A stretch of 64,000 bases of DNA from Bacteroidota bacterium (GTDB lineage: Bacteria > Bacteroidota > Bacteroidia > B-17B0 > Aurantibacillaceae), in the NCBI GenBank assembly GCA_018267655.1, contig JAFDYB010000080.1:1-64000 (forward strand). The letters run 5' to 3'. The notes under the pieces were generated by a model that saw only the letters and a program-made list of their open reading frames with translations, made no database searches and had not been told where the DNA came from. Shown in pieces: positions 1-64,000 of this stretch; within the stretch, counting starts at the first letter, position 1; each line of letters begins with the position of its first letter. The position numbers and the translations under genes are program-made.

Positions 1-104
1 ATACGGGTAAAACTATCAAAACCGTAAAAACTGCCAATGTCTTTTGCAAGTAACTTAATTTGCAAAGCATAAAATGCTTTGTTTAAGTTGATCTGAAAGA
101 ACGT
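1..104. repeat. structured repeat unit A (truncated by window edge)
   Basis: Bases 1-104 are identical to 187-290. The unit holds the inner hairpin TACGG (2-6) with CCGTA (22-26), the right outer arm CTGCCAATGTCTTTTGCAAG (31-50), and a second hairpin made of AACTTAA (52-58) and CAAAGCA (63-69), a TAAAA loop, then TGCTTTG (75-81) and TTAAGTT (83-89). The left outer arm lies outside the window, so the array probably continues to the left. No open reading frame explains the conservation. Confidence 0.85.
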
Positions 105-160
105 GTCTTTTCATGGGGTTGCCACATTAGTATCTTATCATTACAAAAAATCAAAAAAAC

Positions 161-290
161 CTTACAAAGACCTTGGCAGAAAAAAAATACGGGTAAAACT
201 ATCAAAACCGTAAAAACTGCCAATGTCTTTTGCAAGTAACTTAATTTGCAAAGCATAAAATGCTTTGTTTAAGTTGATCTGAAAGAACGT
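161..290. repeat. structured repeat unit B (nested inverted repeat plus hairpin)
   Basis: This is a complete copy. The outer arms CTTACAAAGACCTTGGCAG (161-179) and CTGCCAATGTCTTTTGCAAG (217-236) are reverse complements apart from one bulge and about two mismatches. They enclose an inner stem, TACGG (188-192) with CCGTA (208-212), around the loop ACTATCAAAAC (198-208, partly in the stem). The second hairpin is at 238-275. Bases 187-290 repeat 1-104 exactly at a 186-base offset. Whether it acts as RNA or as a DNA element cannot be told from sequence alone. Confidence 0.85.
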
Positions 291-333
291 ATTTTTTATT
301 TAGGGATGTTATAAAATATTTTAGCTGAATTGT

Positions 334-412
334 CTTACAAAAGCTTCGGCAGAAAAAAATCTACAGAAAAAAACTATCAAAACTGTAAAAAAACTGCCGA
401 AGCTATTGTAAG
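334..412. repeat. structured repeat unit C (diverged, covarying)
   Basis: This diverged copy has outer arms CTTACAAAAGCTTCGGCAG (334-352) and CTGCCGAAGCTATTGTAAG (394-412), pairing at 18 of 19 positions. The inner stem is TACAG (362-366) with CTGTA (383-387), against TACGG/CCGTA in units A and B. One base pair has therefore changed on both sides, while the loop ACTATCAAAAC (373-383) is kept. The second hairpin of A and B is missing. Two other small palindromes follow: GAGGT/ACCTC (420-440) and TCACATTC/GAATGTGA (446-462). Confidence 0.8.
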
Positions 413-493
413 TACCCTTGAGGTAAAAATTGCGCACCTCTAATTTCACATTCAGAATGTGACTAAATGGGAACTAAACAGCCTGAAAAAAAT

Positions 494-835
494 CTAAATT
501 TTAAAACAACAAACAGCAAGATGAATATCTGTTTGCTTTTTGGGGATGCTAGTTATTAACCTAGCGGCAGAATGAAATGATAAATAGGTGAAATTTAAAT
601 TCGAAAGAAATGGTACTTCACAATCTGTGGTTGTAAGATCTTTTTTCAAACTTTTTTCTTTTTCCAAAGAAATAATAAAGTTTCTCATTATTTGAGTCTT
701 TCCTTTGGTATAAACCTTTACAGATGTTTGTTTTTGAAATAGATTTTGCCCGCCAATTGCTAAACCGGCTGCAAAAGAGAAAAGTAGTGGTAATAGCACT
801 AAAAAACGAAATATATTTTTTCTCTTATTCATCAA
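494..835 (-). CDS. small secreted or membrane hypothetical protein
   Basis: This open frame of 113 residues has an N-terminal basic stretch followed by a hydrophobic segment (about residues 10-30), consistent with a signal peptide or single membrane anchor. I do not recognise a family. It is divergent from the M28 peptidase gene. A TAAATTTG element on the minus strand (848-841) lies just upstream, matching the Bacteroidota -7 pattern TAnnTTTG, which modestly supports expression. Against it, the C-terminal part runs over a hairpin-like stretch (about 505-535) and no conserved motif is visible. It could be a spurious frame. Confidence 0.35.
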   Translation of the reverse strand: MMNKRKNIFRFLVLLPLLFSFAAGLAIGGQNLFQKQTSVKVYTKGKTQIMRNFIISLEKEKSLKKDLTTTDCEVPFLSNLNFTYLSFHSAARLITSIPKKQTDIHLAVCCFKI

Positions 836-945
836 CGATTCAAATTTATGCTAATATTTCTTACAATAAAAAATTTAACAAAATAAATTTAATTTTTTTA
901 ACTAAAAGTCAGAAAAAACTTAGTTTTATTACTTTTGCAAGCATT

Positions 946-2196
946 ATGAGCATATATAAAAACCTCAATTCTGTATTATTTCTGATTTTATTTTTTGGGA
1001 ATATATCAAAAAGTCAAACGAATTTTAATGAAAAATTACTAAAATCACATATTGCTTATTTAGCTTCTGATGAACTTAAAGGTCGCGGTACATCTACTAA
1101 AGAAGAGATATTAGCAGCTAATTACATTGCTTCTTATTTTAAAAAAATAGGATTAAAGGAATTGTCTAAACAATACATTCAAGAGTTTTCATATAAAGTA
1201 CCAAAGGGCATACACGACACTTCAACCGCATCATCTCCCTTAAAACATTCTGTAAATGTTGCCGGTTTTATTGATGCCGGCATGCCACATACAGTAATTG
1301 TGGGTGCTCACTTTGATCATTTGGGTTTAGGTTTTGACCATAATAGTTTAGAAGCAAATCCTGAAAATAAAATTCATAATGGTGCCGACGATAATGCCAG
1401 TGGCGTAGCCGGTGTACTTGAACTTGCCCACTATTTTTCAATAAAAAAAAGCAAATTGCCCTTTAACATGTTATTTATTTGTTTTAGTGGCGAAGAGCTT
1501 GGCTTAATTGGTTCAAAAAAATATTGCGAAAACCCATTAATTGCCAACGAAAAAATAAACTACATGATAAACTTAGATATGATAGGGAGATTAAACGATT
1601 CAACAAAAAAATTAATGATATATGGTGTTGGTACTTCCAATATTTGGGTAAATGCACTCGACTCGGTAAATAAAAATTTTAATTTTCAACTTAAAAAAGA
1701 CAGCAGTGGCGTTGGGCCAAGCGACCAAACTTCGTTTTACTTAAAAAATATTCCAGTATTGCATTTTTTTACAGGACAACACCACGACTACCATAAACCA
1801 AGTGATGATATTGAAAAAATAAATTTAAAAGGAGAGGTTGCAGTTTTAGAATTTACTGCGAAACTCATTGAATCAACTTTTAAACAAGCAAAACTTAATT
1901 TTTTAAAAACACGGATTATTGAAAGTTCAAAATCATCGTTTAAAGTTACCCTTGGCATAATGCCCGACTACAGTTTTGACGGTAAAGGCGTGAGGGTTGA
2001 CGGTGTTACAGATAATAAGCCTGCTGCCATTGCAGGCGTTGTAACCGGCGATGTGATAAAACAACTAGGCGAAATAAAAATAGTAACCATGGAGGACTAT
2101 ATGAAAGCTTTAGGGAGGTTTAATAAGGGCGAAGAAACATCTTTAAAAGTGGAGCGAAGGGGTAAGATAATTGATTTAATGGTGAGGTTTAAGTAG
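946..2196 (+). CDS. M28 family zinc metallopeptidase with C-terminal PDZ domain
   Basis: Predicted exported aminopeptidase or carboxypeptidase of the M28 family (416 residues). The start at 946 is chosen because it gives a normal signal peptide ending near the SQT residues. The upstream extension of the same frame overlaps the divergent promoter region. Zinc ligands expected for the family are visible in order: His in GAHFDH (about residue 122), Asp in NGADDNAS, Glu-Glu in SGEELG, Asp in INLDMIG and His in HHDYHKPSDD. The last 85 residues form a PDZ-like domain (GVRVDGVTDNKPAAIAG), common in Bacteroidota M28 proteins. A TACTTTTG -7-like element lies at 930-937. Substrate specificity cannot be told. 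Confidence 0.9.
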   Translation: MSIYKNLNSVLFLILFFGNISKSQTNFNEKLLKSHIAYLASDELKGRGTSTKEEILAANYIASYFKKIGLKELSKQYIQEFSYKVPKGIHDTSTASSPLKHSVNVAGFIDAGMPHTVIVGAHFDHLGLGFDHNSLEANPENKIHNGADDNASGVAGVLELAHYFSIKKSKLPFNMLFICFSGEELGLIGSKKYCENPLIANEKINYMINLDMIGRLNDSTKKLMIYGVGTSNIWVNALDSVNKNFNFQLKKDSSGVGPSDQTSFYLKNIPVLHFFTGQHHDYHKPSDDIEKINLKGEVAVLEFTAKLIESTFKQAKLNFLKTRIIESSKSSFKVTLGIMPDYSFDGKGVRVDGVTDNKPAAIAGVVTGDVIKQLGEIKIVTMEDYMKALGRFNKGEETSLKVERRGKIIDLMVRFK

Positions 2197-2201
2197 GTCT
2201 T

Positions 2202-3140
2202 CTAATCATTAAATTGTTCAATTTCATTTAACTTTCTTAAATCAATTGTTATTTTATTGCCGCGCTGGGTTCGTTTTAAGGGTTTAAACTTAGCGTTCAT
2301 TATTATTTCGTTTGCTTTGTATGACGTACGTGAGTAAACATTTTGAGAGTAGGTATCATTTATTGCTTTAAACATAATAATAAACTCTGCCTCTGCATTT
2401 ATAAAATCTTGTTTAGTAAAATTATAAATAGGACTATCTTCATTTATTGGATGTACTATTGTCCAACTCAAGGGCATAAAACCAATTTTATCAATTTCTA
2501 AGGGCAATTGTAAAAATAAGCGTTCTTGTGTTTTTAGGTCGTTCATTGTTAGGGTAACTTTTACCTCTGTTTCAATTAATTCGTTTTGCGTTGTATTGGC
2601 TATTCTAAACATAAAGCCCGTAATATTTTCATAAGGAGAAATTAAACAATGCTTACTATACCTAACGTGTGTTTGTGGCCTTGAAAATTTACCGTATAAT
2701 ACACCGGTTGCAATTGCAAATGCTAAAAGGCCGGTCATTGACTCAACGGCTGCAATTGCGCTAACCAAGGTACTTTTAGGGTATATATAACCGTAGCCAA
2801 CCGTGGTGAGTGTTTGGGCGCTAAAAAAAAATAATTCAATAAATTTTTGAGGCTCATCAACACCTGCTAAGTTTCCAAAATGTTCTGTGCCTGCCCAATA
2901 GTATAGTGCAGCAAAAAAAAGATTGGTAATAAAATAACAACTTAGTACCAATAAAACAAAGTTGCGCCATTTCATTGTAATTAATGAGTGGTAAAAATCT
3001 ATCCTTCCTAAAAAATCGCCGTCTAAGCGCTTAACATTAACGCTGCCATTTTTGTTTAAAAAACGAGTTTGTTTATTAAAATTTTTAGTTCCAAAGCCTA
3101 AACCGGCTTTTTCAGAAAATTGGTTTTTACGTTTACTCAT
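2202..3140 (-). CDS. inward-rectifier potassium channel, KirBac type
   Basis: Inner-membrane potassium channel of the KirBac family (312 residues). The selectivity filter TVGYG is at residues 113-117, between two membrane helices (about 58-82 and 125-150). The remaining 160 residues match the cytoplasmic immunoglobulin-like Kir domain, including the YSKHCLISPYENITGFMFR-like region after the second helix. The gene starts immediately after the metF stop with no spacer, so the two are likely co-transcribed and translationally coupled. This coupling has no obvious metabolic logic. The gene is convergent with the M28 peptidase and separated from it by five bases. Confidence 0.93.
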   Translation of the reverse strand: MSKRKNQFSEKAGLGFGTKNFNKQTRFLNKNGSVNVKRLDGDFLGRIDFYHSLITMKWRNFVLLVLSCYFITNLFFAALYYWAGTEHFGNLAGVDEPQKFIELFFFSAQTLTTVGYGYIYPKSTLVSAIAAVESMTGLLAFAIATGVLYGKFSRPQTHVRYSKHCLISPYENITGFMFRIANTTQNELIETEVKVTLTMNDLKTQERLFLQLPLEIDKIGFMPLSWTIVHPINEDSPIYNFTKQDFINAEAEFIIMFKAINDTYSQNVYSRTSYKANEIIMNAKFKPLKRTQRGNKITIDLRKLNEIEQFND

Positions 3141-4094
3141 TTAAAAAACTTCTTTTGCAACACGTTTTGTAGCTTCGCTTGCACCCATTGTATAAAAATG
3201 TAAACAAGGCACATTTGCTTTAATTAGCTCTTTGCTTTGGTTGATACACCACTCAATGCCCACTTGCTTTATTGCTTTATCGTCTTTACATTTTTCGAGT
3301 TGCTCGTAAAAAGGTTGCGGTATATCAATATGAAATATTTTAGGTAGAGTTGTTATTTGTTTTTTGCTGCTTAAAATTTTCAAACCCGGAATTATTGGTA
3401 CTGTTATTCCATTTTTTCTGCATAAATCAACAAACTCAAAATATTTTTTATTATCAAAAAACATTTGCGTTACAATGTATTCTGCCCCGGCATTAACTTT
3501 TTCTTTTAAATATTTTAAGTCGCTAATCATGTTGGGTGCTTCAAAATGTTTTTCGGGGTAGCCGGCAACACCAATACAAAAATTGGTTGGAGCTGCATCT
3601 TTCATTTCGTCATCAATATATTTACCGGAGTTCATGCTATTAATTTGTTTTACCAAATCAAGTGCATAATCATGCCCTCCCGGCTCCGGAACAAAAGCCG
3701 GTTCAGTTTTAATACTATCGCCACGCAAAGCCAATACATTATCTATGCCTAAAAATTGTAAATCAATTAATGCGTTTTCGGTTTCTTCTTTTGTAAAACC
3801 TCCGCAAATTATGTGCGGTACAGCTTCAACATCATACTTATTCATGATGGCTGCACAAATACCAACTGTTCCGGGGCGCTTGCGTATGCTTACTTTTTCA
3901 AGGTAGCCACCTTCACGTTTTTTATAAATATACTCTTCGCGGTGGTATGTAACATCAACAAATGCGGGCTTAAATTCCATGAGCGGGTCAATTCCATCAT
4001 AAATACTTTGAATGCTTTTTCCTTTTAACGGTGGCAATATTTCAATTGAAAATAATGTTTTTTGGCTCTGTGAAATTTTATTTACAAGTTTCAT
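3141..4094 (-). CDS. metF: 5,10-methylenetetrahydrofolate reductase
   Basis: Cytosolic flavoprotein that reduces 5,10-methylene-THF to 5-methyl-THF for methionine synthesis. At 317 residues the length is typical of bacterial MetF. The N-terminal strand with the catalytic Glu (FSIEILPPLKG), the VTYH motif, the LALRGD segment and the C-terminal LHFYTMG segment follow the family barrel order. The stop codon abuts the ATG of the KirBac gene downstream. About 100 bases separate it from the upstream-lying Nfu gene and contain no visible gene. Confidence 0.95.
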   Translation of the reverse strand: MKLVNKISQSQKTLFSIEILPPLKGKSIQSIYDGIDPLMEFKPAFVDVTYHREEYIYKKREGGYLEKVSIRKRPGTVGICAAIMNKYDVEAVPHIICGGFTKEETENALIDLQFLGIDNVLALRGDSIKTEPAFVPEPGGHDYALDLVKQINSMNSGKYIDDEMKDAAPTNFCIGVAGYPEKHFEAPNMISDLKYLKEKVNAGAEYIVTQMFFDNKKYFEFVDLCRKNGITVPIIPGLKILSSKKQITTLPKIFHIDIPQPFYEQLEKCKDDKAIKQVGIEWCINQSKELIKANVPCLHFYTMGASEATKRVAKEVF

Positions 4095-4194
4095 TTGTAG
4101 TTGTTTATTATTATTATTTGTTTATGGCAAGAGGTGAGATGCGCAGGGTTATTTGTGTTTGCATTTTTTGGTATATTATTATTACAACAAAGAC

Positions 4195-4431
4195 TTAGTT
4201 TTTTACTGAAATAATTTCTTTAATTTCAGGTACAGCACGCCTTACTACTTCTTCAATACCGGCCTTCATTGTCATGTGGCTCATATTGCAAGTTTTACAA
4301 GCGCCGGTAAGTTGTAATTTTAAAATTTTATCGGAAGTAATTTCAACAATAGCTACATTGCCACCATCAGCCTCAAGGTATGGGCGAATAGAGTCAAGTG
4401 CTTCTTCAACTTTTTGGTAGGTATTATCCAT
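4195..4431 (-). CDS. NifU C-terminal domain (Nfu-type) Fe-S scaffold protein
   Basis: A small protein of 78 residues made only of the NifU C-terminal domain, which assembles and transfers Fe-S clusters. The cluster-binding CxxC is present as CKTC (Cys45 and Cys48), preceded by the family's RPYLEADGGNV motif. The codons GTG TTG ATG run in succession. I chose the ATG at 4431 because the G of the first GTG is the last base of a TAAATTTG -7-like element (4444-4437, minus strand), which puts the transcript start close to the ATG. Confidence 0.92.
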   Translation of the reverse strand: MDNTYQKVEEALDSIRPYLEADGGNVAIVEITSDKILKLQLTGACKTCNMSHMTMKAGIEEVVRRAVPEIKEIISVKN

Positions 4432-4485
4432 CAACACAAATTTAAGGTCAAAGATACTCTTTCGCTTTTATTTGTCAAAAAAGTA

Positions 4486-4925
4486 TTAATAATAGGTAAA
4501 AGTGCCTTGTATTTTGCGTTTTTCTTTATGTTTTTTGTAATGAATAATTTCGAAATTGTTTTGATGAAATATATTTATGCTTTTTGCAAGCTCTTCCCCT
4601 ACTCTATTTTTTACTATTGCAGAGTCTAATACCCCTTTGCTGCTGTAATAATGCCTACAATATAGGTTAGGCTTGTTGTGCTTATAAAATACTTGTTCTG
4701 ATAATTTTATGTTTTTTAACTGTTTATCTTTATAAACTATTGTGTGCTTATTTACAATGTTACTTTTATGATAATTAATTTTTTGTAAAAAAGGTTCTAT
4801 ACTATCTGGGTAATGGACTTCTTTTACCAATACATCTTTATTTTTTTTAATATCATACGTTTGCTCAAATAGTTTTTCAATCTTTCCAGAGGTGTTTTTA
4901 TAGGTTACTATATTTTTAATTTTTT
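4486..4925 (-). pseudogene. 3' portion of a frameshifted gene (continues 4908-5660 in another frame)
   Basis: The frame is open from the A-run at 4925-4920 down to 4486 with no stop. It reads on from the last codons of the 4908-5660 gene after a -1 shift. Its content (repeated Tyr/Lys-rich stretches such as NIVTYKNTSGKIEKLFEQ and YCRHYYSSKG) resembles the style of the upstream protein. The only start-like codon, a TTG at 4830, lies inside this shared region and is unlikely to be used. Joined across one inserted A, the two parts give about 391 residues with a single signal peptide. This is either a genuine frameshift mutation, a homopolymer sequencing error, or programmed slippage. Confidence 0.7.
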
Positions 4926-5660
4926 GTTATTTGGTAAGGATATGAACTCAATATAAAAGCTTTGTCCCTTGCTGTTTACCCCTTCATTTTTACATATTTT
5001 TGTTTCGTTTTTATCTTCTCTGGCTCCTTTGCTGTCACAGTCATAATTCCAAATGTATTTCACCTTATTGGCTGCATTGTAATAGCGACTTTGCTTGCGT
5101 TGCTTATTAGTATAATAATCATTCTCAATGCGCCATTTTATTTTTTTATTTCTTTTTTTGTATAAATAATATGCGGTAGATTTTAAAGTAGAATCAGTAT
5201 TGTATTCGTTTAAAGTTGTTGCTGTTAAGCGGGTGTTTTTAAAACATTCCCAACTTAATTTTAATTGAGGTGTAAGGTAATTGTATATGTATTTTGAGCT
5301 ATCGGTATTTTTTTTGTTGTACTCAACAAATTCATTTAAGTCGCCTTGTGCCGTGTATTTAAATTTAAAATGCTGATATGTATTAGAAAACCAAGACTTA
5401 TCTTGACTGCTATATTCAATCAACTCGTTTTTCAAGTTAAAATTATATACGGCTGTATGTTTGGTTTTTGTGTTATAAAAGCTAATAGATTTTATAGGTT
5501 TATTTAAACTATTCGCTCTAAAAAAGCTTAATTCATTTGTATAAAGCTTTAACAGATGTTCACCAAAAGTATTGTCAACAGCGGTAAGTAAATTGTTTTG
5601 AGCTGTTGAATCTCCTACAAGTAAAACAAAAATAATTAAGCTTAGTATATATTTCTTCAT
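4908..5660 (-). CDS. secreted hypothetical protein, 5' portion of a frameshifted gene
   Basis: Exported protein of unknown function. I chose the ATG at 5660 over an earlier codon because it begins a clean signal peptide (MKKYILSLIIFVLLVGDSTAQ). The body has a repeating pattern of a hydrophobic residue, Tyr and charged residues (YNTKTKHTAVYNF, FKFKYTAQGDLNEFVEY), as in repetitive beta-rich Bacteroidota surface proteins. It stops at 4908, just after a run of six A on the coding strand (4925-4920). The -1 frame stays open for a further 420 bases. The protein as written is probably truncated. Confidence 0.7.
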   Translation of the reverse strand: MKKYILSLIIFVLLVGDSTAQNNLLTAVDNTFGEHLLKLYTNELSFFRANSLNKPIKSISFYNTKTKHTAVYNFNLKNELIEYSSQDKSWFSNTYQHFKFKYTAQGDLNEFVEYNKKNTDSSKYIYNYLTPQLKLSWECFKNTRLTATTLNEYNTDSTLKSTAYYLYKKRNKKIKWRIENDYYTNKQRKQSRYYNAANKVKYIWNYDCDSKGAREDKNETKICKNEGVNSKGQSFYIEFISLPNNKKLKI

Positions 5661-5698
5661 GGAAGAATAATACACTGTTTTACAAAGGTTACAATTTT

Positions 5699-7192
5699 TT
5701 AATTAAAAATTAATTTACTTGTATTAACTTGCGAACCATATTGATTAGTTAAAGAAATAAAGTAAAATCCTTTTTCAATTTCGCCAAAAACAGTAAGATT
5801 AAAGCTATTTACCCCTTTACTTAAAAACATTTTTTTTGCCATTGAAACCCCTGAAGAAGATGTTAATGACAATGTGTATTCTCCTTCTTTTGAAACGAAA
5901 ACATCAATTTTTGAAGAATTATCTGAACTTGGATTTGGCGATAAACTTATGTAGTTTTCTAATTTAGATTCTTTAGTTAAGGCAAATATTGATGAGTACG
6001 AATAATTCCCATTAAAGTCATTTTGTTTTAGCCTAAAATAAATTGTAGGTAGTTGTATTTCATTATTAAGCACATAAGAGTAACTTTTTTGTAAAGCAGT
6101 TGTTCCTGAGCCTTTTATTTTTGCGATGTCTGTCCAATTATATGCATCTATACTTTGTTGAATTGTAAAGTAATCATTATTCCTTTCAGTAGCGGTTATC
6201 CAATTAAACAATACTGTATTGTTGTTATTGTAGCTTGCATTAAAGCTTACAAGCTCAATAGATAAAACTACATTTGACCAGCCGGCAATTGAGTAATTAC
6301 AATTATCACCCTCATAACCATCTATCATTAAATAGTAAGTTTGCCCCACCGTTAAACCTGTTGCATTTACAACACCACTGGTAGTGCCGCTAATACAATT
6401 TGATTTTGTTGTAAACGACCCACAGCAGCCTTGTGCATCTGGAGTAATACTAAACACTTGTGCTTGTATTCCATAAACGCCTCCTGAACTGCAGCCTGAA
6501 GCCGTAATATTGAAAGCATGACTTGTAGCAGTTGCCGTAAATTTAAACCAAATATTATTTTCAACTGTTGAACCCGAGCCACAAAAAACAGCTTTTAAAT
6601 TACCCGGCGTATCGGGTGAGTCGCTTGTCCAAGGGCCATTGCTCCCTGTTAATGGTCCACCACCCTGATTGATTAATGTAGCGGCAGAGCAAGTATTATT
6701 AGTTGAACCCGGGCATTGGACTTCTAAAACACAAATACCAAATGTGCCATCGCTTCCTGTTGATAATTTGTTTCTTCGCCAAAACCTTATATATACAGTA
6801 CTACCCGGCGTTAATCCGCTATGGCTTATTAACGACATACCAGAACAGGGAGAGCCATCCATGCTACAATCTATTAAAGTTAAAGCACCACAAGATCCAC
6901 TGTATAAAGCCAACTCTCCCTTTAAAATGGCGCCTTTGTATGTATCAATATTAATATGACCGCTAGGAGGAACAACAACCGTGAACCAAACATCATTTCC
7001 GAGCGAGACACCGCAAGTAGGCGCAGGCGGGCCCGATGTTTGAGTAGCACCACTTGTGTTATACGTTGCAAAACTGCACGAAGAACCAACCGTTAGCATT
7101 ATAGCACCGCAAGGATCGTCATTAATAGGTGGTGCAGCAGAATAAGTATTTATACTTAAAAAGAAATAGATTATTAGATATAATTTTTTCAT
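5699..7192 (-). CDS. T9SS type-A sorted secreted protein
   Basis: Secreted protein of 497 residues. It has a signal peptide (about 1-20), two Cys-rich beta domains resembling those near pre-peptidase or CUB-like modules (about 25-155 and 160-310; NDVWFTVVVP and NNIWFKFTATA are parallel strands), a fibronectin-like segment (about 310-400) and a C-terminal T9SS type-A sorting domain starting at LSPNPSS and ending in KLIFN. The sorting domain predicts export through the outer membrane and surface attachment or release. No catalytic motif is visible, so an adhesin or matrix role is only a guess. Confidence 0.85.
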   Translation of the reverse strand: MKKLYLIIYFFLSINTYSAAPPINDDPCGAIMLTVGSSCSFATYNTSGATQTSGPPAPTCGVSLGNDVWFTVVVPPSGHINIDTYKGAILKGELALYSGSCGALTLIDCSMDGSPCSGMSLISHSGLTPGSTVYIRFWRRNKLSTGSDGTFGICVLEVQCPGSTNNTCSAATLINQGGGPLTGSNGPWTSDSPDTPGNLKAVFCGSGSTVENNIWFKFTATATSHAFNITASGCSSGGVYGIQAQVFSITPDAQGCCGSFTTKSNCISGTTSGVVNATGLTVGQTYYLMIDGYEGDNCNYSIAGWSNVVLSIELVSFNASYNNNNTVLFNWITATERNNDYFTIQQSIDAYNWTDIAKIKGSGTTALQKSYSYVLNNEIQLPTIYFRLKQNDFNGNYSYSSIFALTKESKLENYISLSPNPSSDNSSKIDVFVSKEGEYTLSLTSSSGVSMAKKMFLSKGVNSFNLTVFGEIEKGFYFISLTNQYGSQVNTSKLIFN

Positions 7193-7284
7193 TTAATTGT
7201 TTTTAAGTATAAAGTTCAATATTTAATGTGTTCACTTATAATTAAAAACATTGGTTTTAATTATTCTAAACGATCATTTTTTTA

Positions 7285-7292
7285 TATATTTG
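7285..7292 (+). promoter_or_regulatory. -7 element TATATTTG
   Basis: It matches the Bacteroidota primary sigma -7 consensus TAnnTTTG, 33 bases upstream of the ATG at 7326. No clear -33 TTTG is seen at the usual spacing. Confidence 0.5.
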
Positions 7293-7325
7293 TTTAAATA
7301 TCAATATAATACAAATTAAAAAATC

Positions 7326-8843
7326 ATGCTTTCTATTGATGAAAAAGATGACTTGTTTCGATTGATTAAATCCATGTCAAAATCAGAAAAACGCTACTTC
7401 AAATTATTTGCTGCTAATAACGGAGCAAAAAAATTAAATTATATTGAACTATTTGAATATATTGATGATTTGCCTGAAAATAGCAGCAAATTAAAAAAAG
7501 TATTATTAGAAAAATGCCCAACATTTAAATATCCATCGCAAACAAAAGCTTACTTATATGAATTAACACTTGAGTCTTTAAGCATGTTTCATACCGGAAA
7601 CGAAATTGACGCAAAATTGTATAAAAACATTTCGTACTTAAAAATTCTCCATAATAAAGGCTTATTAGATCAGCACGAAAAATTATTAAGCAAAACAAAG
7701 TCTTTAACTCGTAAGTACCAGCGACACTTAATTGCACAAGAATTACTTGATTGGGAAAAAATTTCGATTGAAAGTAAGCTAGAAAATTACAGTTCTAATT
7801 TAGAAAAAGATATAAACAGTATTTGGAGTGAGGAAAGACAACTTATTAAAGAAAAAACAGAAATTAATAATTATAAAAAACTGCAAATTGAATTAAATAC
7901 TTTAATGTTAAAAATAGGTATTGTTCGCTCACAAGCTCAAGTTAGAGCTTATTCAAAAATTGTTTCTGATGAATTATTGCAAAACGAACCCGAAAGTTTT
8001 ATTGCAAAATTTTATTATTTAGAAACTAAAGCGATATATTATTTTGTGATTCGCGATTTTGAAAAATCGTTTAATTTTAATCTTACAGCGCATAAATTAT
8101 TTCAGCTAAATAAGCCGTATTTAAACGAAAACATGCTATCGTACATCGCTACTCTTGGCAATCTTTCAAATTCAGCTTTTCAACTTCAAAAACACAGCGA
8201 ATCGCAACAAGCAATTGATGAATTAAGAACTATTTACAATCAATTTTTACCAAAAATAAATAACCAAAAAGAAATTGTTTCGCGCGCTTATAATTATTAT
8301 GTGTTAATGCAATTGAGATTGTATATTAGCTTAAATCACATTGATAAAGCTGAAAAAACCATTAAAGAAATTGAAAACAATAAATTAGCCTCTGAGCAAT
8401 TAATTGGAAAACGGCATATGCTAATGGTTAATTTTATTATTTCACAAGTTTATTTTTTTAAAAAAGATTTTCGGAAAGCTTTAAAATATTTAAACTTAAC
8501 TATAACAGACGATTTTATTGCTATTTCGCCACAAGTTAAGCACTCAACAGATATTTACCGCATTATTTTACATTATGAAATGGGTAATTATAGTTACGTT
8601 TTAAGTTTACTAAATTCATTTAAAAATAGTGTTTTAAGCGATAGTAGTTTTTATATTTTTGAAAAAACTATTTTAAATTTTTTCAACGATCGTAAAAAAA
8701 ATATAGAAAACATTTATTTAATGAAAAAAGACTTTGCAATACTGTATCATGAGCTTGAAAAAATTATTCAAAACAAATTTGAAAAAAGACCTTTAGATTT
8801 TTTTGATTACATGATGTGGCTAAACAATAAGCAGAAAAGGTAG
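7326..8843 (+). CDS. cytoplasmic alpha-helical hypothetical protein, TPR-like
   Basis: A 505-residue protein with no signal peptide or membrane segment. It is composed almost entirely of predicted helices, with regularly spaced Tyr, Leu and Ala pairs like tetratricopeptide arrays (for example SAFQLQKHSESQQAIDEL and KDFRKALKYLNL). The N-terminus (DEKDDLFRLIKSMSKSEKR) looks like a short regulatory or adaptor region. I recognise it only as a type of Bacteroidota hypothetical protein. It overlaps nothing upstream and is convergent, with zero spacing, to the AlgJ-like gene. Confidence 0.75.
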   Translation: MLSIDEKDDLFRLIKSMSKSEKRYFKLFAANNGAKKLNYIELFEYIDDLPENSSKLKKVLLEKCPTFKYPSQTKAYLYELTLESLSMFHTGNEIDAKLYKNISYLKILHNKGLLDQHEKLLSKTKSLTRKYQRHLIAQELLDWEKISIESKLENYSSNLEKDINSIWSEERQLIKEKTEINNYKKLQIELNTLMLKIGIVRSQAQVRAYSKIVSDELLQNEPESFIAKFYYLETKAIYYFVIRDFEKSFNFNLTAHKLFQLNKPYLNENMLSYIATLGNLSNSAFQLQKHSESQQAIDELRTIYNQFLPKINNQKEIVSRAYNYYVLMQLRLYISLNHIDKAEKTIKEIENNKLASEQLIGKRHMLMVNFIISQVYFFKKDFRKALKYLNLTITDDFIAISPQVKHSTDIYRIILHYEMGNYSYVLSLLNSFKNSVLSDSSFYIFEKTILNFFNDRKKNIENIYLMKKDFAILYHELEKIIQNKFEKRPLDFFDYMMWLNNKQKR

Positions 8844-10154
8844 TTAATTAGCCCCATTCAGCATTTTTGTTGCGTTTATTTTTATTGCACTGTCGAGTGT
8901 GATTTGATGATCGTTACTTAATTGCGTTGCTTTTTTTAACATTAACGGTGTTTCGCGAATTTGCTTTGCATAACTCTGAAGCGCAACATGTTTTTCGTTT
9001 TTAATTTTGTATGCCGAAGGATTGGTGTAAAGCAAATAAGCATCATCAATAAATGCATTGGCAAACATTGGTAAGTTGCCATCGCTGTACAATAGCATTA
9101 TTACTTTATTACTTTCAATTTCTTTTTTCAAATCCAATTGCCAAACTTCAATTTTTTCGCCTTGTACCGGCGATGGAATTACTTTATTGTAATAATACCA
9201 AAACCTTCCTCCCGCAAAGCAATTGTTCCAAACACCCATGTAAACTTGGTCGTACCAATAGCTGTCGCTTATTGTTAGCACAGGCGTGGTATTTTTTATT
9301 GAGTCTTGCTCAAATTCAATATTTGGATAAGCCAATTTTATGTTTTGTTCAGGCTTTTCGTATAAATTCATGCTGTTTAACACGTCTGCATCTCGGCTTC
9401 TTGCCGTATCTGAAAGCTCAACGGTTTTCCAAAACATATTAGGTAAATCGCGTTTGGTTAAATGTTCAATTGTTTTGATGATAGTATCGGTTGCTATACA
9501 GGCGCCGTAATAGCTCCAATGGTGCCCATACTTAGGAAACAAAGGATAAGGCGTACTTGATTTTAGTTTTTCAAAATATGAATATATATCTAAAGCGTTA
9601 ACTTTATATTTTTTGCAAGCATTAATAAATAAATTATGATTTGTATTTTTTATGGCATGCACGTACTTATCCTGTACATAATTTTTACAATAAACACCTT
9701 TACCAGGTGCAAATGCAAGTAGTAGTGTAATTCCTTTTTTAGCAAGTGTATCTTGAATTACTTTGGCTTTTCTTATTTTTTCATCTACTGCATTTTCATA
9801 AATTAAATCATCACCAAAGGCTGAAAAAATATAGCCTTCGCTAAACACATAATTTTCTTTCCCCGATACAAAGCCGTTCACTCTTAACTGATTAAATAAT
9901 TCATAATATAACTGATTATTTAACCTAACCATTTTTTCTTTAAATGCCCAATGGTCTGCGTTGTAATCATCAATATTAAATTGATACGATCTATCTAGCC
10001 AAGTACTTAATGTTATTTTTGGTTTTTCATCAGAAATAACTTGCCCCACTAAGTTTGGTTTACTATCTTTTTTCACTAACGAAGCTAATAACGGCAGTGC
10101 AATAGCTGCAAAAGCAATAAAAACTTGAATGGTATGTGTTTTTTTTATCGTCAT
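8844..10154 (-). CDS. AlgJ/AlgX-like SGNH acetyltransferase-associated protein
   Basis: Membrane-anchored periplasmic protein of 436 residues with one N-terminal helix (about 9-28). It has the features of the AlgJ/AlgX SGNH-like fold: a GHHWSYYG motif (about residue 210) that would carry the His of the catalytic pair, and a later TISDSYWYD block matching the nucleophile-bearing GDSY region. These partners take acetyl groups from an MBOAT protein and transfer them to a polysaccharide. The ATG overlaps the stop of the MBOAT gene (TAATG), so the two are translationally coupled. The acceptor polymer is unknown and there are no alginate genes nearby. Confidence 0.85.
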   Translation of the reverse strand: MTIKKTHTIQVFIAFAAIALPLLASLVKKDSKPNLVGQVISDEKPKITLSTWLDRSYQFNIDDYNADHWAFKEKMVRLNNQLYYELFNQLRVNGFVSGKENYVFSEGYIFSAFGDDLIYENAVDEKIRKAKVIQDTLAKKGITLLLAFAPGKGVYCKNYVQDKYVHAIKNTNHNLFINACKKYKVNALDIYSYFEKLKSSTPYPLFPKYGHHWSYYGACIATDTIIKTIEHLTKRDLPNMFWKTVELSDTARSRDADVLNSMNLYEKPEQNIKLAYPNIEFEQDSIKNTTPVLTISDSYWYDQVYMGVWNNCFAGGRFWYYYNKVIPSPVQGEKIEVWQLDLKKEIESNKVIMLLYSDGNLPMFANAFIDDAYLLYTNPSAYKIKNEKHVALQSYAKQIRETPLMLKKATQLSNDHQITLDSAIKINATKMLNGAN

Positions 10155-11566
10155 TAAAACCTAAAATAAATAAAAGGGTTAAAATTAAGGGCGCTAATAT
10201 AACTGAGCGAAATGTAGTAAAGTACAATACTACTCATTAATAAAAGCCAACGGCTATTTTTTGTAAAAACAGGAGCGTACAATTTATCTTGCAATTGTTT
10301 ATTTTTTGAAAATACAGCAAAAAACGAAATTATACTTGCTAAAATAAGCATTGTATAAAAATCATTATTTACCGTAAACTTTGCTGAAAAAAAATGAAAC
10401 GAAAACATCTGCTTTATCACTCCAAACGCCAATTTTAAATCTTCACACCTAAACAACACCCAGCCGGCAACCGTAATAATAAATGTAAAAAATATTGAAA
10501 CTACTCTTCCAACTTTTGCAAGAAGATTTCCTAAAAATAAACGTTCTAATACTAAAAATAATCCGTGCCACGCACCCCATAAAACAAAATTCCAGCTAGC
10601 CCCATGCCATAAACCACTTAATAAAAAAACAATAATTAAATTTCTGTAAAGTTTTATATTCCCTTTTTTATTTCCGCCCAATGGTATGTATAAATAATTT
10701 TTCATCCAAGAACCCAAGGTAATATGCCAGCGTCTCCAAAACTCAGTAATGCTTGCTGAAATGTAGGGGTTATTAAAATTTTCCGGAAGTTTAAATCCCA
10801 TTATTTTACCTAAGCCAATAGCCATATCACTGTATCCACTAAAATCAAAATAAATTTGAAATGTGTATGCTAACGCACCTACCCATGCAGTTGCAGTATC
10901 AATTTGAGAGATATTTAAAGAAAATACTGCATCTGCTTGCATACCTAAAGTGTTTGCTATGATGGCTTTTTTTGCAAGACCCAAACAAAAAATAACAAAT
11001 CCATTTAATTTAAAATCAGTATTATAATTTTTTTCGCGACTTGTAATTTGAGAGGCTATATCATGGTAACGAACAATTGGACCTGCTATCAACTTAGGAA
11101 ATAACAAAATATACGTTTGATAATTCCAAACATTTTTTAAGGGCGGATGTATGCCCCGATAAACATCAACAATATAGGTTACGCTTTCAAATGTGTAAAA
11201 CGAAATACCCACCGGCAAAATAATTTTTGCCAAATGTGTTTCAATGCCAAAGGCGCTTGCAAAAGTTTCTATAAAAAAATTACTGTATTTAAAATAAAAC
11301 AGCAAACCTAAATTCATTACAAGCGACACAACAAGAAATGTAATTTTTTTAGCTTTTTCTTTTTGTGCGTGCATTGCTTTTACTAAAAAGAAATCAAGGA
11401 AAGTGGTTCCAAGAATGACAAAAATAAATTTTGGGCCGCCCCAACTATAAAAGTATATACTAAACAACAGTATTATCGCATTTTTAAAACGATTAGGTAC
11501 AATGTGATACGCCAATAAAAATATAGGCAAAAAATAAACTAAAAATGTAATACTGCTAAAAACCAT
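10154..11566 (-). CDS. MBOAT family O-acyltransferase, AlgI-like
   Basis: Polytopic inner-membrane protein of 470 residues in the MBOAT/AlgI family, which moves acyl groups across the membrane for modification of cell-surface polymers. Family marks are visible: FYTFESVTYIVDVYRG, FPKLIAGPIVRY, NFNNPYISASITEFWRRWHITLG and GLWHGASWNFVLWG, the last carrying the catalytic His. It is the upstream gene of a two-gene unit with the AlgJ-like protein. A gap of about 150 bases separates it from the divergent outer-membrane protein gene. Confidence 0.95.
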   Translation of the reverse strand: MVFSSITFLVYFLPIFLLAYHIVPNRFKNAIILLFSIYFYSWGGPKFIFVILGTTFLDFFLVKAMHAQKEKAKKITFLVVSLVMNLGLLFYFKYSNFFIETFASAFGIETHLAKIILPVGISFYTFESVTYIVDVYRGIHPPLKNVWNYQTYILLFPKLIAGPIVRYHDIASQITSREKNYNTDFKLNGFVIFCLGLAKKAIIANTLGMQADAVFSLNISQIDTATAWVGALAYTFQIYFDFSGYSDMAIGLGKIMGFKLPENFNNPYISASITEFWRRWHITLGSWMKNYLYIPLGGNKKGNIKLYRNLIIVFLLSGLWHGASWNFVLWGAWHGLFLVLERLFLGNLLAKVGRVVSIFFTFIITVAGWVLFRCEDLKLAFGVIKQMFSFHFFSAKFTVNNDFYTMLILASIISFFAVFSKNKQLQDKLYAPVFTKNSRWLLLMSSIVLYYISLSYISALNFNPFIYFRF

Positions 11567-11713
11567 GTTAAAAGGCTCTGCAAAAATAAAATTTTTGTTG
11601 AAAATAGTGTCTTAATTGCACATCTAAAAAAATCATTAACAATATTACTTTAGTATCTTTTCAAATAGCTAAGCATTTATTTTTTAAATTTATACTCTTA
11701 GTATTTTAAAATC

Positions 11714-12451
11714 ATGATGCGATTAATCATCTCTATATTATTCTGTTTACTAATTACTTGTGCAAATGCCCAATTTAATAAGTTTTTTAGAGGCTTTGGA
11801 ATTTTTGGTGCTTTAACTGAATCGTGCCATTATTATCGAAATTTAGATGCAAGTAAAAAAGACCCTTTAATTTATAATCCTACTTATTATTACCCTCAAA
11901 ACCATATTTCAGCAGAGCATTTTAGTTGGGCTGCGGGCATTTTTGCCGAATTTTTTAGACACGATCATATTCGCTGGCAAACCGAATTAGAGTATGCAAA
12001 CAAAGGGGCTAGTGAAATGCCAATAATAAACCCATATTTAGGCACACGCTCCGGTTCCTTTACTAACAACACTTATACGTACATACAATGGAATAATTAT
12101 TTAAAATTTTTTGGCCCCTTTGGGCTACCAAATAATATTTATTTAATGCCGGGCATTAAGTTAGAATATCTCTTTCAACAAAGCACTCCTGTTTTTGCTC
12201 CATACAGCTCTAATTTTGCAAAATTTTGGGCTAGCGGCGATGTGGGTATAGGGTATGAATTTCCACTGTTTAAACGTATTTCCGGTTTTGTTGAATATCA
12301 TTGGAACAATGATGTATTGCCTCACTCACCCTTAAACGATGTAAAAATAAGAAACCGCACTTTTGAATATCGCTTTGGTTTAATTTATCGCCCAAGAAAA
12401 AGATATATTGATGATTGTAATGCCCCTCGCTATAATGGTCCTGCCTATTAA
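11714..12451 (+). CDS. outer-membrane beta-barrel family protein
   Basis: 245 residues with a signal peptide ending at NAQ (about residue 20). Alternating aromatic/polar strands follow (HFSWAAGIFAEFF, YTYIQWNNYLKFF, ISGFVEYHWNND, FEYRFGLIYRPRK), typical of small Bacteroidota outer-membrane barrels. No specific function can be assigned. The stop is 18 bases before the alanine dehydrogenase start, so the two may be co-transcribed. Confidence 0.7.
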   Translation: MMRLIISILFCLLITCANAQFNKFFRGFGIFGALTESCHYYRNLDASKKDPLIYNPTYYYPQNHISAEHFSWAAGIFAEFFRHDHIRWQTELEYANKGASEMPIINPYLGTRSGSFTNNTYTYIQWNNYLKFFGPFGLPNNIYLMPGIKLEYLFQQSTPVFAPYSSNFAKFWASGDVGIGYEFPLFKRISGFVEYHWNNDVLPHSPLNDVKIRNRTFEYRFGLIYRPRKRYIDDCNAPRYNGPAY

Positions 12452-12469
12452 TTAAAAAAAATAAAACTC

Positions 12470-13687
12470 ATGGTAATGTCAAAAGATGTATTAATGTCGC
12501 TCACAAAAGGTGCATTGGCTCCTCAAGAAGAAATGCTTGAAATTGCCCGCAAAAAAGGCAAATTATTTATTGGGATACCAAAAGAAATTGCTTATCAAGA
12601 AAACCGTGTAGCGCTTGTACCCGATGCAGTTGCACTAATTGTAAATAATGGCCATAGAGTTGTAATTGAATCAAACGCCGGAACGGCAGCACATTTTAGC
12701 GACAATGATTATAGCGAAGCAGGTGCCGAAATAGTGCATAGCCCAAACGACGTTTATAAAGCAGATGTTATTTTTAAAATAGCTCCTCCAACAATGGAAG
12801 AGGTTGAATTAATGCAGCCAAAGCAAACCTTATTTAGTGCCTTACAACTATCCGTGCAGCCGCAAGATTTCCTTAAAAAACTTATTTCTAAAAAATTAAA
12901 TTGTGTTGCTTACGATTTAATTTTAGATGAAGCCGGAACATTGCCTGTAATTAGAGCTATGGGCGAAATTGCAGGTGGCACAAGTATATTAATTGGAGCA
13001 GAATTATTAAGCAATGTAAATGGCGGTGTTGGCTCTTTACTAGGTGGTGTTAGCGGCATATCGCCCACAGAAGTGGTAATTATTGGAGCTGGCACAGTGG
13101 GTGAGTTCGCAGCAAAGGCTGCTTTAGGCCTTGGTGCAATGGTAAAAGTATTCGACAATTCAACCGCAAAATTACGACGATTACAAAATCAAATTGGACG
13201 CAGAATTTTCACTTCCGTAATTGTTCCAAAAGTTTTAGAAAAGCACTTAAAAACCGCCGATCTGGCTATTGGTGCCCTTCGTTCAAACAAAGGGCGAACA
13301 CCTTGTGTTGTAAATGACAATATGGTTTCGGAAATGAAAGCCGGTAGCGTAATTGTTGATGTAAGTATTGATCAAGGTGGTGTGTTTGAAACTTCAAAAG
13401 TCACAAATCATTCTAAGCCCACATTTCGCAAACACGGTGTTATTCATTACTGTGTGCCTAATATAAATAGTAGAGTTGCACGCACAGCAAGTTTTGCTTT
13501 TAGCAGTATTTTTAGCCAAATAATTATTAATATGGGCGATGAAGGCGGATTTGACAGTATCTTAAGAAAAGATGCTGGTATAAGAAATGGTGTATATATT
13601 TATAATGGCATACTCACTAATCAATATCTTGGAGAAGCGTTTAAACTACCGTTTAAGGACATTAATTTATTGATGGCCGCAATTTAA
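12470..13687 (+). CDS. ald: alanine dehydrogenase
   Basis: NAD-dependent enzyme interconverting L-alanine and pyruvate plus ammonia. At 405 residues it includes the N-terminal substrate domain (GIPKEIAYQENRVALVPD with the substrate-binding Arg and Lys) and the Rossmann domain (VVIIGAGTVGEFAAKAAL, followed by KVFDNS where an acidic residue favours NAD). A 35-residue N-terminal extension before the conserved start is usual in Bacteroidota homologues. Its stop overlaps the stop of the convergent gene by three bases (TTAA). Confidence 0.92.
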   Translation: MVMSKDVLMSLTKGALAPQEEMLEIARKKGKLFIGIPKEIAYQENRVALVPDAVALIVNNGHRVVIESNAGTAAHFSDNDYSEAGAEIVHSPNDVYKADVIFKIAPPTMEEVELMQPKQTLFSALQLSVQPQDFLKKLISKKLNCVAYDLILDEAGTLPVIRAMGEIAGGTSILIGAELLSNVNGGVGSLLGGVSGISPTEVVIIGAGTVGEFAAKAALGLGAMVKVFDNSTAKLRRLQNQIGRRIFTSVIVPKVLEKHLKTADLAIGALRSNKGRTPCVVNDNMVSEMKAGSVIVDVSIDQGGVFETSKVTNHSKPTFRKHGVIHYCVPNINSRVARTASFAFSSIFSQIIINMGDEGGFDSILRKDAGIRNGVYIYNGILTNQYLGEAFKLPFKDINLLMAAI

Positions 13688-15447
13688 ATACCAAAAACTT
13701 CTTTAAATGCTTTAGTTGATTTACAGGTTTCGCTTACTTCGTCTAGCTTAACTTCATTTAAATTGTTCTTTAAAAGTTGTTTAATATTTTCATTGTTGCC
13801 TTTAAAAATTTTTGAGCCTAAAATAACACAAATGCTATATTCCCCTTTTTCATTAATTATCATTCTATTTTCAGATCGAGTTATGTTAAATACTTGATTG
13901 TTTTTTTTATCTATTAAAAATACATGGTTGGGGTCAAAACGTACGTTATTATGTACATACCGCGGATTAAAGTATTTTCCGTTTGGTAAAGATTTTGCAC
14001 AGTCAGAATTGTATATTCCTAACTTCGAAATTGAGAATGTGCGGTACGCATTTAGTGCATTTGCTGATGCTTCTGCAAATTTACCTGCTTCTTTTTGTTT
14101 TTTATCTTGCTCTAATTTTATTTGCACCACAGCTTTATCAAGCTCTACTTGTTTTATGAGCAAGTCGTTTTCATATTTTGATTTTCTGTTATTCATTTCA
14201 TTTAACAGCTTTTGTTCCTGTTCAATATTTTGGTTTTTAAGCAAAGTGTATTCATTAAATTTTTTATTGTAAAGCGCAGTTGCCGCATCATAATCTTTGC
14301 CTTGCAAAACAGGGTAAACTATCAATTTTTCTATTCGCTTACCATAATACATAGTAAGTAAGTAATTTTGTGCTTGTTTTGGGCCTTGCGTTAACGAAAT
14401 ATCTTGCCAGGTTATTTGATGAATTTCATTAGTATAATTTTTATTTTCTTCGCCAACTTCAAATTGTACGTTTTTATATGCTTGCAACTCTGGTATTGAT
14501 TCAAAGTTTCCATCTAAATTAAACACAGGCCTTCCTGATAGTTTTTTAATTTTTACCGGCTCTTTTAATTTTGGCAATTTTTCTATTTTTTGGGTATAAG
14601 TTGTTTTAACACTATCTATCTTATGAGGAATTACTTTTTCAATTTGGTTTTTTAATTCTGTAATTTTTAATTCCACGTTTGTGGCACTTATTTTACCGGC
14701 ATTTTTAGCAATAAACTCCGGCACGCAGGTATTTAAATATTGCCAATTGCCTTCTAAGGTATCGAAATAATATTGGTTAAATTTATTTTCAGCAGTTAAC
14801 GAAGCTAATTTTACTTCAATACGCTCTCCCTTTTTTAAGTGCAATTGCTTCGTATTTTGAGTTATATTAATTTCGAACATACCGGCACTTTCAAAGTTTT
14901 TTACAATGCCGGCGCTATCAATCTTCATTGGAATTCCGCTTAGCATAATGTCGCCTAAGTCTTTATGCTCTCTATACAAAATAGTAATTTCTCCTTCAAT
15001 CAACTCTCCTTCTGCATTAACAATGCTGTTAGCCGGAATTTTTATTTGCGAATGATTATGTTTAATAATCTGTTCGGTTTGATTTTTAATTTTATAAATA
15101 GAAAATGGAGTTTCTAATTTTTTTATCGGAACAATAATTTTTTGTTTAACCGATGTATTGGGTTTAATTAAGTTTGTTTTAGTAATAGTATTTTCATTTA
15201 GTGTAGTGTTTTTTTTAATTGAGTTATTGATATTATGTAATGTTTTAAGTGTAATTGTGCAAAGCACCGTTATTCCTACAATCACTGCGCTGTACGATAT
15301 ATATTTCTTTTTCCACCAGCTTTTATCGAGTTGTGCCTTTTGTAAACTTTGGCTTTTAAATTGCTCTAATAACTTTTCAAAATTTTTATGTTTTTCAATC
15401 TCATCATCACTAATAGGAGGCCGATTAATCTTAAAATTTGGTGCCAT
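13684..15447 (-). CDS. single-pass membrane protein, probable ECF sigma partner
   Basis: 587 residues: a cytoplasmic N-terminus of about 50 residues, one membrane helix (about 50-68), then a long periplasmic part. The periplasmic part contains a conserved beta domain (about 115-230; IPANSIVNAEGELIEGE followed by SGIPM and ESAGMFEI), a central Lys-rich region and a coiled-coil-like stretch (about 385-460). It starts six bases after the ECF sigma gene, the classical position for an anti-sigma factor. I see no zinc anti-sigma motif, so anti-sigma function is inferred from position and topology only. Confidence 0.75.
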   Translation of the reverse strand: MAPNFKINRPPISDDEIEKHKNFEKLLEQFKSQSLQKAQLDKSWWKKKYISYSAVIVGITVLCTITLKTLHNINNSIKKNTTLNENTITKTNLIKPNTSVKQKIIVPIKKLETPFSIYKIKNQTEQIIKHNHSQIKIPANSIVNAEGELIEGEITILYREHKDLGDIMLSGIPMKIDSAGIVKNFESAGMFEINITQNTKQLHLKKGERIEVKLASLTAENKFNQYYFDTLEGNWQYLNTCVPEFIAKNAGKISATNVELKITELKNQIEKVIPHKIDSVKTTYTQKIEKLPKLKEPVKIKKLSGRPVFNLDGNFESIPELQAYKNVQFEVGEENKNYTNEIHQITWQDISLTQGPKQAQNYLLTMYYGKRIEKLIVYPVLQGKDYDAATALYNKKFNEYTLLKNQNIEQEQKLLNEMNNRKSKYENDLLIKQVELDKAVVQIKLEQDKKQKEAGKFAEASANALNAYRTFSISKLGIYNSDCAKSLPNGKYFNPRYVHNNVRFDPNHVFLIDKKNNQVFNITRSENRMIINEKGEYSICVILGSKIFKGNNENIKQLLKNNLNEVKLDEVSETCKSTKAFKEVFGI

Positions 15448-15453
15448 AAAATG

Positions 15454-16032
15454 CTATATTTTATATTTTTGTATTTTCTTTTTTAATTTTTCAATTATAC
15501 GGTGCATTTTTACTTTTGCATTTACTTCGCTAATATTTAATATTTCAGCAATTTCTTTAAAAGGTCTTTTTTCAAAATAACGCATTTCAACAAATTGTAA
15601 ATCATCTTCATGCAATTCTGCTATAAGCTTTTTAATTACCGGTATATATTCTTCAAAAAAAACATCTGCACCGGGCTCTTCGCAAATAAAATGCAAATCT
15701 CCAATATCTGCATTTACTGTGCGTTTATTTTTTTGACTCCTAAATAACAGCATTAATTCATTTTGAGCTATGCGATACAACCAACTACCAAAGGGCACTC
15801 CCCTATCTTGATAAGTGCTAATTTTGTTTAAGGCTTTAAAAAACACCTGCGATGTTAAATCAAACGCAGTTTCCTTACAGTCCATTCGTTGAAAAACATA
15901 ATTAAATATGTTTTTGTAGTATTTGTTGTACAGTAACTCAAAATCTTTAGGATTTTTTTTTGCAGCCTCAATAATCACTAACTCTTCGTTAAGTTGCTCA
16001 AATGTTTGGTGATAGTATGAGTTGTTTAACAT
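15454..16032 (-). CDS. ECF-type RNA polymerase sigma factor
   Basis: 192 residues with the two sigma-70 domains of ECF factors: region 2 (FELLYNKYYKNIFNYVFQR, then TSQVFFKAL and SWLYRIAQNELM) and region 4 (LQFVEMRYFEKRPFKEIAEILNISEVNAKVKMHRIIEKL, a helix-turn-helix). It directs transcription of a small regulon, usually including its own operon. It is followed at six bases by a single-pass membrane protein that is its probable regulator. The 340-base region upstream holds no other gene and should carry its promoter. Confidence 0.93.
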   Translation of the reverse strand: MLNNSYYHQTFEQLNEELVIIEAAKKNPKDFELLYNKYYKNIFNYVFQRMDCKETAFDLTSQVFFKALNKISTYQDRGVPFGSWLYRIAQNELMLLFRSQKNKRTVNADIGDLHFICEEPGADVFFEEYIPVIKKLIAELHEDDLQFVEMRYFEKRPFKEIAEILNISEVNAKVKMHRIIEKLKKKIQKYKI

Positions 16033-16369
16033 AAAGCAATTGCTATTAGCTTTATAAGTAAAAGAGCGTTAAAAGGTTACGGCAAAAACCGAAATTACTT
16101 TAGCTTTATAACTAAGTGTTTGGCTATCAGTTACAAAAAAACACAAATAAATGAGTGAAAACTTGTTTTAACAGGGTGAAACAATTGTTTTTTTGAGTAA
16201 AGCAAGCGATTTGAGTTTTATTTTAGAAAAATTGTTTAAAGCTAAAGCCTGTAAAATTATTTTAATACCAAGCACTAACACCCTTTTATTTTAGCTATAA
16301 GGGGATAATTAAATGTGTTTAAAATTTTAACAAAAATTATGCGTGGGTTGAATATAAATTGGTACAAAA
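16033..16369. other. gene-free stretch between divergent ECF sigma and thioredoxin genes
   Basis: No plausible gene is present. It holds a copy of the dispersed TACCAAGCAC motif (16261-16275) and the upstream part of the thioredoxin-gene promoter. It presumably also holds the sigma operon promoter, which I could not locate. Confidence 0.5.
16261..16275 (+). repeat. dispersed TTTAATACCAAGCAC motif
   Basis: The 15-mer TTTAATACCAAGCAC is identical to the end of the repeat on the minus strand at 27998-27984, and is close to the arms of the inverted-repeat element at 50539-50701. All copies are intergenic. Similarity ends after this 15-mer, so this is the weakest member. Confidence 0.45.
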
Positions 16370-16402
16370 TTTGAGATGGCTTTGTTTCATTTCTTAAATT
16401 TG
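16370..16402 (+). promoter_or_regulatory. Bacteroidota-type promoter of the thioredoxin-like gene
   Basis: A TTTG at 16370-16373 lies 21 bases before TAAATTTG at 16395-16402, matching the -33/-7 pattern. The implied transcript start is near 16408. That rules out the earlier in-frame ATG at 16376 and leaves ATG 16409 or 16421. Confidence 0.6.
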
Positions 16403-16408
16403 ATTTCG

Positions 16409-17950
16409 ATGAACAACTACATGACACGCAAATTTTATTTTATCTTATTTTTTATTACTGCTATAACTTTAACTCAAGCACAATCTCCGGGTTACGATAT
16501 TAAATTTAATCTTAAAGGCAATAAAGATACTGTTATGTATCTTGTGAAGTATGTGTTTGATCAACAATACATAGCCGATACGGCAAAACATGTAAAAAAT
16601 GGCCAAGCACGCTTTAAAGGAAAGAAAAATTTAGATAAAGGTGTTTATGTATTAGTTAGTGAAGCAAAATCAATTTACTTTGATTTTTTTATAAATGAAA
16701 ATACAGCTTTTGCCATAAATGCTGATATGAGCGACATGGTAAATAGTTTAAAATCTGTTGGAAGTAAAGAAAATGAAGAATTTTTCACTTACATAAAATA
16801 TATTACAAACAAAAATATTGAATTTGGAAAAGCAAAAGATAAAACTAAAGGCATGAACAAAGCTGACAGCATAAAAGTTATGCAAGAAAAAAGCAAAAAT
16901 TTGACAGAAGAAGTTAAAAAGTTTCAAGATCAATTTATGCAAAAAAATAAAGGCACTTACCTTTACGATGTGCTTAATTTGCAAAAAGAAAAAGAACTGC
17001 CGGCAAATGAAGTTCCTAAAGCCTCAAACGGTCGCCCGGATAGCGTTTATAGCTACTATTGGTTTAAAAGCCATTACTGGGATGGAGTGAATTTTTCAGA
17101 CGATCGTATTTTACGCACACCATTTTTTGACGACCGCATAAAATCATATTTTGATTATAAAATTGTGCAGCATCCTGATACTGTAATACAAGAAATTGAT
17201 AAAATACTAGCAAGGTGCAATGAAAATAGCGATATGTACAGGGTTTTACTAGGACATTTTACATACAAAGCAGAACAAAGTAAAATTATGGGTTTTGATA
17301 AAGTTTTTTGCCACATGGCCCGTAAATATATAATAAGTGGCCATGCTAAGGGTGTTTATACCGATGAAACAGTTACAAAAATAAAAGAGCGCGCAGATAT
17401 TGTTTGCAACCTGCTGCTCGAAGCAAAAGTGCCGGAATTATATATGGTTGATACCGTATATGGCAAACAAGTTTTAAAAATGGGTTTTGATACAGCAAAA
17501 ACAAGTAAAAGTGTAACCGATTTATATTATAAAAATTTAGAAAAGCTGACACCAATGTTTAAAAGCTTATACGAAGTAAATGCTAAATACACCATATTAG
17601 CTTTTTGGGCAAGTGATTGCGGGCATTGCCAAACCGAAATACCGGAGCTGCACGAAGAGTTTAAAGAATTAAAAAAGAAAGGTATTGATGTTAAAGTGTA
17701 TGCCGTAGAAACAAAAGAAGATTTTGAACGCTGGCGAAAATTTTTAGTTGATAAAAAGTTAACAGACTTTATTAATGTGTTTGACCCTATCCACCTAAAT
17801 AATTTAAAAGAGAAATTTGATATATATGCCACACCATTTATTTATGTGTTAGATAAAGATAAGCGCATTAAAGCTAAGCACGTGTCGGCTAAACAAGTAA
17901 AAGAAATAGTTGAAATGCTTGAAAATATTGAGAAATTAAAAAAGAAGTAA
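16409..17950 (+). CDS. exported thioredoxin-like protein (DUF4369/DUF5106-like plus TlpA fold)
   Basis: About 513 residues, exported (signal peptide ending at TQAQS). The N-terminal 110 residues resemble the DUF4369 beta domain of Bacteroidota thioredoxin proteins. The middle is helical and DUF5106-like, and the last 140 residues are a TlpA/thioredoxin fold with redox motif CGHC in FWASDCGHCQTEIP and the cis-Pro region ATPFIYVLD. Likely a periplasmic disulfide reductase or oxidase. The ATG at 16421 is an equally good start; the promoter at 16370-16402 excludes the 16376 ATG. Convergent with lptB at eight bases. Confidence 0.88.
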   Translation: MNNYMTRKFYFILFFITAITLTQAQSPGYDIKFNLKGNKDTVMYLVKYVFDQQYIADTAKHVKNGQARFKGKKNLDKGVYVLVSEAKSIYFDFFINENTAFAINADMSDMVNSLKSVGSKENEEFFTYIKYITNKNIEFGKAKDKTKGMNKADSIKVMQEKSKNLTEEVKKFQDQFMQKNKGTYLYDVLNLQKEKELPANEVPKASNGRPDSVYSYYWFKSHYWDGVNFSDDRILRTPFFDDRIKSYFDYKIVQHPDTVIQEIDKILARCNENSDMYRVLLGHFTYKAEQSKIMGFDKVFCHMARKYIISGHAKGVYTDETVTKIKERADIVCNLLLEAKVPELYMVDTVYGKQVLKMGFDTAKTSKSVTDLYYKNLEKLTPMFKSLYEVNAKYTILAFWASDCGHCQTEIPELHEEFKELKKKGIDVKVYAVETKEDFERWRKFLVDKKLTDFINVFDPIHLNNLKEKFDIYATPFIYVLDKDKRIKAKHVSAKQVKEIVEMLENIEKLKKK

Positions 17951-17958
17951 TTGTCAAA

Positions 17959-18684
17959 TCACTTTCTCAATTCAAAATTTTGTCCTAAATATACTTTACG
18001 CACTTGCTCATCGTTTGCCAAATCTTCGGCGCTGCCGCTTTTTATAACGCTGCCCGAGTATAGTAAGTAAGCCCTATCTGTAATACTCAATGTTTCATGC
18101 ACATTATGATCGGTAATTAATATGCCTATATTTTTTTCCTTGAGTTTTCTAACAACGCTTTGAATATCTTCAACGGCAATAGGGTCAACCCCCGCAAAAG
18201 GCTCATCTAGTAAAATAAATTTTGGGTCAGTAGCTAAAGCGCGGGCAATTTCTGTCCGCCGCCGTTCACCGCCGCTTAACTGATCTCCTAAATTTTTCCT
18301 TACATGATGTAAAGCAAATTCATCTAATAATTGTTCTACTTTATCGGCCTGCTCCTTTTTGGTAAGCTTGGTCATTTCTAGCACTGCCCTTAAATTATCT
18401 TCGATGCTCAATTTCCTAAATACAGAAGCCTCTTGAGGTAAATACCCAACGCCCATTTGCGCACGCTTATACATGGGTAGTTTTGTAATGTTTACGTTAT
18501 CTAAAAAAATACTGCCGCTATTTGGTTTAATCATTCCCACAATCATATAAAAAGAAGTAGTTTTTCCGGCTCCATTGGGGCCAAGCAAGCCTACAATTTC
18601 ACCTTGTGCTACTTGAACAGAAACGTTGTTGGCAACAGTTCTGCTTTTGTATTTTTTTATTAAATTTTCGCTACGTAAAATCAT
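17959..18684 (-). CDS. lptB: LPS export ABC transporter ATP-binding protein
   Basis: Cytoplasmic ATPase that powers lipopolysaccharide extraction from the inner membrane with LptFG. At 241 residues it is full length. Walker [10 protein letters not shown] is at residues 35-43, the signature LSGGERRR about 138, Walker [13 protein letters not shown] about 160 and the switch His in ITDHNVHE. The [12 protein letters not shown] and DHNVHETL segments are specific to LptB rather than other ABC ATPases. No other lpt gene is adjacent. The start region faces pheT across an AT-rich palindromic gap. Confidence 0.96.
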
Positions 18685-18708
18685 TGAGTGCTAAGCTACT
18701 AAAAATAA

Positions 18709-18772
18709 TATGCTTTTTTAAAAATTTAATTTTAATATTCTTTTAAAAAATATTAAAAATATTTAAAGCATA
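18709..18772. repeat. AT-rich nested palindrome between lptB and pheT
   Basis: TATGCTTT (18709-18716) pairs with AAAGCATA (18765-18772). Inside, TTTAATATT (18731-18739) pairs with AATATTAAA (18749-18757). It sits in the divergent promoter region of lptB and pheT and could form a cruciform or hairpin. In such AT-rich DNA part of the match may be chance, but the outer eight pairs include two G-C pairs. Confidence 0.5.
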
Positions 18773-18847
18773 ACTGTAATTTCGTATTCTTAAATAAAAG
18801 GTTTATTTAAATTTACAAGGCATCGTTTTAAATAAAAAAATAATTAC

Positions 18848-21238
18848 ATGAAAATTTCGTACAACTGGTTAAAATCAATTATTAACATAAACTTGCCGGC
18901 ACTCGATATTGCCAATACCCTAACTTCTATTGGCCTTGAAGTAGAAGCTATTGAAAATTTTGAAAGTATTAAAGGCGGCTTAAAAGGACTGGTTGTGGGG
19001 CAAATAATTACCTGCCAAAAGCACCCGGATGCTGATAAATTAAAACTTACTACTGTAAACATTGGAAGCTCTGACCTTTTAAATATTGTTTGCGGTGCAC
19101 CAAACGTAAGCGAGGGGCAAAAAGTAATTGTGGCTACCATTGGCACCAAATTATTTTTTTCAAATGGCGATGAAATAGAAATTAAAAAATCAAAAATTAG
19201 AGGACAACTTAGCGAAGGTATGATTTGCGCGGAAGATGAAATTGGCTTAGGCTCTTCACACGCAGGGATAATGGTATTGCCACAAGACACTGCTATTGGT
19301 ACACTTGCTTCAAATTATTTTAAAGTGGAAACCGATACTATATTTGAAATTGGCTTAACCCCTAACCGTAGCGATGCCGCTTCGCACCTTGGTGTAGCAA
19401 GAGATTTAGCTGCTTATTATAATTCTAAATCAAATGATTTTTTATATGAAATAATCACTGACGGGCTAAAAGCACTACCGGAAGCATCAAATATCAGCAC
19501 TGTAAAAATTAACATTCAAAACACAGATGCCTGCGCTCGCTACTCAGGCATGGTAATTTCCGGAATTGAAGTAACTCAAAGTCCTGATTGGCTTAAAAAT
19601 CGCTTGAAATCTATTGGATTAAGGCCTATTAACAACATTGTAGATGTTACTAACTTTATAATGCACAGCATTGGGCAACCAATGCATGCGTTTGATTTAG
19701 ATAAAATTACAGGGCATGAAATTAACGTGCGTTATGCTCATGAAAACGAAACACTTACTACCTTAGATGGCATTGAACGAAAATTAAAAACAAACGATTT
19801 AATTATTGCAAATGCTAAAAACCCAATGTGTTTAGCTGGTGTGTTTGGCGGTATTGATAGCGGTGTAAGTGAAAACACAAAAAGCATCTTTTTAGAAAGC
19901 GCATTTTTTGATGCGGGCGTAGTTAGAAAATCATCAAAACAACATAGTTTAAAAACCGATTCATCGTTCCGTTTTGAACGCGGTACCGACCCTAACCAAA
20001 CCATTAATGCTCTTATTAAAGCTGCAAATTTAATTTTAGAAATTGCCGGAGGTTCAATTAGTATGGGGATTACAGACATTTATCCTGAAAAAATAGAAGC
20101 CTTTAAAGTGGCATTCTCTATCAAAAATTGTTGCGATGTAATTGGTAAAGAAATAGAAAGCGATGATATAAAAAAAATCATTAAGCACCTTGGAATAGCT
20201 ATTGAAAGCGAAAGTAATGACGCAATGTTACTACAAGTACCACGCTTTAAAACAGATGTAACTCGCGAAGCTGATGTGATAGAAGAGGTTTTGCGTATTT
20301 ATGGATTCGAAAACATACCAACAGCCAAAAAAATTAATTACAGTTACGCCTACGAAAAAACAAACACTGCATTAGAACTTCAAACAAAAATAAGTTCGAT
20401 TTTACAATCAGTTGGGTTTAATGAAATGATGGGCTTATCGCTCACTAAATCTGATTATATTGTTGATAAAACACAATTAGTGCATGTACTTAATCCTTTG
20501 AGTAACGATTTAAATATAATGCGAAACTCTTTGTTACACGGAGGTTTAGAAGCAGTTGCACACAACCTAAATCGTAAACAATCTAATTTAAAATTATTTG
20601 AGTTTGGCAATGTATATAGTATTGAAAATGGCAAATACACTGAGCAAAAAAAATTATTATTACTCGTTACCGGCACTGTTTTTTCTGAAAATCATTATAA
20701 GCTTAATCAAACAGCAGATATTTATTATTTAAAATCAATGCTTAAATTTTTAATTGATAAAACATGTAATGCGCAACTAATGCAGGCTGAGGATAACACT
20801 ATGCAGATTAATAAACAAAAACTAGGTATGCTGCTGCAAGTAGAAAATTCTGTTTTAAAACAATTTGGAATAAATCAACCGGTCTGTCTTATTGAGATTG
20901 ATTTTGATACCTGGCACAAAGAGTCAGTAAAACAAAAAATTGAATTTCAAGAATTGAATAAGTTTCCTATTGTTAAACGCGATTTGGCTTTATTAATCGA
21001 TAAAAAAATTACATATAGTCAAATTGAAAAATTAGCATTTGAAAGTGAGCGTAAACTATTAAAAGAAGTAAATTTATTTGACGTTTATGAAAGTGAAAAG
21101 CTTGGCTCAAAAAAATCATACGCTGTTAGTTTTACTTTAGAAAACAGAGAGCAAACACTTACAGACAAACAAATTGATGCTGTAATGGAAAAGCTGATTA
21201 AAAACTATAAAGAAAAACTAAACGCCGAATTGAGGTAA
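18848..21238 (+). CDS. pheT: phenylalanine-tRNA ligase beta subunit
   Basis: 796 residues, the normal length of bacterial PheT. In order: N-terminal domain and EMAP-type tRNA-binding domain (about 40-150), B3/B4 editing domain (RPINNIVDVTNFIMHSIGQP, about 257), B5 domain, a catalytic-like core and C-terminal anticodon-recognition FDX-ACB domain (FPIVKRDLALLID to the end). It pairs with PheS, whose gene is not in this window, so the two subunits are encoded apart, as in many Bacteroidota. Confidence 0.97.
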   Translation: MKISYNWLKSIININLPALDIANTLTSIGLEVEAIENFESIKGGLKGLVVGQIITCQKHPDADKLKLTTVNIGSSDLLNIVCGAPNVSEGQKVIVATIGTKLFFSNGDEIEIKKSKIRGQLSEGMICAEDEIGLGSSHAGIMVLPQDTAIGTLASNYFKVETDTIFEIGLTPNRSDAASHLGVARDLAAYYNSKSNDFLYEIITDGLKALPEASNISTVKINIQNTDACARYSGMVISGIEVTQSPDWLKNRLKSIGLRPINNIVDVTNFIMHSIGQPMHAFDLDKITGHEINVRYAHENETLTTLDGIERKLKTNDLIIANAKNPMCLAGVFGGIDSGVSENTKSIFLESAFFDAGVVRKSSKQHSLKTDSSFRFERGTDPNQTINALIKAANLILEIAGGSISMGITDIYPEKIEAFKVAFSIKNCCDVIGKEIESDDIKKIIKHLGIAIESESNDAMLLQVPRFKTDVTREADVIEEVLRIYGFENIPTAKKINYSYAYEKTNTALELQTKISSILQSVGFNEMMGLSLTKSDYIVDKTQLVHVLNPLSNDLNIMRNSLLHGGLEAVAHNLNRKQSNLKLFEFGNVYSIENGKYTEQKKLLLLVTGTVFSENHYKLNQTADIYYLKSMLKFLIDKTCNAQLMQAEDNTMQINKQKLGMLLQVENSVLKQFGINQPVCLIEIDFDTWHKESVKQKIEFQELNKFPIVKRDLALLIDKKITYSQIEKLAFESERKLLKEVNLFDVYESEKLGSKKSYAVSFTLENREQTLTDKQIDAVMEKLIKNYKEKLNAELR

Positions 21239-21244
21239 CAATTT

Positions 21245-22390
21245 TTACTTAGTAATCTTTATTAAACATTCTGTAAATTCAACTGCCCAACTCTTCCAGT
21301 TTAATTTTTCATCGAACAGTTCACGCGTTGAGTGTTGTAATTTTAAATATGAGTTGTTATTAATGATTTCAATGATTTTATGAGCATATTCCACACCCAC
21401 ATCGTTATAATTTATTAAATAACCGTTTACATCATTTTTCAAGTGCCCTTCAACACCACCGGTATTTGCACAAATTACAGGCACAGCGTAAGCAGATGCT
21501 TCGCAAATAACAATGGGTGTGCAATCAAAACGAGTGGGTAAAATAAAAAAATGACTTTTAGTATAAAGCGCGCTAATTTCTTGTAAACCCTTATTTGTAT
21601 TTTTATCTAAAAACGGAATAACAGTGGTGTAAGCATTGTTAAAGTTAGCGGGTGCTTGACTTCCAACTACTGTTAAATGAGCGCTAATATTATTTAAATT
21701 AAGTTCATTTACAGCATTTACAGCTATATCAACCCCTTTATTTTTCCAATTTGTAGCAATACATAAAAGATGAATTTTAGCAAAGTTTTTTGCAAAAAGC
21801 ACATCTCTTTTATTTGGGAAATAATTTAAGTTGGCACCAAAGGGCAAAACTTTTGTTTTGTTTTCCGAAATTTTATAATGTTGAATGGCTTGATTTTTTG
21901 CCCATTCTGACGAATAAACAACTAAAGCAGCTTCCTCCATCGCCTTTTTATCAGTAGCAATACTTTGATTTTTTGAGAAGCTCCAAAGATTTGTTAAAAT
22001 ACTGTGATAATTTATTGTACCTGCAATAACCCTATCAACAATATAAATTTTTGGTAAATTAGTTTTTATATAAGCGCCGTATTCTGTACCACCGCATACC
22101 ACTACTACATCGTATGCTTTTAATTTTATTTTTTTTGAAAATATTTTGCCAAAAGCTTTTGAATATAATTTGCTATGCCTATAATCAAAGCGCTTGTTAC
22201 ATAATTTAAGCGACAGCTGATTAAAAGGCATTAAAAATAAATATGCCCATTTAGGTTTTGCTGGGCCCAACGCATCAACACTATGACCATATTTTTGCAG
22301 AGTTTTATAGATAAAATGAGCCGTTCCACTCCATGCGTGCCTATCCTCAGGGTTATTTTCTGTAATATATGCTATCCGAAAGTGTTTCAA
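21245..22390 (-). CDS. family 4 glycosyltransferase
   Basis: GT-B fold retaining glycosyltransferase. The N-terminal half begins RIAYITENNPEDRHAWSGT. The C-terminal donor domain has the CTPIVICEASAYAVPVICANTGG segment, which includes the E-x7-E style donor site of GT4. The frame can be read from a GTG at 22420, but that G is part of a TAAATTTG -7-like element (22427-22420, minus). I therefore prefer the TTG at 22390, which gives the usual short N-terminus. Divergent from a second GT4 gene. It probably acts in surface glycan or lipopolysaccharide assembly; the sugar is unknown. Confidence 0.88.
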   Translation of the reverse strand: MKHFRIAYITENNPEDRHAWSGTAHFIYKTLQKYGHSVDALGPAKPKWAYLFLMPFNQLSLKLCNKRFDYRHSKLYSKAFGKIFSKKIKLKAYDVVVVCGGTEYGAYIKTNLPKIYIVDRVIAGTINYHSILTNLWSFSKNQSIATDKKAMEEAALVVYSSEWAKNQAIQHYKISENKTKVLPFGANLNYFPNKRDVLFAKNFAKIHLLCIATNWKNKGVDIAVNAVNELNLNNISAHLTVVGSQAPANFNNAYTTVIPFLDKNTNKGLQEISALYTKSHFFILPTRFDCTPIVICEASAYAVPVICANTGGVEGHLKNDVNGYLINYNDVGVEYAHKIIEIINNNSYLKLQHSTRELFDEKLNWKSWAVEFTECLIKITK

Positions 22391-22449
22391 ATCTTTTAAA
22401 AATGTATTTTTGGTGTTCACAAATTTAACTGATATTTTTAATAAAACTT

Positions 22450-23559
22450 ATGAGGCTTTTATTACTTTCTGATGCTAACAGCGAACATACCCAAAAATGG
22501 GCAATTGGCTTGGCGCAGCAAGGTATAAAAATAGGCTTATTCAGTTTAAACAAGTCAAAAACTAATTGGTACGCTGCTCACCAAAATATTAGTATGCTGT
22601 TTGAACCCAAATACTCAACTAATGCCGACAAGCTAGGAATTAAGCTTTCATATATATCATACGTTTTTTTATTAAAAAAACATATCAGGAAATTTAAACC
22701 TGATATAGTTCATGCGCATTACGCAACAAGCTATGGATTAATAGGTGCTTTAACAGGATTTAGATGCTTTATAATTTCAGTATGGGGATCTGATGTTTAT
22801 AATTTTCCAAATGCGTCTTACATACATAAAAAAATATTTAAGTTTAATTTAAAAAGGGCAAAAGTTATTTTTTCTACCAGTCACGCTATGAAATTTGAAA
22901 CAATCAAATATACTGACAGGCCTGTATTTGTAACCCCGTTTGGTATAGATTGTAGTGTGTTTTACAACAAGCGCGCTGTTTTTAACTCAGAAAAAATAAA
23001 AATTGGAACCATAAAGGCTATTGAAGAAAAATATGGCATTAGCTACATTATTGAAGCCGCAAATATTTTAAATAAATCATTAAACAATCTTCCCTTTGAG
23101 CTTTACTTAATAGGCGCATGTAAAAACCCTAAATTATACTTAAAACAAATTAATACCTATAATTTAACGGATAAAGTGTTTTTAACCGGCAAAGTAAATC
23201 ACGACGAAATAGCAGACTATCATAATAGCTTAGATATATTTTTAAACGTATCTGTTGAAGATAGCGAAAGCTTTGGCGTTGCAACTGTTGAGGCTATGGC
23301 TTGTGAACGACCTGTAATTGTGAGTAACGTAGGCGGGTTAAAAGAAGTTGTTGAAAATGGAAATTTTGGAAAAGTTGTAGAGCGAAAAAATGCTCAAGCT
23401 ATTGCCTCAGAAGTTTTAAATTTTATTGCAAACCCGTCTATTGCAAAAGAACTTGGCACTAAAGCAAGAGAGCATGTACTTACAAACTATAATTGGAGCA
23501 ACAACTTACAACACATGATTAATCATTACAATACCATAATAGAAAAATTTGGAAATTAA
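22450..23559 (+). CDS. family 4 glycosyltransferase
   Basis: 369 residues in the GT-B fold. The N-terminal domain starts at MRLLLLSDANSEHTQKWA, includes the acceptor-side PDIVHAHYATSYGL and has WGSDVY. The C-terminal domain carries ESFGVATVEAMACERP, the GT4 E-x7-E site for the nucleotide sugar, followed by VSNVGGLKEVV. First gene of a tightly overlapping plus-strand group with the FemAB-like, VTC and DUF4956 genes. Its stop overlaps the start region of the FemAB-like gene (ATTAA). Confidence 0.92.
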   Translation: MRLLLLSDANSEHTQKWAIGLAQQGIKIGLFSLNKSKTNWYAAHQNISMLFEPKYSTNADKLGIKLSYISYVFLLKKHIRKFKPDIVHAHYATSYGLIGALTGFRCFIISVWGSDVYNFPNASYIHKKIFKFNLKRAKVIFSTSHAMKFETIKYTDRPVFVTPFGIDCSVFYNKRAVFNSEKIKIGTIKAIEEKYGISYIIEAANILNKSLNNLPFELYLIGACKNPKLYLKQINTYNLTDKVFLTGKVNHDEIADYHNSLDIFLNVSVEDSESFGVATVEAMACERPVIVSNVGGLKEVVENGNFGKVVERKNAQAIASEVLNFIANPSIAKELGTKAREHVLTNYNWSNNLQHMINHYNTIIEKFGN

Positions 23560-24505
23560 ACCTGTAAATATTAATTCAACTGTTTATAAAAACCTTGTTG
23601 CTAAATCAGGCTCTATATTTAATTCACCACAGTGGCTTTCTATTTATGATGAAAAACAATTAGTTGTTTTAGGTATTTACAACGCAAATAATGATTTAAT
23701 AGGCTCTTTTTTTTTCTATCGGTTTAAAAAATTAAATATTATTTCCATTATTCCTCCTCCATTTAGCCCAAGTATTGGACTGTTTTTTACAAACCCTGCT
23801 AAAAACAATTCAAATATTATTTCAACTAACCGCGAGTTACAAAAATGTATTATTGAGTATTTTAATAAAATTAAATCACATCAAATCGACTTATCGTTTT
23901 CGCCCGACTACAAAGACTTTCAATTATTTTTATGGAACGGATTTGAGGTAAGTCCGGCATATACCTACCATATAAATTTAGCTCTATCTAAAGAAGTATT
24001 ATTTGAAAATTTAAGCTCTGAAAAAAGAAAATCAATTAGAAAAGCAGAATTAGATAACATTCTTATAAAATACAACGATCAAAAAACTATTGTGTTTGAT
24101 TTAATAAAACAAACGTTTAGTCGTAAGCAAAAAAAACTTAACGAGAATTTACTCGAAAAAATACTCTTTCAATTCTCAAACCAATCAAATTCTTATTCAT
24201 TTGTTGCTTACAATAAAGATAAACCAATTGCAACATGTTTTTTTATTTATGATAAAACAACTGTTTATTATATAGCCGGAGGCTACAATATGAGCAATAA
24301 ACATCATGGCGCAGGTGTATTATGTATGTGGAGCGGTATTTTAAAGGCCAAAGAAATGAATATTCAAACATTTGATTTTGAGGGAAGCATGCTACCGGAG
24401 GTAGAGAGATATTTTAGAGATTTTGGAGGAGAATTAACTCCCTACTTTAGAGTTAAAAAAATAAATACCTTTATAAAAGCTGCGTTAAAATTAAAAAACA
24501 AATAG
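23549..24505 (+). CDS. FemAB/GNAT-type acyltransferase (Acetyltransf_6-like)
   Basis: 318 residues. The C-terminal 150 residues (RKSIRKAELDN, then SYSFVAYNKDKPIATCFFIYD and YYIAGGYNMSNKHHGAGVLCMWSGI) match the FemAB-like GNAT fold used to add amino acids or acyl groups to cell-wall or lipid-linked sugars. Start choice is open: TTG at 23549, inside the upstream gene, or ATT at 23555, which overlaps the upstream stop as ATTAA. There is no ATG. Position after a GT4 gene suggests modification of a glycan. A peptidoglycan role is possible but unproven. Confidence 0.82.
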   Translation: MEIKPVNINSTVYKNLVAKSGSIFNSPQWLSIYDEKQLVVLGIYNANNDLIGSFFFYRFKKLNIISIIPPPFSPSIGLFFTNPAKNNSNIISTNRELQKCIIEYFNKIKSHQIDLSFSPDYKDFQLFLWNGFEVSPAYTYHINLALSKEVLFENLSSEKRKSIRKAELDNILIKYNDQKTIVFDLIKQTFSRKQKKLNENLLEKILFQFSNQSNSYSFVAYNKDKPIATCFFIYDKTTVYYIAGGYNMSNKHHGAGVLCMWSGILKAKEMNIQTFDFEGSMLPEVERYFRDFGGELTPYFRVKKINTFIKAALKLKNK

Positions 24506-24506
24506 C

Positions 24507-25256
24507 ATTACCTCTCTTCATAACATACTCCATTTATATAGTGCAATAGATTACACTAAAATTATTTCGAACGAACTAAATAAAAGAGTAGAAACAAAAT
24601 TTGTGGTTTTAAAAGAAAGGTTACCACAATTATTAAACGAACTTAAAACCAATTACTCATTAGTTACCTCAAACGATAAGGTTTTATGTTCGTACCAAAA
24701 TTATTATTTTGACACAAGTGAATTTGAGTTATATAATGCTCATCACAATAATAAAAACACGCGTTTTAAATTCAGAAAACGCTTTTATAGCACAACAAAT
24801 AAAATAAATTTTGAAGTAAAGCAGAAAATATTAAAGCGACTAAATACGAAGCATACAATTGAAATAAATGATTTTAAAACTGCCATTACAAGTAAAGAAC
24901 TAAATTATGCGCGTTTGTTTTTGCCAAATATTGAGCTTGAATATAAACTAAGCATTTGTTACAACCGTATAAGTTTATTTCAACAAAAAATTAACGAAAA
25001 AATAACCGCTGATACTGATATTTTATTTACCGATAAAAACAACAATACTATTGAATTAAAAAACATTGCCGTAATTGAGGTAAAGCAAGCAAAAATTCAA
25101 TCATCACCTGTTCTATTATTATTTAAGAGAACCGAAATAAAAAGCATTAATTTTAGCAAATATTGTATGGCTGCTTCAAAATTATACTCATTAAAATCAA
25201 ATAATTTTAAAAAGCAATTTGATTATATTTACGCTTTAAATGGATTTATTGTTTAG
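24507..25256 (+). CDS. VTC-domain polyphosphate polymerase family protein
   Basis: VTC-domain protein, a family that synthesises polyphosphate from nucleotide triphosphates in the yeast vacuolar complex. Tunnel residues are visible: the RVETKF motif, YFDTSEFELYNAH, the basic RFKFRKRFY strand, EVKQK, IELEYK and the final IEVKQAK. RVETKF lies before the first ATG/GTG/TTG in frame (GTG at 24603). The reading frame opens at 24495 and the best-placed start is ATT at 24507, one base after the upstream TAG, giving 249 residues with the normal N-terminal helix. It overlaps the DUF4956 gene by 17 bases. Confidence 0.85.
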   Translation: MTSLHNILHLYSAIDYTKIISNELNKRVETKFVVLKERLPQLLNELKTNYSLVTSNDKVLCSYQNYYFDTSEFELYNAHHNNKNTRFKFRKRFYSTTNKINFEVKQKILKRLNTKHTIEINDFKTAITSKELNYARLFLPNIELEYKLSICYNRISLFQQKINEKITADTDILFTDKNNNTIELKNIAVIEVKQAKIQSSPVLLLFKRTEIKSINFSKYCMAASKLYSLKSNNFKKQFDYIYALNGFIV

Positions 25257-25848
25257 CCAAAATATTTTTCTATCGGGCATTTTTGCATTTTTGCTTCAAT
25301 TCACATTAAACTTAATTAGTGTGTTTATTCTTATAAATGTAATTTATAAAAAAGCAAATATAAAAACTGAATATAATTTTACATTTTACATGTTTAACAT
25401 TGCCATATTTTTTATTTGTTTTTTATTAAATAAAGTAGAATTAAGCCTTGGTGCCGCATTTGGCTTATTTGCAGTATTTGGAATGTTACGTTATCGTGCA
25501 GAAGATCTGAGCATAAAAGATATGACATATATCTTTTTAGTAATTGCACTTGGGTTAATAAATTCTATTTCGAGTTTTATTGAATATGGTGTATTTTTTA
25601 ATTTCATTTTATTTTTTGCAATAAACGCTTGTGTTCTTTTGTTTTGCAATATTTTTGAAAGCAATTTGATTTATAAAAATCAATTAAGTCAGCATTTAAT
25701 TATTGACGTTAAGTATCTCAATAAAACTAATAGTGAACTATATTGCTACATACTAGAAATAACCGGTTTAACTATTGTACATCACCGAATTATTAAAACC
25801 GACTTAATAAACGATTCTGTTTTAATTAAAGTTTATTACGAAAGTTAA
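25240..25848 (+). CDS. DUF4956 membrane protein, partner of VTC protein
   Basis: 202 residues with about four membrane helices and the DUF4956 hallmark GAAFGLFAVFGMLRYRAED followed by IKDMTYIFLVIALGLIN. DUF4956 proteins are regularly encoded next to VTC-domain proteins, as here (17-base overlap). It is likely the membrane component through which the polyphosphate product is handled, or which anchors the polymerase. That role is inferred from context. Confidence 0.9.
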   Translation: MDLLFSQNIFLSGIFAFLLQFTLNLISVFILINVIYKKANIKTEYNFTFYMFNIAIFFICFLLNKVELSLGAAFGLFAVFGMLRYRAEDLSIKDMTYIFLVIALGLINSISSFIEYGVFFNFILFFAINACVLLFCNIFESNLIYKNQLSQHLIIDVKYLNKTNSELYCYILEITGLTIVHHRIIKTDLINDSVLIKVYYES

Positions 25849-25887
25849 TTCTTTAAACTACGTCAACCTAAGCCTTGTGTTTTAACG

Positions 25888-27903
25888 TTACATATCTGTA
25901 ATTTTAAATTCTGTTCGGCGGTTTTTTGCTCTTCCTGCTTCTGTATTATTTGGCGCGATGGGCTGGGTGTCACCAAATCCTCTGGCAGTAACTCTTTTTC
26001 CTGAAATTCCCATCTCTTCAAGCATTATTTTAACTGAATAAGCGCGGTTGTTACTTAAGGCATCATTATCTTTTGGATTACCAACATTATCGGTATGCCC
26101 CTGAATTTGAATAATTATATTAGAATTTTCTTTTAAATAATCAGCAAAAGCTTGAATTACAACGCGGCTTTCGGGTTTTATTTCTGCGCTGTTGGTTTGA
26201 TAATAAATATTTTCCATCAAAAAAGTTTTTCCCTTTTCAATTTTTGAAACATTTATTTTTATTTCATCTATAGGTTTGTTAAAAGCCATTCCATTTGTAG
26301 AAATAATTTTTGAGTTAAATGCAACACTATCTTTTTTTACTGAAATTAAAACATCTGTTTTCTTTTTTAAATTTATGGCTGCCATATACTCTCCCGTTAA
26401 ACTATCTACCAGTGCTTTACTTGTTGTTTTGCTGTCGGCATATTTAACTTCAACCTCAGCGCCGGTTACAGCTTCTCCTTTTTCGTCGATAATTTTTCCA
26501 CTCACGAGTGCTACCTCTTGCGGACGGGCTTCCGGGTATAAATCAAAGCTATACAAGTCGTATCTTCCAATTCCTTTGCCTCGAACCTTTCCTTCGTCAA
26601 AACTAAAAAAGTAACCCGTTTTTGCATCGCCGCTTACAAAAAATCCTGTGTCATCAGTAGCCCCATTTATTGGTGAACCTATGTTTGTAGGTTCTTCCCA
26701 TTCTCCTTTATCATTTTTGCGCACATAAAAAATATCGTATGCTCCAAATCCATAATGGCCATTACTGCTAAAATAAAGCGTTTCGCTATCACTGTGAATA
26801 AAAGGTGTTTTTTCATCGCCCTTGGTATTAATATTAGGGCCTAAATTTTTTGGAGCACTCCATTGACCTGTTTTTGTATCTTTAGTTGTAACATATAAAT
26901 CTATCCCGCCATAGCCTCCTGGTCTATCACTTGCAAAGTAAAGGGTAAGGCCATCACTGGCAATACTTGGCTGGCTGTCCCAATACTTCGGGTGATTAAC
27001 ATTTGGACTTAACTTTCTAATATCGCTCCAATTTTCTCCATCAAAATCACTCACATATAAATCAATATTAGGTTGAAGGCCTCCCTCCATTTTTTGCATA
27101 GCAAAATATAAATGCTTATTGTCAATTGAAATAGAACAACCTCCTTGATTATCATCTGTAGTATTAAATGGCGGCGGCATAGGGGTTCCACTATTAAACT
27201 TTCCGGTTTTATCACGCTTGGCTATCATAAATGTTTCGCGCTCAGCATCTGATGTGTAAACTTTATTCATATCTTTTACGGGTAATCGGCGAACAAAAAA
27301 ACAATCTCTATCATCCGGTGAAATATAGGCTAAGTACTCATCTCGCTCAGTAGAAACGCCTTTAACAACCATAGGATTAAATGGCACATTTTTTCTTAGT
27401 TCATTTTCTTTTTTTGCTGATTTAATCATTTGTTTTGCCTGCCCAATTTCAAATTCATAATCCTTATCAAATTTTTTTTCATCGGGGTCTTTGAAAGCGG
27501 TAAATTTTTTAAGATACTTTACTGCACTATCATTTTTTTGTTCTTCATAGTAATAAAAACCAATGTAATAATATGGCGAACTATGAATTTGAGAACATGA
27601 AGCTATAGATTTATAAAAATAAGGAATGGTACCTTTAAACGATAAATTTTCGAGTTTACAACGTACAATAAATTCTTGTGCCAAGTATAAGTTCGCTTCT
27701 GCAAAATCAGGCTCAATTTGCAAGGCTTCCATGAGCATCTTAACACGCTCTTCTTTTTTATACTTTTTTTTATCTTTTGCCTTTTCATATAACTTTAGTG
27801 CTTTTTTATCTATGTTATCGTTACAATATTTAGAGGTTTCTTCTGTTTGAGAAATACTTCTTGTAATGGAAAAGAGTAAAAATAGAATTGTGGTAAAGCG
27901 CAT
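25888..27903 (-). CDS. OmpA-family protein with TPR and PD40 repeats, PorE-like
   Basis: 671 residues with a signal peptide ending near SISQ. N-terminal TPR-like helices (about 35-150) are followed by WD40-like PD40 beta-propeller blades (SISIDNKHLYFAMQ, PSIASDGLTLYFASDRPGGYGG, YFSSNGHYGFGAYDIFY), a carboxypeptidase-regulatory-like beta domain (about 455-530) and a C-terminal OmpA peptidoglycan-binding domain (IQIQGHTDNVG, NRAYSVK, GFGDTQPI). This order matches PorE-type proteins that anchor the type IX secretion system to the cell wall. Other Bacteroidota proteins share it, so the PorE name is tentative. Convergent with DUF4956. Confidence 0.85.
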   Translation of the reverse strand: MRFTTILFLLFSITRSISQTEETSKYCNDNIDKKALKLYEKAKDKKKYKKEERVKMLMEALQIEPDFAEANLYLAQEFIVRCKLENLSFKGTIPYFYKSIASCSQIHSSPYYYIGFYYYEEQKNDSAVKYLKKFTAFKDPDEKKFDKDYEFEIGQAKQMIKSAKKENELRKNVPFNPMVVKGVSTERDEYLAYISPDDRDCFFVRRLPVKDMNKVYTSDAERETFMIAKRDKTGKFNSGTPMPPPFNTTDDNQGGCSISIDNKHLYFAMQKMEGGLQPNIDLYVSDFDGENWSDIRKLSPNVNHPKYWDSQPSIASDGLTLYFASDRPGGYGGIDLYVTTKDTKTGQWSAPKNLGPNINTKGDEKTPFIHSDSETLYFSSNGHYGFGAYDIFYVRKNDKGEWEEPTNIGSPINGATDDTGFFVSGDAKTGYFFSFDEGKVRGKGIGRYDLYSFDLYPEARPQEVALVSGKIIDEKGEAVTGAEVEVKYADSKTTSKALVDSLTGEYMAAINLKKKTDVLISVKKDSVAFNSKIISTNGMAFNKPIDEIKINVSKIEKGKTFLMENIYYQTNSAEIKPESRVVIQAFADYLKENSNIIIQIQGHTDNVGNPKDNDALSNNRAYSVKIMLEEMGISGKRVTARGFGDTQPIAPNNTEAGRAKNRRTEFKITDM

Positions 27904-27970
27904 ATAATTTTAATTTACGTTAAGTGCAAATATTTTATAGCCCAGTTTATTTGTCCTTTTTTGCTTGTGA

Positions 27971-27998
27971 CTATAATACATCTGTGCTTGGTATTAAA
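27971..27998 (-). repeat. dispersed terminal-repeat-like motif
   Basis: Read on the minus strand, this 28-base stretch matches 24 of 27 aligned bases of 50537-50563. The three substitutions are all transitions and there is one gap. The shared core is TACCAAGYACAGATRTATT. It lies in the intergenic space between the PorE-like and PNGase F-like genes. No inverted partner is seen near it. Confidence 0.6.
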
Positions 27999-28022
27999 GA
28001 TACAAAATTATCTTTTTTCTTA

Positions 28023-28053
28023 AAAAATGAAAAAACAAGGAATGTTGTTCCTT
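28023..28053 (-). terminator. intrinsic terminator after the PNGase F-like gene
   Basis: On the minus strand AAGGAA and TTCCTT form a six-pair stem with a five-base loop, followed by TGTTTTTTC and more T residues. It lies about 55 bases beyond the stop codon at 28109. Confidence 0.55.
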
Positions 28054-28108
28054 AAGCATTTCAATACTGTACAAAAAATTGTTCACTAAAAGGTTACAAT
28101 TCCATTTT

Positions 28109-30097
28109 TTATTTCGTTATTACTATTTTTTTTGTAGTAATAGCACCTGTACTGCTTATAAATTTCACCGAATAAAGTCCGGCAGAAAAATTTTCAGTAC
28201 CTATTTCCGAAACGTTTTCTGTAAGTTTTTTATCCAATATTTTTCTTCCTTGAACATCGTATATTTCTACTTTATCGCCCGCATCAAGCTTATTTACTAA
28301 AATTGAAAATGATGAGTTTGCAGGATTTGGAAATACCTCTACAAGTAATTGTGAAAGAGTGTTGTTAGTTAAGCCAACTGATGAAACAGTATTTGTTGTA
28401 AAATACTGCGAATAACCACAACCAAAATCATTATTATATGTGCCCGAGTATGAATATCCATTCATTGGATACAATACATTTGAACCTATTTTTTTTAACA
28501 CCAAATATCCCGCCGTTACGCCATAGCTTGGGTTTTGATCCCAAACCCACCAATGTAAACCATCGCAACCCAAATCAGTTATTGCTAATTTATAAAATGC
28601 ATTTGGAGGCAAATTTACTGTATCGTTATACGTTGTATTTACATTTGCATTGGTGCGTGAGTAAAGTGTGTTATTATTCATATCGGTAATTATCCAGCTG
28701 GTTTCACTTGGATTCATGTTTATACCGCTTACTCCCTCTGAGTTTGTTTTAAACTGAATTACAAATTTTGACGGATAATTTGGCGCATTATTAAAATTTG
28801 TACGTTGTATATTATTGGTTGTGTCTTCATCTGCAGCGCCATTTACATTTGTTATGCGCGCTATAAATGTGTTTACTGAACTTGAAGCAGTCATCGAAAT
28901 ATTTAATAAGGTATTTAGTGCCGGTAAGGCTATGGTACTGTCGGCTTGAGGACTTAATGTTCCGGTCCAAGTATAATTTTGAAATACAGAATCTTTAACG
29001 CCATAATTGAATGTAAGGGAGTTTATGTTGGCTGTTCCATTATTGTGAACTTTAACACGCGGGATACTTCCCGAAGGGTTTTCTCGAAAATGCCATTCAA
29101 AATTATTAGGAGCAATAACATCTTTCAAATATGCGTCAGTAGTGTGATTGTATGGTCCGTAATAAACAACATGTCCATCCATAGTATAAGAACCATAATT
29201 ACCCGTTGTTGTATAAGTATCAAAACTCACACCTAATGAATAATTTGATGATGCAGTAAGACCCGGAAGTAGGTGAGAATATTTACTAACAGCATCGCCC
29301 GGGCACCAATTTGCACGGTCGTATAACCACGTACCTCCTTGCGGATATAATTGGTTAAAACCACAATCGTTACGCCACACCGCTTGTTGCGCAACCTGAC
29401 TTCCATTTAACATTACCGAGTATGTATGAGATGCAAACTCGCAGCATTGTGTAGTATTATCTGAACCATGCCCGGTGATACAATATTTTAATTCGGCCGA
29501 CTGAAATACAGCGGGGGCCGTAAAGTTTTTAACCGTTACGTTTGATGATATTGGGTTTGATGGATTTCCAAATGTATAACTGCCTCTATATAAATTTTGG
29601 ATAGCTTTTACATTTCGTTCAGGTACACCTTCAATAAACGCAAATTTTATGTTTGCAGTAAAACCACCAGAATAACCTGAATATAAGATTCTAATTTTGG
29701 CTGAATTTTGAAGTTTTGAGCTATAATCAGTTACATCGTAAACATAGCGTTGTGTCCACGTTGAGGGAAAACGAGGTACTCCTGTATTAGCATAGGGTGT
29801 AATTAGTCTGCTTAATTCAGTAGTATCGGTTGACGTTAGTACATAATTAATTACTGTGTAATCCCACTGATGACAATATGTTGAAGCGGGTGGGCAATTA
29901 TACTCTCCTAAAGTAAAATACATTAAAATATTGCGATATGTTTTTGAACCATTAGGAAAAGTAACAACTGTATCAAAATTATTGTAATAATTAAGTTGCA
30001 CATTGTTAGCATAAACCCAAGTAGTATCGCCAGGATTGGCAAACAACGCATTCGTAATAATGAATGCAAAAAGAAATTGTAAAACTATTTTTTTCAT
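28109..30097 (-). CDS. peptide-N-glycosidase F-like protein with T9SS type-A sorting domain
   Basis: 662 residues with a signal peptide ending at LFANP. The two eight-stranded jelly-roll domains of PNGase F are recognisable. Marks are YCHQWDYTV (carrying the catalytic-type Asp), CCEFASHTYSVMLNG (Glu) and WRNDCGFNQLYPQGGTW. Members cleave Asn-linked glycans from glycoproteins. A CARDB/Ig-like region (about 345-450), another beta domain and a C-terminal type-A sorting domain (EVFPNPANS to ITK) follow. Export across the outer membrane by T9SS is implied. Whether all catalytic residues are positioned for activity would need alignment. Confidence 0.88.
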   Translation of the reverse strand: MKKIVLQFLFAFIITNALFANPGDTTWVYANNVQLNYYNNFDTVVTFPNGSKTYRNILMYFTLGEYNCPPASTYCHQWDYTVINYVLTSTDTTELSRLITPYANTGVPRFPSTWTQRYVYDVTDYSSKLQNSAKIRILYSGYSGGFTANIKFAFIEGVPERNVKAIQNLYRGSYTFGNPSNPISSNVTVKNFTAPAVFQSAELKYCITGHGSDNTTQCCEFASHTYSVMLNGSQVAQQAVWRNDCGFNQLYPQGGTWLYDRANWCPGDAVSKYSHLLPGLTASSNYSLGVSFDTYTTTGNYGSYTMDGHVVYYGPYNHTTDAYLKDVIAPNNFEWHFRENPSGSIPRVKVHNNGTANINSLTFNYGVKDSVFQNYTWTGTLSPQADSTIALPALNTLLNISMTASSSVNTFIARITNVNGAADEDTTNNIQRTNFNNAPNYPSKFVIQFKTNSEGVSGINMNPSETSWIITDMNNNTLYSRTNANVNTTYNDTVNLPPNAFYKLAITDLGCDGLHWWVWDQNPSYGVTAGYLVLKKIGSNVLYPMNGYSYSGTYNNDFGCGYSQYFTTNTVSSVGLTNNTLSQLLVEVFPNPANSSFSILVNKLDAGDKVEIYDVQGRKILDKKLTENVSEIGTENFSAGLYSVKFISSTGAITTKKIVITK

Positions 30098-30182
30098 CGC
30101 TTAAAATTATTTTGTAAAAATAACCAATTAAATCGGTTTAGGTTCGTGTTTTTAAAAAATATTTTTTAAAAAAGATTAGATC

Positions 30183-31172
30183 TTATCTTATGAGTGATAC
30201 ATAGCCGTTTCTAACGGTTTTTTTGTCGGTTTGCTTCTCAATAGCTTCAATGTGATAAACGTAATTATCTTCTGTACATAAATTTCCTTTAAACCTACCG
30301 TCCCATTTGCTATTAGTTTGGTTAGTTTGAAAAATCATATTTCCGTATTTATCGCTTATTGTAAATAAATAATAGGTGTATTCGCATTGTAGTACCGGGA
30401 AAAAATAATCGTTTTTATCGTCTTCGTTTGGTGTAAAACTGTTTGGAATTATCATCTCACAATCGCAAGCTTTAAATTTAACTTTTATTGAGTCAACAGT
30501 AATTCCGCACTGCTTACTTTCGCTGCGCACCCAGTAAGTACCTTCTTTATAAATTCTTAATTGACTTGCATTTGATCCATTATTCCATAAAATTTTAGTA
30601 CCCATTTGTGCCTTTAGCGTAATCACTTTGGTTTCTTCGCTCAAACAAAATTGCACATCACCATTAATATTCATAATTGGCGCAGGCAATAATTTAATTT
30701 TAACTGAATCAACAATAGAGCAACCTTTATTTGTTATTTTAACCCAATATAAACCTGAATTTTCAATTTTTATGCGCTGACTTATTTCGCCTGTGCTCCA
30801 AAAATAGCTCATCTTTGCATTTTTTGCATCAATTACTACGCCTGATTTTGATGCACACAACGTTGTATCGCGCAGTAGTTTTTGAGGTTTTTGATACACT
30901 TTAACAAAAGTGCTATCAGTAATAATTTTTTGATGCGACACAACTTTTACATAGTGTTTGCCACCTGTGCGAAACACTGTTATTTTTTTTGTGTTATAAA
31001 TAATATTTGCCGGCGTTGTCCATTGTATTGATGCGTTTTTATCAAGGGGTTCTTTTATTTCAAGTTTAAGTGAATCGCCCATGCAAAATCCTGAAGTATC
31101 CGGCAACAAACTTTTTTGAGAAAAAACTATTATGCTCAAACAAAAAAATAAATATGTAATTGTGTATTTAAT
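30183..31172 (-). CDS. T9SS type-B (gliding motility-associated C-terminal domain) protein
   Basis: About 329 residues. The middle has repeated Ig-like modules with YWVKI and YWVRSE strands. The end is a gliding-motility C-terminal domain (IPNSFTPNEDDKNDYFFPV to SLIR), the type-B sorting signal for T9SS. The only ATG/GTG/TTG near the start is a TTG at 31139, inside the signal peptide. The complete signal peptide KYTITYLFFCLSIIVFSQ begins at an ATT (31172-31170) that overlaps the kinase stop as TAATT, so I place the start there. It is probably translated by reinitiation. Confidence 0.85.
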   Translation of the reverse strand: MKYTITYLFFCLSIIVFSQKSLLPDTSGFCMGDSLKLEIKEPLDKNASIQWTTPANIIYNTKKITVFRTGGKHYVKVVSHQKIITDSTFVKVYQKPQKLLRDTTLCASKSGVVIDAKNAKMSYFWSTGEISQRIKIENSGLYWVKITNKGCSIVDSVKIKLLPAPIMNINGDVQFCLSEETKVITLKAQMGTKILWNNGSNASQLRIYKEGTYWVRSESKQCGITVDSIKVKFKACDCEMIIPNSFTPNEDDKNDYFFPVLQCEYTYYLFTISDKYGNMIFQTNQTNSKWDGRFKGNLCTEDNYVYHIEAIEKQTDKKTVRNGYVSLIR

Positions 31173-34081
31173 TATGCTATTTCAATTTCAATTAAAATAA
31201 TAGTGCCTGTTTCGTTATTATTGTTTTCTGATTTATCTATCATACTTACCATTTGTTGACGGTTATATAGCTTTGAATTTATTTCAAGTATATTTTTAAT
31301 TGTACTGGTACCAAGCGATTTATGTCCTGTTTTAGCATGTTCGCGTGCTTTAATTAACCCAATACCATTGTCTTCAATTTTTATTTCGAGCTTTGTGCTT
31401 GTAGTTTTTTTAAATGAAATATACAAATCACCATGTTCAAGTTTTGGTAAAATGCCATGTATAATTGAATTTTCAACATGTGGTTGAATTATCATATTTG
31501 GAATTTTAGTTTCATGTTTATTTATTGTTTCATCAACAGTAATATAAAAATCAAATTTATTTTTAAATCGCTCTTTTTCAAGCTCAAGATAGTATGTTAA
31601 GCGTGTTAATTCATCGGCAATACTTATTTCACTCTGCGATGCACGTTCAATTATCATACGAATTAAGCGCGAAAATTTTGCAAGATATTCGCTGGCTTTT
31701 AAGCTGTTATTTGAATTAATATAATTTTGAATTGACGTTAGGGAATTAAAAATAAAATGTGGACTTAACAAAGCATTCATAGCTTGGTGCTTTAACACAT
31801 TTATTTGTTGTTCTTGCTGTAAACGTCTTAAAGCTTTTCGTTTTGTATTTTTATTTATTATAAAGCTAATGCCTATGATTACTAAAATTAAAAATAAACT
31901 AATTAACACATACAACCAACTCGACTCGGTTGCCGCTTTTTCTTTTGAAAAATTAATTTGAAGGGGTACTGACCAGTTTATTTGATCAATTGAAGTTTGT
32001 ATCTCTACCGTTGTATTTCCTGACGTTAAGCCTCCAACACTAAACGCAAAAGTTTCAAAATAAACCCATTCGCTTAGGTTTTTTCGATATCTAAAATATT
32101 GCTTATTATTTTTATTAAAAAATGGACTAATGATACTAATACTTATATCGTTTTGATTTGTTGTTAGAGTATATGTGTTTTGATGCGGTGTTATTGCGCC
32201 ATCAATGGTTATATAATTTAATAAAACTGCAGGCAGAGCTGTTTGAAGTTTTAATAAATCACTTAATAATGCTATTGAAATTCCTCTTGCAGTTGAAATA
32301 CAAATACTATTATTTGAAAATGCAATATCGTTTACGGTGTTTGATGGTAAACCGTTACCTTTATTTATCACAAATAAAGGATTAAATAAAGTATCGCAAA
32401 CTATAACTCCATTTAGGGTAGCGAGCCATACTTTATTTTCAAATATTTTTATTTTTTTTATCCCATTTAAATTTAATTTGCCTACCTTTTGTATCAACTT
32501 TGAACTATTAACTTCCGTTAAGCCCGATTCATGTGCGGCGTAAAAATTATTTCCTATTATAGCTAAATCATTAATTTTATAATTTAACTGGCTTTTATTT
32601 ATATTTTGATACTTTTTAGTTGAAAAATCATATTCAAATAAACCATTGCTTGTTGCAACATACAGGCGTTTATTAAAGGATATAATGTCGTTTACATTAA
32701 TTCTGTAATCTGGAAATGAAATTAATGTATCAATTACTCTTTTTAAATCAGCTGAACATCTTAATACATTGGCAAACCTATCTGTAAGCACACTTTCACT
32801 TTTATTTAAAAAAATTAATTTTTCTGCTAGTACGGGTTTTAAACTATATAAATGTTTTCCATCTGAAAAAATATTTCCAGATGATTGATTAAATTGAGAT
32901 TTTTTTAGAAAATACACTAAGTCGTTATCTTCAACAATTCCGTTAATATGTTCATTAATGATTTCATCAGGCTTCGATAATATTTTTGTTTCATTTGTAT
33001 TTACATTTAAGCCAAACAAGCCATTGCTTGTAGCTGCAATCAATATATTATTTTTAAAGCACACTTGGTTAACGTTGAGCGCTTTGTTTTTAAATTCGAA
33101 ATTTATCGAATTAAAAAATGTATTTTGAAGCATCATGGCAGCATTATCAAATGTACCTATCCAAATATTTTGCTTATTATCTTTAAAAACACAGTTAATT
33201 AAACTTGGGGTAAAATTATTAAGTTCGAATATGTTGTAAGTGTTTTCCTTGTCATATAAATATAAATTTTCATCGGGATAACTCGAAAACCATATTCTAC
33301 TATAATCATCAACAACTAGTTTATTTACACTTTTATCTCCGCCAAACATAAATGTATTTGTGTTTTTTTGATATTTCGGTATTATTTCTTTACCTAATTT
33401 TCCGAATGAGTATTTTAAAATTTTTGAATCAGTTCCAAAATAAAAATTACCCTCTTTATCTTGAGCAATTGAATGAACTGCATTTTGTTTTAGATACGTA
33501 ACCTCAACCTGTTTATTGTTTATTAGTTGGTATAAGCCGCTGCTTCGTCCAACATATACGCTACTGTCTTTCGCTTTATACAAACAATACGCACGATTTA
33601 GTTTATCTTTAATACGAAATTCATCTTCTTGTAATTGCCCTGTTTTTAAATCAATAATTTGAAGTTTAATTCCTCCGGTGAGTGCGTAGCAATAATTTTT
33701 GCTAAATAAAATATTATCGGCATTGCATTTAAATTTTATTTTATAATGTAAACCTACAGAAGGGTTGTTAATATTGCAAGCTAATATACCCTCATCGCGA
33801 ATTGCTAAAAATAATGTATCATCAACTAAGGTAGAGCTTAATAAAGCATTGTTTTTTAAACTGTCTATTAAAAGTTTTGAAAATAAGTACCCGTCGTAAC
33901 TGTAGATTCCGTTTTGTGTTGTAAAAAAAATTATGCCGCTTTTATGCTGTTGAATGTTGAAAATATTAGCGTTATTTAAGCCATCTTCAGTTCCAAATTT
34001 TTGAAAATTAAAAATAGGGTTTTGTGCTTTGATAAATAAGCAAAAAAAGAGTGCGGCAATTATGTAAATTACTTTTTTAAT
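31172..34081 (-). CDS. LytS-type sensor histidine kinase with periplasmic beta-propeller
   Basis: About 969 residues. A signal peptide ([19 protein letters not shown]) is followed by periplasmic propeller blades of the two-component regulator type ([50 protein letters not shown]), a Y_Y_Y-like domain, one membrane helix (about residue 715), the His_kinase motif SPHFIFNSL with the phosphoacceptor His, and an ATPase domain ([23 protein letters not shown]). From 34081 to 33583 there is no ATG, GTG or TTG in frame. The start must be an unusual codon, most simply ATT at 34081-34079, overlapping the panB stop. No response regulator is adjacent. Confidence 0.9.
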
Positions 34082-34892
34082 ACTGCTCTTTTTCGTTAGG
34101 AAAGCTAAGACTTTTTACATCATTAATATATTGCTTAAATGAATTGCCCATTGTTTCATATAAACTGGCATATCTGCGTAAAAATCTTGGGCTAAATTCA
34201 TGCGTCATTCCCAACATATCGTGGCTAACCAATACTTGTCCGTCAACTCCAGATCCTGCTCCAATACCAATTACCGGAATATGTAATTTTTCTGCAACCC
34301 GTTGTGCTAATTTAGCCGGAATCTTTTCAAGGACTAATGCAAAACAGCCATATTGCTCAAGTAATTGCGCATCTTCTAATAATTGCTCTGCCTCCATGCT
34401 TTCTTTTGCACGCACTGTGTATGTACCAAATTTATAAATACTTTGTGGGGTTAAACCCAAATGCCCCATTACTGGTATGCCCGCTGTTAAAATACGTTCT
34501 ATACTGTCTTTAACTTCTCTTCCTCCTTCAAGTTTTACGCTATGAGCGCCACTTTCTTTCATTATTCTAATGGCTGAATTTAACGCTTCTTTTGAATTTG
34601 CTTGATAAGAGCCAAAGGGTAAATCAACCACTACAAGCGCTCGGTTAACGGCTCTAACCACACTGCCTGCATGGTAAATCATTTGGTCGAGTGTTATTGG
34701 CAATGTTGTTTCATGACCCGCCATTACATTCGATGCGCTGTCGCCCACTAAAATCACGTCTATTCCCGCACTGTCAATTATTTTTGCCATTGTATAATCG
34801 TACGCAGTTAGCATAGCTATCTTTTCACCGGCGCGTTTCATTTCTTGCAAGGTGTGTGTAGTTATTTTTTTTATTTCCTTATGAACCGACAT
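34077..34892 (-). CDS. panB: 3-methyl-2-oxobutanoate hydroxymethyltransferase
   Basis: Cytosolic enzyme of pantothenate and CoA synthesis, adding a hydroxymethyl group from methylene-THF to 2-oxoisovalerate. At 271 residues it has the expected motifs: [30 protein letters not shown] (metal site Asp), [29 protein letters not shown] and [18 protein letters not shown]. It follows a GNAT gene at three bases, and its stop overlaps the start of the sensor kinase. Confidence 0.96.
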
Positions 34893-34895
34893 AAT

Positions 34896-35327
34896 TTAAA
34901 TTTGTTTAATCATTAAATAGTGTTGTATTTTTTCCCAAAGTAAAAAAGTTTTTTGCTCAATGCAATAACCGTTCAACACATAAAAGTTTAGAGCATTTTC
35001 ACGTGCTTGAAGCTCAATTTTAAGTGCGCCGTTTTCTTTGGCTTTACGTTCAAGAAATTTAATTATATTTTGCCCCAATCCCTTTCCTCTATAATGTTCA
35101 TCAACTGCCATGTAACGAATTTGAGCCAAAATAGGTGTATTAAATTGCAAACGTCCACACGCAATTATTTTTGATTTATCTTCTATATACGCGTTTATTG
35201 CAGTTTGCTCTAACTCGTCGCTGGCGCTTTCTTTTGGCTGATTCCAAGGCCGGCGCAAAACATTGTACCTAAGCTCAATAATTTTATTCAATTCTGCCGA
35301 TGTATTTGAGATTTTAACGCTTAGCAA
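34896..35327 (-). CDS. GNAT family N-acetyltransferase
   Basis: 143 residues forming one GNAT domain: ELRYNVLRRPWNQPKES at the N-terminus, the RYMAVDEHYRGKGLGQNII acetyl-CoA pyrophosphate-binding segment, and the NALNFYVLNGY strand-helix. The substrate is unknown. The start is a TTG, preceded by an ATT codon; the nearest ATG (35337) is out of frame. It sits between arginase (16 bases upstream) and panB (three bases downstream) in an apparent operon. Confidence 0.88.
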   Translation of the reverse strand: MLSVKISNTSAELNKIIELRYNVLRRPWNQPKESASDELEQTAINAYIEDKSKIIACGRLQFNTPILAQIRYMAVDEHYRGKGLGQNIIKFLERKAKENGALKIELQARENALNFYVLNGYCIEQKTFLLWEKIQHYLMIKQI

Positions 35328-35343
35328 AATAAAACATGTTGGA

Positions 35344-36306
35344 TTAAAAATCGTTACTTAATTGATTAGTTGTTTTTTGTAGAATTTCGAATGCGTTTTC
35401 AGCCATTTTATTTTCTTTATCAAGCGTAGGATTTATTTCTACCATTTCAAAACAGCATATTTTTTTACTTCGCATGATGTAATAAATTAAATTACCTGCT
35501 TCTTTTTCAGTTATACCATTTGGCACAGGCGTTCCCGTACCACTGCTAATACGACTGTCCATACTATCTACATCAAAGCTTACGTAAATTAAATCGCAAT
35601 GCTCTAAATAATTTAAACTCTCAATGGCTACGCGTTCAACTGCTTTTTTTCTAATCTCTTGTAAATTTATAATCCTAACTTTATTTTTTTTAAGCAAATA
35701 ATCCTCTTGGGGTTCATAATCACGTAGAGTAATAAACACTAAGTCAGAATAATTAATTTTTGGGCAAATACCGCCAAGGTTTTTTAGTTTTTCCCAATAC
35801 TCTATGGTTTCATCATCGGGTTTGTTTTGCTGCCTATCTTTATTATCTTCGCCTAAAACACATGCTAATGGCATACCGTGCATATTGCCGCTAGGGGTTG
35901 TGTAAGGGCTATGAAGATCTGCATGCGCATCTATCCAAATAACGCCAAGCCTTTTATCAGGGTTAGCCATTTTAAGCCCACTTATAGTTCCTAAGGCAGA
36001 ACTATGATCGCCAGCTAAAACAATAGGTATTTGTTCCGACTTTATTGTTTTTTGAATCTCTTTTGAAAGACGGTCGTTTAAATTAAAAATGCCTTTTATT
36101 CTTTTGGCATAATCATGTACCACAGGCTCAAGCAGCAAACCATTTTCGTTAGGGATTTCAACGCTTTTAAATTTTTTAAAAAATGGGCTTCCAAAGTCAA
36201 GGGCAGCTATTTTAATAGCATCAATACCCAAACTTGCGCCTCTTGTTCCGGCACCAATTTCGCTTTTTACCTCAATAACTTTAATAGGTTTTATTGTAGA
36301 ACTCAT
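35344..36306 (-). CDS. rocF: arginase
   Basis: Manganese enzyme hydrolysing arginine to ornithine and urea. The metal-binding motifs are complete: GDHS, DAHADLHSP and SFDVDSMDS, plus the EINP Glu near residue 290. GAGTRGASLGIDAIK at the N-terminus and the 320-residue length favour arginase over agmatinase. It is divergent from arginine decarboxylase, so two competing arginine-consuming enzymes share one promoter region with a palindromic operator (36339-36359). First gene of a likely operon with the GNAT, panB, kinase and T9SS type-B genes. Confidence 0.92.
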   Translation of the reverse strand: MSSTIKPIKVIEVKSEIGAGTRGASLGIDAIKIAALDFGSPFFKKFKSVEIPNENGLLLEPVVHDYAKRIKGIFNLNDRLSKEIQKTIKSEQIPIVLAGDHSSALGTISGLKMANPDKRLGVIWIDAHADLHSPYTTPSGNMHGMPLACVLGEDNKDRQQNKPDDETIEYWEKLKNLGGICPKINYSDLVFITLRDYEPQEDYLLKKNKVRIINLQEIRKKAVERVAIESLNYLEHCDLIYVSFDVDSMDSRISSGTGTPVPNGITEKEAGNLIYYIMRSKKICCFEMVEINPTLDKENKMAENAFEILQKTTNQLSNDF

Positions 36307-36338
36307 AAGATATGTTGTTTAAACTATTTTTAATTATT

Positions 36339-36360
36339 AAATGTAAGTTACTTACATTTG
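36339..36360. promoter_or_regulatory. palindromic operator overlapping the arginine decarboxylase -7 element
   Basis: AAATGTAAGT (36339-36348) and ACTTACATTT (36350-36359) are perfect reverse complements around a single T. The right half contains TACATTTG (36353-36360), a match to the -7 consensus for the decarboxylase gene at 36398. Reading the minus strand, the mirror TACATTTA falls upstream of arginase. A bound dimer could therefore control both directions. The regulator is unknown. Confidence 0.65.
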
Positions 36361-36397
36361 TGTTTATTTTCTTATTTAACTCATTTACTTTGATAAA

Positions 36398-37795
36398 ATG
36401 AATACAAGTTACGCTAATTTAATTAATCAAACCTTTAACTTTCCGCAAGAAGGCTTTGAGCTAATTGATGATCAATTAACATTTAACGGCATTTGTTTAA
36501 TGGACATTATTAAGCAATATGGCACTCCTTTAAGAATCAGTTACTTGCCTAAAATAGGTTCGCAAATACAAAAAGCAAAGCGCATGTTTAATGTTGCTAT
36601 GGCTAAGGTTGATTATAAAGGTAAATACGTTTACTGCTATTGCACAAAAAGTTCACACTTTAACTTTGTGCTTGATAAAGTACTTGAAAATGATGCCCAA
36701 ATTGAAACATCTAGTGCGTTTGACATTCAAATTATCAAAGAACAATACGCCAAAAAAGCGCTCAGCAAAGATACAATTATTATTTGTAATGGCTACAAAC
36801 GCAATTTATACAAGCAATACATTACCGAATTAATTAACGACGGGTTTAATGTTATACCAGTGCTCGACCATCTTGATGAAATTGATTATTATAAAAAGCA
36901 CGCAAAAGCAGAGAAAGTAAAACTTGGCATACGCATAAGCACTGAAGAAGAGCCCAGTTACGCCTTTTATACTTCTCGCTTAGGAATTAGAAGTTCTGAA
37001 ATTCAACAACTATATAACGAAAAAATTAAACCCAATCCAAAATTTGATTTAACATTATTACATTTTTTTATTAATACCGGAATTAAAGACACTATTTACT
37101 ATTGGACTGAACTAAACAAGTGCTTACAGATTTATAAAGAATTAAAAGCCATTTGCCCTAACCTTGACTCTTTAAACATAGGTGGTGGAATGCCTATACG
37201 CACTTCGTTAGGCTTTGAGTATGATTATGAGTATATGATTGAAGAAATTGTGTCGCAAATAAAAGCTTTTTGTGTTGAAAATGAAATTGACGAGCCTCAC
37301 ATTTATACCGAGTTTGGATCATACACCGTTGGAGAAAGTGGAGCAACGCTTTATTCGATAATAGACCAAAAACAACAAAACGACAGAGAAAAATGGTATT
37401 TTATTGATAGCAGTTTTATTACCACTTTACCCGATACGTGGGGCATTAACCAACGCTTTATTTTACTTGCCATAAATAAATGGGACAAACAATACGCGCC
37501 CGTTAATTTAGGAGGTTTAACTTGCGATAGTATGGATTATTATAATTCAGAAGCACACACCAACCAAGTTTTTTTACCGATTATTGAAAAAAGCGATAAA
37601 GAACTGCTGTACGTTGGCTTTTTTCACACAGGTGCCTATCAAGAAGCACTAAGCGGCTATGGCGGCACGCAACATTGTTTAATACCTGCGCCTAAACATG
37701 TGTTAATTGATTTAGATGAAAACGATAATATAACAACAAAACTTTTTTCAAAAGAACAAAGCTATAAAAGTATGATGAAAATTTTGGGGTATTAA
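36398..37795 (+). CDS. PLP-dependent arginine decarboxylase
   Basis: 465 residues, a fold-III PLP decarboxylase. The PLP Lys is in YCYCTKSSHFNFVL, the phosphate-binding Gly-rich GGGMP segment follows SLNIGGG, and the acidic substrate-side region is in TEFGSYTVGESG. The length and the IIKQYGTPLRISYLPKIGSQI start fit the Bacteroidota arginine decarboxylases rather than diaminopimelate decarboxylase (LysA, about 400 residues). It would make agmatine for polyamines. Divergent from arginase. Confidence 0.85.
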   Translation: MNTSYANLINQTFNFPQEGFELIDDQLTFNGICLMDIIKQYGTPLRISYLPKIGSQIQKAKRMFNVAMAKVDYKGKYVYCYCTKSSHFNFVLDKVLENDAQIETSSAFDIQIIKEQYAKKALSKDTIIICNGYKRNLYKQYITELINDGFNVIPVLDHLDEIDYYKKHAKAEKVKLGIRISTEEEPSYAFYTSRLGIRSSEIQQLYNEKIKPNPKFDLTLLHFFINTGIKDTIYYWTELNKCLQIYKELKAICPNLDSLNIGGGMPIRTSLGFEYDYEYMIEEIVSQIKAFCVENEIDEPHIYTEFGSYTVGESGATLYSIIDQKQQNDREKWYFIDSSFITTLPDTWGINQRFILLAINKWDKQYAPVNLGGLTCDSMDYYNSEAHTNQVFLPIIEKSDKELLYVGFFHTGAYQEALSGYGGTQHCLIPAPKHVLIDLDENDNITTKLFSKEQSYKSMMKILGY

Positions 37796-37838
37796 AAAAT
37801 GAAGCTCTTCCAAATAAAATAATAGCCTGCATTTAATG

Positions 37839-38849
37839 TTATCCCCCCAGCAAAAATTTTAGTAAAAACGGACTATTTTTCTTTTTTAATTTTTGAGCAA
37901 GTAAGCAAATTACCCACAAAATTATTGCGTGTGCTAAGTAAAGTAAAACAAAAGGAAAAAATGTATAGGCTACAAAAAAACGGTTAAAAATAAACACAAT
38001 AAATGTAGTATGAAGAATATACATTAATAGTGATGAGCGCCCATAAATTGAAAAAAAATATAGTATTTTAAATTGCTTAATTTGATACAGTAAATTCAAT
38101 AAAAGTAAAATTACACCTAAAAAAGTCATCATAAATATAATGGTTGGTGGGTAAAACAATTCGCTGTAACCCTCGCGAGAAAGCAGTGCTGGCTTAAAAA
38201 CTATCCATAACGCAAGTCCTGCAATAAAAAAACATAAACCGTATATAAGAAATAATTTGTTCAACTTTTCAACGCCAAGTGTTATACGCATTTTCCCAAA
38301 AAAAGCGCCTAATAGCGATACGCCAAGCCAAGGAAATAAAGGAAACCAACCATCTATAAAAAACTGATGTAAAATAGTACTACCCTTTAACTCATTTAAA
38401 CCTCTTGCTTCATTCGGCGTATCAATATATCCAACATGTTTTTGTAAAAAAGAACTTACTACAAAAATTAAAACAATACTAATAAGCTGCACATATTTAG
38501 GTAATTTAAGAATTACGTAAATTAATGGCATTGCCAAGCCAATTAAATACAGCACGTCAAACGTTACAAACGGAATAATTCGCCATAAAAAAAAATCAAT
38601 TAAAGCCGCTACAATCAAAGTGGCTGTTCCTCGCAACAAATAATAATTAAATGGGTATGACTTTATGTGCGCAGTATAACTAACCATCATTCCTGCCAAA
38701 AAAATAAAACAAGGTGCCGCAATACTACCATATACTTTAAAAACAAAAGCATGAGGCTCCAAATAATTATAAGCAGCCATATTTGATGCAATCATAGAAA
38801 AAATTGCAATACCTCTCAATACATCAACTGTATTATCCCTTGTTTCCAT
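37839..38849 (-). CDS. DUF1624/heparan-alpha-glucosaminide acetyltransferase-like membrane protein
   Basis: 336 residues with about nine to ten membrane helices. The N-terminal TVDVLRGIAIFSMIASNMAAYNY matches the DUF1624/HGSNAT-catalytic family start, in which a conserved Asp-Val-x-Arg-Gly precedes the first helix. These membrane acyltransferases acetylate sugars from cytosolic acetyl-CoA. The His expected in animal HGSNAT could not be placed with certainty, so the activity is tentative. Confidence 0.7.
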   Translation of the reverse strand: METRDNTVDVLRGIAIFSMIASNMAAYNYLEPHAFVFKVYGSIAAPCFIFLAGMMVSYTAHIKSYPFNYYLLRGTATLIVAALIDFFLWRIIPFVTFDVLYLIGLAMPLIYVILKLPKYVQLISIVLIFVVSSFLQKHVGYIDTPNEARGLNELKGSTILHQFFIDGWFPLFPWLGVSLLGAFFGKMRITLGVEKLNKLFLIYGLCFFIAGLALWIVFKPALLSREGYSELFYPPTIIFMMTFLGVILLLLNLLYQIKQFKILYFFSIYGRSSLLMYILHTTFIVFIFNRFFVAYTFFPFVLLYLAHAIILWVICLLAQKLKKKNSPFLLKFLLGG

Positions 38850-38921
38850 TTAAAAGGCAAAAATAGAAATCATTTCAGAATGTAAATAAAAAATACTACT
38901 ATTGTATGAACAGAATTAATT

Positions 38922-40415
38922 ATGCTAAAGTTTAAAATACTTGATTGGAAAAAGCCTAGCACAAAAATTATTGTTACCGTTTTTTCAGGATTATTTTTGC
39001 TTTCGGGCTACTTTATTTTTTATATCAATTTTCATTTTTTAGATGTTGCCGAAAATAATAATTTAGAACGACTAAAAGCCATATCAAATACTCTAGCATT
39101 AAATATTAATGGCGACGATCATCGCTATCTATGCGAAAAATACACCAAACAAGGGCAAGTACTTACTAAAGAACAAGATAGTATTTACTATTCAATATGG
39201 AAAACTCTAAAAAAGGCATACGACATAAATAAAGTTAGCACCGAAATAGCCACACTGGTATTAGAAAAAAATGAAAATAAATTTTACTACATTGTTAACT
39301 CAAACGATAAGCCCTATGTACGCGACCCGTACATTCAATACCACAAAGAATTTTTAGACGATTACGAAAAAGGCAATATCATACACCAATATACTGATGA
39401 GTATGGAACTTGGCTTACTGCATTTAGTCCTATTAAAGATAAAAATGGTAAAGTTACCGGTATAGTTGAAGTAGATGACCGCTTTGATGTATTTATATCC
39501 CAGGCCCGTAAAAATTTAATCACCAATTTATTTATCTCAATAGCCATATTTATACTAACGGTAATTGTTTTACTTAGGTACATTAAAATAATTATGTTTG
39601 CCGAAGAAGAATCAAAAAAACAAATTGAAGCATCAAACCAAATCATAAGTCGAAAAAACAAAGACATTTTAGATTCGATAACCTATGCGCGACGCATACA
39701 AACAGCTATTTTAGCCCCAAAAGAAGATGTATTTGCAGTTTTTACTAATGCATTTATTTTATATAACCCAAAAGACATTGTAAGCGGCGATTTTTATTAT
39801 TTCAGTAAAACCGATAATGGCGCTGTTATAGCCGCTGCCGATTGCACGGGACATGGAGTACCTGGCGCATTAATGAGTATGATAGGCAACGACCTACTTA
39901 GCCATATTATTCGCGAAGTTAAAGAAAATGAACCCGCCAAAATTTTGGACCTGCTACATAAAGGCGTTACAAATATTTTAAAGCAAGACGAAAAAAATAT
40001 TGATACCAAAGACGGTATGGATATTGCACTTTTAAACTTTGACGAAAGTATGCTAAAAGTACAATACGCCGGTGCTTACAGACCTTTATATATTGTAAGA
40101 AACAAAACAATTATTGAATACAAAGCCAATAAATTTCCGATAGGGAATAAACAGCAAGAAAGAAGCAATTTTACCAACAACGAAATTGAATTACAAAAAG
40201 GCGACATGTGTTATGTTTTTACAGATGGCTACGCCGACCAATTTGGAGGCGATAAAGGAAAAAAATTTATGATGAAACGTTTTTCAGATTTACTACTTCA
40301 AATTTGTGAACTCGATGTAAATGAACAAGAAAAAATATTGAAAAAATCTTTTGAAAAATGGATGGGCGCACAAGAACAAGTGGACGATGTTTTAGTGATA
40401 GGTATTAGGATTTAA
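38922..40415 (+). CDS. SpoIIE family protein phosphatase with membrane sensor domain
   Basis: 497 residues. A membrane helix (about 14-35) is followed by a periplasmic Cache-like sensor region (about 36-205, with PYVRDPYI and TAFSPIKDKNGKVTGIVEVDD), a second helix (about 207-225), a short coiled coil and a C-terminal PP2C/SpoIIE domain. Metal-binding acidic motifs are visible (DIVSGDFYY, AAADCTGHGVPGALMS, CYVFTDGYADQFGG). It probably dephosphorylates an anti-anti-sigma-like or other signalling protein. No partner is adjacent, though a histidine kinase follows. Confidence 0.9.
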   Translation: MLKFKILDWKKPSTKIIVTVFSGLFLLSGYFIFYINFHFLDVAENNNLERLKAISNTLALNINGDDHRYLCEKYTKQGQVLTKEQDSIYYSIWKTLKKAYDINKVSTEIATLVLEKNENKFYYIVNSNDKPYVRDPYIQYHKEFLDDYEKGNIIHQYTDEYGTWLTAFSPIKDKNGKVTGIVEVDDRFDVFISQARKNLITNLFISIAIFILTVIVLLRYIKIIMFAEEESKKQIEASNQIISRKNKDILDSITYARRIQTAILAPKEDVFAVFTNAFILYNPKDIVSGDFYYFSKTDNGAVIAAADCTGHGVPGALMSMIGNDLLSHIIREVKENEPAKILDLLHKGVTNILKQDEKNIDTKDGMDIALLNFDESMLKVQYAGAYRPLYIVRNKTIIEYKANKFPIGNKQQERSNFTNNEIELQKGDMCYVFTDGYADQFGGDKGKKFMMKRFSDLLLQICELDVNEQEKILKKSFEKWMGAQEQVDDVLVIGIRI

Positions 40416-40541
40416 CAATTTTGAGTCAAAAACAAATAAAACAATCTTAAAATTAAGTATTTCTTAAATTAAAATTAAACGCCCTGTACATTCTCCAAAA
40501 AAATTAATACCTTCAAAACATGATTAAAATTGTTTAAAAAA

Positions 40542-40555
40542 ATGATTTTAGTCAT
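40542..40555. promoter_or_regulatory. possible CRP/FNR-like site ATGATTTTAGTCAT
   Basis: TGA-N6-TCA within a longer palindrome lies 31 bases before the PAS histidine kinase start. The neighbouring regulator is a REC-CRP fusion, so autoregulation is plausible. Short sites of this kind arise by chance in AT-rich DNA. Confidence 0.3.
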
Positions 40556-40585
40556 CTATATTGCGTAATTCTTAATGAATTTTAT

Positions 40586-41809
40586 ATGTTAATGGAATTT
40601 CAACAAGAAGGGTTAAATGCCCTCTTCGAACATACAACCGAGGCTATAATAATAGTTAACTCAAGCGGCAAAATAGTTAGCTGCAACCCGGCATCTTCAA
40701 AAATGTTTAAATATACCATTGAGCAAATATCAACACTAAGTATCGAAGATTTAATACCGGGACATCTTAAAGATAAACATAAAAATTATCGCAGCAACTA
40801 CAACGCAAATCCTCGTTCGCGCCCAATGGGTAAAGACCTTGATTTAAGAGCAATGCGGAGCGATGGCAGTGAGTTTCCTGCACAAATAAGTCTTTCTTAT
40901 TTTCATCGCGATGGCGAGTTATTCGTAATAGCCTTTATGAGCGACATAACAGAACGAAAAGCAGTTGAGGAGCAAGTAAAAAAATTAAACCAAGAGCTAG
41001 AAGCAAAGGTAAACGAACGAACTAAAATATTAAGAGAAGCTTTAAATGAATTAGAAGATTCTAAAAAACAACTCTCAAATTCACTTGAGCGCGAAATGCA
41101 AATAAATGAAATGAAATCACGTTTTGTTTCAATGGCTTCTCACGAATTTAGAACTCCATTAAGTGCAATATTATCATCTGCTTCACTTATTAGCAAGTAC
41201 GAAAAAAATGAAGACAACGAAAAGCGACTAAAACATATAAACCGAATAAAATCATCTGTAACTAACTTAACATTAATCTTAAATGATTTTTTATCCGTCG
41301 GGAAATTAGAAGAGGGCAAAGTTTTTGTGAATAATACTTATTTTAAAATTAAAGAATTACAAAATGAGTGTGTTAGTGAAATGGGAATAATTAAAAAAGA
41401 AAATCAAATAATTAATTCATTAATTGATGGGAAAGATGTAGATGTTTATTTAGACAAACAAATGGTAAAAAACATTTATCTAAATTTAATATCAAATGCT
41501 ATAAAATTTAGTGGCGACAATAAAGAAATAGATGTTATCACTAAAATATTTCCCGATGAAATTTTAATTAGCGTTAAAGATTATGGTGTTGGAATACCGG
41601 CCGAAGAACAAGAGCACATGTTTGAACGTTTTTACAGAGCCCGTAATGTTACAAATATTCAAGGTACAGGACTTGGATTAAGCATCGTATATAAATATAT
41701 CGAATTAATGAAAGGGAAAATTAAATTTATAAGTGAACTAAACAAAGGCACTGAATTTATAATCACCTTACCTAATAAAAAAACAAATGAAGACTATTTT
41801 ATTAATTGA
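40586..41809 (+). CDS. PAS-domain sensor histidine kinase
   Basis: 407 residues, cytoplasmic. The PAS domain (about 8-125; NALFEHTTEAIIIVNSSGKIVSCNPAS) is followed by a coiled coil, the HisKA motif FVSMASHEFRTPLSAIL with the phosphoacceptor His, and an ATPase domain (NLISNAIKFSG, DYGVGIP, GTGLGLSIVYKY). There is no membrane segment, so the signal is likely internal. It overlaps the response regulator gene by 23 bases, marking them as a cognate pair. Confidence 0.94.
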   Translation: MLMEFQQEGLNALFEHTTEAIIIVNSSGKIVSCNPASSKMFKYTIEQISTLSIEDLIPGHLKDKHKNYRSNYNANPRSRPMGKDLDLRAMRSDGSEFPAQISLSYFHRDGELFVIAFMSDITERKAVEEQVKKLNQELEAKVNERTKILREALNELEDSKKQLSNSLEREMQINEMKSRFVSMASHEFRTPLSAILSSASLISKYEKNEDNEKRLKHINRIKSSVTNLTLILNDFLSVGKLEEGKVFVNNTYFKIKELQNECVSEMGIIKKENQIINSLIDGKDVDVYLDKQMVKNIYLNLISNAIKFSGDNKEIDVITKIFPDEILISVKDYGVGIPAEEQEHMFERFYRARNVTNIQGTGLGLSIVYKYIELMKGKIKFISELNKGTEFIITLPNKKTNEDYFIN

Positions 41810-42845
41810 AGACAACCAAGAGGTTAGAGAAAACTGCGCAGAAATACTAGAACTAGCTAATTACAGAGTTTTACAAGCAGATAACGGAAAATCAGGTATT
41901 GAAATTGCGCAAAGTGTATTACCTGATTTAATACTGTGCGATATAATGATGCCGGTGCTTGATGGCTATGCAGTTATTCATCTGCTAAGTAAATCGCCTA
42001 ACACCGCCTCTATTCCATTTATTTTTTTAACTGCAAAAACAGAAAGAAGTGACTTTAGAAAAGGCATGGACTTAGGTGCCGATGATTATATTACAAAACC
42101 TTTTGATGATGTTGAATTATTAAACGCTGTTGAAAGTAGATTGAAAAAAAATGAAATGATTAAATCAACCTACGAAAGAAATGCAAAAGGATTAGAAAAA
42201 TTTTTTGATGATATTGAGTCTTTAAATGAACTAAAAAAACTCTCGAACGAACGTAAAGTAAAACATTATAAAAAAAGAGATATTATTTTTAATGAGGGTC
42301 ATACTCCCAATTATTTGTATTTCCTTACGAAAGGAAAAATAAAAACATTTAAAGTGCATGAGTATGGCAAAGAATTAATAACATCGTTAATTGGCGACGG
42401 TGATTTCTTTGGATATTTACCATTGTTCGAAAATCGTAGCTATTTTGAAAATGCAGAGTGTATTGAAGACTCGGAGGTTATTCTCATTCCAAAAGAAGAC
42501 TTTTATAGCTTGTTGCATAACAACTCTGAAGTGCTTAAAAAATTTGTAAGTATTTTAAGTAACAATATCATTGAAAAAGAACAACAACTGCTTAAATTAG
42601 CTTACAGTTCCGTTAGAAAAAGGGTGGCAGAAGCGCTTTTATTGCTAGAGAAAAAGTACAAAAAAAACGACGAAAAAAGTTTTAGTATTTCAATGTCGCG
42701 CGAAGATTTAGCAAACATTGTTGGTACAGCCACAGAGTCACTTATTCGAACTTTAAGCGAATTTAAAGAAGATAAACTCATTGAAATTAAAGGCAGCAAC
42801 ATTACTATTTTAAATAGCGATAAATTAAAACACATGAAAGTGTAA
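41787..42845 (+). CDS. response regulator fused to a CRP/FNR-type transcription factor
   Basis: 352 residues. The receiver domain (1-125) has the phosphoacceptor Asp52 in LCDIMMP and the conserved Lys in DYITKPFDD. It is followed by a cyclic-nucleotide-binding-like beta barrel (about 150-265; IIFNEGHTPNYLYFLTKGKIK, GDFFGYLPLFE) and a winged helix (SMSREDLANIVGTATESLIRTLSEFKEDKLIEI). This joins phosphorelay input to a CRP-type output. No Cys cluster for an FNR Fe-S centre is visible. The gene is the end of the kinase unit. Confidence 0.92.
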   Translation: MKTILLIEDNQEVRENCAEILELANYRVLQADNGKSGIEIAQSVLPDLILCDIMMPVLDGYAVIHLLSKSPNTASIPFIFLTAKTERSDFRKGMDLGADDYITKPFDDVELLNAVESRLKKNEMIKSTYERNAKGLEKFFDDIESLNELKKLSNERKVKHYKKRDIIFNEGHTPNYLYFLTKGKIKTFKVHEYGKELITSLIGDGDFFGYLPLFENRSYFENAECIEDSEVILIPKEDFYSLLHNNSEVLKKFVSILSNNIIEKEQQLLKLAYSSVRKRVAEALLLLEKKYKKNDEKSFSISMSREDLANIVGTATESLIRTLSEFKEDKLIEIKGSNITILNSDKLKHMKV

Positions 42846-42978
42846 CCTTACCTCATCTTGAAAAAAAAGACACTGACACTGTTTTACTAAATGTGTAAAT
42901 TAAAAAATTAGTTTGTATTTATGCTTTTTATGTTGCAAATATGATACTGTGCCTATTACGTCTATACACAATGTAATT

Positions 42979-45900
42979 TTATTTGAGCAAGGTAATATGG
43001 CCAACATATTCGTGAAGTTTTCCAAATATATCGTAAAGCTCCACCTTCCATACATATACATCATCTTTACATAAATCGCCGCGTTTTGTCCCGTCCCACC
43101 CTTGATTGTATGCTGTAGTCGAAAATATTTTTTCTCCCCAACGGTCAAACACATTTAATTCATACCGCTTATTATCCCAACCAATACCTAAAGGAAGAAA
43201 ATAATCATTTACATTATCGCCGTTGGGCGTAAAACAATTAGGTGCATAAAAAGTAAACTCAGGTATATATTTAATTAGTTTCGTAATTGTATCCCTGCAT
43301 CCTAATGAATTGTACCCATACAAGGTAACCAAATAATTGCTTTGGTTTGAACAAAATAAAGTTGGGTTTAAATCAGAAGACGTGCCATAACCGCCAAAGT
43401 TCCAAATAAAACTACTTGCGCCTTGCGATGTATTTGTGAAAGTAATGCTGTTAGTATTATCGTCAAACTGATATGATGATGGCGTAAAATCAACGGTTGG
43501 TGTGCCAATAGCTAAAAATAAATTATTAAATACTTCGCTTCCGTAACATCCATTTTGTGTTTGATAGTTTAACGTTACTGTATAACTTCCTGACTGACTA
43601 TAACAAGTTCCTGCATTTTGTAAATTTTGAATTACACCATTACCAAAGTTCCAATTAAAATTTTGCAAACCGGTAATTCCGGTAGGCGAAATTGTAACAC
43701 ATAACGGCGTACAACCTGTTGTTGCTGAAGTTACAACACTAGGCACAGGTACATTATACAAGCCAATTACTACGTTTGTTGATGCGTTTGTTTGGCACTT
43801 GTCACTAACAGTTACTGTAATTGTGTTGCTTTGATTCGCTGTGCTTGAGAAAATAGGCCCTACTTGTCCTGAAGGAAGCCATTGATAACTATATGGCGCT
43901 AAACCGCCAAACGCACTGGCTGTAAAATTAAACACAGCACCGGGGCAAACACTTAAACTACTAATAGGGTTAATACTCACCTGTGGTATAACTGTGATAT
44001 TGGCACTTGAAACATTTGAAACACACCCGTTTGCATCTACTACTTGAAACGACATATTTGTAGTTGCCGAAACATTAACATTGCTATAACTAGTTGTTGA
44101 TGTTACACCATTAAATAAAAAAGTAACAGGCGCTTGCACATGCCCTGAGTAACAGCCAACTATTTGAGTGCTTGTATTTACACATACTGTAATTGGAAAT
44201 AGTGTTGATGTAATTGGAGCAGTAGGCCCTGATATAGTTAACGAAAAAGTAGTACTGCAGCCCTTAGCATCTGTAACTGTTACACTATAAACATTAGGCG
44301 ATAGTGAATTAACACTTGTACCTGTAGCACCATTTGACCATGCATAAGCGTAAATCGGTGTACCGCCTGATGCAGTAATTGTAGCAGAACCATTATTTTG
44401 ACCATAACATAAAACAGCACTTGTGTTTGTAGTAGCAGAAATACCATTTAAGGGCTGCGAAATAACAGTTGAAATTGTGGTGCTGCAATTATTAGCATCG
44501 CTTACCGTTAGGGAGTAATTACCGGCAGTTAAATTATTTATGTTTGAAGAGTTGAGATTGCCTGGAATCCATGTGTAACTGTATGTAGGCGTTCCACCGC
44601 TAACAGAAGCTGATATAGCTCCGTTACTCCCTGCATTACAAGAAACATTACTACTTGTTAATACAACACTTATTGGAAGCAATGGTTGAGATACCGCAAC
44701 AGTTGTTGTTGTAGTACAATTATGCGAATCACTTACCATAACAGTATAAGTACCTGCATTTTCATTTGTTTGAGTATTAAGAGTACTTGCTCCAGGCGAC
44801 CATTGGTAACTCAGTGCTCCAATACCCCCACTTGCTAAAACTGAACTCGATCCGTTTGCCCCCCCATAACATGTAACATTTGTTGACATTGCAGTTGCTA
44901 AAATTGCCGGAGGATTGGTAAATGTAACACTAGTTGAGTAGGTACAACCATAACCATCTGAAACAAAAAGAGAGTATGTGCCGGCAGATAAACTATTTGC
45001 ACTTTGGCTCATTGTACTGCCCGGCATCCATAAATAATTATATCCCGGTGCAGGTCCGGGGGTTCCTCCAGAGGCTGTTGCAAAGGCGCTTCCATTGCTT
45101 AACCCATTACACGTTATTTGCGTTTGACTAACAACAGCAGTAACAGCAGTTGAAGGTTGATTAATTGTAAAATTTAATGAAAAGGTACAGCCCGTTGCAT
45201 CTGAAACATTAACAGAATAGCTACCGGCTGTTAAACTTGTTTGCGTAGATGTGTTATAGCCTCCGGGTGTCCATGTATATGAGTAACTAGGCGTTCCTCC
45301 AACGGGAGTAATTGTAGCTGCGCCATCGTGTCCGCCTAAACACGAAACATCCATATATAAAACCGTTGCGCTATATGAATATCCCGAAGAAGTGATGCTT
45401 GCAGTAATACTTGTTGTACATGGGTTTGCATCGGCAATTATGGCCGTATAATTTCCAACGTTTAAATTAGTAATATAATATGAGTTACCCCCACCGGGGC
45501 TCCATGTATAGGTATATGGGCTTGTTCCGCCACTTACTGCTAAAGAAGCTGCTCCTGCACTAACACCACAAGTTGTATTTGTTTGTGATAATGCTATTGA
45601 CATGCCGCTTGGTTGATTGAGTGTTACATTTTGATTAAATACGCAACCATTGGCATCTGTAACAGCTATATTGTATGTACCTGCATTTAATGAATTGCTT
45701 AAGGCAGTATTACCTCCACTTGGCGACCACACATAAGTAAAAGGACTTGCTCCTACTGCAGTTACTGAAGCTGTTCCATATCCGCCGTTACAAGCTATTG
45801 GTGAAACAATAACCGGACTTGAAACACTTGAAACATTAACAGCCAAAGTGTATGTCCCCGGAGGATTGCAAGCCCCACCAGATACTGTAAGTGAAACATT

Positions 45901-46800
45901 ATGTACGCCGGCACTTGAAAAAACATGAGATGGACTAGATGCATTTGAAGTATTTGAAGCACCTGAACCAACATCATCAAAATTCCACAAATAAGAAGAT
46001 ACGACAGGGCAAGGGGCTACCGAGGGTGTAAAATTATAATTACCGGAGCCGGAGCAATTATATGTAAATGCAGGTGCATGAGGCGCCCCATTGTAAATAT
46101 GAATATCGTCGATAGCAACGCCGTCAAAATTATTGCAAGTGAAACCTGCCCCAAATGCAAAGCGCAGCAAAACGTTAGGCTGATTAGCTAAGCCTGTTAA
46201 ACAGTGCGAAGCTGTAACCCAAGTACCACTACCATGCCCTCCCTGGCAGGTTGTTGAGCCGCTAGGGTAGCTTAATGCATTGTTACCCGTCCAGCCATCT
46301 TTTGCATTACCTGCACCAATATTTACAGAGCCTGTATTAAGCATCCATGTAATATTTTGAGTGTTGTTGTACCAATTAGCAGTGTTGCAATCAACAGGGT
46401 CGCTTGCTGTACCTACGTTTGTCCATGTTGCACCTCCATTTGTAGAGGCTTGCAATAATAACCCATCGTATTTCCACTCACTTTGCCAAAAAATTTTCAG
46501 TGAAATCCACGGGTAATTTAGTGTTGTAAAATTAAAGCAAGGGCTTGTTAAGAAAGACATTTCGTAATAATTATAAAAAGCACTTGATAATCCGCCTATG
46601 CACCATGATTTTGAACCGCCTCCCGCAGTATTTATTACGCTATGCGATGGCGTTCCCCATGCCCAGTCAGATAAATTGCCCGAAGGTGTCCATGCCGGCG
46701 AACTTTCAAAACCCTCATTGTATGGATAGCTTGTAACGCATTGCGAAACTAAAATTTTTACATTTATGGTGAAGAGTAAGATGCAAATAATTTGTTTCAT
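42979..46800 (-). CDS. giant T9SS type-B secreted protein with SprB and PKD repeats
   Basis: About 1273 residues. I chose ATG 46800 because it begins a signal peptide (KQIICILLFTINVKILVSQ); the upstream codons are charged. The N-terminal jelly-roll (about 25-235) resembles MAM/LamG-type domains. A PKD domain (YLWNFDDVG) follows, then seven SprB repeats of roughly 75-95 residues, each with a Cys-x-G-x-x-x-G start and YTWSPGG-like centre. After these come Ig-like modules, two further PKD domains (NWNFGNG, FIWNFGGYG) and the gliding-motility C-terminal sorting domain (FYAPNCFTPNGDNVNDYF to LLK). Likely a surface adhesin moved or displayed by T9SS. Confidence 0.92.
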   Translation of the reverse strand: MKQIICILLFTINVKILVSQCVTSYPYNEGFESSPAWTPSGNLSDWAWGTPSHSVINTAGGGSKSWCIGGLSSAFYNYYEMSFLTSPCFNFTTLNYPWISLKIFWQSEWKYDGLLLQASTNGGATWTNVGTASDPVDCNTANWYNNTQNITWMLNTGSVNIGAGNAKDGWTGNNALSYPSGSTTCQGGHGSGTWVTASHCLTGLANQPNVLLRFAFGAGFTCNNFDGVAIDDIHIYNGAPHAPAFTYNCSGSGNYNFTPSVAPCPVVSSYLWNFDDVGSGASNTSNASSPSHVFSSAGVHNVSLTVSGGACNPPGTYTLAVNVSSVSSPVIVSPIACNGGYGTASVTAVGASPFTYVWSPSGGNTALSNSLNAGTYNIAVTDANGCVFNQNVTLNQPSGMSIALSQTNTTCGVSAGAASLAVSGGTSPYTYTWSPGGGNSYYITNLNVGNYTAIIADANPCTTSITASITSSGYSYSATVLYMDVSCLGGHDGAATITPVGGTPSYSYTWTPGGYNTSTQTSLTAGSYSVNVSDATGCTFSLNFTINQPSTAVTAVVSQTQITCNGLSNGSAFATASGGTPGPAPGYNYLWMPGSTMSQSANSLSAGTYSLFVSDGYGCTYSTSVTFTNPPAILATAMSTNVTCYGGANGSSSVLASGGIGALSYQWSPGASTLNTQTNENAGTYTVMVSDSHNCTTTTTVAVSQPLLPISVVLTSSNVSCNAGSNGAISASVSGGTPTYSYTWIPGNLNSSNINNLTAGNYSLTVSDANNCSTTISTVISQPLNGISATTNTSAVLCYGQNNGSATITASGGTPIYAYAWSNGATGTSVNSLSPNVYSVTVTDAKGCSTTFSLTISGPTAPITSTLFPITVCVNTSTQIVGCYSGHVQAPVTFLFNGVTSTTSYSNVNVSATTNMSFQVVDANGCVSNVSSANITVIPQVSINPISSLSVCPGAVFNFTASAFGGLAPYSYQWLPSGQVGPIFSSTANQSNTITVTVSDKCQTNASTNVVIGLYNVPVPSVVTSATTGCTPLCVTISPTGITGLQNFNWNFGNGVIQNLQNAGTCYSQSGSYTVTLNYQTQNGCYGSEVFNNLFLAIGTPTVDFTPSSYQFDDNTNSITFTNTSQGASSFIWNFGGYGTSSDLNPTLFCSNQSNYLVTLYGYNSLGCRDTITKLIKYIPEFTFYAPNCFTPNGDNVNDYFLPLGIGWDNKRYELNVFDRWGEKIFSTTAYNQGWDGTKRGDLCKDDVYVWKVELYDIFGKLHEYVGHITLLK

Positions 46801-47065
46801 GTTGAGAGATGTTTTAATGTTTTTGTATTTAAAGCCAGGCAAAATTAGCTTACATTTTTCACTCAATTTTGAGTTAAAATTGAAGTTTTAATAAAAAGAA
46901 TACTTACATCGTTTTAAATAGTAAAATGTTGATTAAAACTACTGTTTTATTTAGTGAAGCAAATAATTGGAAACTTAATTGTTATTTATAAACGGTTTTT
47001 ATCATTTTTAAATGGCAAATCGTGCATTATTGTATTCTTAAAAAACAGAAATATTTTTCAATAGA
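46801..47065. other. intergenic stretch without visible gene
   Basis: Upstream region of the giant SprB protein. It is AT-rich and no RNA gene or clear TAnnTTTG promoter was recognised by eye. Confidence 0.4.
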
Positions 47066-47070
47066 AAATA

Positions 47071-47097
47071 AAAAAGAGGGTAAAAACCCTCTTTTTT
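47071..47097. terminator. bidirectional intrinsic terminator downstream of the DUF5606 gene
   Basis: AAAAAGAGGGT (47071-47081) and ACCCTCTTTTT (47086-47096) form a perfect 11-pair stem with an AAAA loop, flanked by A and T runs on both sides. It ends transcription of the minus-strand gene at 47151. Confidence 0.85.
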
Positions 47098-47150
47098 TAT
47101 GAATTTAATTTCTAAAAACAAATTGGAAATAAGTAATTGTATATACTAAA

Positions 47151-47711
47151 TTAAGCAGAGCCGGTTTTACGAACACCTGCAGTTTTTTTAACGCCTGCAC
47201 TCGTTTTGGTTTTTGCCCCGCTTTTTACGCTTGCTTTTTTAATAGATTTGGTTTCAGCTGTTTTTACTGTTTTTGCTTTTTCTTCTTCGGTTTCTGCTTT
47301 TTCTTCCTTGTATTTGAGGCTATTGGTTTTTTGAAGCGAAGTGTACCAACTAAATAATTTACGCATATTACTCACATACACTCTGTCTTTATCGTACTCA
47401 GGAAGTACTTCTGAGAAATATTTTTCAATGGCTTTATCATCTGATTTGCTATCAATGCAAGCCCCTCCTTTTTCTTTTTCAAAAACAGAAGTAATAATTT
47501 CAGCTATAGGCTTGTCATCACCGGTAGTAAACATGCTTATATCGCTTAAAGTTGAAACTTTTGTACTTGAGTATATATTACTTCTTTTTTTATCACTCAA
47601 ACTTTCAACAATAATACCATTTTTACTTTGGGCAACAACCTTATACAATCCGGGTTGACCGGTTATTGCGATAATACCGGATAAATCAATTAACTTTTTT
47701 TCTTCTGACAT
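47151..47711 (-). CDS. DUF5606 protein with Lys/Thr-rich tail
   Basis: 186 residues, cytoplasmic. The N-terminal 130 residues match the Bacteroidota-specific DUF5606 (LIDLSGIIAITGQPGLYKVVAQSKNGIIVESL, then VSTLSDISMFT and YDKDRVYVSNMRKLFSWY). The last 50 residues are almost only Lys, Thr, Ala, Ser, Gly and Val (VKSGAKTKTSAGVKKTAG), like the tails of histone H1-type nucleic acid-binding proteins. The function of DUF5606 is unknown. A strong terminator follows at 47071-47097. Confidence 0.9.
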   Translation of the reverse strand: MSEEKKLIDLSGIIAITGQPGLYKVVAQSKNGIIVESLSDKKRSNIYSSTKVSTLSDISMFTTGDDKPIAEIITSVFEKEKGGACIDSKSDDKAIEKYFSEVLPEYDKDRVYVSNMRKLFSWYTSLQKTNSLKYKEEKAETEEEKAKTVKTAETKSIKKASVKSGAKTKTSAGVKKTAGVRKTGSA

Positions 47712-47767
47712 AGTGTTGCAAATATAAAAAAATATATGCTTAAAACAGATGTTAATTTAGGTTAGAT

Positions 47768-47775
47768 TAAATTTG
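47768..47775 (+). promoter_or_regulatory. -7 element TAAATTTG for the DsbD-related pair
   Basis: It matches TAnnTTTG 43 bases before the ATG at 47819. No good -33 element is visible. Confidence 0.4.
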
Positions 47776-47818
47776 TTTTTATTATTTTGTAAATAAATTC
47801 TTTTAATTTCGTGGTATC

Positions 47819-48286
47819 ATGAAATTAAAGCCTTTTAGCGTAAAAACAGCAGTTGTTTTATTTTTAATTTTAAGCAATTTCTTAATTGCTCAACAAAATC
47901 CTATTACTTGGGCAACATTTTATAAAAGTGTTTCAGCAAACGAAGGCGAAATACTTATTACAGGCACTTTAGAAAAAGGCTGGCACACATATTCACAAAA
48001 AGTTAATGCAGATGGACCTATTGCAACATCTTTTACATTTGCGCCTCATGCAAACTATTCTTTAAATGAAAAAACGCAGGAAATTGGTATTCACGAGGAG
48101 TACGTAAAAGCATTTGACGCTAAAATTTCGGTGTTTAGTGGTAAAGCCGAGTTTGTACAAAAAATCAAATTAAAATCTAAACCCTCTAAGCCCTTTACAA
48201 TTCCTGTAAAAGTTGAATATATGTGCTGTAATGATGCCATGTGTTTACCTCCAAAAATAATTGATTTGCAGGTAATTATAAAATAA
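47819..48286 (+). CDS. stand-alone DsbD N-terminal-like domain protein
   Basis: 155 residues, exported (signal ending at IAQQ). It has the immunoglobulin-like fold of the DsbD alpha domain, with GWHTYSQ and the Cys-bearing YMCCNDAMCLPP segment that in DsbD accepts electrons from the membrane domain. It lies 31 bases before a complete DsbD that carries its own alpha domain, so it is an extra carrier or adaptor for passing electrons to a periplasmic client. Confidence 0.85.
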   Translation: MKLKPFSVKTAVVLFLILSNFLIAQQNPITWATFYKSVSANEGEILITGTLEKGWHTYSQKVNADGPIATSFTFAPHANYSLNEKTQEIGIHEEYVKAFDAKISVFSGKAEFVQKIKLKSKPSKPFTIPVKVEYMCCNDAMCLPPKIIDLQVIIK

Positions 48287-48317
48287 TGTTAATTTGCGTT
48301 GCTTAATTTTTTTTAAA

Positions 48318-50408
48318 ATGAAATTGATTTATTCCACACTATTTATAATTGTTTGCTCATTTTTATCATTAGCGCAACAATTGCCTGTTACCTGGAAACT
48401 TGAAACTAAAAAAATTAATGAATGTGAATATGAATTAGTGTTTAAAGCAAAAATTGAAAAAGAGTGGCATCTTTATTCACTAACTCGTACTTTTGGTGAT
48501 GGCGCGCCAAACCCTACTGAGTTTACATTTAAAAAAAATTCAACGTACGAATTAGTTGGAAAAGTTAAAGAATCGAAAACAAAAACAGATTACGATAAAG
48601 ATCTTGAACTTACCACTATTTACCATGAAAACGAAGGTAGTTTTACGCAACGCATAAAAGTTTTAAAAGCGGGTAAGGTAAAAATATCAGGCAAATATAG
48701 TTGGCAAACATGTAGCCATGGGCAATGCATATTTCCGCCGGCAGAAAATTTTGAATTTGAAGTAGAGGGTTCTCCAAAATGCGCTACGGAGCAATTAATC
48801 AGCAATGATACGATTTCAAAACAAACAAATGCGACTTGTGCTTGCGACTCTCAAGCAATTGTTACAATACTAAGTAACAGAAAAACTGTATTGCCGGATA
48901 GCGCATCTCAAAAAAATAATAAAGCCACAATTGTACAAAGCGACGAAAAGAAAAATGAAGATAAACAAGTTGCTGATGAATCATGGTGGTTGGTGTTTTT
49001 GAATGGTTTAGGCTGGGGGCTTGCGGCTGTTTTTACACCGTGTGTATTTCCGTTAATTCCTTTAAATGTGAGTTTCTTTTTAAAGCGAAGTGGCAATCCT
49101 AAAAAAGGTAGGCGCAATGCAATGATTTATGTGCTATCTATTATTTTAATTTTTCTGTTGCTGGGAACTATTATTAATTCATTAGTCGATTTAAACTCCT
49201 TATCAACCGGTGCACCTTTTAATTTAATTGTATTTGTATTATTGTTACTATTTGCTGCTTCGTTTTTAGGTGCTTTTGAAATAGTATTACCTTCAAAATT
49301 TGTAAATAAAATAGATCAAGGTAGCGAAAAAGGTGGTTTAATTGGCATCTTTTTTATGGCACTTACGCTTGTAGTAGTTTCATTTTCGTGTACGGGAGTA
49401 ATGGTGAGCAACGCATTAGTGTTAATTGGCAACGGTAGCTCATTTGGAGGACCAATAATAGCTTTATTTGGATTTTCGTTAGGCTTAGCATTACCTTTTG
49501 GTTTATTTGCATTGTTTCCGTCATATCTTTCAAAAGTTCCAAAAAGCGGCGGATGGCTCAATACAATTAAAGTAACATTAGGGTTTATTGAATTAGCCTT
49601 AGCGCTAAAATTTGCTTCAAACGTTGATTTAGTTTACCAATTACATATATTAACACGCGAGGTTTTTGTTGCTTTATGGATAGCAATTTTTGCACTGCTT
49701 ACACTTTATTTATTAGGCTTTTTTAAAACTTCACACGACTCACCTGTAAATTTTCTTTCTGTAACACGTATTATGTTTGCAACATTAAGTTTATTTGTAA
49801 CACTTTATTTATTACCAGGCTTGTGGGGCGCACCTTTAAAAATATTTAGTGGGGTTTTGCCTCCTATTGATTATTCTGAATCGCAGGGGCAAACAACCTC
49901 ATTTAGTGCACCTTCTCAAACAGCACAAACAAATACTAAAGAAAATGCTGATATGAAGGTTAGCAAAACGGGTATTATTCATTTTGAAAATGAATATGAA
50001 AAAGCTTTGGCTTACGCTCAAAAAGTAAATAAACCATTGTTAATTGATTTTACCGGCAGGGCTTGTGCCAATTGCAGAAAGACTGAAGATTTTATTTGGA
50101 CAGACCCAAGAGTAAAATCAATTTTAAATGAAAAAGTGGTTTTAGTATCGCTTTATGTTGACGAGCGAATTGATTTGCCAAAAGAAGAGATTAAAACTGT
50201 AAAATGGCTCGACAAAGATTTTGAAATTACAACTGTTGGTGATAAATTTAAGTTCATGGAGTTTAGCAGATATAAAGAAATTGCACAGCCTTTATATATT
50301 ATAGTTGATAAAAACGAAAAAACACTAGTGGGACCAAGAGGCTATAAATCAAGCGTAGAAGAGTATATAAATTGGTTAAACGAGGGCGTTGAGAAATATA
50401 ATAAGTAG
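48318..50408 (+). CDS. dsbD: thiol:disulfide interchange protein DsbD
   Basis: About 696 residues. Signal peptide, N-terminal alpha domain (about 20-150; EWHLYSLTR and SWQTCSHGQCIFPPAE with its Cys pair), a linker, eight membrane helices of the CcdA/DsbD type with redox Cys in AVFTPCVFPLIPL and VSFSCTGVMV, and a C-terminal thioredoxin domain with CANC in DFTGRACANCRKTED. It moves reducing power from cytosolic thioredoxin to the periplasm. I chose the ATG at 48318 over the TTG at 48294 because it begins the signal peptide. It forms a pair with the preceding gene. Confidence 0.95.
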   Translation: MKLIYSTLFIIVCSFLSLAQQLPVTWKLETKKINECEYELVFKAKIEKEWHLYSLTRTFGDGAPNPTEFTFKKNSTYELVGKVKESKTKTDYDKDLELTTIYHENEGSFTQRIKVLKAGKVKISGKYSWQTCSHGQCIFPPAENFEFEVEGSPKCATEQLISNDTISKQTNATCACDSQAIVTILSNRKTVLPDSASQKNNKATIVQSDEKKNEDKQVADESWWLVFLNGLGWGLAAVFTPCVFPLIPLNVSFFLKRSGNPKKGRRNAMIYVLSIILIFLLLGTIINSLVDLNSLSTGAPFNLIVFVLLLLFAASFLGAFEIVLPSKFVNKIDQGSEKGGLIGIFFMALTLVVVSFSCTGVMVSNALVLIGNGSSFGGPIIALFGFSLGLALPFGLFALFPSYLSKVPKSGGWLNTIKVTLGFIELALALKFASNVDLVYQLHILTREVFVALWIAIFALLTLYLLGFFKTSHDSPVNFLSVTRIMFATLSLFVTLYLLPGLWGAPLKIFSGVLPPIDYSESQGQTTSFSAPSQTAQTNTKENADMKVSKTGIIHFENEYEKALAYAQKVNKPLLIDFTGRACANCRKTEDFIWTDPRVKSILNEKVVLVSLYVDERIDLPKEEIKTVKWLDKDFEITTVGDKFKFMEFSRYKEIAQPLYIIVDKNEKTLVGPRGYKSSVEEYINWLNEGVEKYNK

Positions 50409-50803
50409 CCGTGCGAAAGATATAAGGGAAATAAATAAGGTGAAATTTCAAAAATTATTTATAGTAAACAAATTCTAATTACACATCTTCAAACTAATCT
50501 GCACTTAGTATTGCCTGCACTAAAATCAATCCTTGATTTATACCAAGTACAGATATATTGTAGCTCAATCTACTTGTTATTTTTCGTTTATACTTTCTCG
50601 AAAAATATTTCCGTAAGCATTGCTACACAAAGATTTTTTTCGTTATCCAAACAAAAACCGCCTAAGTATCTTTAGACTGAAATATATTTGAACTTGGTAT
50701 AATTTGCTTCAGCTAAAATTAAACGAAAAAATCCATTAGATTCTCTCGCAAAAAACAAATAAGTTAATTAAGCAAAGTAATTTCTGTATTAAAAATTGGA
50801 TTT
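50409..50803. other. gene-free stretch with an inverted-repeat element
   Basis: No open frame worth calling. It contains a small hairpin, AAATCAA/TTGATTT, around 50523-50539 and the terminal-inverted-repeat element at 50539-50701. Confidence 0.6.
50539..50701. mobile_element. possible MITE-like element with terminal inverted repeats
   Basis: The left end (50539-50560, starting TATACCAAGTACAG) and the right end (50679-50701, whose reverse complement starts TATACCAAGTTCAA) match at about 19 of 22 positions, enclosing roughly 118 bases with no gene. A related end is found at 27971-27998 and a shorter one at 16261. I see no clear target duplication beyond a possible TA within the ends. A structured RNA or repeat extragenic palindrome is an alternative. 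Confidence 0.5.
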
Positions 50804-51334
50804 TTAAACGTCTTTCTTTTCAATATGCTTCTCAACCGCTGTTTTAGCACTTTCATACATTTTTTGAATAGTTTCTTTTCCAAAAGGCTCTGCATCTGTG
50901 CTTCTAATGTCTTCAATGCTATATTCAACGGCGCCGGCTTTCAAGTTATACAGAAAGTGAAATTCAGGTTTGGTTATTTCACTCTCCCACAATATGCCAT
51001 TAGGCTCATCTGTAACAAATGATTTAAATTTATTTACCTCATCGTCTTTAATTTCAGCCTTTTTCGCATTTATATCTGCAGCTTGCTCATTTATGGTAAC
51101 CGCAAAATTTGTTCCTACTTTAATATCTAATGCGCCTGAACTTTGCTCACTAATTGTGAGTTTTGCCTTTGATGTATCCGGTATGTATAGCACAAAGTGT
51201 TTTCCGTATTTGTTTAAATCTAATACGTTCATTCCTTCCGGTGCTTTAATTTCAGCATTTTGTTTTTTATCACCACACGAAATTAGTAACAGTGCAGATG
51301 CAGCTATAACTGCGACATTTGTAAATATTTTCAT
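50804..51334 (-). CDS. lipoprotein of unknown function
   Basis: 176 residues with a lipoprotein signal peptide (ASALLLISCGDKK; lipobox Cys about residue 20). The rest is a soluble alpha/beta domain with no recognised motif: FVLYIPDTSKAKLTI, a central acidic/Lys helix and an amphipathic C-terminal helix (FGKETIQKMYESAKTAVEKH). Probably anchored to the outer or inner membrane facing the periplasm. It follows the repeat-containing gap and lies downstream of the MORN-repeat gene on the same strand. Confidence 0.75.
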   Translation of the reverse strand: MKIFTNVAVIAASALLLISCGDKKQNAEIKAPEGMNVLDLNKYGKHFVLYIPDTSKAKLTISEQSSGALDIKVGTNFAVTINEQAADINAKKAEIKDDEVNKFKSFVTDEPNGILWESEITKPEFHFLYNLKAGAVEYSIEDIRSTDAEPFGKETIQKMYESAKTAVEKHIEKKDV

Positions 51335-51387
51335 AGTTGTATTAAATAAAGTTTAAATATAGCTTTTTTAGGAATAATTCAATAAAA

Positions 51388-52278
51388 TTATTTCTCAATT
51401 ACTCCATCGCCTTGATAAATACCATTTTTATAAATGGCTACTCGGGTCAATATCCCATTTTCGTTGTATATAAAAGCTTTGCCAGACATCAATACGTTAT
51501 TTACAAAGTCTCCGTCTTTAGTTACTTGTTTATCTTTATTATAAAGTACGTGATGTCCATTTAATACAGTAGGTGCTTTACCAACTGTTGCCAAGGTTTC
51601 GTCTTTTGAAACAGTGGTTTTTACAGTAGTTTCTTGTTTTACAATCTCGGTATGTTTTGGTAACTCTTTTTTAGCATCAAAGGTTTTAATAGAAGCAACA
51701 TCTACATCACCATTATTAAAAGTTTTTTCGGCTTTTTTATCTCCGTTTTCGTAGTATTCGTTAATAACGCCGGTTTCTTTTCCGTTGGTAAAATTTCCTT
51801 TTACAGCTACTTGCCCATTTTCATAATGGTACACTTGTTCACCCTCTCTTTTGCCGGTTTGGCTGTAATTAAATTCGTGTTGTACTTGTCCATTATCGTA
51901 GTACTGTTTTAAGGCACCAACCCATTTATTGCCTTTCCACTCACCTTCTTCTTGCACTTTTCCGTTTTCAAAATAAAGTACGGCATGCCCATCGGCTCTG
52001 CCATTGTTAAAGTTTACTTTACTTTTTACGTTGTTATTGCAGTAATACTCTAACCATAAACCTGTTTTTCTATTTTCTTTATAAGAACCCTCTTCGGCTT
52101 TTTGGTTGATAGAATAGCATGTGTTGGGTTTGTGTTTGCCGTAAAGCACCCATTTACCTTGCTTTCTACCGTTTACGTCCACATAATTTAATGTATCTTT
52201 TCCGTTTAATTCAAACGTTTGAGCATTTGTGTTTATACTCAAAAATAATATCAATAATGGAGTTAACATAGGCTTCAT
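51388..52278 (-). CDS. exported MORN/YwqK-repeat protein
   Basis: 296 residues with a signal peptide (LLILFLSINTNAQ). It is a series of about eight MORN-like repeats of about 23 residues with the pattern YENGxxxxEGxxxNGKxxG (VLYFENGKVQEEGEWKGN, VYHYENGQVAVKGNFTNG). Such proteins are often labelled YwqK-like antitoxins in databases, but without a toxin partner here that name means little. The periplasmic or surface function is unknown. Confidence 0.82.
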   Translation of the reverse strand: MKPMLTPLLILFLSINTNAQTFELNGKDTLNYVDVNGRKQGKWVLYGKHKPNTCYSINQKAEEGSYKENRKTGLWLEYYCNNNVKSKVNFNNGRADGHAVLYFENGKVQEEGEWKGNKWVGALKQYYDNGQVQHEFNYSQTGKREGEQVYHYENGQVAVKGNFTNGKETGVINEYYENGDKKAEKTFNNGDVDVASIKTFDAKKELPKHTEIVKQETTVKTTVSKDETLATVGKAPTVLNGHHVLYNKDKQVTKDGDFVNNVLMSGKAFIYNENGILTRVAIYKNGIYQGDGVIEK

Positions 52279-52414
52279 TTTTGTAATGGTTTGAAGTTAT
52301 AGAAGTAAAGTTATAAAAACAAGAAATCTTTTCAAAATAAGACATAAACACTTTATTAACAACGAGTTATAATTTAGACGAATTACTCTAAAACTTCGAT
52401 TAATTGAGGGTAAT

Positions 52415-53629
52415 TTAAAGAACTTCGTTTGCAAATAAAATGGAGCTGTCGCCATAGCTTAAAAATCTATAGTTATGCTCTAAAGCGAATTGATAAATTT
52501 TTTTCCAATTACTGCCAACAACAGCACTAACTAAAAGTAAAAGCGTGCTTTTGGGTTGATGAAAATTAGTAATTATAGCCTTAGCTACTCGCAGTTTATA
52601 ACCCGGTAAAATAAGTATTTGCGTTTGACACATAATTTTTAATACATTGTTTTTTTTCATCCAATATAAGAGTGCGTTTAAGCTTTCGTTTAACGTGTAT
52701 TGTTGGGGCAATTGATAAGCCTCCCATTGTGTTATTTTTAGTGCATTTATATCAAATGTGGAATTTAAAATTGCTTTAACTCCCATCCAATAAAGGGTTT
52801 CGAGTGTTCGTAACGAAGTAGTTCCAACTGCTATAATTGGAGTAAAGTTTAATAGCGATTCAATAAATTTAAAATCTGCTTCAAGCCACTCTGCATGCAT
52901 TTCGTGTTCATTTATATTATTTGCTTTAACGGGTTTAAATGTGCCGGCACCAACGTGTAAAGTTACATAACCTGTGGTTATTTTATTTTGTTTTAAATCT
53001 TGAAAAACTTTTTCGGTAAAGTGAAGTCCTGCGGTGGGAGCTGCTACCGACCCTTTGTGCTGTGCATATATAGTTTGGTAGCTGTTATCATCTTTAACTG
53101 TTGCTTCTCTTTTTAAGTAGGGTGGTATAGGGAGGCTGCCTAATTTCTCTAAAACCTCGGCAAATGTAAGATTGTTGTTACTCCAATTAAATTCAATTTC
53201 TATAAAATTAATTGATCGCTGAATAATAGAGGCTTTTAATTCTATATTTTTAGCTGCGAGTGTTAAAGACGGCTCTTTCCATTTTTTTAAATTACCTACC
53301 AGGCAATGCCATTTAATATTGGCTGTTTTACTCATTGCCGAACTTATATCGTTATAATAGGGCGGAGATTCTAAACAAAATATTTCAATGGTATGATTTG
53401 AAGATGTTTTAAAAATTAAGCGCGCTTGCACAACTTTAGTATTATTAAAAACGAGCATGCTATTTTTAGGTAAAACGGCACTCAAATTACTAAAGGTTGT
53501 TTGAGTAATTTGTTGGTTTTTATAAATTAAAAGTTTTGATTGGTCGCGTTGTTCAAGCGGAAACTTGGCTATTTTTTCGTCAGGTAAATCATAATCAAAA
53601 TCCTTAATTTCTACATCAAAAAAACTCAT
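52415..53629 (-). CDS. queA: S-adenosylmethionine:tRNA ribosyltransferase-isomerase
   Basis: Makes epoxyqueuosine in tRNA during queuosine synthesis. At 404 residues it is longer than E. coli QueA (356). Family motifs are present: FPLEQRDQSKLL, MLVFNNTKVVQARL, APTAGLHFTEKV, VTLHVGAGTFKPVK and ITNFHQPKSTLLLLVSA. Its ATG overlaps the stop of kdsB (ATGA), so it is translationally coupled to a lipopolysaccharide gene. Confidence 0.95.
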   Translation of the reverse strand: MSFFDVEIKDFDYDLPDEKIAKFPLEQRDQSKLLIYKNQQITQTTFSNLSAVLPKNSMLVFNNTKVVQARLIFKTSSNHTIEIFCLESPPYYNDISSAMSKTANIKWHCLVGNLKKWKEPSLTLAAKNIELKASIIQRSINFIEIEFNWSNNNLTFAEVLEKLGSLPIPPYLKREATVKDDNSYQTIYAQHKGSVAAPTAGLHFTEKVFQDLKQNKITTGYVTLHVGAGTFKPVKANNINEHEMHAEWLEADFKFIESLLNFTPIIAVGTTSLRTLETLYWMGVKAILNSTFDINALKITQWEAYQLPQQYTLNESLNALLYWMKKNNVLKIMCQTQILILPGYKLRVAKAIITNFHQPKSTLLLLVSAVVGSNWKKIYQFALEHNYRFLSYGDSSILFANEVL

Positions 53630-54378
53630 TGTGCAATACCCATCAATTTAATAACTTTTTCAATGTCTTGTGGCGTATCAATACAATGGCTATCGTAAGT
53701 TGTTTCAACGCATTTTATTTTAAAGCCATTTTCGAGCCACCGGAGTTGCTCAAGCGATTCAGCTTTTTCTAAATTACTTTGTTGCAGAGAAGTAATTTTC
53801 TTTAAAATATCGCTGCGATAGGCATACATGCCAACGTGCCTATAAAATGGAAAATGTAAATGCCATTGCGATGGCTCAATTCCTTTAAGATGAGGAATAA
53901 CAGCGCGGCTAAAGTAAAGTGCGTTTGAGTTTGTGTCTAATGTAATTTTAACTTCGCCTGCATCAAATAACACTTCGCTTGAGTTACATTTAATCATTTG
54001 GGTTAAAATTTCGTTGTTACCGTTGCAGGCGTTTAATAGCGAGTTTATTTGTTGAGGGTCAAGAAAAGGTTCATCGCCCTGAATATTTAAAATATAATCA
54101 AAATGTTCGTTTAGCAGGGTATAAGCTTCATAACAGCGGTCGGTGCCACTTGGGTGCTTTTCAGAAGTAATAATAGCGTTAACACCAAGCGATTGGGCGT
54201 GGTTTTTTATCTCTTCGTTATCGGTTGCAACTATAATATTATGAAGCAATTGCGATTTTTTCGATTGCTCAATAACTCTTTGTAGCATAGTTTTTCCTAA
54301 GATTTTTGCTAAAGGTTTTCCAGGAAACCGGCTTGATGCATAACGGGCAGGAATAATGCCAAGAATTTTTTTGGACAT
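53626..54378 (-). CDS. kdsB: 3-deoxy-manno-octulosonate cytidylyltransferase
   Basis: Activates Kdo as CMP-Kdo for lipopolysaccharide inner-core synthesis. At 250 residues the length is normal. Motifs are IIPARYASSRFPGKPL (nucleotide binding), IIVATDNEEI, HPSGTDR, ILNIQGDEPFLDP and YFSRAVIPH. It is the first gene of a two-gene unit with queA. The upstream 60 bases separate it from the divergent DUF1571 gene and contain TATTTTTG elements. Confidence 0.96.
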   Translation of the reverse strand: MSKKILGIIPARYASSRFPGKPLAKILGKTMLQRVIEQSKKSQLLHNIIVATDNEEIKNHAQSLGVNAIITSEKHPSGTDRCYEAYTLLNEHFDYILNIQGDEPFLDPQQINSLLNACNGNNEILTQMIKCNSSEVLFDAGEVKITLDTNSNALYFSRAVIPHLKGIEPSQWHLHFPFYRHVGMYAYRSDILKKITSLQQSNLEKAESLEQLRWLENGFKIKCVETTYDSHCIDTPQDIEKVIKLMGIAQ

Positions 54379-54440
54379 ATTATTTTTGAAATATTAACGT
54401 ATTATTTTTGTATAAAATTGTATCTTCAAAAGTATAAAAA

Positions 54441-55316
54441 ATGTTGTTGCCGCAAAGATATTTTAAAAGCACTTTTATTGTTGTAATTATATGTACAATT
54501 TTTATTTTATTTAATTCATTTGCGCAAGTAAAAAATACTAATCCAAGTGCAGCTGCTTTACTAAAGCAAATGAATGATTCGATTGAAAACATTAAGTATT
54601 TACGTATGAAAATTCATGCGACTGAGCGTTTGGGTAAGGGCTTTAATTCATCTCATTCTGAAATTAAACTTCAAATTTTGCCGCGTAAAGTGTATTTTAT
54701 TAATCCCAAAAAGAAAATTGAAATACTACAAACCCCCGATTTGCCAAAAAATAAAGCTTTTGTAAAGCCTAACGGCTTTCCTTATGTAACCGTTATGCTT
54801 GATACTTATGGGAATTTAATGCGAAAAAATCAACATTACACCATTAACGAATTGGGTTTTGAATTTATTTCACGTTCTATATTGGCTACTATTTATAAAG
54901 ATAAGCATGGGATTAATAGTTTTAAATATGTAGGTAAATTATTAAAAAATGGATATAATTGTTTTGTGGTTGAGTATGAAAGCACAAATTTTGATTATTT
55001 TGATTATACTGCTGCAAGCCACGAAACAGTTACTTCAATTGCTTATAAATTAATTGTAAACGATTATTTATTGCGCTATAAAAATAATTTATTTAATGAT
55101 TTTGATTATTTAAAAAAGGGAACCGTGCTAAAGGTTCCAAATTTATATTGTAAAAAAGCAATTGTGTGTATAGACGAAAAATTAATGCTACCTATTTCAA
55201 TTAGTTTATTTGATGAGTTTGGGTTGCTTGAATCGTACGATTATACTGAAGTGATAAAGAATAAAAGCATACCAGATGAAGAGTTTAAAAAAGAGTTTAA
55301 AGGGTATAATTTTTAG
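54441..55316 (+). CDS. DUF1571 family exported protein
   Basis: 291 residues, exported (signal ending at NSFAQ). It matches the Bacteroidota DUF1571 family with a LolA-like outer-membrane sorting fold: KYLRMKIHATERL, then IKLQILPRKVYF and the NCFVVEYESTNFDY strands. Residues about 210-240 (NDYLLRYKNNLFNDFDYLKK and GTVLKVPN) read like a LysM motif, a usual feature of the family as far as I know. A -7-like TATTTTTG lies at 54403-54410. Role unknown. Confidence 0.8.
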   Translation: MLLPQRYFKSTFIVVIICTIFILFNSFAQVKNTNPSAAALLKQMNDSIENIKYLRMKIHATERLGKGFNSSHSEIKLQILPRKVYFINPKKKIEILQTPDLPKNKAFVKPNGFPYVTVMLDTYGNLMRKNQHYTINELGFEFISRSILATIYKDKHGINSFKYVGKLLKNGYNCFVVEYESTNFDYFDYTAASHETVTSIAYKLIVNDYLLRYKNNLFNDFDYLKKGTVLKVPNLYCKKAIVCIDEKLMLPISISLFDEFGLLESYDYTEVIKNKSIPDEEFKKEFKGYNF

Positions 55317-55319
55317 AAT

Positions 55320-56519
55320 TTAAAAATCTTTATACAATAAATATTTTTTTCTAATTACTTTATATTTTTCTATATCTTGTTTCCAAGAGGCTCTAATTTC
55401 GCGTTCAGATTTATTTTCTTTAATGTATTTTTGAAGTAAACTATCGCCTGCATGAAAGTTAAAATTTTTATCGAAAAAAGTAACTGATGTTAATTGGTTG
55501 TACATGTATTGAAGCCACGTTAAATTAATTTTTTTATCCAAACTATCGCTGCTATTTCTTAAATCTATTCCAAAACATTTTAAGTTTTTATACTTAGGGT
55601 TTGCGCTTAATTTTGTTTCGCGCGGTGTAAAATAAAAAGTAGTGTCTTTAAAATTAGGGTGCCCAATAGCCTGAAAGGGCATGTCTGTTCCACGTGCTAA
55701 GCTCACAATAGTTCCTTCAAATAAACCTAAGCTTGGATAAAGCAACACAGAGATATTATTTGGTAAATTTGGCGATGGCTTAATTGGCAATTGATACGAG
55801 CAATTACGCCTGTACCCATCAATTGTAATAATTTTTAAATTACAGCTTAGGCCGTTTTTCAACCACTTTTCACCGTTCACCATTTTGGCATATTCGCCAA
55901 TAGTTAAACCATATACTATTGGCACCGGGTGCAAACCTAAAAAACTTTTATAACTGTTTTGTAATATAGGACCATCAATATAAAAACCATTAGGATTGGG
56001 CCTATCAAGCACTATTAACTCTTTTTTATTTTCGGCGCAAGCCTCCATTACATAGCTTAGTGTAGAAATATAAGTATAAAATCGAACACCAACATCTTGA
56101 ATGTCAAAAACTACAACATCGATATTTTGTAACTGTTCATTAGTTGGTTTTTTGTTTTTGCCGTAGAGCGAAATTATGGGTAATTGAGTTTTATTGTCAA
56201 TTTCAGAGTTTACTTTTTCACCGGCTTCGATTTCTCCTCTAAAACCGTGTTCAGGACAAAAAACTTTTTTTACATTAATTTTTAATTTTAAAAGTGTATC
56301 AATTATTGAGGTACCATTAATTTGACCACTCGAATTGGTAACAACTGCAATTTGCTTTGATTTTAAGTGTGGCAGGTAAATACTTAATTTATTGGCGCCG
56401 CAAACAACAGAGTTGTATGGCAATACTTTAATTTGAGCGTAATTAGGCAAACAAATTACAGTGAAAAAAAATATCCAATTTATTTTTTTATTTTTGTTTT
56501 TAAATAAGCAAGTAAGCAT
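55320..56519 (-). CDS. NamZ-like (DUF1343) exported protein
   Basis: 399 residues with a signal peptide (INWIFFFTVICLPNYAQ). The DUF1343 family includes the exo-beta-N-acetylmuramidase NamZ, active on peptidoglycan fragments. Visible marks are IAVVTNSSGQ, VFCPEHGFRGEIEAGE, DIQDVGVRFYTYIST, VLDRPNPNGFYIDGP and SLGLFEGTIVSLARGTDMPFQAIGHP. It likely recycles cell-wall muropeptides in the periplasm. Its ATG (56519-56517) shares its first base with the TTG start of the divergent permease gene. Confidence 0.9.
   Translation of the reverse strand: MLTCLFKNKNKKINWIFFFTVICLPNYAQIKVLPYNSVVCGANKLSIYLPHLKSKQIAVVTNSSGQINGTSIIDTLLKLKINVKKVFCPEHGFRGEIEAGEKVNSEIDNKTQLPIISLYGKNKKPTNEQLQNIDVVVFDIQDVGVRFYTYISTLSYVMEACAENKKELIVLDRPNPNGFYIDGPILQNSYKSFLGLHPVPIVYGLTIGEYAKMVNGEKWLKNGLSCNLKIITIDGYRRNCSYQLPIKPSPNLPNNISVLLYPSLGLFEGTIVSLARGTDMPFQAIGHPNFKDTTFYFTPRETKLSANPKYKNLKCFGIDLRNSSDSLDKKINLTWLQYMYNQLTSVTFFDKNFNFHAGDSLLQKYIKENKSEREIRASWKQDIEKYKVIRKKYLLYKDF
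56489..56496 (+). promoter_or_regulatory. -7 element TATTTTTG inside the NamZ-like gene
   Basis: It matches TAnnTTTG 23 bases before the TTG start of the permease at 56519, placing the permease promoter within the first codons of the opposite-strand gene. Confidence 0.4.
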
Positions 56520-57784
56520 TGAGTGTAGAGCAATTTATAGCAAGTAAAATTACAAAATCAGAAAGGAATAATGCAATTTCTAAACCAATAATTAAAATAG
56601 GAATAGTTGGTATTTCAATTGGAGTTGCTGTGATGCTTATTACAGTTGCTATAGTTGCCGGATTTAAAAACGAAATAATTACTAAAATAACTGGTTTAAC
56701 TACTCATTTAACAATTAAAAGCACATCGCTTAACGCAAGCAATGAGCCTTACCCTATAAGCATTAGTAAAGATTCAATTTTAATTATAAAAAAAAATACT
56801 GCACTTAAACACATACAAGCAGTTGCTTTTAAAAATGGCATTTTAAAAACAGAACTTGAAAACGAAGGTGTTTTAATGAAAGGTGTTGGTACCGATTTTG
56901 ATTTTAATTATATAAATTCAAAAATTGTAAAAGGAAATCCTTTGCAACTTAATGACACAGCAACAGTAAATGATTTATTGATAAGTAAAAGTTTGGCCGA
57001 TAGGTTAGAGTTGAAATTAAATCAAAAAATTCTTATTTATTTCATAAGTCAGCATTTGGTTTACGATTCTACTCTAAAACAAGATGTAATAAAGTACGAA
57101 CAACGCTCAAGGCGCTTAACTATTTGCGGCATTTTTGATTCGGGCTTTTCTGATTTTGATAATAATTTAGCTTTTTGCGACATCAAACATATACAAAAAA
57201 TTAATTATTGGGCGCCGGAACAAGTAGCGGCATACGAAATTAAACTTAATAATTTTAATGAAGAAGATACAACATTAAGTAAAGTTCAAGATTTACTTGG
57301 TTATAACTACTCCGTAAAAAGCGTTCGCGAATTGTATTCAAATATTTTTACTTGGCTAGATAAATTAGATGTAAATGGTGTAATTATTGTGGTACTCATA
57401 ATTATAGTTGCCACAATTAATATGATTACCGCTTTACTGATTTTAATTTTAGAACGCAGTAATATGATAGGTTTATTAAAATCATTAGGTATGGCAAATG
57501 TAAATGTGAGAAAGATTTTTGTGCTAATAAGTTTAAAGCTAATTGGCAAAGGCATGCTGTACGGCAATTTAATTGGATTAATGCTTTATTTTATACAACA
57601 CAACTACAAATTAATAAAACTTGACAGCTCAACTTATTATATTGAATTTGTAGCAACAAAACTAAATTGGCAGTGGATTGCAGCATTAAATTTAGGAACT
57701 TTTGTTGTGTGCTTTATAATGCTTATAATACCAACCGGTTTAGTAAGTAAATTAACACCAATTAAAACATTAAAATTTGATTAA
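56519..57784 (+). CDS. LolC/LolE-like ABC transporter permease
   Basis: 421 residues: one N-terminal helix (about 27-50), a periplasmic domain (about 55-270) and three C-terminal helices (about 280-305, 325-355 and 385-410), the FtsX/MacB-type layout of lipoprotein-release permeases. The N-terminal FIASKITKSERNNAISKPIIKIGIVGI fits Bacteroidota LolC/E homologues, supporting the TTG start at 56519 although it touches the divergent gene. The ATPase LolD is not in the window. Confidence 0.9.
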   Translation: MSVEQFIASKITKSERNNAISKPIIKIGIVGISIGVAVMLITVAIVAGFKNEIITKITGLTTHLTIKSTSLNASNEPYPISISKDSILIIKKNTALKHIQAVAFKNGILKTELENEGVLMKGVGTDFDFNYINSKIVKGNPLQLNDTATVNDLLISKSLADRLELKLNQKILIYFISQHLVYDSTLKQDVIKYEQRSRRLTICGIFDSGFSDFDNNLAFCDIKHIQKINYWAPEQVAAYEIKLNNFNEEDTTLSKVQDLLGYNYSVKSVRELYSNIFTWLDKLDVNGVIIVVLIIIVATINMITALLILILERSNMIGLLKSLGMANVNVRKIFVLISLKLIGKGMLYGNLIGLMLYFIQHNYKLIKLDSSTYYIEFVATKLNWQWIAALNLGTFVVCFIMLIIPTGLVSKLTPIKTLKFD

Positions 57785-57813
57785 CGTAAATTGTTACTCT
57801 TATTCAATTTACG
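57785..57813. terminator. hairpin between convergent permease and rhodanese genes
   Basis: CGTAAATTG (57785-57793) pairs perfectly with CAATTTACG (57805-57813) around an 11-base loop, followed by T-rich DNA. It directly follows the permease stop and serves as its terminator. Confidence 0.7.
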
Positions 57814-57822
57814 CTAACGCAT

Positions 57823-58200
57823 TTATTTTTTTTCAATTTCAAATCCTTTTTTTACCCAATCATCAAACCCCTTTTCTAAATTATAAATGTTTTTAAAGCT
57901 GTTATTTTTCATTAAAGTTGCACATTCACCACTGCGCCCGCCGCCCGCACAATATATAAGATAGATTTTATTTTTATCTAATTTTAATATTTCTTTTTCA
58001 GAATTTTTTGCAAAATAATCAATTTCGCTCGCTCCTTTTATTTTACCTTTTTTAGCAATTTCGGCAGGCGTTCTTAAATCTATAAGTACTGTGTTTTTTT
58101 TAGTGATTAAATTTTTAAACTCTTCGGCAGTTACGTTTTTAACGGTTTGTGCTTTAACGCTTGTAATTGTCAACATAAGGGCTACGATTAAATATTTCAT
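57823..58200 (-). CDS. exported rhodanese-domain protein
   Basis: 125 residues from ATG 58200, chosen because it begins the signal peptide (KYLIVALMLTITSVKAQ). A single rhodanese domain has the active-site loop CAGGGRSG with its catalytic Cys in IYCAGGGRSGECA, the VLIDLRTPAEIAKKGKIKGA start and the FDDWVKKG end. A periplasmic sulfurtransferase or persulfide carrier. The sulphur acceptor is unknown. Confidence 0.88.
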   Translation of the reverse strand: MKYLIVALMLTITSVKAQTVKNVTAEEFKNLITKKNTVLIDLRTPAEIAKKGKIKGASEIDYFAKNSEKEILKLDKNKIYLIYCAGGGRSGECATLMKNNSFKNIYNLEKGFDDWVKKGFEIEKK

Positions 58201-58346
58201 TGTTTGTTTTTTAATAATTAGCTGCAAAGGTAATCATGATAAAAAGAATGTTTTATAAATAAAGGATATTTAACAATAGTACAAGCAAAAATAATTAAGC
58301 AATTGTTTGAGGGATTTAACTAATTTTGTTTTCACAATAAAAAAAC

Positions 58347-58377
58347 TTTGAAAACAAATTTAGTTTCTTTAGTTTTG
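58347..58377 (+). promoter_or_regulatory. consensus Bacteroidota promoter of the TonB receptor gene
   Basis: TTTG (58347-58350) and TAGTTTTG (58370-58377) are spaced by exactly 19 bases, the -33/-7 consensus of the primary sigma factor in this phylum. The start codon at 58405 lies 27 bases downstream. Confidence 0.75.
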
Positions 58378-58404
58378 TTTAAAATTTGAAAAAGTATAAA
58401 AATT

Positions 58405-60768
58405 ATGTTTAGGTACTATTTGTTTTTATTTATGGGTTTTTCTTTATTGCTAAATGCTCAAGATAAATTTACTATTAGCGGTTATATTAAAGATCAAAAA
58501 AACGGAGAAGCTTTAATAGGAGCAAATATTCTTAAAAAGGGAACAAGTATAGGCGTTTCGGCAAATGAGTATGGTTTTTATTCTTTAACCTTACCTAAAG
58601 GAAAGCACACCATTGTTGCTACATTAATTGGATATAAAATAATTGAGTTTGAGGTTAATTTAGAAAAAAACATCTCTAAAAATATTGAACTTTTAGAAGA
58701 TTCTAAGCAGTTAGACGAAGTTGTGATAACAGGCGAAGCTGAAGATAAAAATGTAAAAAGTATGGAAATGGGTGTTGCCAAGCTCGATATTAAACAAATA
58801 AAAAAAATACCGGCTTTGTTTGGCGAAGTAGATGTAATACGTTCTATACAATTGTTACCGGGTGTTTCAACTGTAGGCGAAGGTGCCACCGGGTTTAATG
58901 TGCGCGGGGGCAACATCGACCAAAATTTAATTTTACTTGATGAGGCACCGGTGTACAACTCTTCGCATTTATTCGGATTTTTTTCGGTATTTAACCCAGA
59001 TGCAGTTAAAGATGTAAAGCTCATAAAGGGAGGAATTCCATCGCAATACGGAGGAAGAGTTTCTTCAATATTAGACATTAGAATGAAGGAAGGAAATTCT
59101 AAAAAATTATCGGGGGCCGGTGGTATAGGCACAATATTTAGTCGCTTTAGTTTAGAAGGCCCTATAAAAAAAGATAAGGCCAGTTTCATAATTGCCGGTC
59201 GTCGCAGTTATATTGATGCGCTTATTAAACCTTTTGTAAGTTCAACCAATGCGCTTAAAACAGCTGATTTTTACTTTTATGATTTAACAGCAAAATTAAA
59301 TTGGCGTATTAACGATAAAAATACTGTATTTGCCAGTAGTTATTTTGGACGCGATGTTTTTGGCTCAAGTGCTTTTAAATTTAATTGGGGTAATGCTACC
59401 GGCACGGTTAGGTGGAACCATGTGTTCAATAATAAAATTTTCATGAACTTAACTGCTTTTTACAGTAACTATGATTACTCACTTGAGTTTAACATGCCCG
59501 CCCTTAACCAAAGCTTTAAATGGCGAAGCAATATAGAAAACTATAGTATTAAGCCAGATTTTTCGTGGTATTTAAATAACAGAAACACTATCCGGTTTGG
59601 ATTTCAAGCGCTATCATACGCTTTTTTACCTTACGATGCTACCGGTCAAACTCAAGCAGGTAATTCTATTTCGTTTGTTGCTACAAAGCGCTATGGCTTA
59701 GAAAGTAGTGTTTACATAAGCAACGAACAAAAATTGTTACCACGTTTAACACTTGAGTATGGGTTACGCGTGAGTTTATTTAATTTTATAGGACCGGGTA
59801 AAGCTTATAATTTTAGAGATACAACTGCTAATACTGAAAAAGCGGCAAGCGATACTTTAATTTACAATAAACTAGCCAATATTAAACAATACATTAATCC
59901 TGAACCTCGTTTTTCACTAAATTATATTATCAATCAATACTCGTCAATTAAAGCCAGCTATAACCGCATGGCACAATATTTACAATTAATAAGTAATACT
60001 GCCGCCAGTACTCCACTTGATGTTTACACTATTGCTACCAATAATTTAAAACCTCTAATTGCTGATCAAGGCAGCGTAGGTTATTTTAGAAATTTTAAAG
60101 ACAATATGTTTGAAACTTCGGTGGAGGTGTTTTATAAATATTTGCAAAATCAACTTGATTACATAGATAACGCTAACTTATTTATAAACCCTACTGTTGA
60201 AGGACAATTGTTACAAGGACTTGGAAGAGCCTATGGCTCAGAATTTTTTATTAAGAAAACCAAAGGCCGTATTAATGGTTGGGTTAGTTATACATTAAGC
60301 CATACCGAACGCCTCGTGAATGGGATAAGTAATAACCAATGGTTTGTAAGCAGATACAACCGCACGCACGTTCTTAATATTGTTACAAATATTGACATTA
60401 CAAAAAACTGGAGTATATCACTTAACTTTGTTTATTTGAGCGGAACCCCCTCAACATTTCCAAATACGCGCATTGATGTGCAAGGATATTATATACCCTA
60501 CAACACTACCGGCATGCGCAACAATTACCAAATTCCATCATACAATCGGTTAGATTTAGGCGCAACATATAATTTTAAAAATAATGATAAGCATAAATTT
60601 AAGCAATCGCTTGTATTTAGTGTTTATAACGTTTACAATCGAAGAAACGCATATAGCGTATATTTTAAAACAACACTAAATACCAATGGAACACTAACAC
60701 CACAGGCCGAAAAATTTTCGGTAATAGGCTCGGTTGTTCCGGCAATTACGTATAATTTTAATTTTTAA
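58405..60768 (+). CDS. TonB-dependent receptor with carboxypeptidase-like N-terminal domain
   Basis: 787 residues, outer membrane. A signal peptide (to LNAQ) is followed by a CarboxypepD_reg-like beta domain (about 20-105), the plug domain (ALFGEVDVIRSIQLLPGV, NVRGGNIDQNLILLDEAPVYN, IKGGIPSQYGGRVSSILDI) and a 22-strand barrel ending in an aromatic residue (ITYNFNF). It takes up a ligand at the surface using TonB energy. It is followed at five bases by a DUF4249 lipoprotein gene, the usual pair in this phylum. The ligand is unknown. Confidence 0.94.
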   Translation: MFRYYLFLFMGFSLLLNAQDKFTISGYIKDQKNGEALIGANILKKGTSIGVSANEYGFYSLTLPKGKHTIVATLIGYKIIEFEVNLEKNISKNIELLEDSKQLDEVVITGEAEDKNVKSMEMGVAKLDIKQIKKIPALFGEVDVIRSIQLLPGVSTVGEGATGFNVRGGNIDQNLILLDEAPVYNSSHLFGFFSVFNPDAVKDVKLIKGGIPSQYGGRVSSILDIRMKEGNSKKLSGAGGIGTIFSRFSLEGPIKKDKASFIIAGRRSYIDALIKPFVSSTNALKTADFYFYDLTAKLNWRINDKNTVFASSYFGRDVFGSSAFKFNWGNATGTVRWNHVFNNKIFMNLTAFYSNYDYSLEFNMPALNQSFKWRSNIENYSIKPDFSWYLNNRNTIRFGFQALSYAFLPYDATGQTQAGNSISFVATKRYGLESSVYISNEQKLLPRLTLEYGLRVSLFNFIGPGKAYNFRDTTANTEKAASDTLIYNKLANIKQYINPEPRFSLNYIINQYSSIKASYNRMAQYLQLISNTAASTPLDVYTIATNNLKPLIADQGSVGYFRNFKDNMFETSVEVFYKYLQNQLDYIDNANLFINPTVEGQLLQGLGRAYGSEFFIKKTKGRINGWVSYTLSHTERLVNGISNNQWFVSRYNRTHVLNIVTNIDITKNWSISLNFVYLSGTPSTFPNTRIDVQGYYIPYNTTGMRNNYQIPSYNRLDLGATYNFKNNDKHKFKQSLVFSVYNVYNRRNAYSVYFKTTLNTNGTLTPQAEKFSVIGSVVPAITYNFNF

Positions 60769-60773
60769 TTGAA

Positions 60774-61679
60774 ATGAAAAAAATTTTATATCTGTTTTTA
60801 ATCTTGGGCTGTGTCTCTTGTACTGACCCAATTCAAATACAACTTGACTCCGGTTCGCCATTAATCGTTATTGATGGTTTTATTAATAACATGCGTAAAG
60901 ATCAGGTCATTCGTGTGCTGCATAATTCTGATTATTTTTCTACCAGTCCCTCTTCGCCTATTACAAACGCAGTTGTTACTGTAAAAGATATTACAGCAAA
61001 CAAAAATTATACATTTACATATTCGGGCAACGGCAATTATGTATATAAGCTTGATACTAATAATTTAATTAACAGCGTAAACCATATTTATCAACTTAAT
61101 ATTGCATTAAATGGTTACACATACACGGCACAAACAGAGCAAAAACGAACTGCAATAATGTCGAAAAAAGCAGTAAAAATATCTTATCCATTTATCGATA
61201 CATCTTTATTTAAATTAGGCTTGTACGATACATTAATGAATCGTAATTCAAAACCATTTTACACCGTATTTTTATATGCAGTTGATATTGCCGACAATAA
61301 TCCTGATTATTATTGGGTAAAAACCTTTAGAAACGATACACTTTTTAATAACCCAAATGATATTAACACAAGTGTTGATGGAAGTGGCGGACCGGTTTAT
61401 AATTCACCACAACCCGTAAATTATTTTACACCACCCGCTTCTTTTCTTGGCTTTAAAAGATATCAATTAGGCAATACATGTAAAGTTGAAATTCATTCTC
61501 TTAGCTACACTTGTTATAATTTTTTAAATCAAGCACAAGCCCAAATGACAAACCAAGGTTTATTTGCCACCACTCCTGAAAATGTTAAAACAAATATTGT
61601 TAGCCCCAATGGTGCAACAAAGGCTGTGGGTTGGTTTAATGTAGCAATGACTGTTAGTGACAGTATTATAATAAAGTAA
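60774..61679 (+). CDS. DUF4249 outer-membrane lipoprotein
   Basis: 301 residues with a lipobox (LILGCVSCTDP, Cys about residue 16). The DUF4249 start (SPLIVIDGFINNMRKDQVIRVLHNSDYF) has a following carboxypeptidase-like beta domain (ITNAVVTVKDITANKNYTF). These lipoproteins are encoded beside TonB receptors and probably cap or assist them at the surface. The C-terminus ends in a beta strand (GWFNVAMTVSDSIII). Confidence 0.9.
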   Translation: MKKILYLFLILGCVSCTDPIQIQLDSGSPLIVIDGFINNMRKDQVIRVLHNSDYFSTSPSSPITNAVVTVKDITANKNYTFTYSGNGNYVYKLDTNNLINSVNHIYQLNIALNGYTYTAQTEQKRTAIMSKKAVKISYPFIDTSLFKLGLYDTLMNRNSKPFYTVFLYAVDIADNNPDYYWVKTFRNDTLFNNPNDINTSVDGSGGPVYNSPQPVNYFTPPASFLGFKRYQLGNTCKVEIHSLSYTCYNFLNQAQAQMTNQGLFATTPENVKTNIVSPNGATKAVGWFNVAMTVSDSIIIK

Positions 61680-61684
61680 CTTTA

Positions 61685-63034
61685 TTATAGCCTTGCTGAA
61701 TTTAGCTTCTTAATTAAGATTTTATATCGCCAAAATAAACACAATGCAACTATCATTAAACTAATACATAAAGCAACCCAAATACCAATTGATTGAAAGT
61801 TTAAATAAATTCCTAAAAAATACCCTAAAGGAATTGAAATTATCCAATAACCCAAAAAGGCAATAAACGTTGGAATTTTAACATCTTTCATGCCCCTTAA
61901 TACTCCCATTAAAGTTACCTGTGCACCATCAAATAGCTGAAAAAAAGCAGCTATAAGTAATAAATTTGAGGCAAGGCTAACAATATCGTGCTCGTGCGTA
62001 AATGCATAAGGTAAAATATTTCTCAGCAAAATAAAAAGCAACATAAATAAACCCATAAAAGATAAAATTAAAAATAGCGATTGTCTTGTACTCTCTTTTA
62101 ACTCAATGTAATTTTTTTGAGTAAAAAATATACCTGTTTGTATAGTTGCAGCGCTTCCAATACCACTTCCAAACATATATGTGAGCGAAGCAAGATGTAA
62201 TGCGATACCATGCGCATCAATTTGATTTTTACCAAAAATGCCACACATCAAGCCCGATACCACAAAGGCAGCTACTTCGAATGAAATTTGAAACCCAGAC
62301 GGGAAGGCAATTTTTGATAGCGCCTTCACATCACTAAAATTTATTTTTACCTTTTTAAAATACTTAGGAACATCTTGACTAATTCTTGATTTAAAAAGAA
62401 TTACTAAAAATATTCCCCCCATTACAATCCTCGAAATAAATGATGCCCACGCTGCGCCAATGTAGCCCATTTCAGGCAAACCTAATTTTCCAAAAATCAA
62501 TGCGTAATTTAAAACAATGTTTACTAAATTGCCAATAACGCTTACCCATAATGCTATTTTGGTATTGCTCAAACCTTCACAGTACTGTTTGCAAGTAAAA
62601 AATATCGAAACCGGTATCATCGAAAAAATAAGCACATTATAAAAAGGGACAGCCAATTCAACTACAACCTTAGGCTGTTGCATAAAATAAAGTAAATTGC
62701 TTGTTGAATAAAGAAGAATAAAGCTCAATATTGCTACCAAAAAATTTAAAAACAAGGCGTTTTTAAATAATGCAATTTTCTTTTCACTTTCATTTAATTC
62801 GTTTGCTTGAGTAACTAATGGTGTTATAGCGTAACTTACACCTATGCTAAATACCAAAATTAAAATGTAAACATTGTTTGCCAATATGCCTGCAGCTTGG
62901 TGTGTTGAACTAACAAATCCTAAAAAAATTGTGTCGGTTATGCCGGTAATAATATGCCCGGCCTGAGTTAGTATAAGTGGCCATGCTAAATTAAGCAATG
63001 TTTTACGATGGTTATAATTAGTTTTAATTTCCAC
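61685..63034 (-). CDS. MATE family efflux transporter
   Basis: 449 residues with 12 membrane helices in two related halves. N-terminal NLAWPLILTQAGHIITGITDTIFLG and the second-half start SKIAFPSGFQISFEVAAFV are typical of MATE cation-drug antiporters. The start is a GTG at 63034; no ATG is closer. Substrate cannot be predicted. Confidence 0.93.
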   Translation of the reverse strand: MEIKTNYNHRKTLLNLAWPLILTQAGHIITGITDTIFLGFVSSTHQAAGILANNVYILILVFSIGVSYAITPLVTQANELNESEKKIALFKNALFLNFLVAILSFILLYSTSNLLYFMQQPKVVVELAVPFYNVLIFSMIPVSIFFTCKQYCEGLSNTKIALWVSVIGNLVNIVLNYALIFGKLGLPEMGYIGAAWASFISRIVMGGIFLVILFKSRISQDVPKYFKKVKINFSDVKALSKIAFPSGFQISFEVAAFVVSGLMCGIFGKNQIDAHGIALHLASLTYMFGSGIGSAATIQTGIFFTQKNYIELKESTRQSLFLILSFMGLFMLLFILLRNILPYAFTHEHDIVSLASNLLLIAAFFQLFDGAQVTLMGVLRGMKDVKIPTFIAFLGYWIISIPLGYFLGIYLNFQSIGIWVALCISLMIVALCLFWRYKILIKKLNSARL

Positions 63035-63064
63035 AAAAAAGCGGCAAAGATACTACCTTAATTT

Positions 63065-63595
63065 TTATAATTTAAAAAAACTGAAATTAACATTCCCATA
63101 TTTGCGCGTTTGTGTATAATTTGAAAGGGCGCTTAAATTAGTTTTTTGGCCATGTTCAATAATTAAAAAACCATTTTCATTGAGTAATTTTTTTTCGAAC
63201 ACAATTTGGTGTATTTCAAAAATATTAGATAATTCGTAAGGAGGGTCAGCAAAAATTAAGTCAAACTTCTCACCCGAGGTTTTTAAAAATGCAAATGCGT
63301 CTTTTTTAACAGTATTGATATTTAGCTTTAACTCATCATTTATTGAACGTATAAAATTTAAACATTTAGCGTTTATGTCAACGGAGTATATATTTATACA
63401 GCCTCGCGATGCAAACTCAAATGAAATATAACCTGTACCGCAAAACAAATCAAGTACCTTTAATTCATTATACGTTACTAAATTATTTAAAATATTAAAT
63501 AAGCCTTCTTTTGCAAAGTCGGTGGTAGGTCGCAAGTTTAAGCCATTAGGAACCTTTATAACTCTTCCTTTATGAATACCACTAATTATACGCAT
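63065..63595 (-). CDS. rsmD: 16S rRNA (guanine966-N2)-methyltransferase
   Basis: 176 residues, SAM-dependent. Motifs: MRIISGIHKGRVIKVP start, RPTTDFAKEGLFNIL, the SAM-binding VLDLFCGTGYISFEFASRG and the catalytic FADPPYE. These together identify RsmD. Its ATG overlaps the upstream DUF3822 gene by ten bases. Confidence 0.95.
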   Translation of the reverse strand: MRIISGIHKGRVIKVPNGLNLRPTTDFAKEGLFNILNNLVTYNELKVLDLFCGTGYISFEFASRGCINIYSVDINAKCLNFIRSINDELKLNINTVKKDAFAFLKTSGEKFDLIFADPPYELSNIFEIHQIVFEKKLLNENGFLIIEHGQKTNLSALSNYTQTRKYGNVNFSFFKL

Positions 63596-64000
63596 TTGTG
63601 TGCATTTTGATTGATAAAATAATAATGGTTTTCAATATCATTGTTTTTTATTGTAGTGGGTAAGTCAAAAAACAACACTGTTTTAATATACTTTTTTAAA
63701 AGGTCAACCAGCGTATTGTTTCTCGACAATTCGCCCGTTATAATAATTTTTACTTGTTCAAAATCAATATTAAATTGTTGAAGGCAACTTGCCATGTAGT
63801 ATAGTACATCGTTGTTGTTTTTGTATAAAAAAGTATTGTACAACAGCAGTTCATTTTTTTCTTTTAAAACTATTTCAATAAAGCCTGCATTTACGTTTAA
63901 TAACATCTGAAAATCATCAAATGTTTTTTCAGTTAAAAACAATCTTGTTAATACATAGCCAGAATGAAGCAAATGAACGTTTTTAAACAATTGCATTAAT
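63586..64000 (-). CDS. DUF3822 family protein, C-terminal part (cut by window edge)
   Basis: The frame is open to the edge of the window. The first ATG visible (63996) is probably internal, because DUF3822 proteins are about 260-280 residues and only about 138 are seen. The C-terminal region (EIVLKEKNELLLYNTFLY, YMASCLQQFNIDFEQVKIIITGEL) fits the actin-like ATPase-related fold seen in the family. DUF3822 next to rsmD is a common arrangement in Bacteroidota. Function unknown. Confidence 0.8.
   Translation of the reverse strand, partial: LMQLFKNVHLLHSGYVLTRLFLTEKTFDDFQMLLNVNAGFIEIVLKEKNELLLYNTFLYKNNNDVLYYMASCLQQFNIDFEQVKIIITGELSRNNTLVDLLKKYIKTVLFFDLPTTIKNNDIENHYYFINQNAHKCV

Follow-up and report, generated by a model that had tools for sequence, protein, structure and literature searches.

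A tandem array of nested hairpins next to an integron cassette in a Bacteroidota genome, possibly a structured non-coding RNA element

Introduction

ToxI-like type III antitoxins are tandem arrays of structured repeats, in which a repeat of about 36 nt forms a pseudoknot and the partner is an endoribonuclease toxin. The array described here likewise has structured repeats in tandem, next to a gene for a possible toxin, but its unit is 186 bp long and forms a hairpin, there is no endoribonuclease toxin, and the pairing with the neighboring Fic gene is not conserved. With integron attC sites the array shares imperfect hairpins, conserved ends and a position beside an integron cassette, but it lacks the RYYYAAC/GTTRRRY core and the unpaired central spacer, and its loop is conserved besides its base. 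REP/BIME and MITE-type elements (ERIC, NEMIS) are likewise short palindromic non-coding repeats, whereas here there is one tandem array without target-site duplication, with a variable stem and a fixed loop. Sponge RNAs of the CsrB type also present one loop motif on repeated hairpins; that motif is GGA, in contrast to ACUAUCAAAA (or UUUUGAUAGUUUU) in the array, which has no known partner and much larger units. In Bacteroides, FopS comprises 14 paralogous small RNAs of about 65-70 nt that are built of a single-stranded 5' seed and a terminator hairpin, and according to the paper the structure was deposited in Rfam (PMC11697453). The array resembles these multicopy Bacteroidota small RNAs with a shared exposed sequence (PMC11697453), but it is a tandem, nested hairpin with no terminator and no Rfam match.

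Array layout

The window (the whole stretch of 64,000 nt that was analyzed) starts with the first base of contig C80 of an uncultured Bacteroidota genome, and this contig start falls inside a tandem array with a spacing of about 186 bp. Self-comparison of the window showed that positions 1-104 are 100% identical to 187-290 and that 1-111 and 187-297 are 98% identical at a spacing of 186, which bears out the repeat of 104 bases that an earlier note had read from the sequence. That note also described three units, each with an outer inverted repeat. The tandem hairpin units stand, but the array has at least five of them: A (5'-truncated), B and the diverged C on C80, and D and E at the very start of contig C93 (Table 1). 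In this genome, the hairpin repeat was found on these two contigs only. Unit A is incomplete: C80 starts within its inner stem, so its 5' outer arm is missing, and the window shows the complete outer inverted repeat in B and C only. Since both contigs terminate within one array, they most likely join there, and the most likely order is ORF71 side, D, E, an uncertain number of units, A, B, C and the rest of the window. The spacer between A and B has the same sequence as that between D and E except that an A-run differs in length by one base, and D and E are distinguished from A and B by a T to C difference in the 3' outer arm. This near-identity indicates that A, B, D and E are recent duplicates, C being an old and diverged member.

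Table 1. Positions of the array and of the features around it (window positions are those of C80)
Feature	Position	Strand	Remarks
Unit A hairpin 1, 5'-truncated	1-50		Inner stem, loop, 3' outer arm; 5' outer arm missing
Unit A hairpin 2 (AACTTAA..TTAAGTT)	51-90		Identical to 237-276
Unit A tail and spacer A-B	91-160		Spacer also between D and E on C93
Unit B hairpin 1	161-236		Outer arms 161-179, 217-236; inner stem 188-192, 208-212; loop 193-207
Unit B hairpin 2	237-276		z -4.5
Unit B tail	277-297		Final stretch common to A and D
Spacer B-C	298-333		Unrelated to spacer A-B
Unit C diverged hairpin 1	334-412		Outer arms 334-352, 394-412; TACAG/CTGTA; loop ACTATCAAAAC
Region 3' of unit C	413-470		Two small, weak hairpins without homology to hairpin 2; z -1.8
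113-aa ORF	494-835	-	Reads towards the array
Promoter match of 113-aa ORF	~841-870		Bacteroidota type, 9/10
Units D and E	C93:1-303	reverse	First bases of C93
ORF71-Fic cassette	C93:314-1402		L005
ORF71	C93:335-550		71 aa; start ~30 nt past unit D
Fic	C93:586-1383
attC-like site after cassette	~L005:1390-1490		CCATAACGGG..GCTGTTAGCA
Tyrosine recombinase	C93:23758-24891		377 aa; L040:11758-12891
Relative F	G002:C60:58520-58602	reverse	Sister species

Hairpin architecture and stem changes

Hairpin 1 of each unit is a nested structure of 76-79 nt, in which an outer stem of about 19 pairs with A-rich internal loops encloses an inner stem of five pairs, whose loop contains AAAACUAUCAAAA. It is far more stable than dinucleotide shuffles, with z values of -5.5 for B and -9.9 for C, and none of 200 shuffles was equally stable. 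The second hairpin that had been noticed in A and B is real as well. Unit C has diverged and keeps the architecture, namely the outer arms, the inner stem and the loop. Comparison of B with C shows two-sided changes at outer pairs 9, 10 and 14 and at a single inner pair, where TACGG/CCGTA becomes TACAG/CTGTA by a switch from G-C to A-U; the paired changes pointed out in the earlier note hold for both stems.

Relative F and distribution

A covariance model built from B, D and C (R1) was used to search 40 genomes of the genus and found one relative, F (E 4.5e-5), in a sister species. The search for other copies that had been proposed thus only just escaped an empty result, with exactly one relative outside the genome. 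F keeps the CTTAC..GTAAG-TA ends and the AAAACTATCAAA loop, carries further two-sided stem changes, including outer pair 15, as well as extra stem pairs, and its hairpin 1 is also far above shuffles in stability, like those of B and C. A second model to which F was added (R2) scores F at E 3e-7, a gain that arises by construction because F helped to build the model.

In alignment A5, which consists of four distinct rows (those of C and F being shortened or padded in the A-rich stretches and in the outer stem), two-sided changes are seen in 6 of the 24 pairs, pairing holds in 90.5% of the cells, and none of 500 shuffles reached the covariation score of 0.236. Shuffled and slid controls both fell well below the real alignment in two-sided pairs, pairing fraction and covariation score. 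Stem covariation of the kind expected of structured RNA therefore lies above the controls, on four distinct rows of which two were edited and on three independent lineages only (B/D, C and F). We conclude that the orphan structured repeat is real and statistically strong. A small peptide was considered as well; indels disrupt the reading frame ..KTIKTVK.. of B and C, and F has a stop in it, which makes coding unlikely.

B, C and F share one and the same 12-base loop, AAAACTATCAAA, while their arms have diverged, and all three keep a bulge or mismatch at a similar position of the outer stem. These features bear on a neutral origin, in which the hairpin was duplicated by slippage and its arms were matched by template-switch correction, not by function. 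The recent duplication of A, B, D and E and the sporadic presence across the genomes searched would agree with such an origin, and quasi-palindrome correction could yield paired changes without selection. However, the loop is unchanged despite the divergence of the arms, and correction would have erased the bulge or mismatch; we therefore consider a purely neutral repeat rather unlikely.

No further member was found among 87 genomes of the family with R1 or in 395 genomes of the class with R2 and a loop-pattern scan. The class-wide pattern matches were all without long complementary arms, and among the loop-pattern loci listed, loop and long complementary arms occur together only in the array and F. 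Searches of phages, plasmids and viral contigs, the last also by loop pattern, gave no hairpin relative, a longer loop pattern had zero matches across the genome contig collection, and a looser loop scan of the same collection gave no further hairpins among the matches listed. Weak covariance or BLAST matches elsewhere (L008-L016, L022-L028 and L281-L283) turned out on inspection to be without the loop or without the arms. Rfam 15 had no match over the 64 kb at the gathering threshold and only chance-level ones at E up to 5, in agreement with the first impression that no known family fits. The genus is deeply diverged, with M28 orthologues about 59% identical, so a fast-evolving RNA could easily escape such searches. 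The region upstream of the M28 gene lacks conserved synteny within the genus, and therefore no empty site could be read.

Strand and putative transcription

Both DNA strands fold, and the minus strand is 5-10 kcal/mol more stable in all four sequences compared (minus versus plus, B -25.4 versus -20.3, D -24.8 versus -15.3, C -33.0 versus -28.2 and F -30.5 versus -22.9 kcal/mol), a difference that comes partly from U-rich loops forming extra weak pairs. Plus-strand A.C oppositions become G.U pairs on the minus strand at outer pair 4 (A, B, D and E), at pair 10 (D and E) and at one pair of F, as would be expected if that strand were RNA; one wobble in F favors the plus strand. Because the minus strand folds better, transcription, if the element is an RNA, would probably run towards ORF71 and the integron cassette. 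No promoter above chance was found within the array, nor was an intrinsic terminator, and the window has no terminator-like site in positions 1-1000. The 113-aa ORF on the other side of the array (Table 1) had no family match above cut-off.

Comparison with known element families and the neighboring cassette

Dispersed REP or MITE elements were rejected as an identity: convincing copies are confined to the ends of C80 and C93, and as for a MITE target-site duplication, each unit and F are followed by TA but differ in the preceding bases (AC, GC, GT and GG). FopS membership was rejected on the nested-hairpin fold and the lack of a terminator-like site in 1-1000.

ORF71 and Fic together form an integron cassette. 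The same pair is found in G405, G355 and G373, which belong to other families, with 81-87% DNA identity, and is a conserved mobile unit. The cassette homology stops at C93:1398-1402, at the attC motif GCCCATAAC. In other genomes, attC ends of the GTTATGGGC type commonly stand in front of the cassette; in the present one, about 12 nt of the cassette start are missing, with the array edge in their place, and the junction is not a clean G|TT.

This position, the presence of attC-type sites in the genome, the folding of both DNA strands, and the conserved ends with a variable stem, which resemble recombinase hairpins, would suit a folded single-stranded DNA site for recombination or replication that a recombinase recognizes, attC-like in manner but of another kind. 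However, the base of hairpin 1 is CTTAC/GTAAG, without the AAC/GTT core. In hairpin 2, AAC/GTT is present, but pairing between the boxes AGATCAAC and GTTACTTG is essentially confined to it, the outer boxes being unpaired, and an unpaired central spacer is lacking; a crude attC scanner gave nothing useful. An attC identity was rejected on these core boxes. In the genome, no integron integrase passed the curated cut-off, the best match being a tyrosine recombinase that scores close to it but below (see the last section), and the cassette edge, as noted, is not a clean junction. We regard a recombinase site as unlikely.

The other proposal that starts from the cassette is a regulatory leader or type III-like RNA antitoxin of ORF71-Fic, read on the minus strand into ORF71. 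It would be consistent with the better-folding strand running into ORF71 only some 30 nt past unit D and with the conservation of ORF71-Fic as a mobile unit. However, the pair occurs in G405, G355, G373, G220 and G446 with no such hairpins upstream, and there is no Fic gene near F, on which grounds a type III antitoxin was rejected. Moreover, Fic is not known as a type III toxin, and the protein encoded here carries its own inhibitory motif, of class II type. This proposal is therefore improbable, and the adjacency of array and cassette is probably an accident of an insertion-prone site.

In G355:C473 (L296), the stretch just upstream of the cassette holds a short element of another kind, bounded by perfect terminal inverted repeats of 19 bp (TAGTGCCTCTTAGAAAACT), and its presence at the same cassette edge suggests an insertion-prone spot.

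Proposed nature of the element

We tentatively interpret the array as a structured non-coding RNA element that has been amplified in tandem. A paired stem that drifts while loop and ends stay fixed fits a single-stranded structure recognized at its loop, and RNA is its likelier form because the element does not pass as an attC site or a dispersed repeat and shows G.U-compatible changes. Of the two options left side by side by the earlier note, small RNAs or a recombination/repeat element, the first thus fits better in the form of a tandem structured RNA, and a dispersed transposon end, REP/MITE or attC is disfavored. The element would most likely be a small, fast-evolving, lineage-specific RNA that was recently amplified. 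The results on promoters and terminators speak against this reading, as do the flanks of the hairpin, which are not conserved between the units and F. Hairpin 1 would be its constrained part, with a long stem that must pair as its sequence drifts and that carries the inner stem and the fixed loop. On the minus strand, where it would most likely act, the loop sequence is UUUUGAUAGUUUU, flanked by U-rich internal loops, and a protein or a target RNA may make contact there. By analogy with multicopy small RNAs and protein-sponge RNAs, tandem copies may raise dose or valency. A more specific version, a new class of tandem-hairpin RNA with a fixed U-rich loop on covarying stems that sequesters an RNA-binding protein or neutralizes or controls ORF71-Fic, has in our judgment only a slim chance of being right.

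If transcribed, the array would represent a small, lineage-restricted family of structured RNAs in Bacteroidota, for which few RNA regulators and protein partners are known, and its tandem copies would be a convenient bait for the partner. Its present extent is one array and one relative.

Other integron-related features of the genome

A tyrosine recombinase is encoded on C93 (Table 1) and scores close to but below the cut-offs for XerA type (214 of 220 bits) and integron integrase (210 of 265); its best TIGR02249 (integron integrase) match covers C93:24070-24888, and a XerA-like family ranks first in NCBIfam, again both below cut-off. On another contig, several attC-type sites (TAACANGGGT..GTTAGC/GTTACC) flank small ORFs at C70:~10300-12300 (within L042, C70:3000-20000). 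These sites form an integron cassette array with no integrase identified, and a similar attC is present in G015:C2 near 41984.
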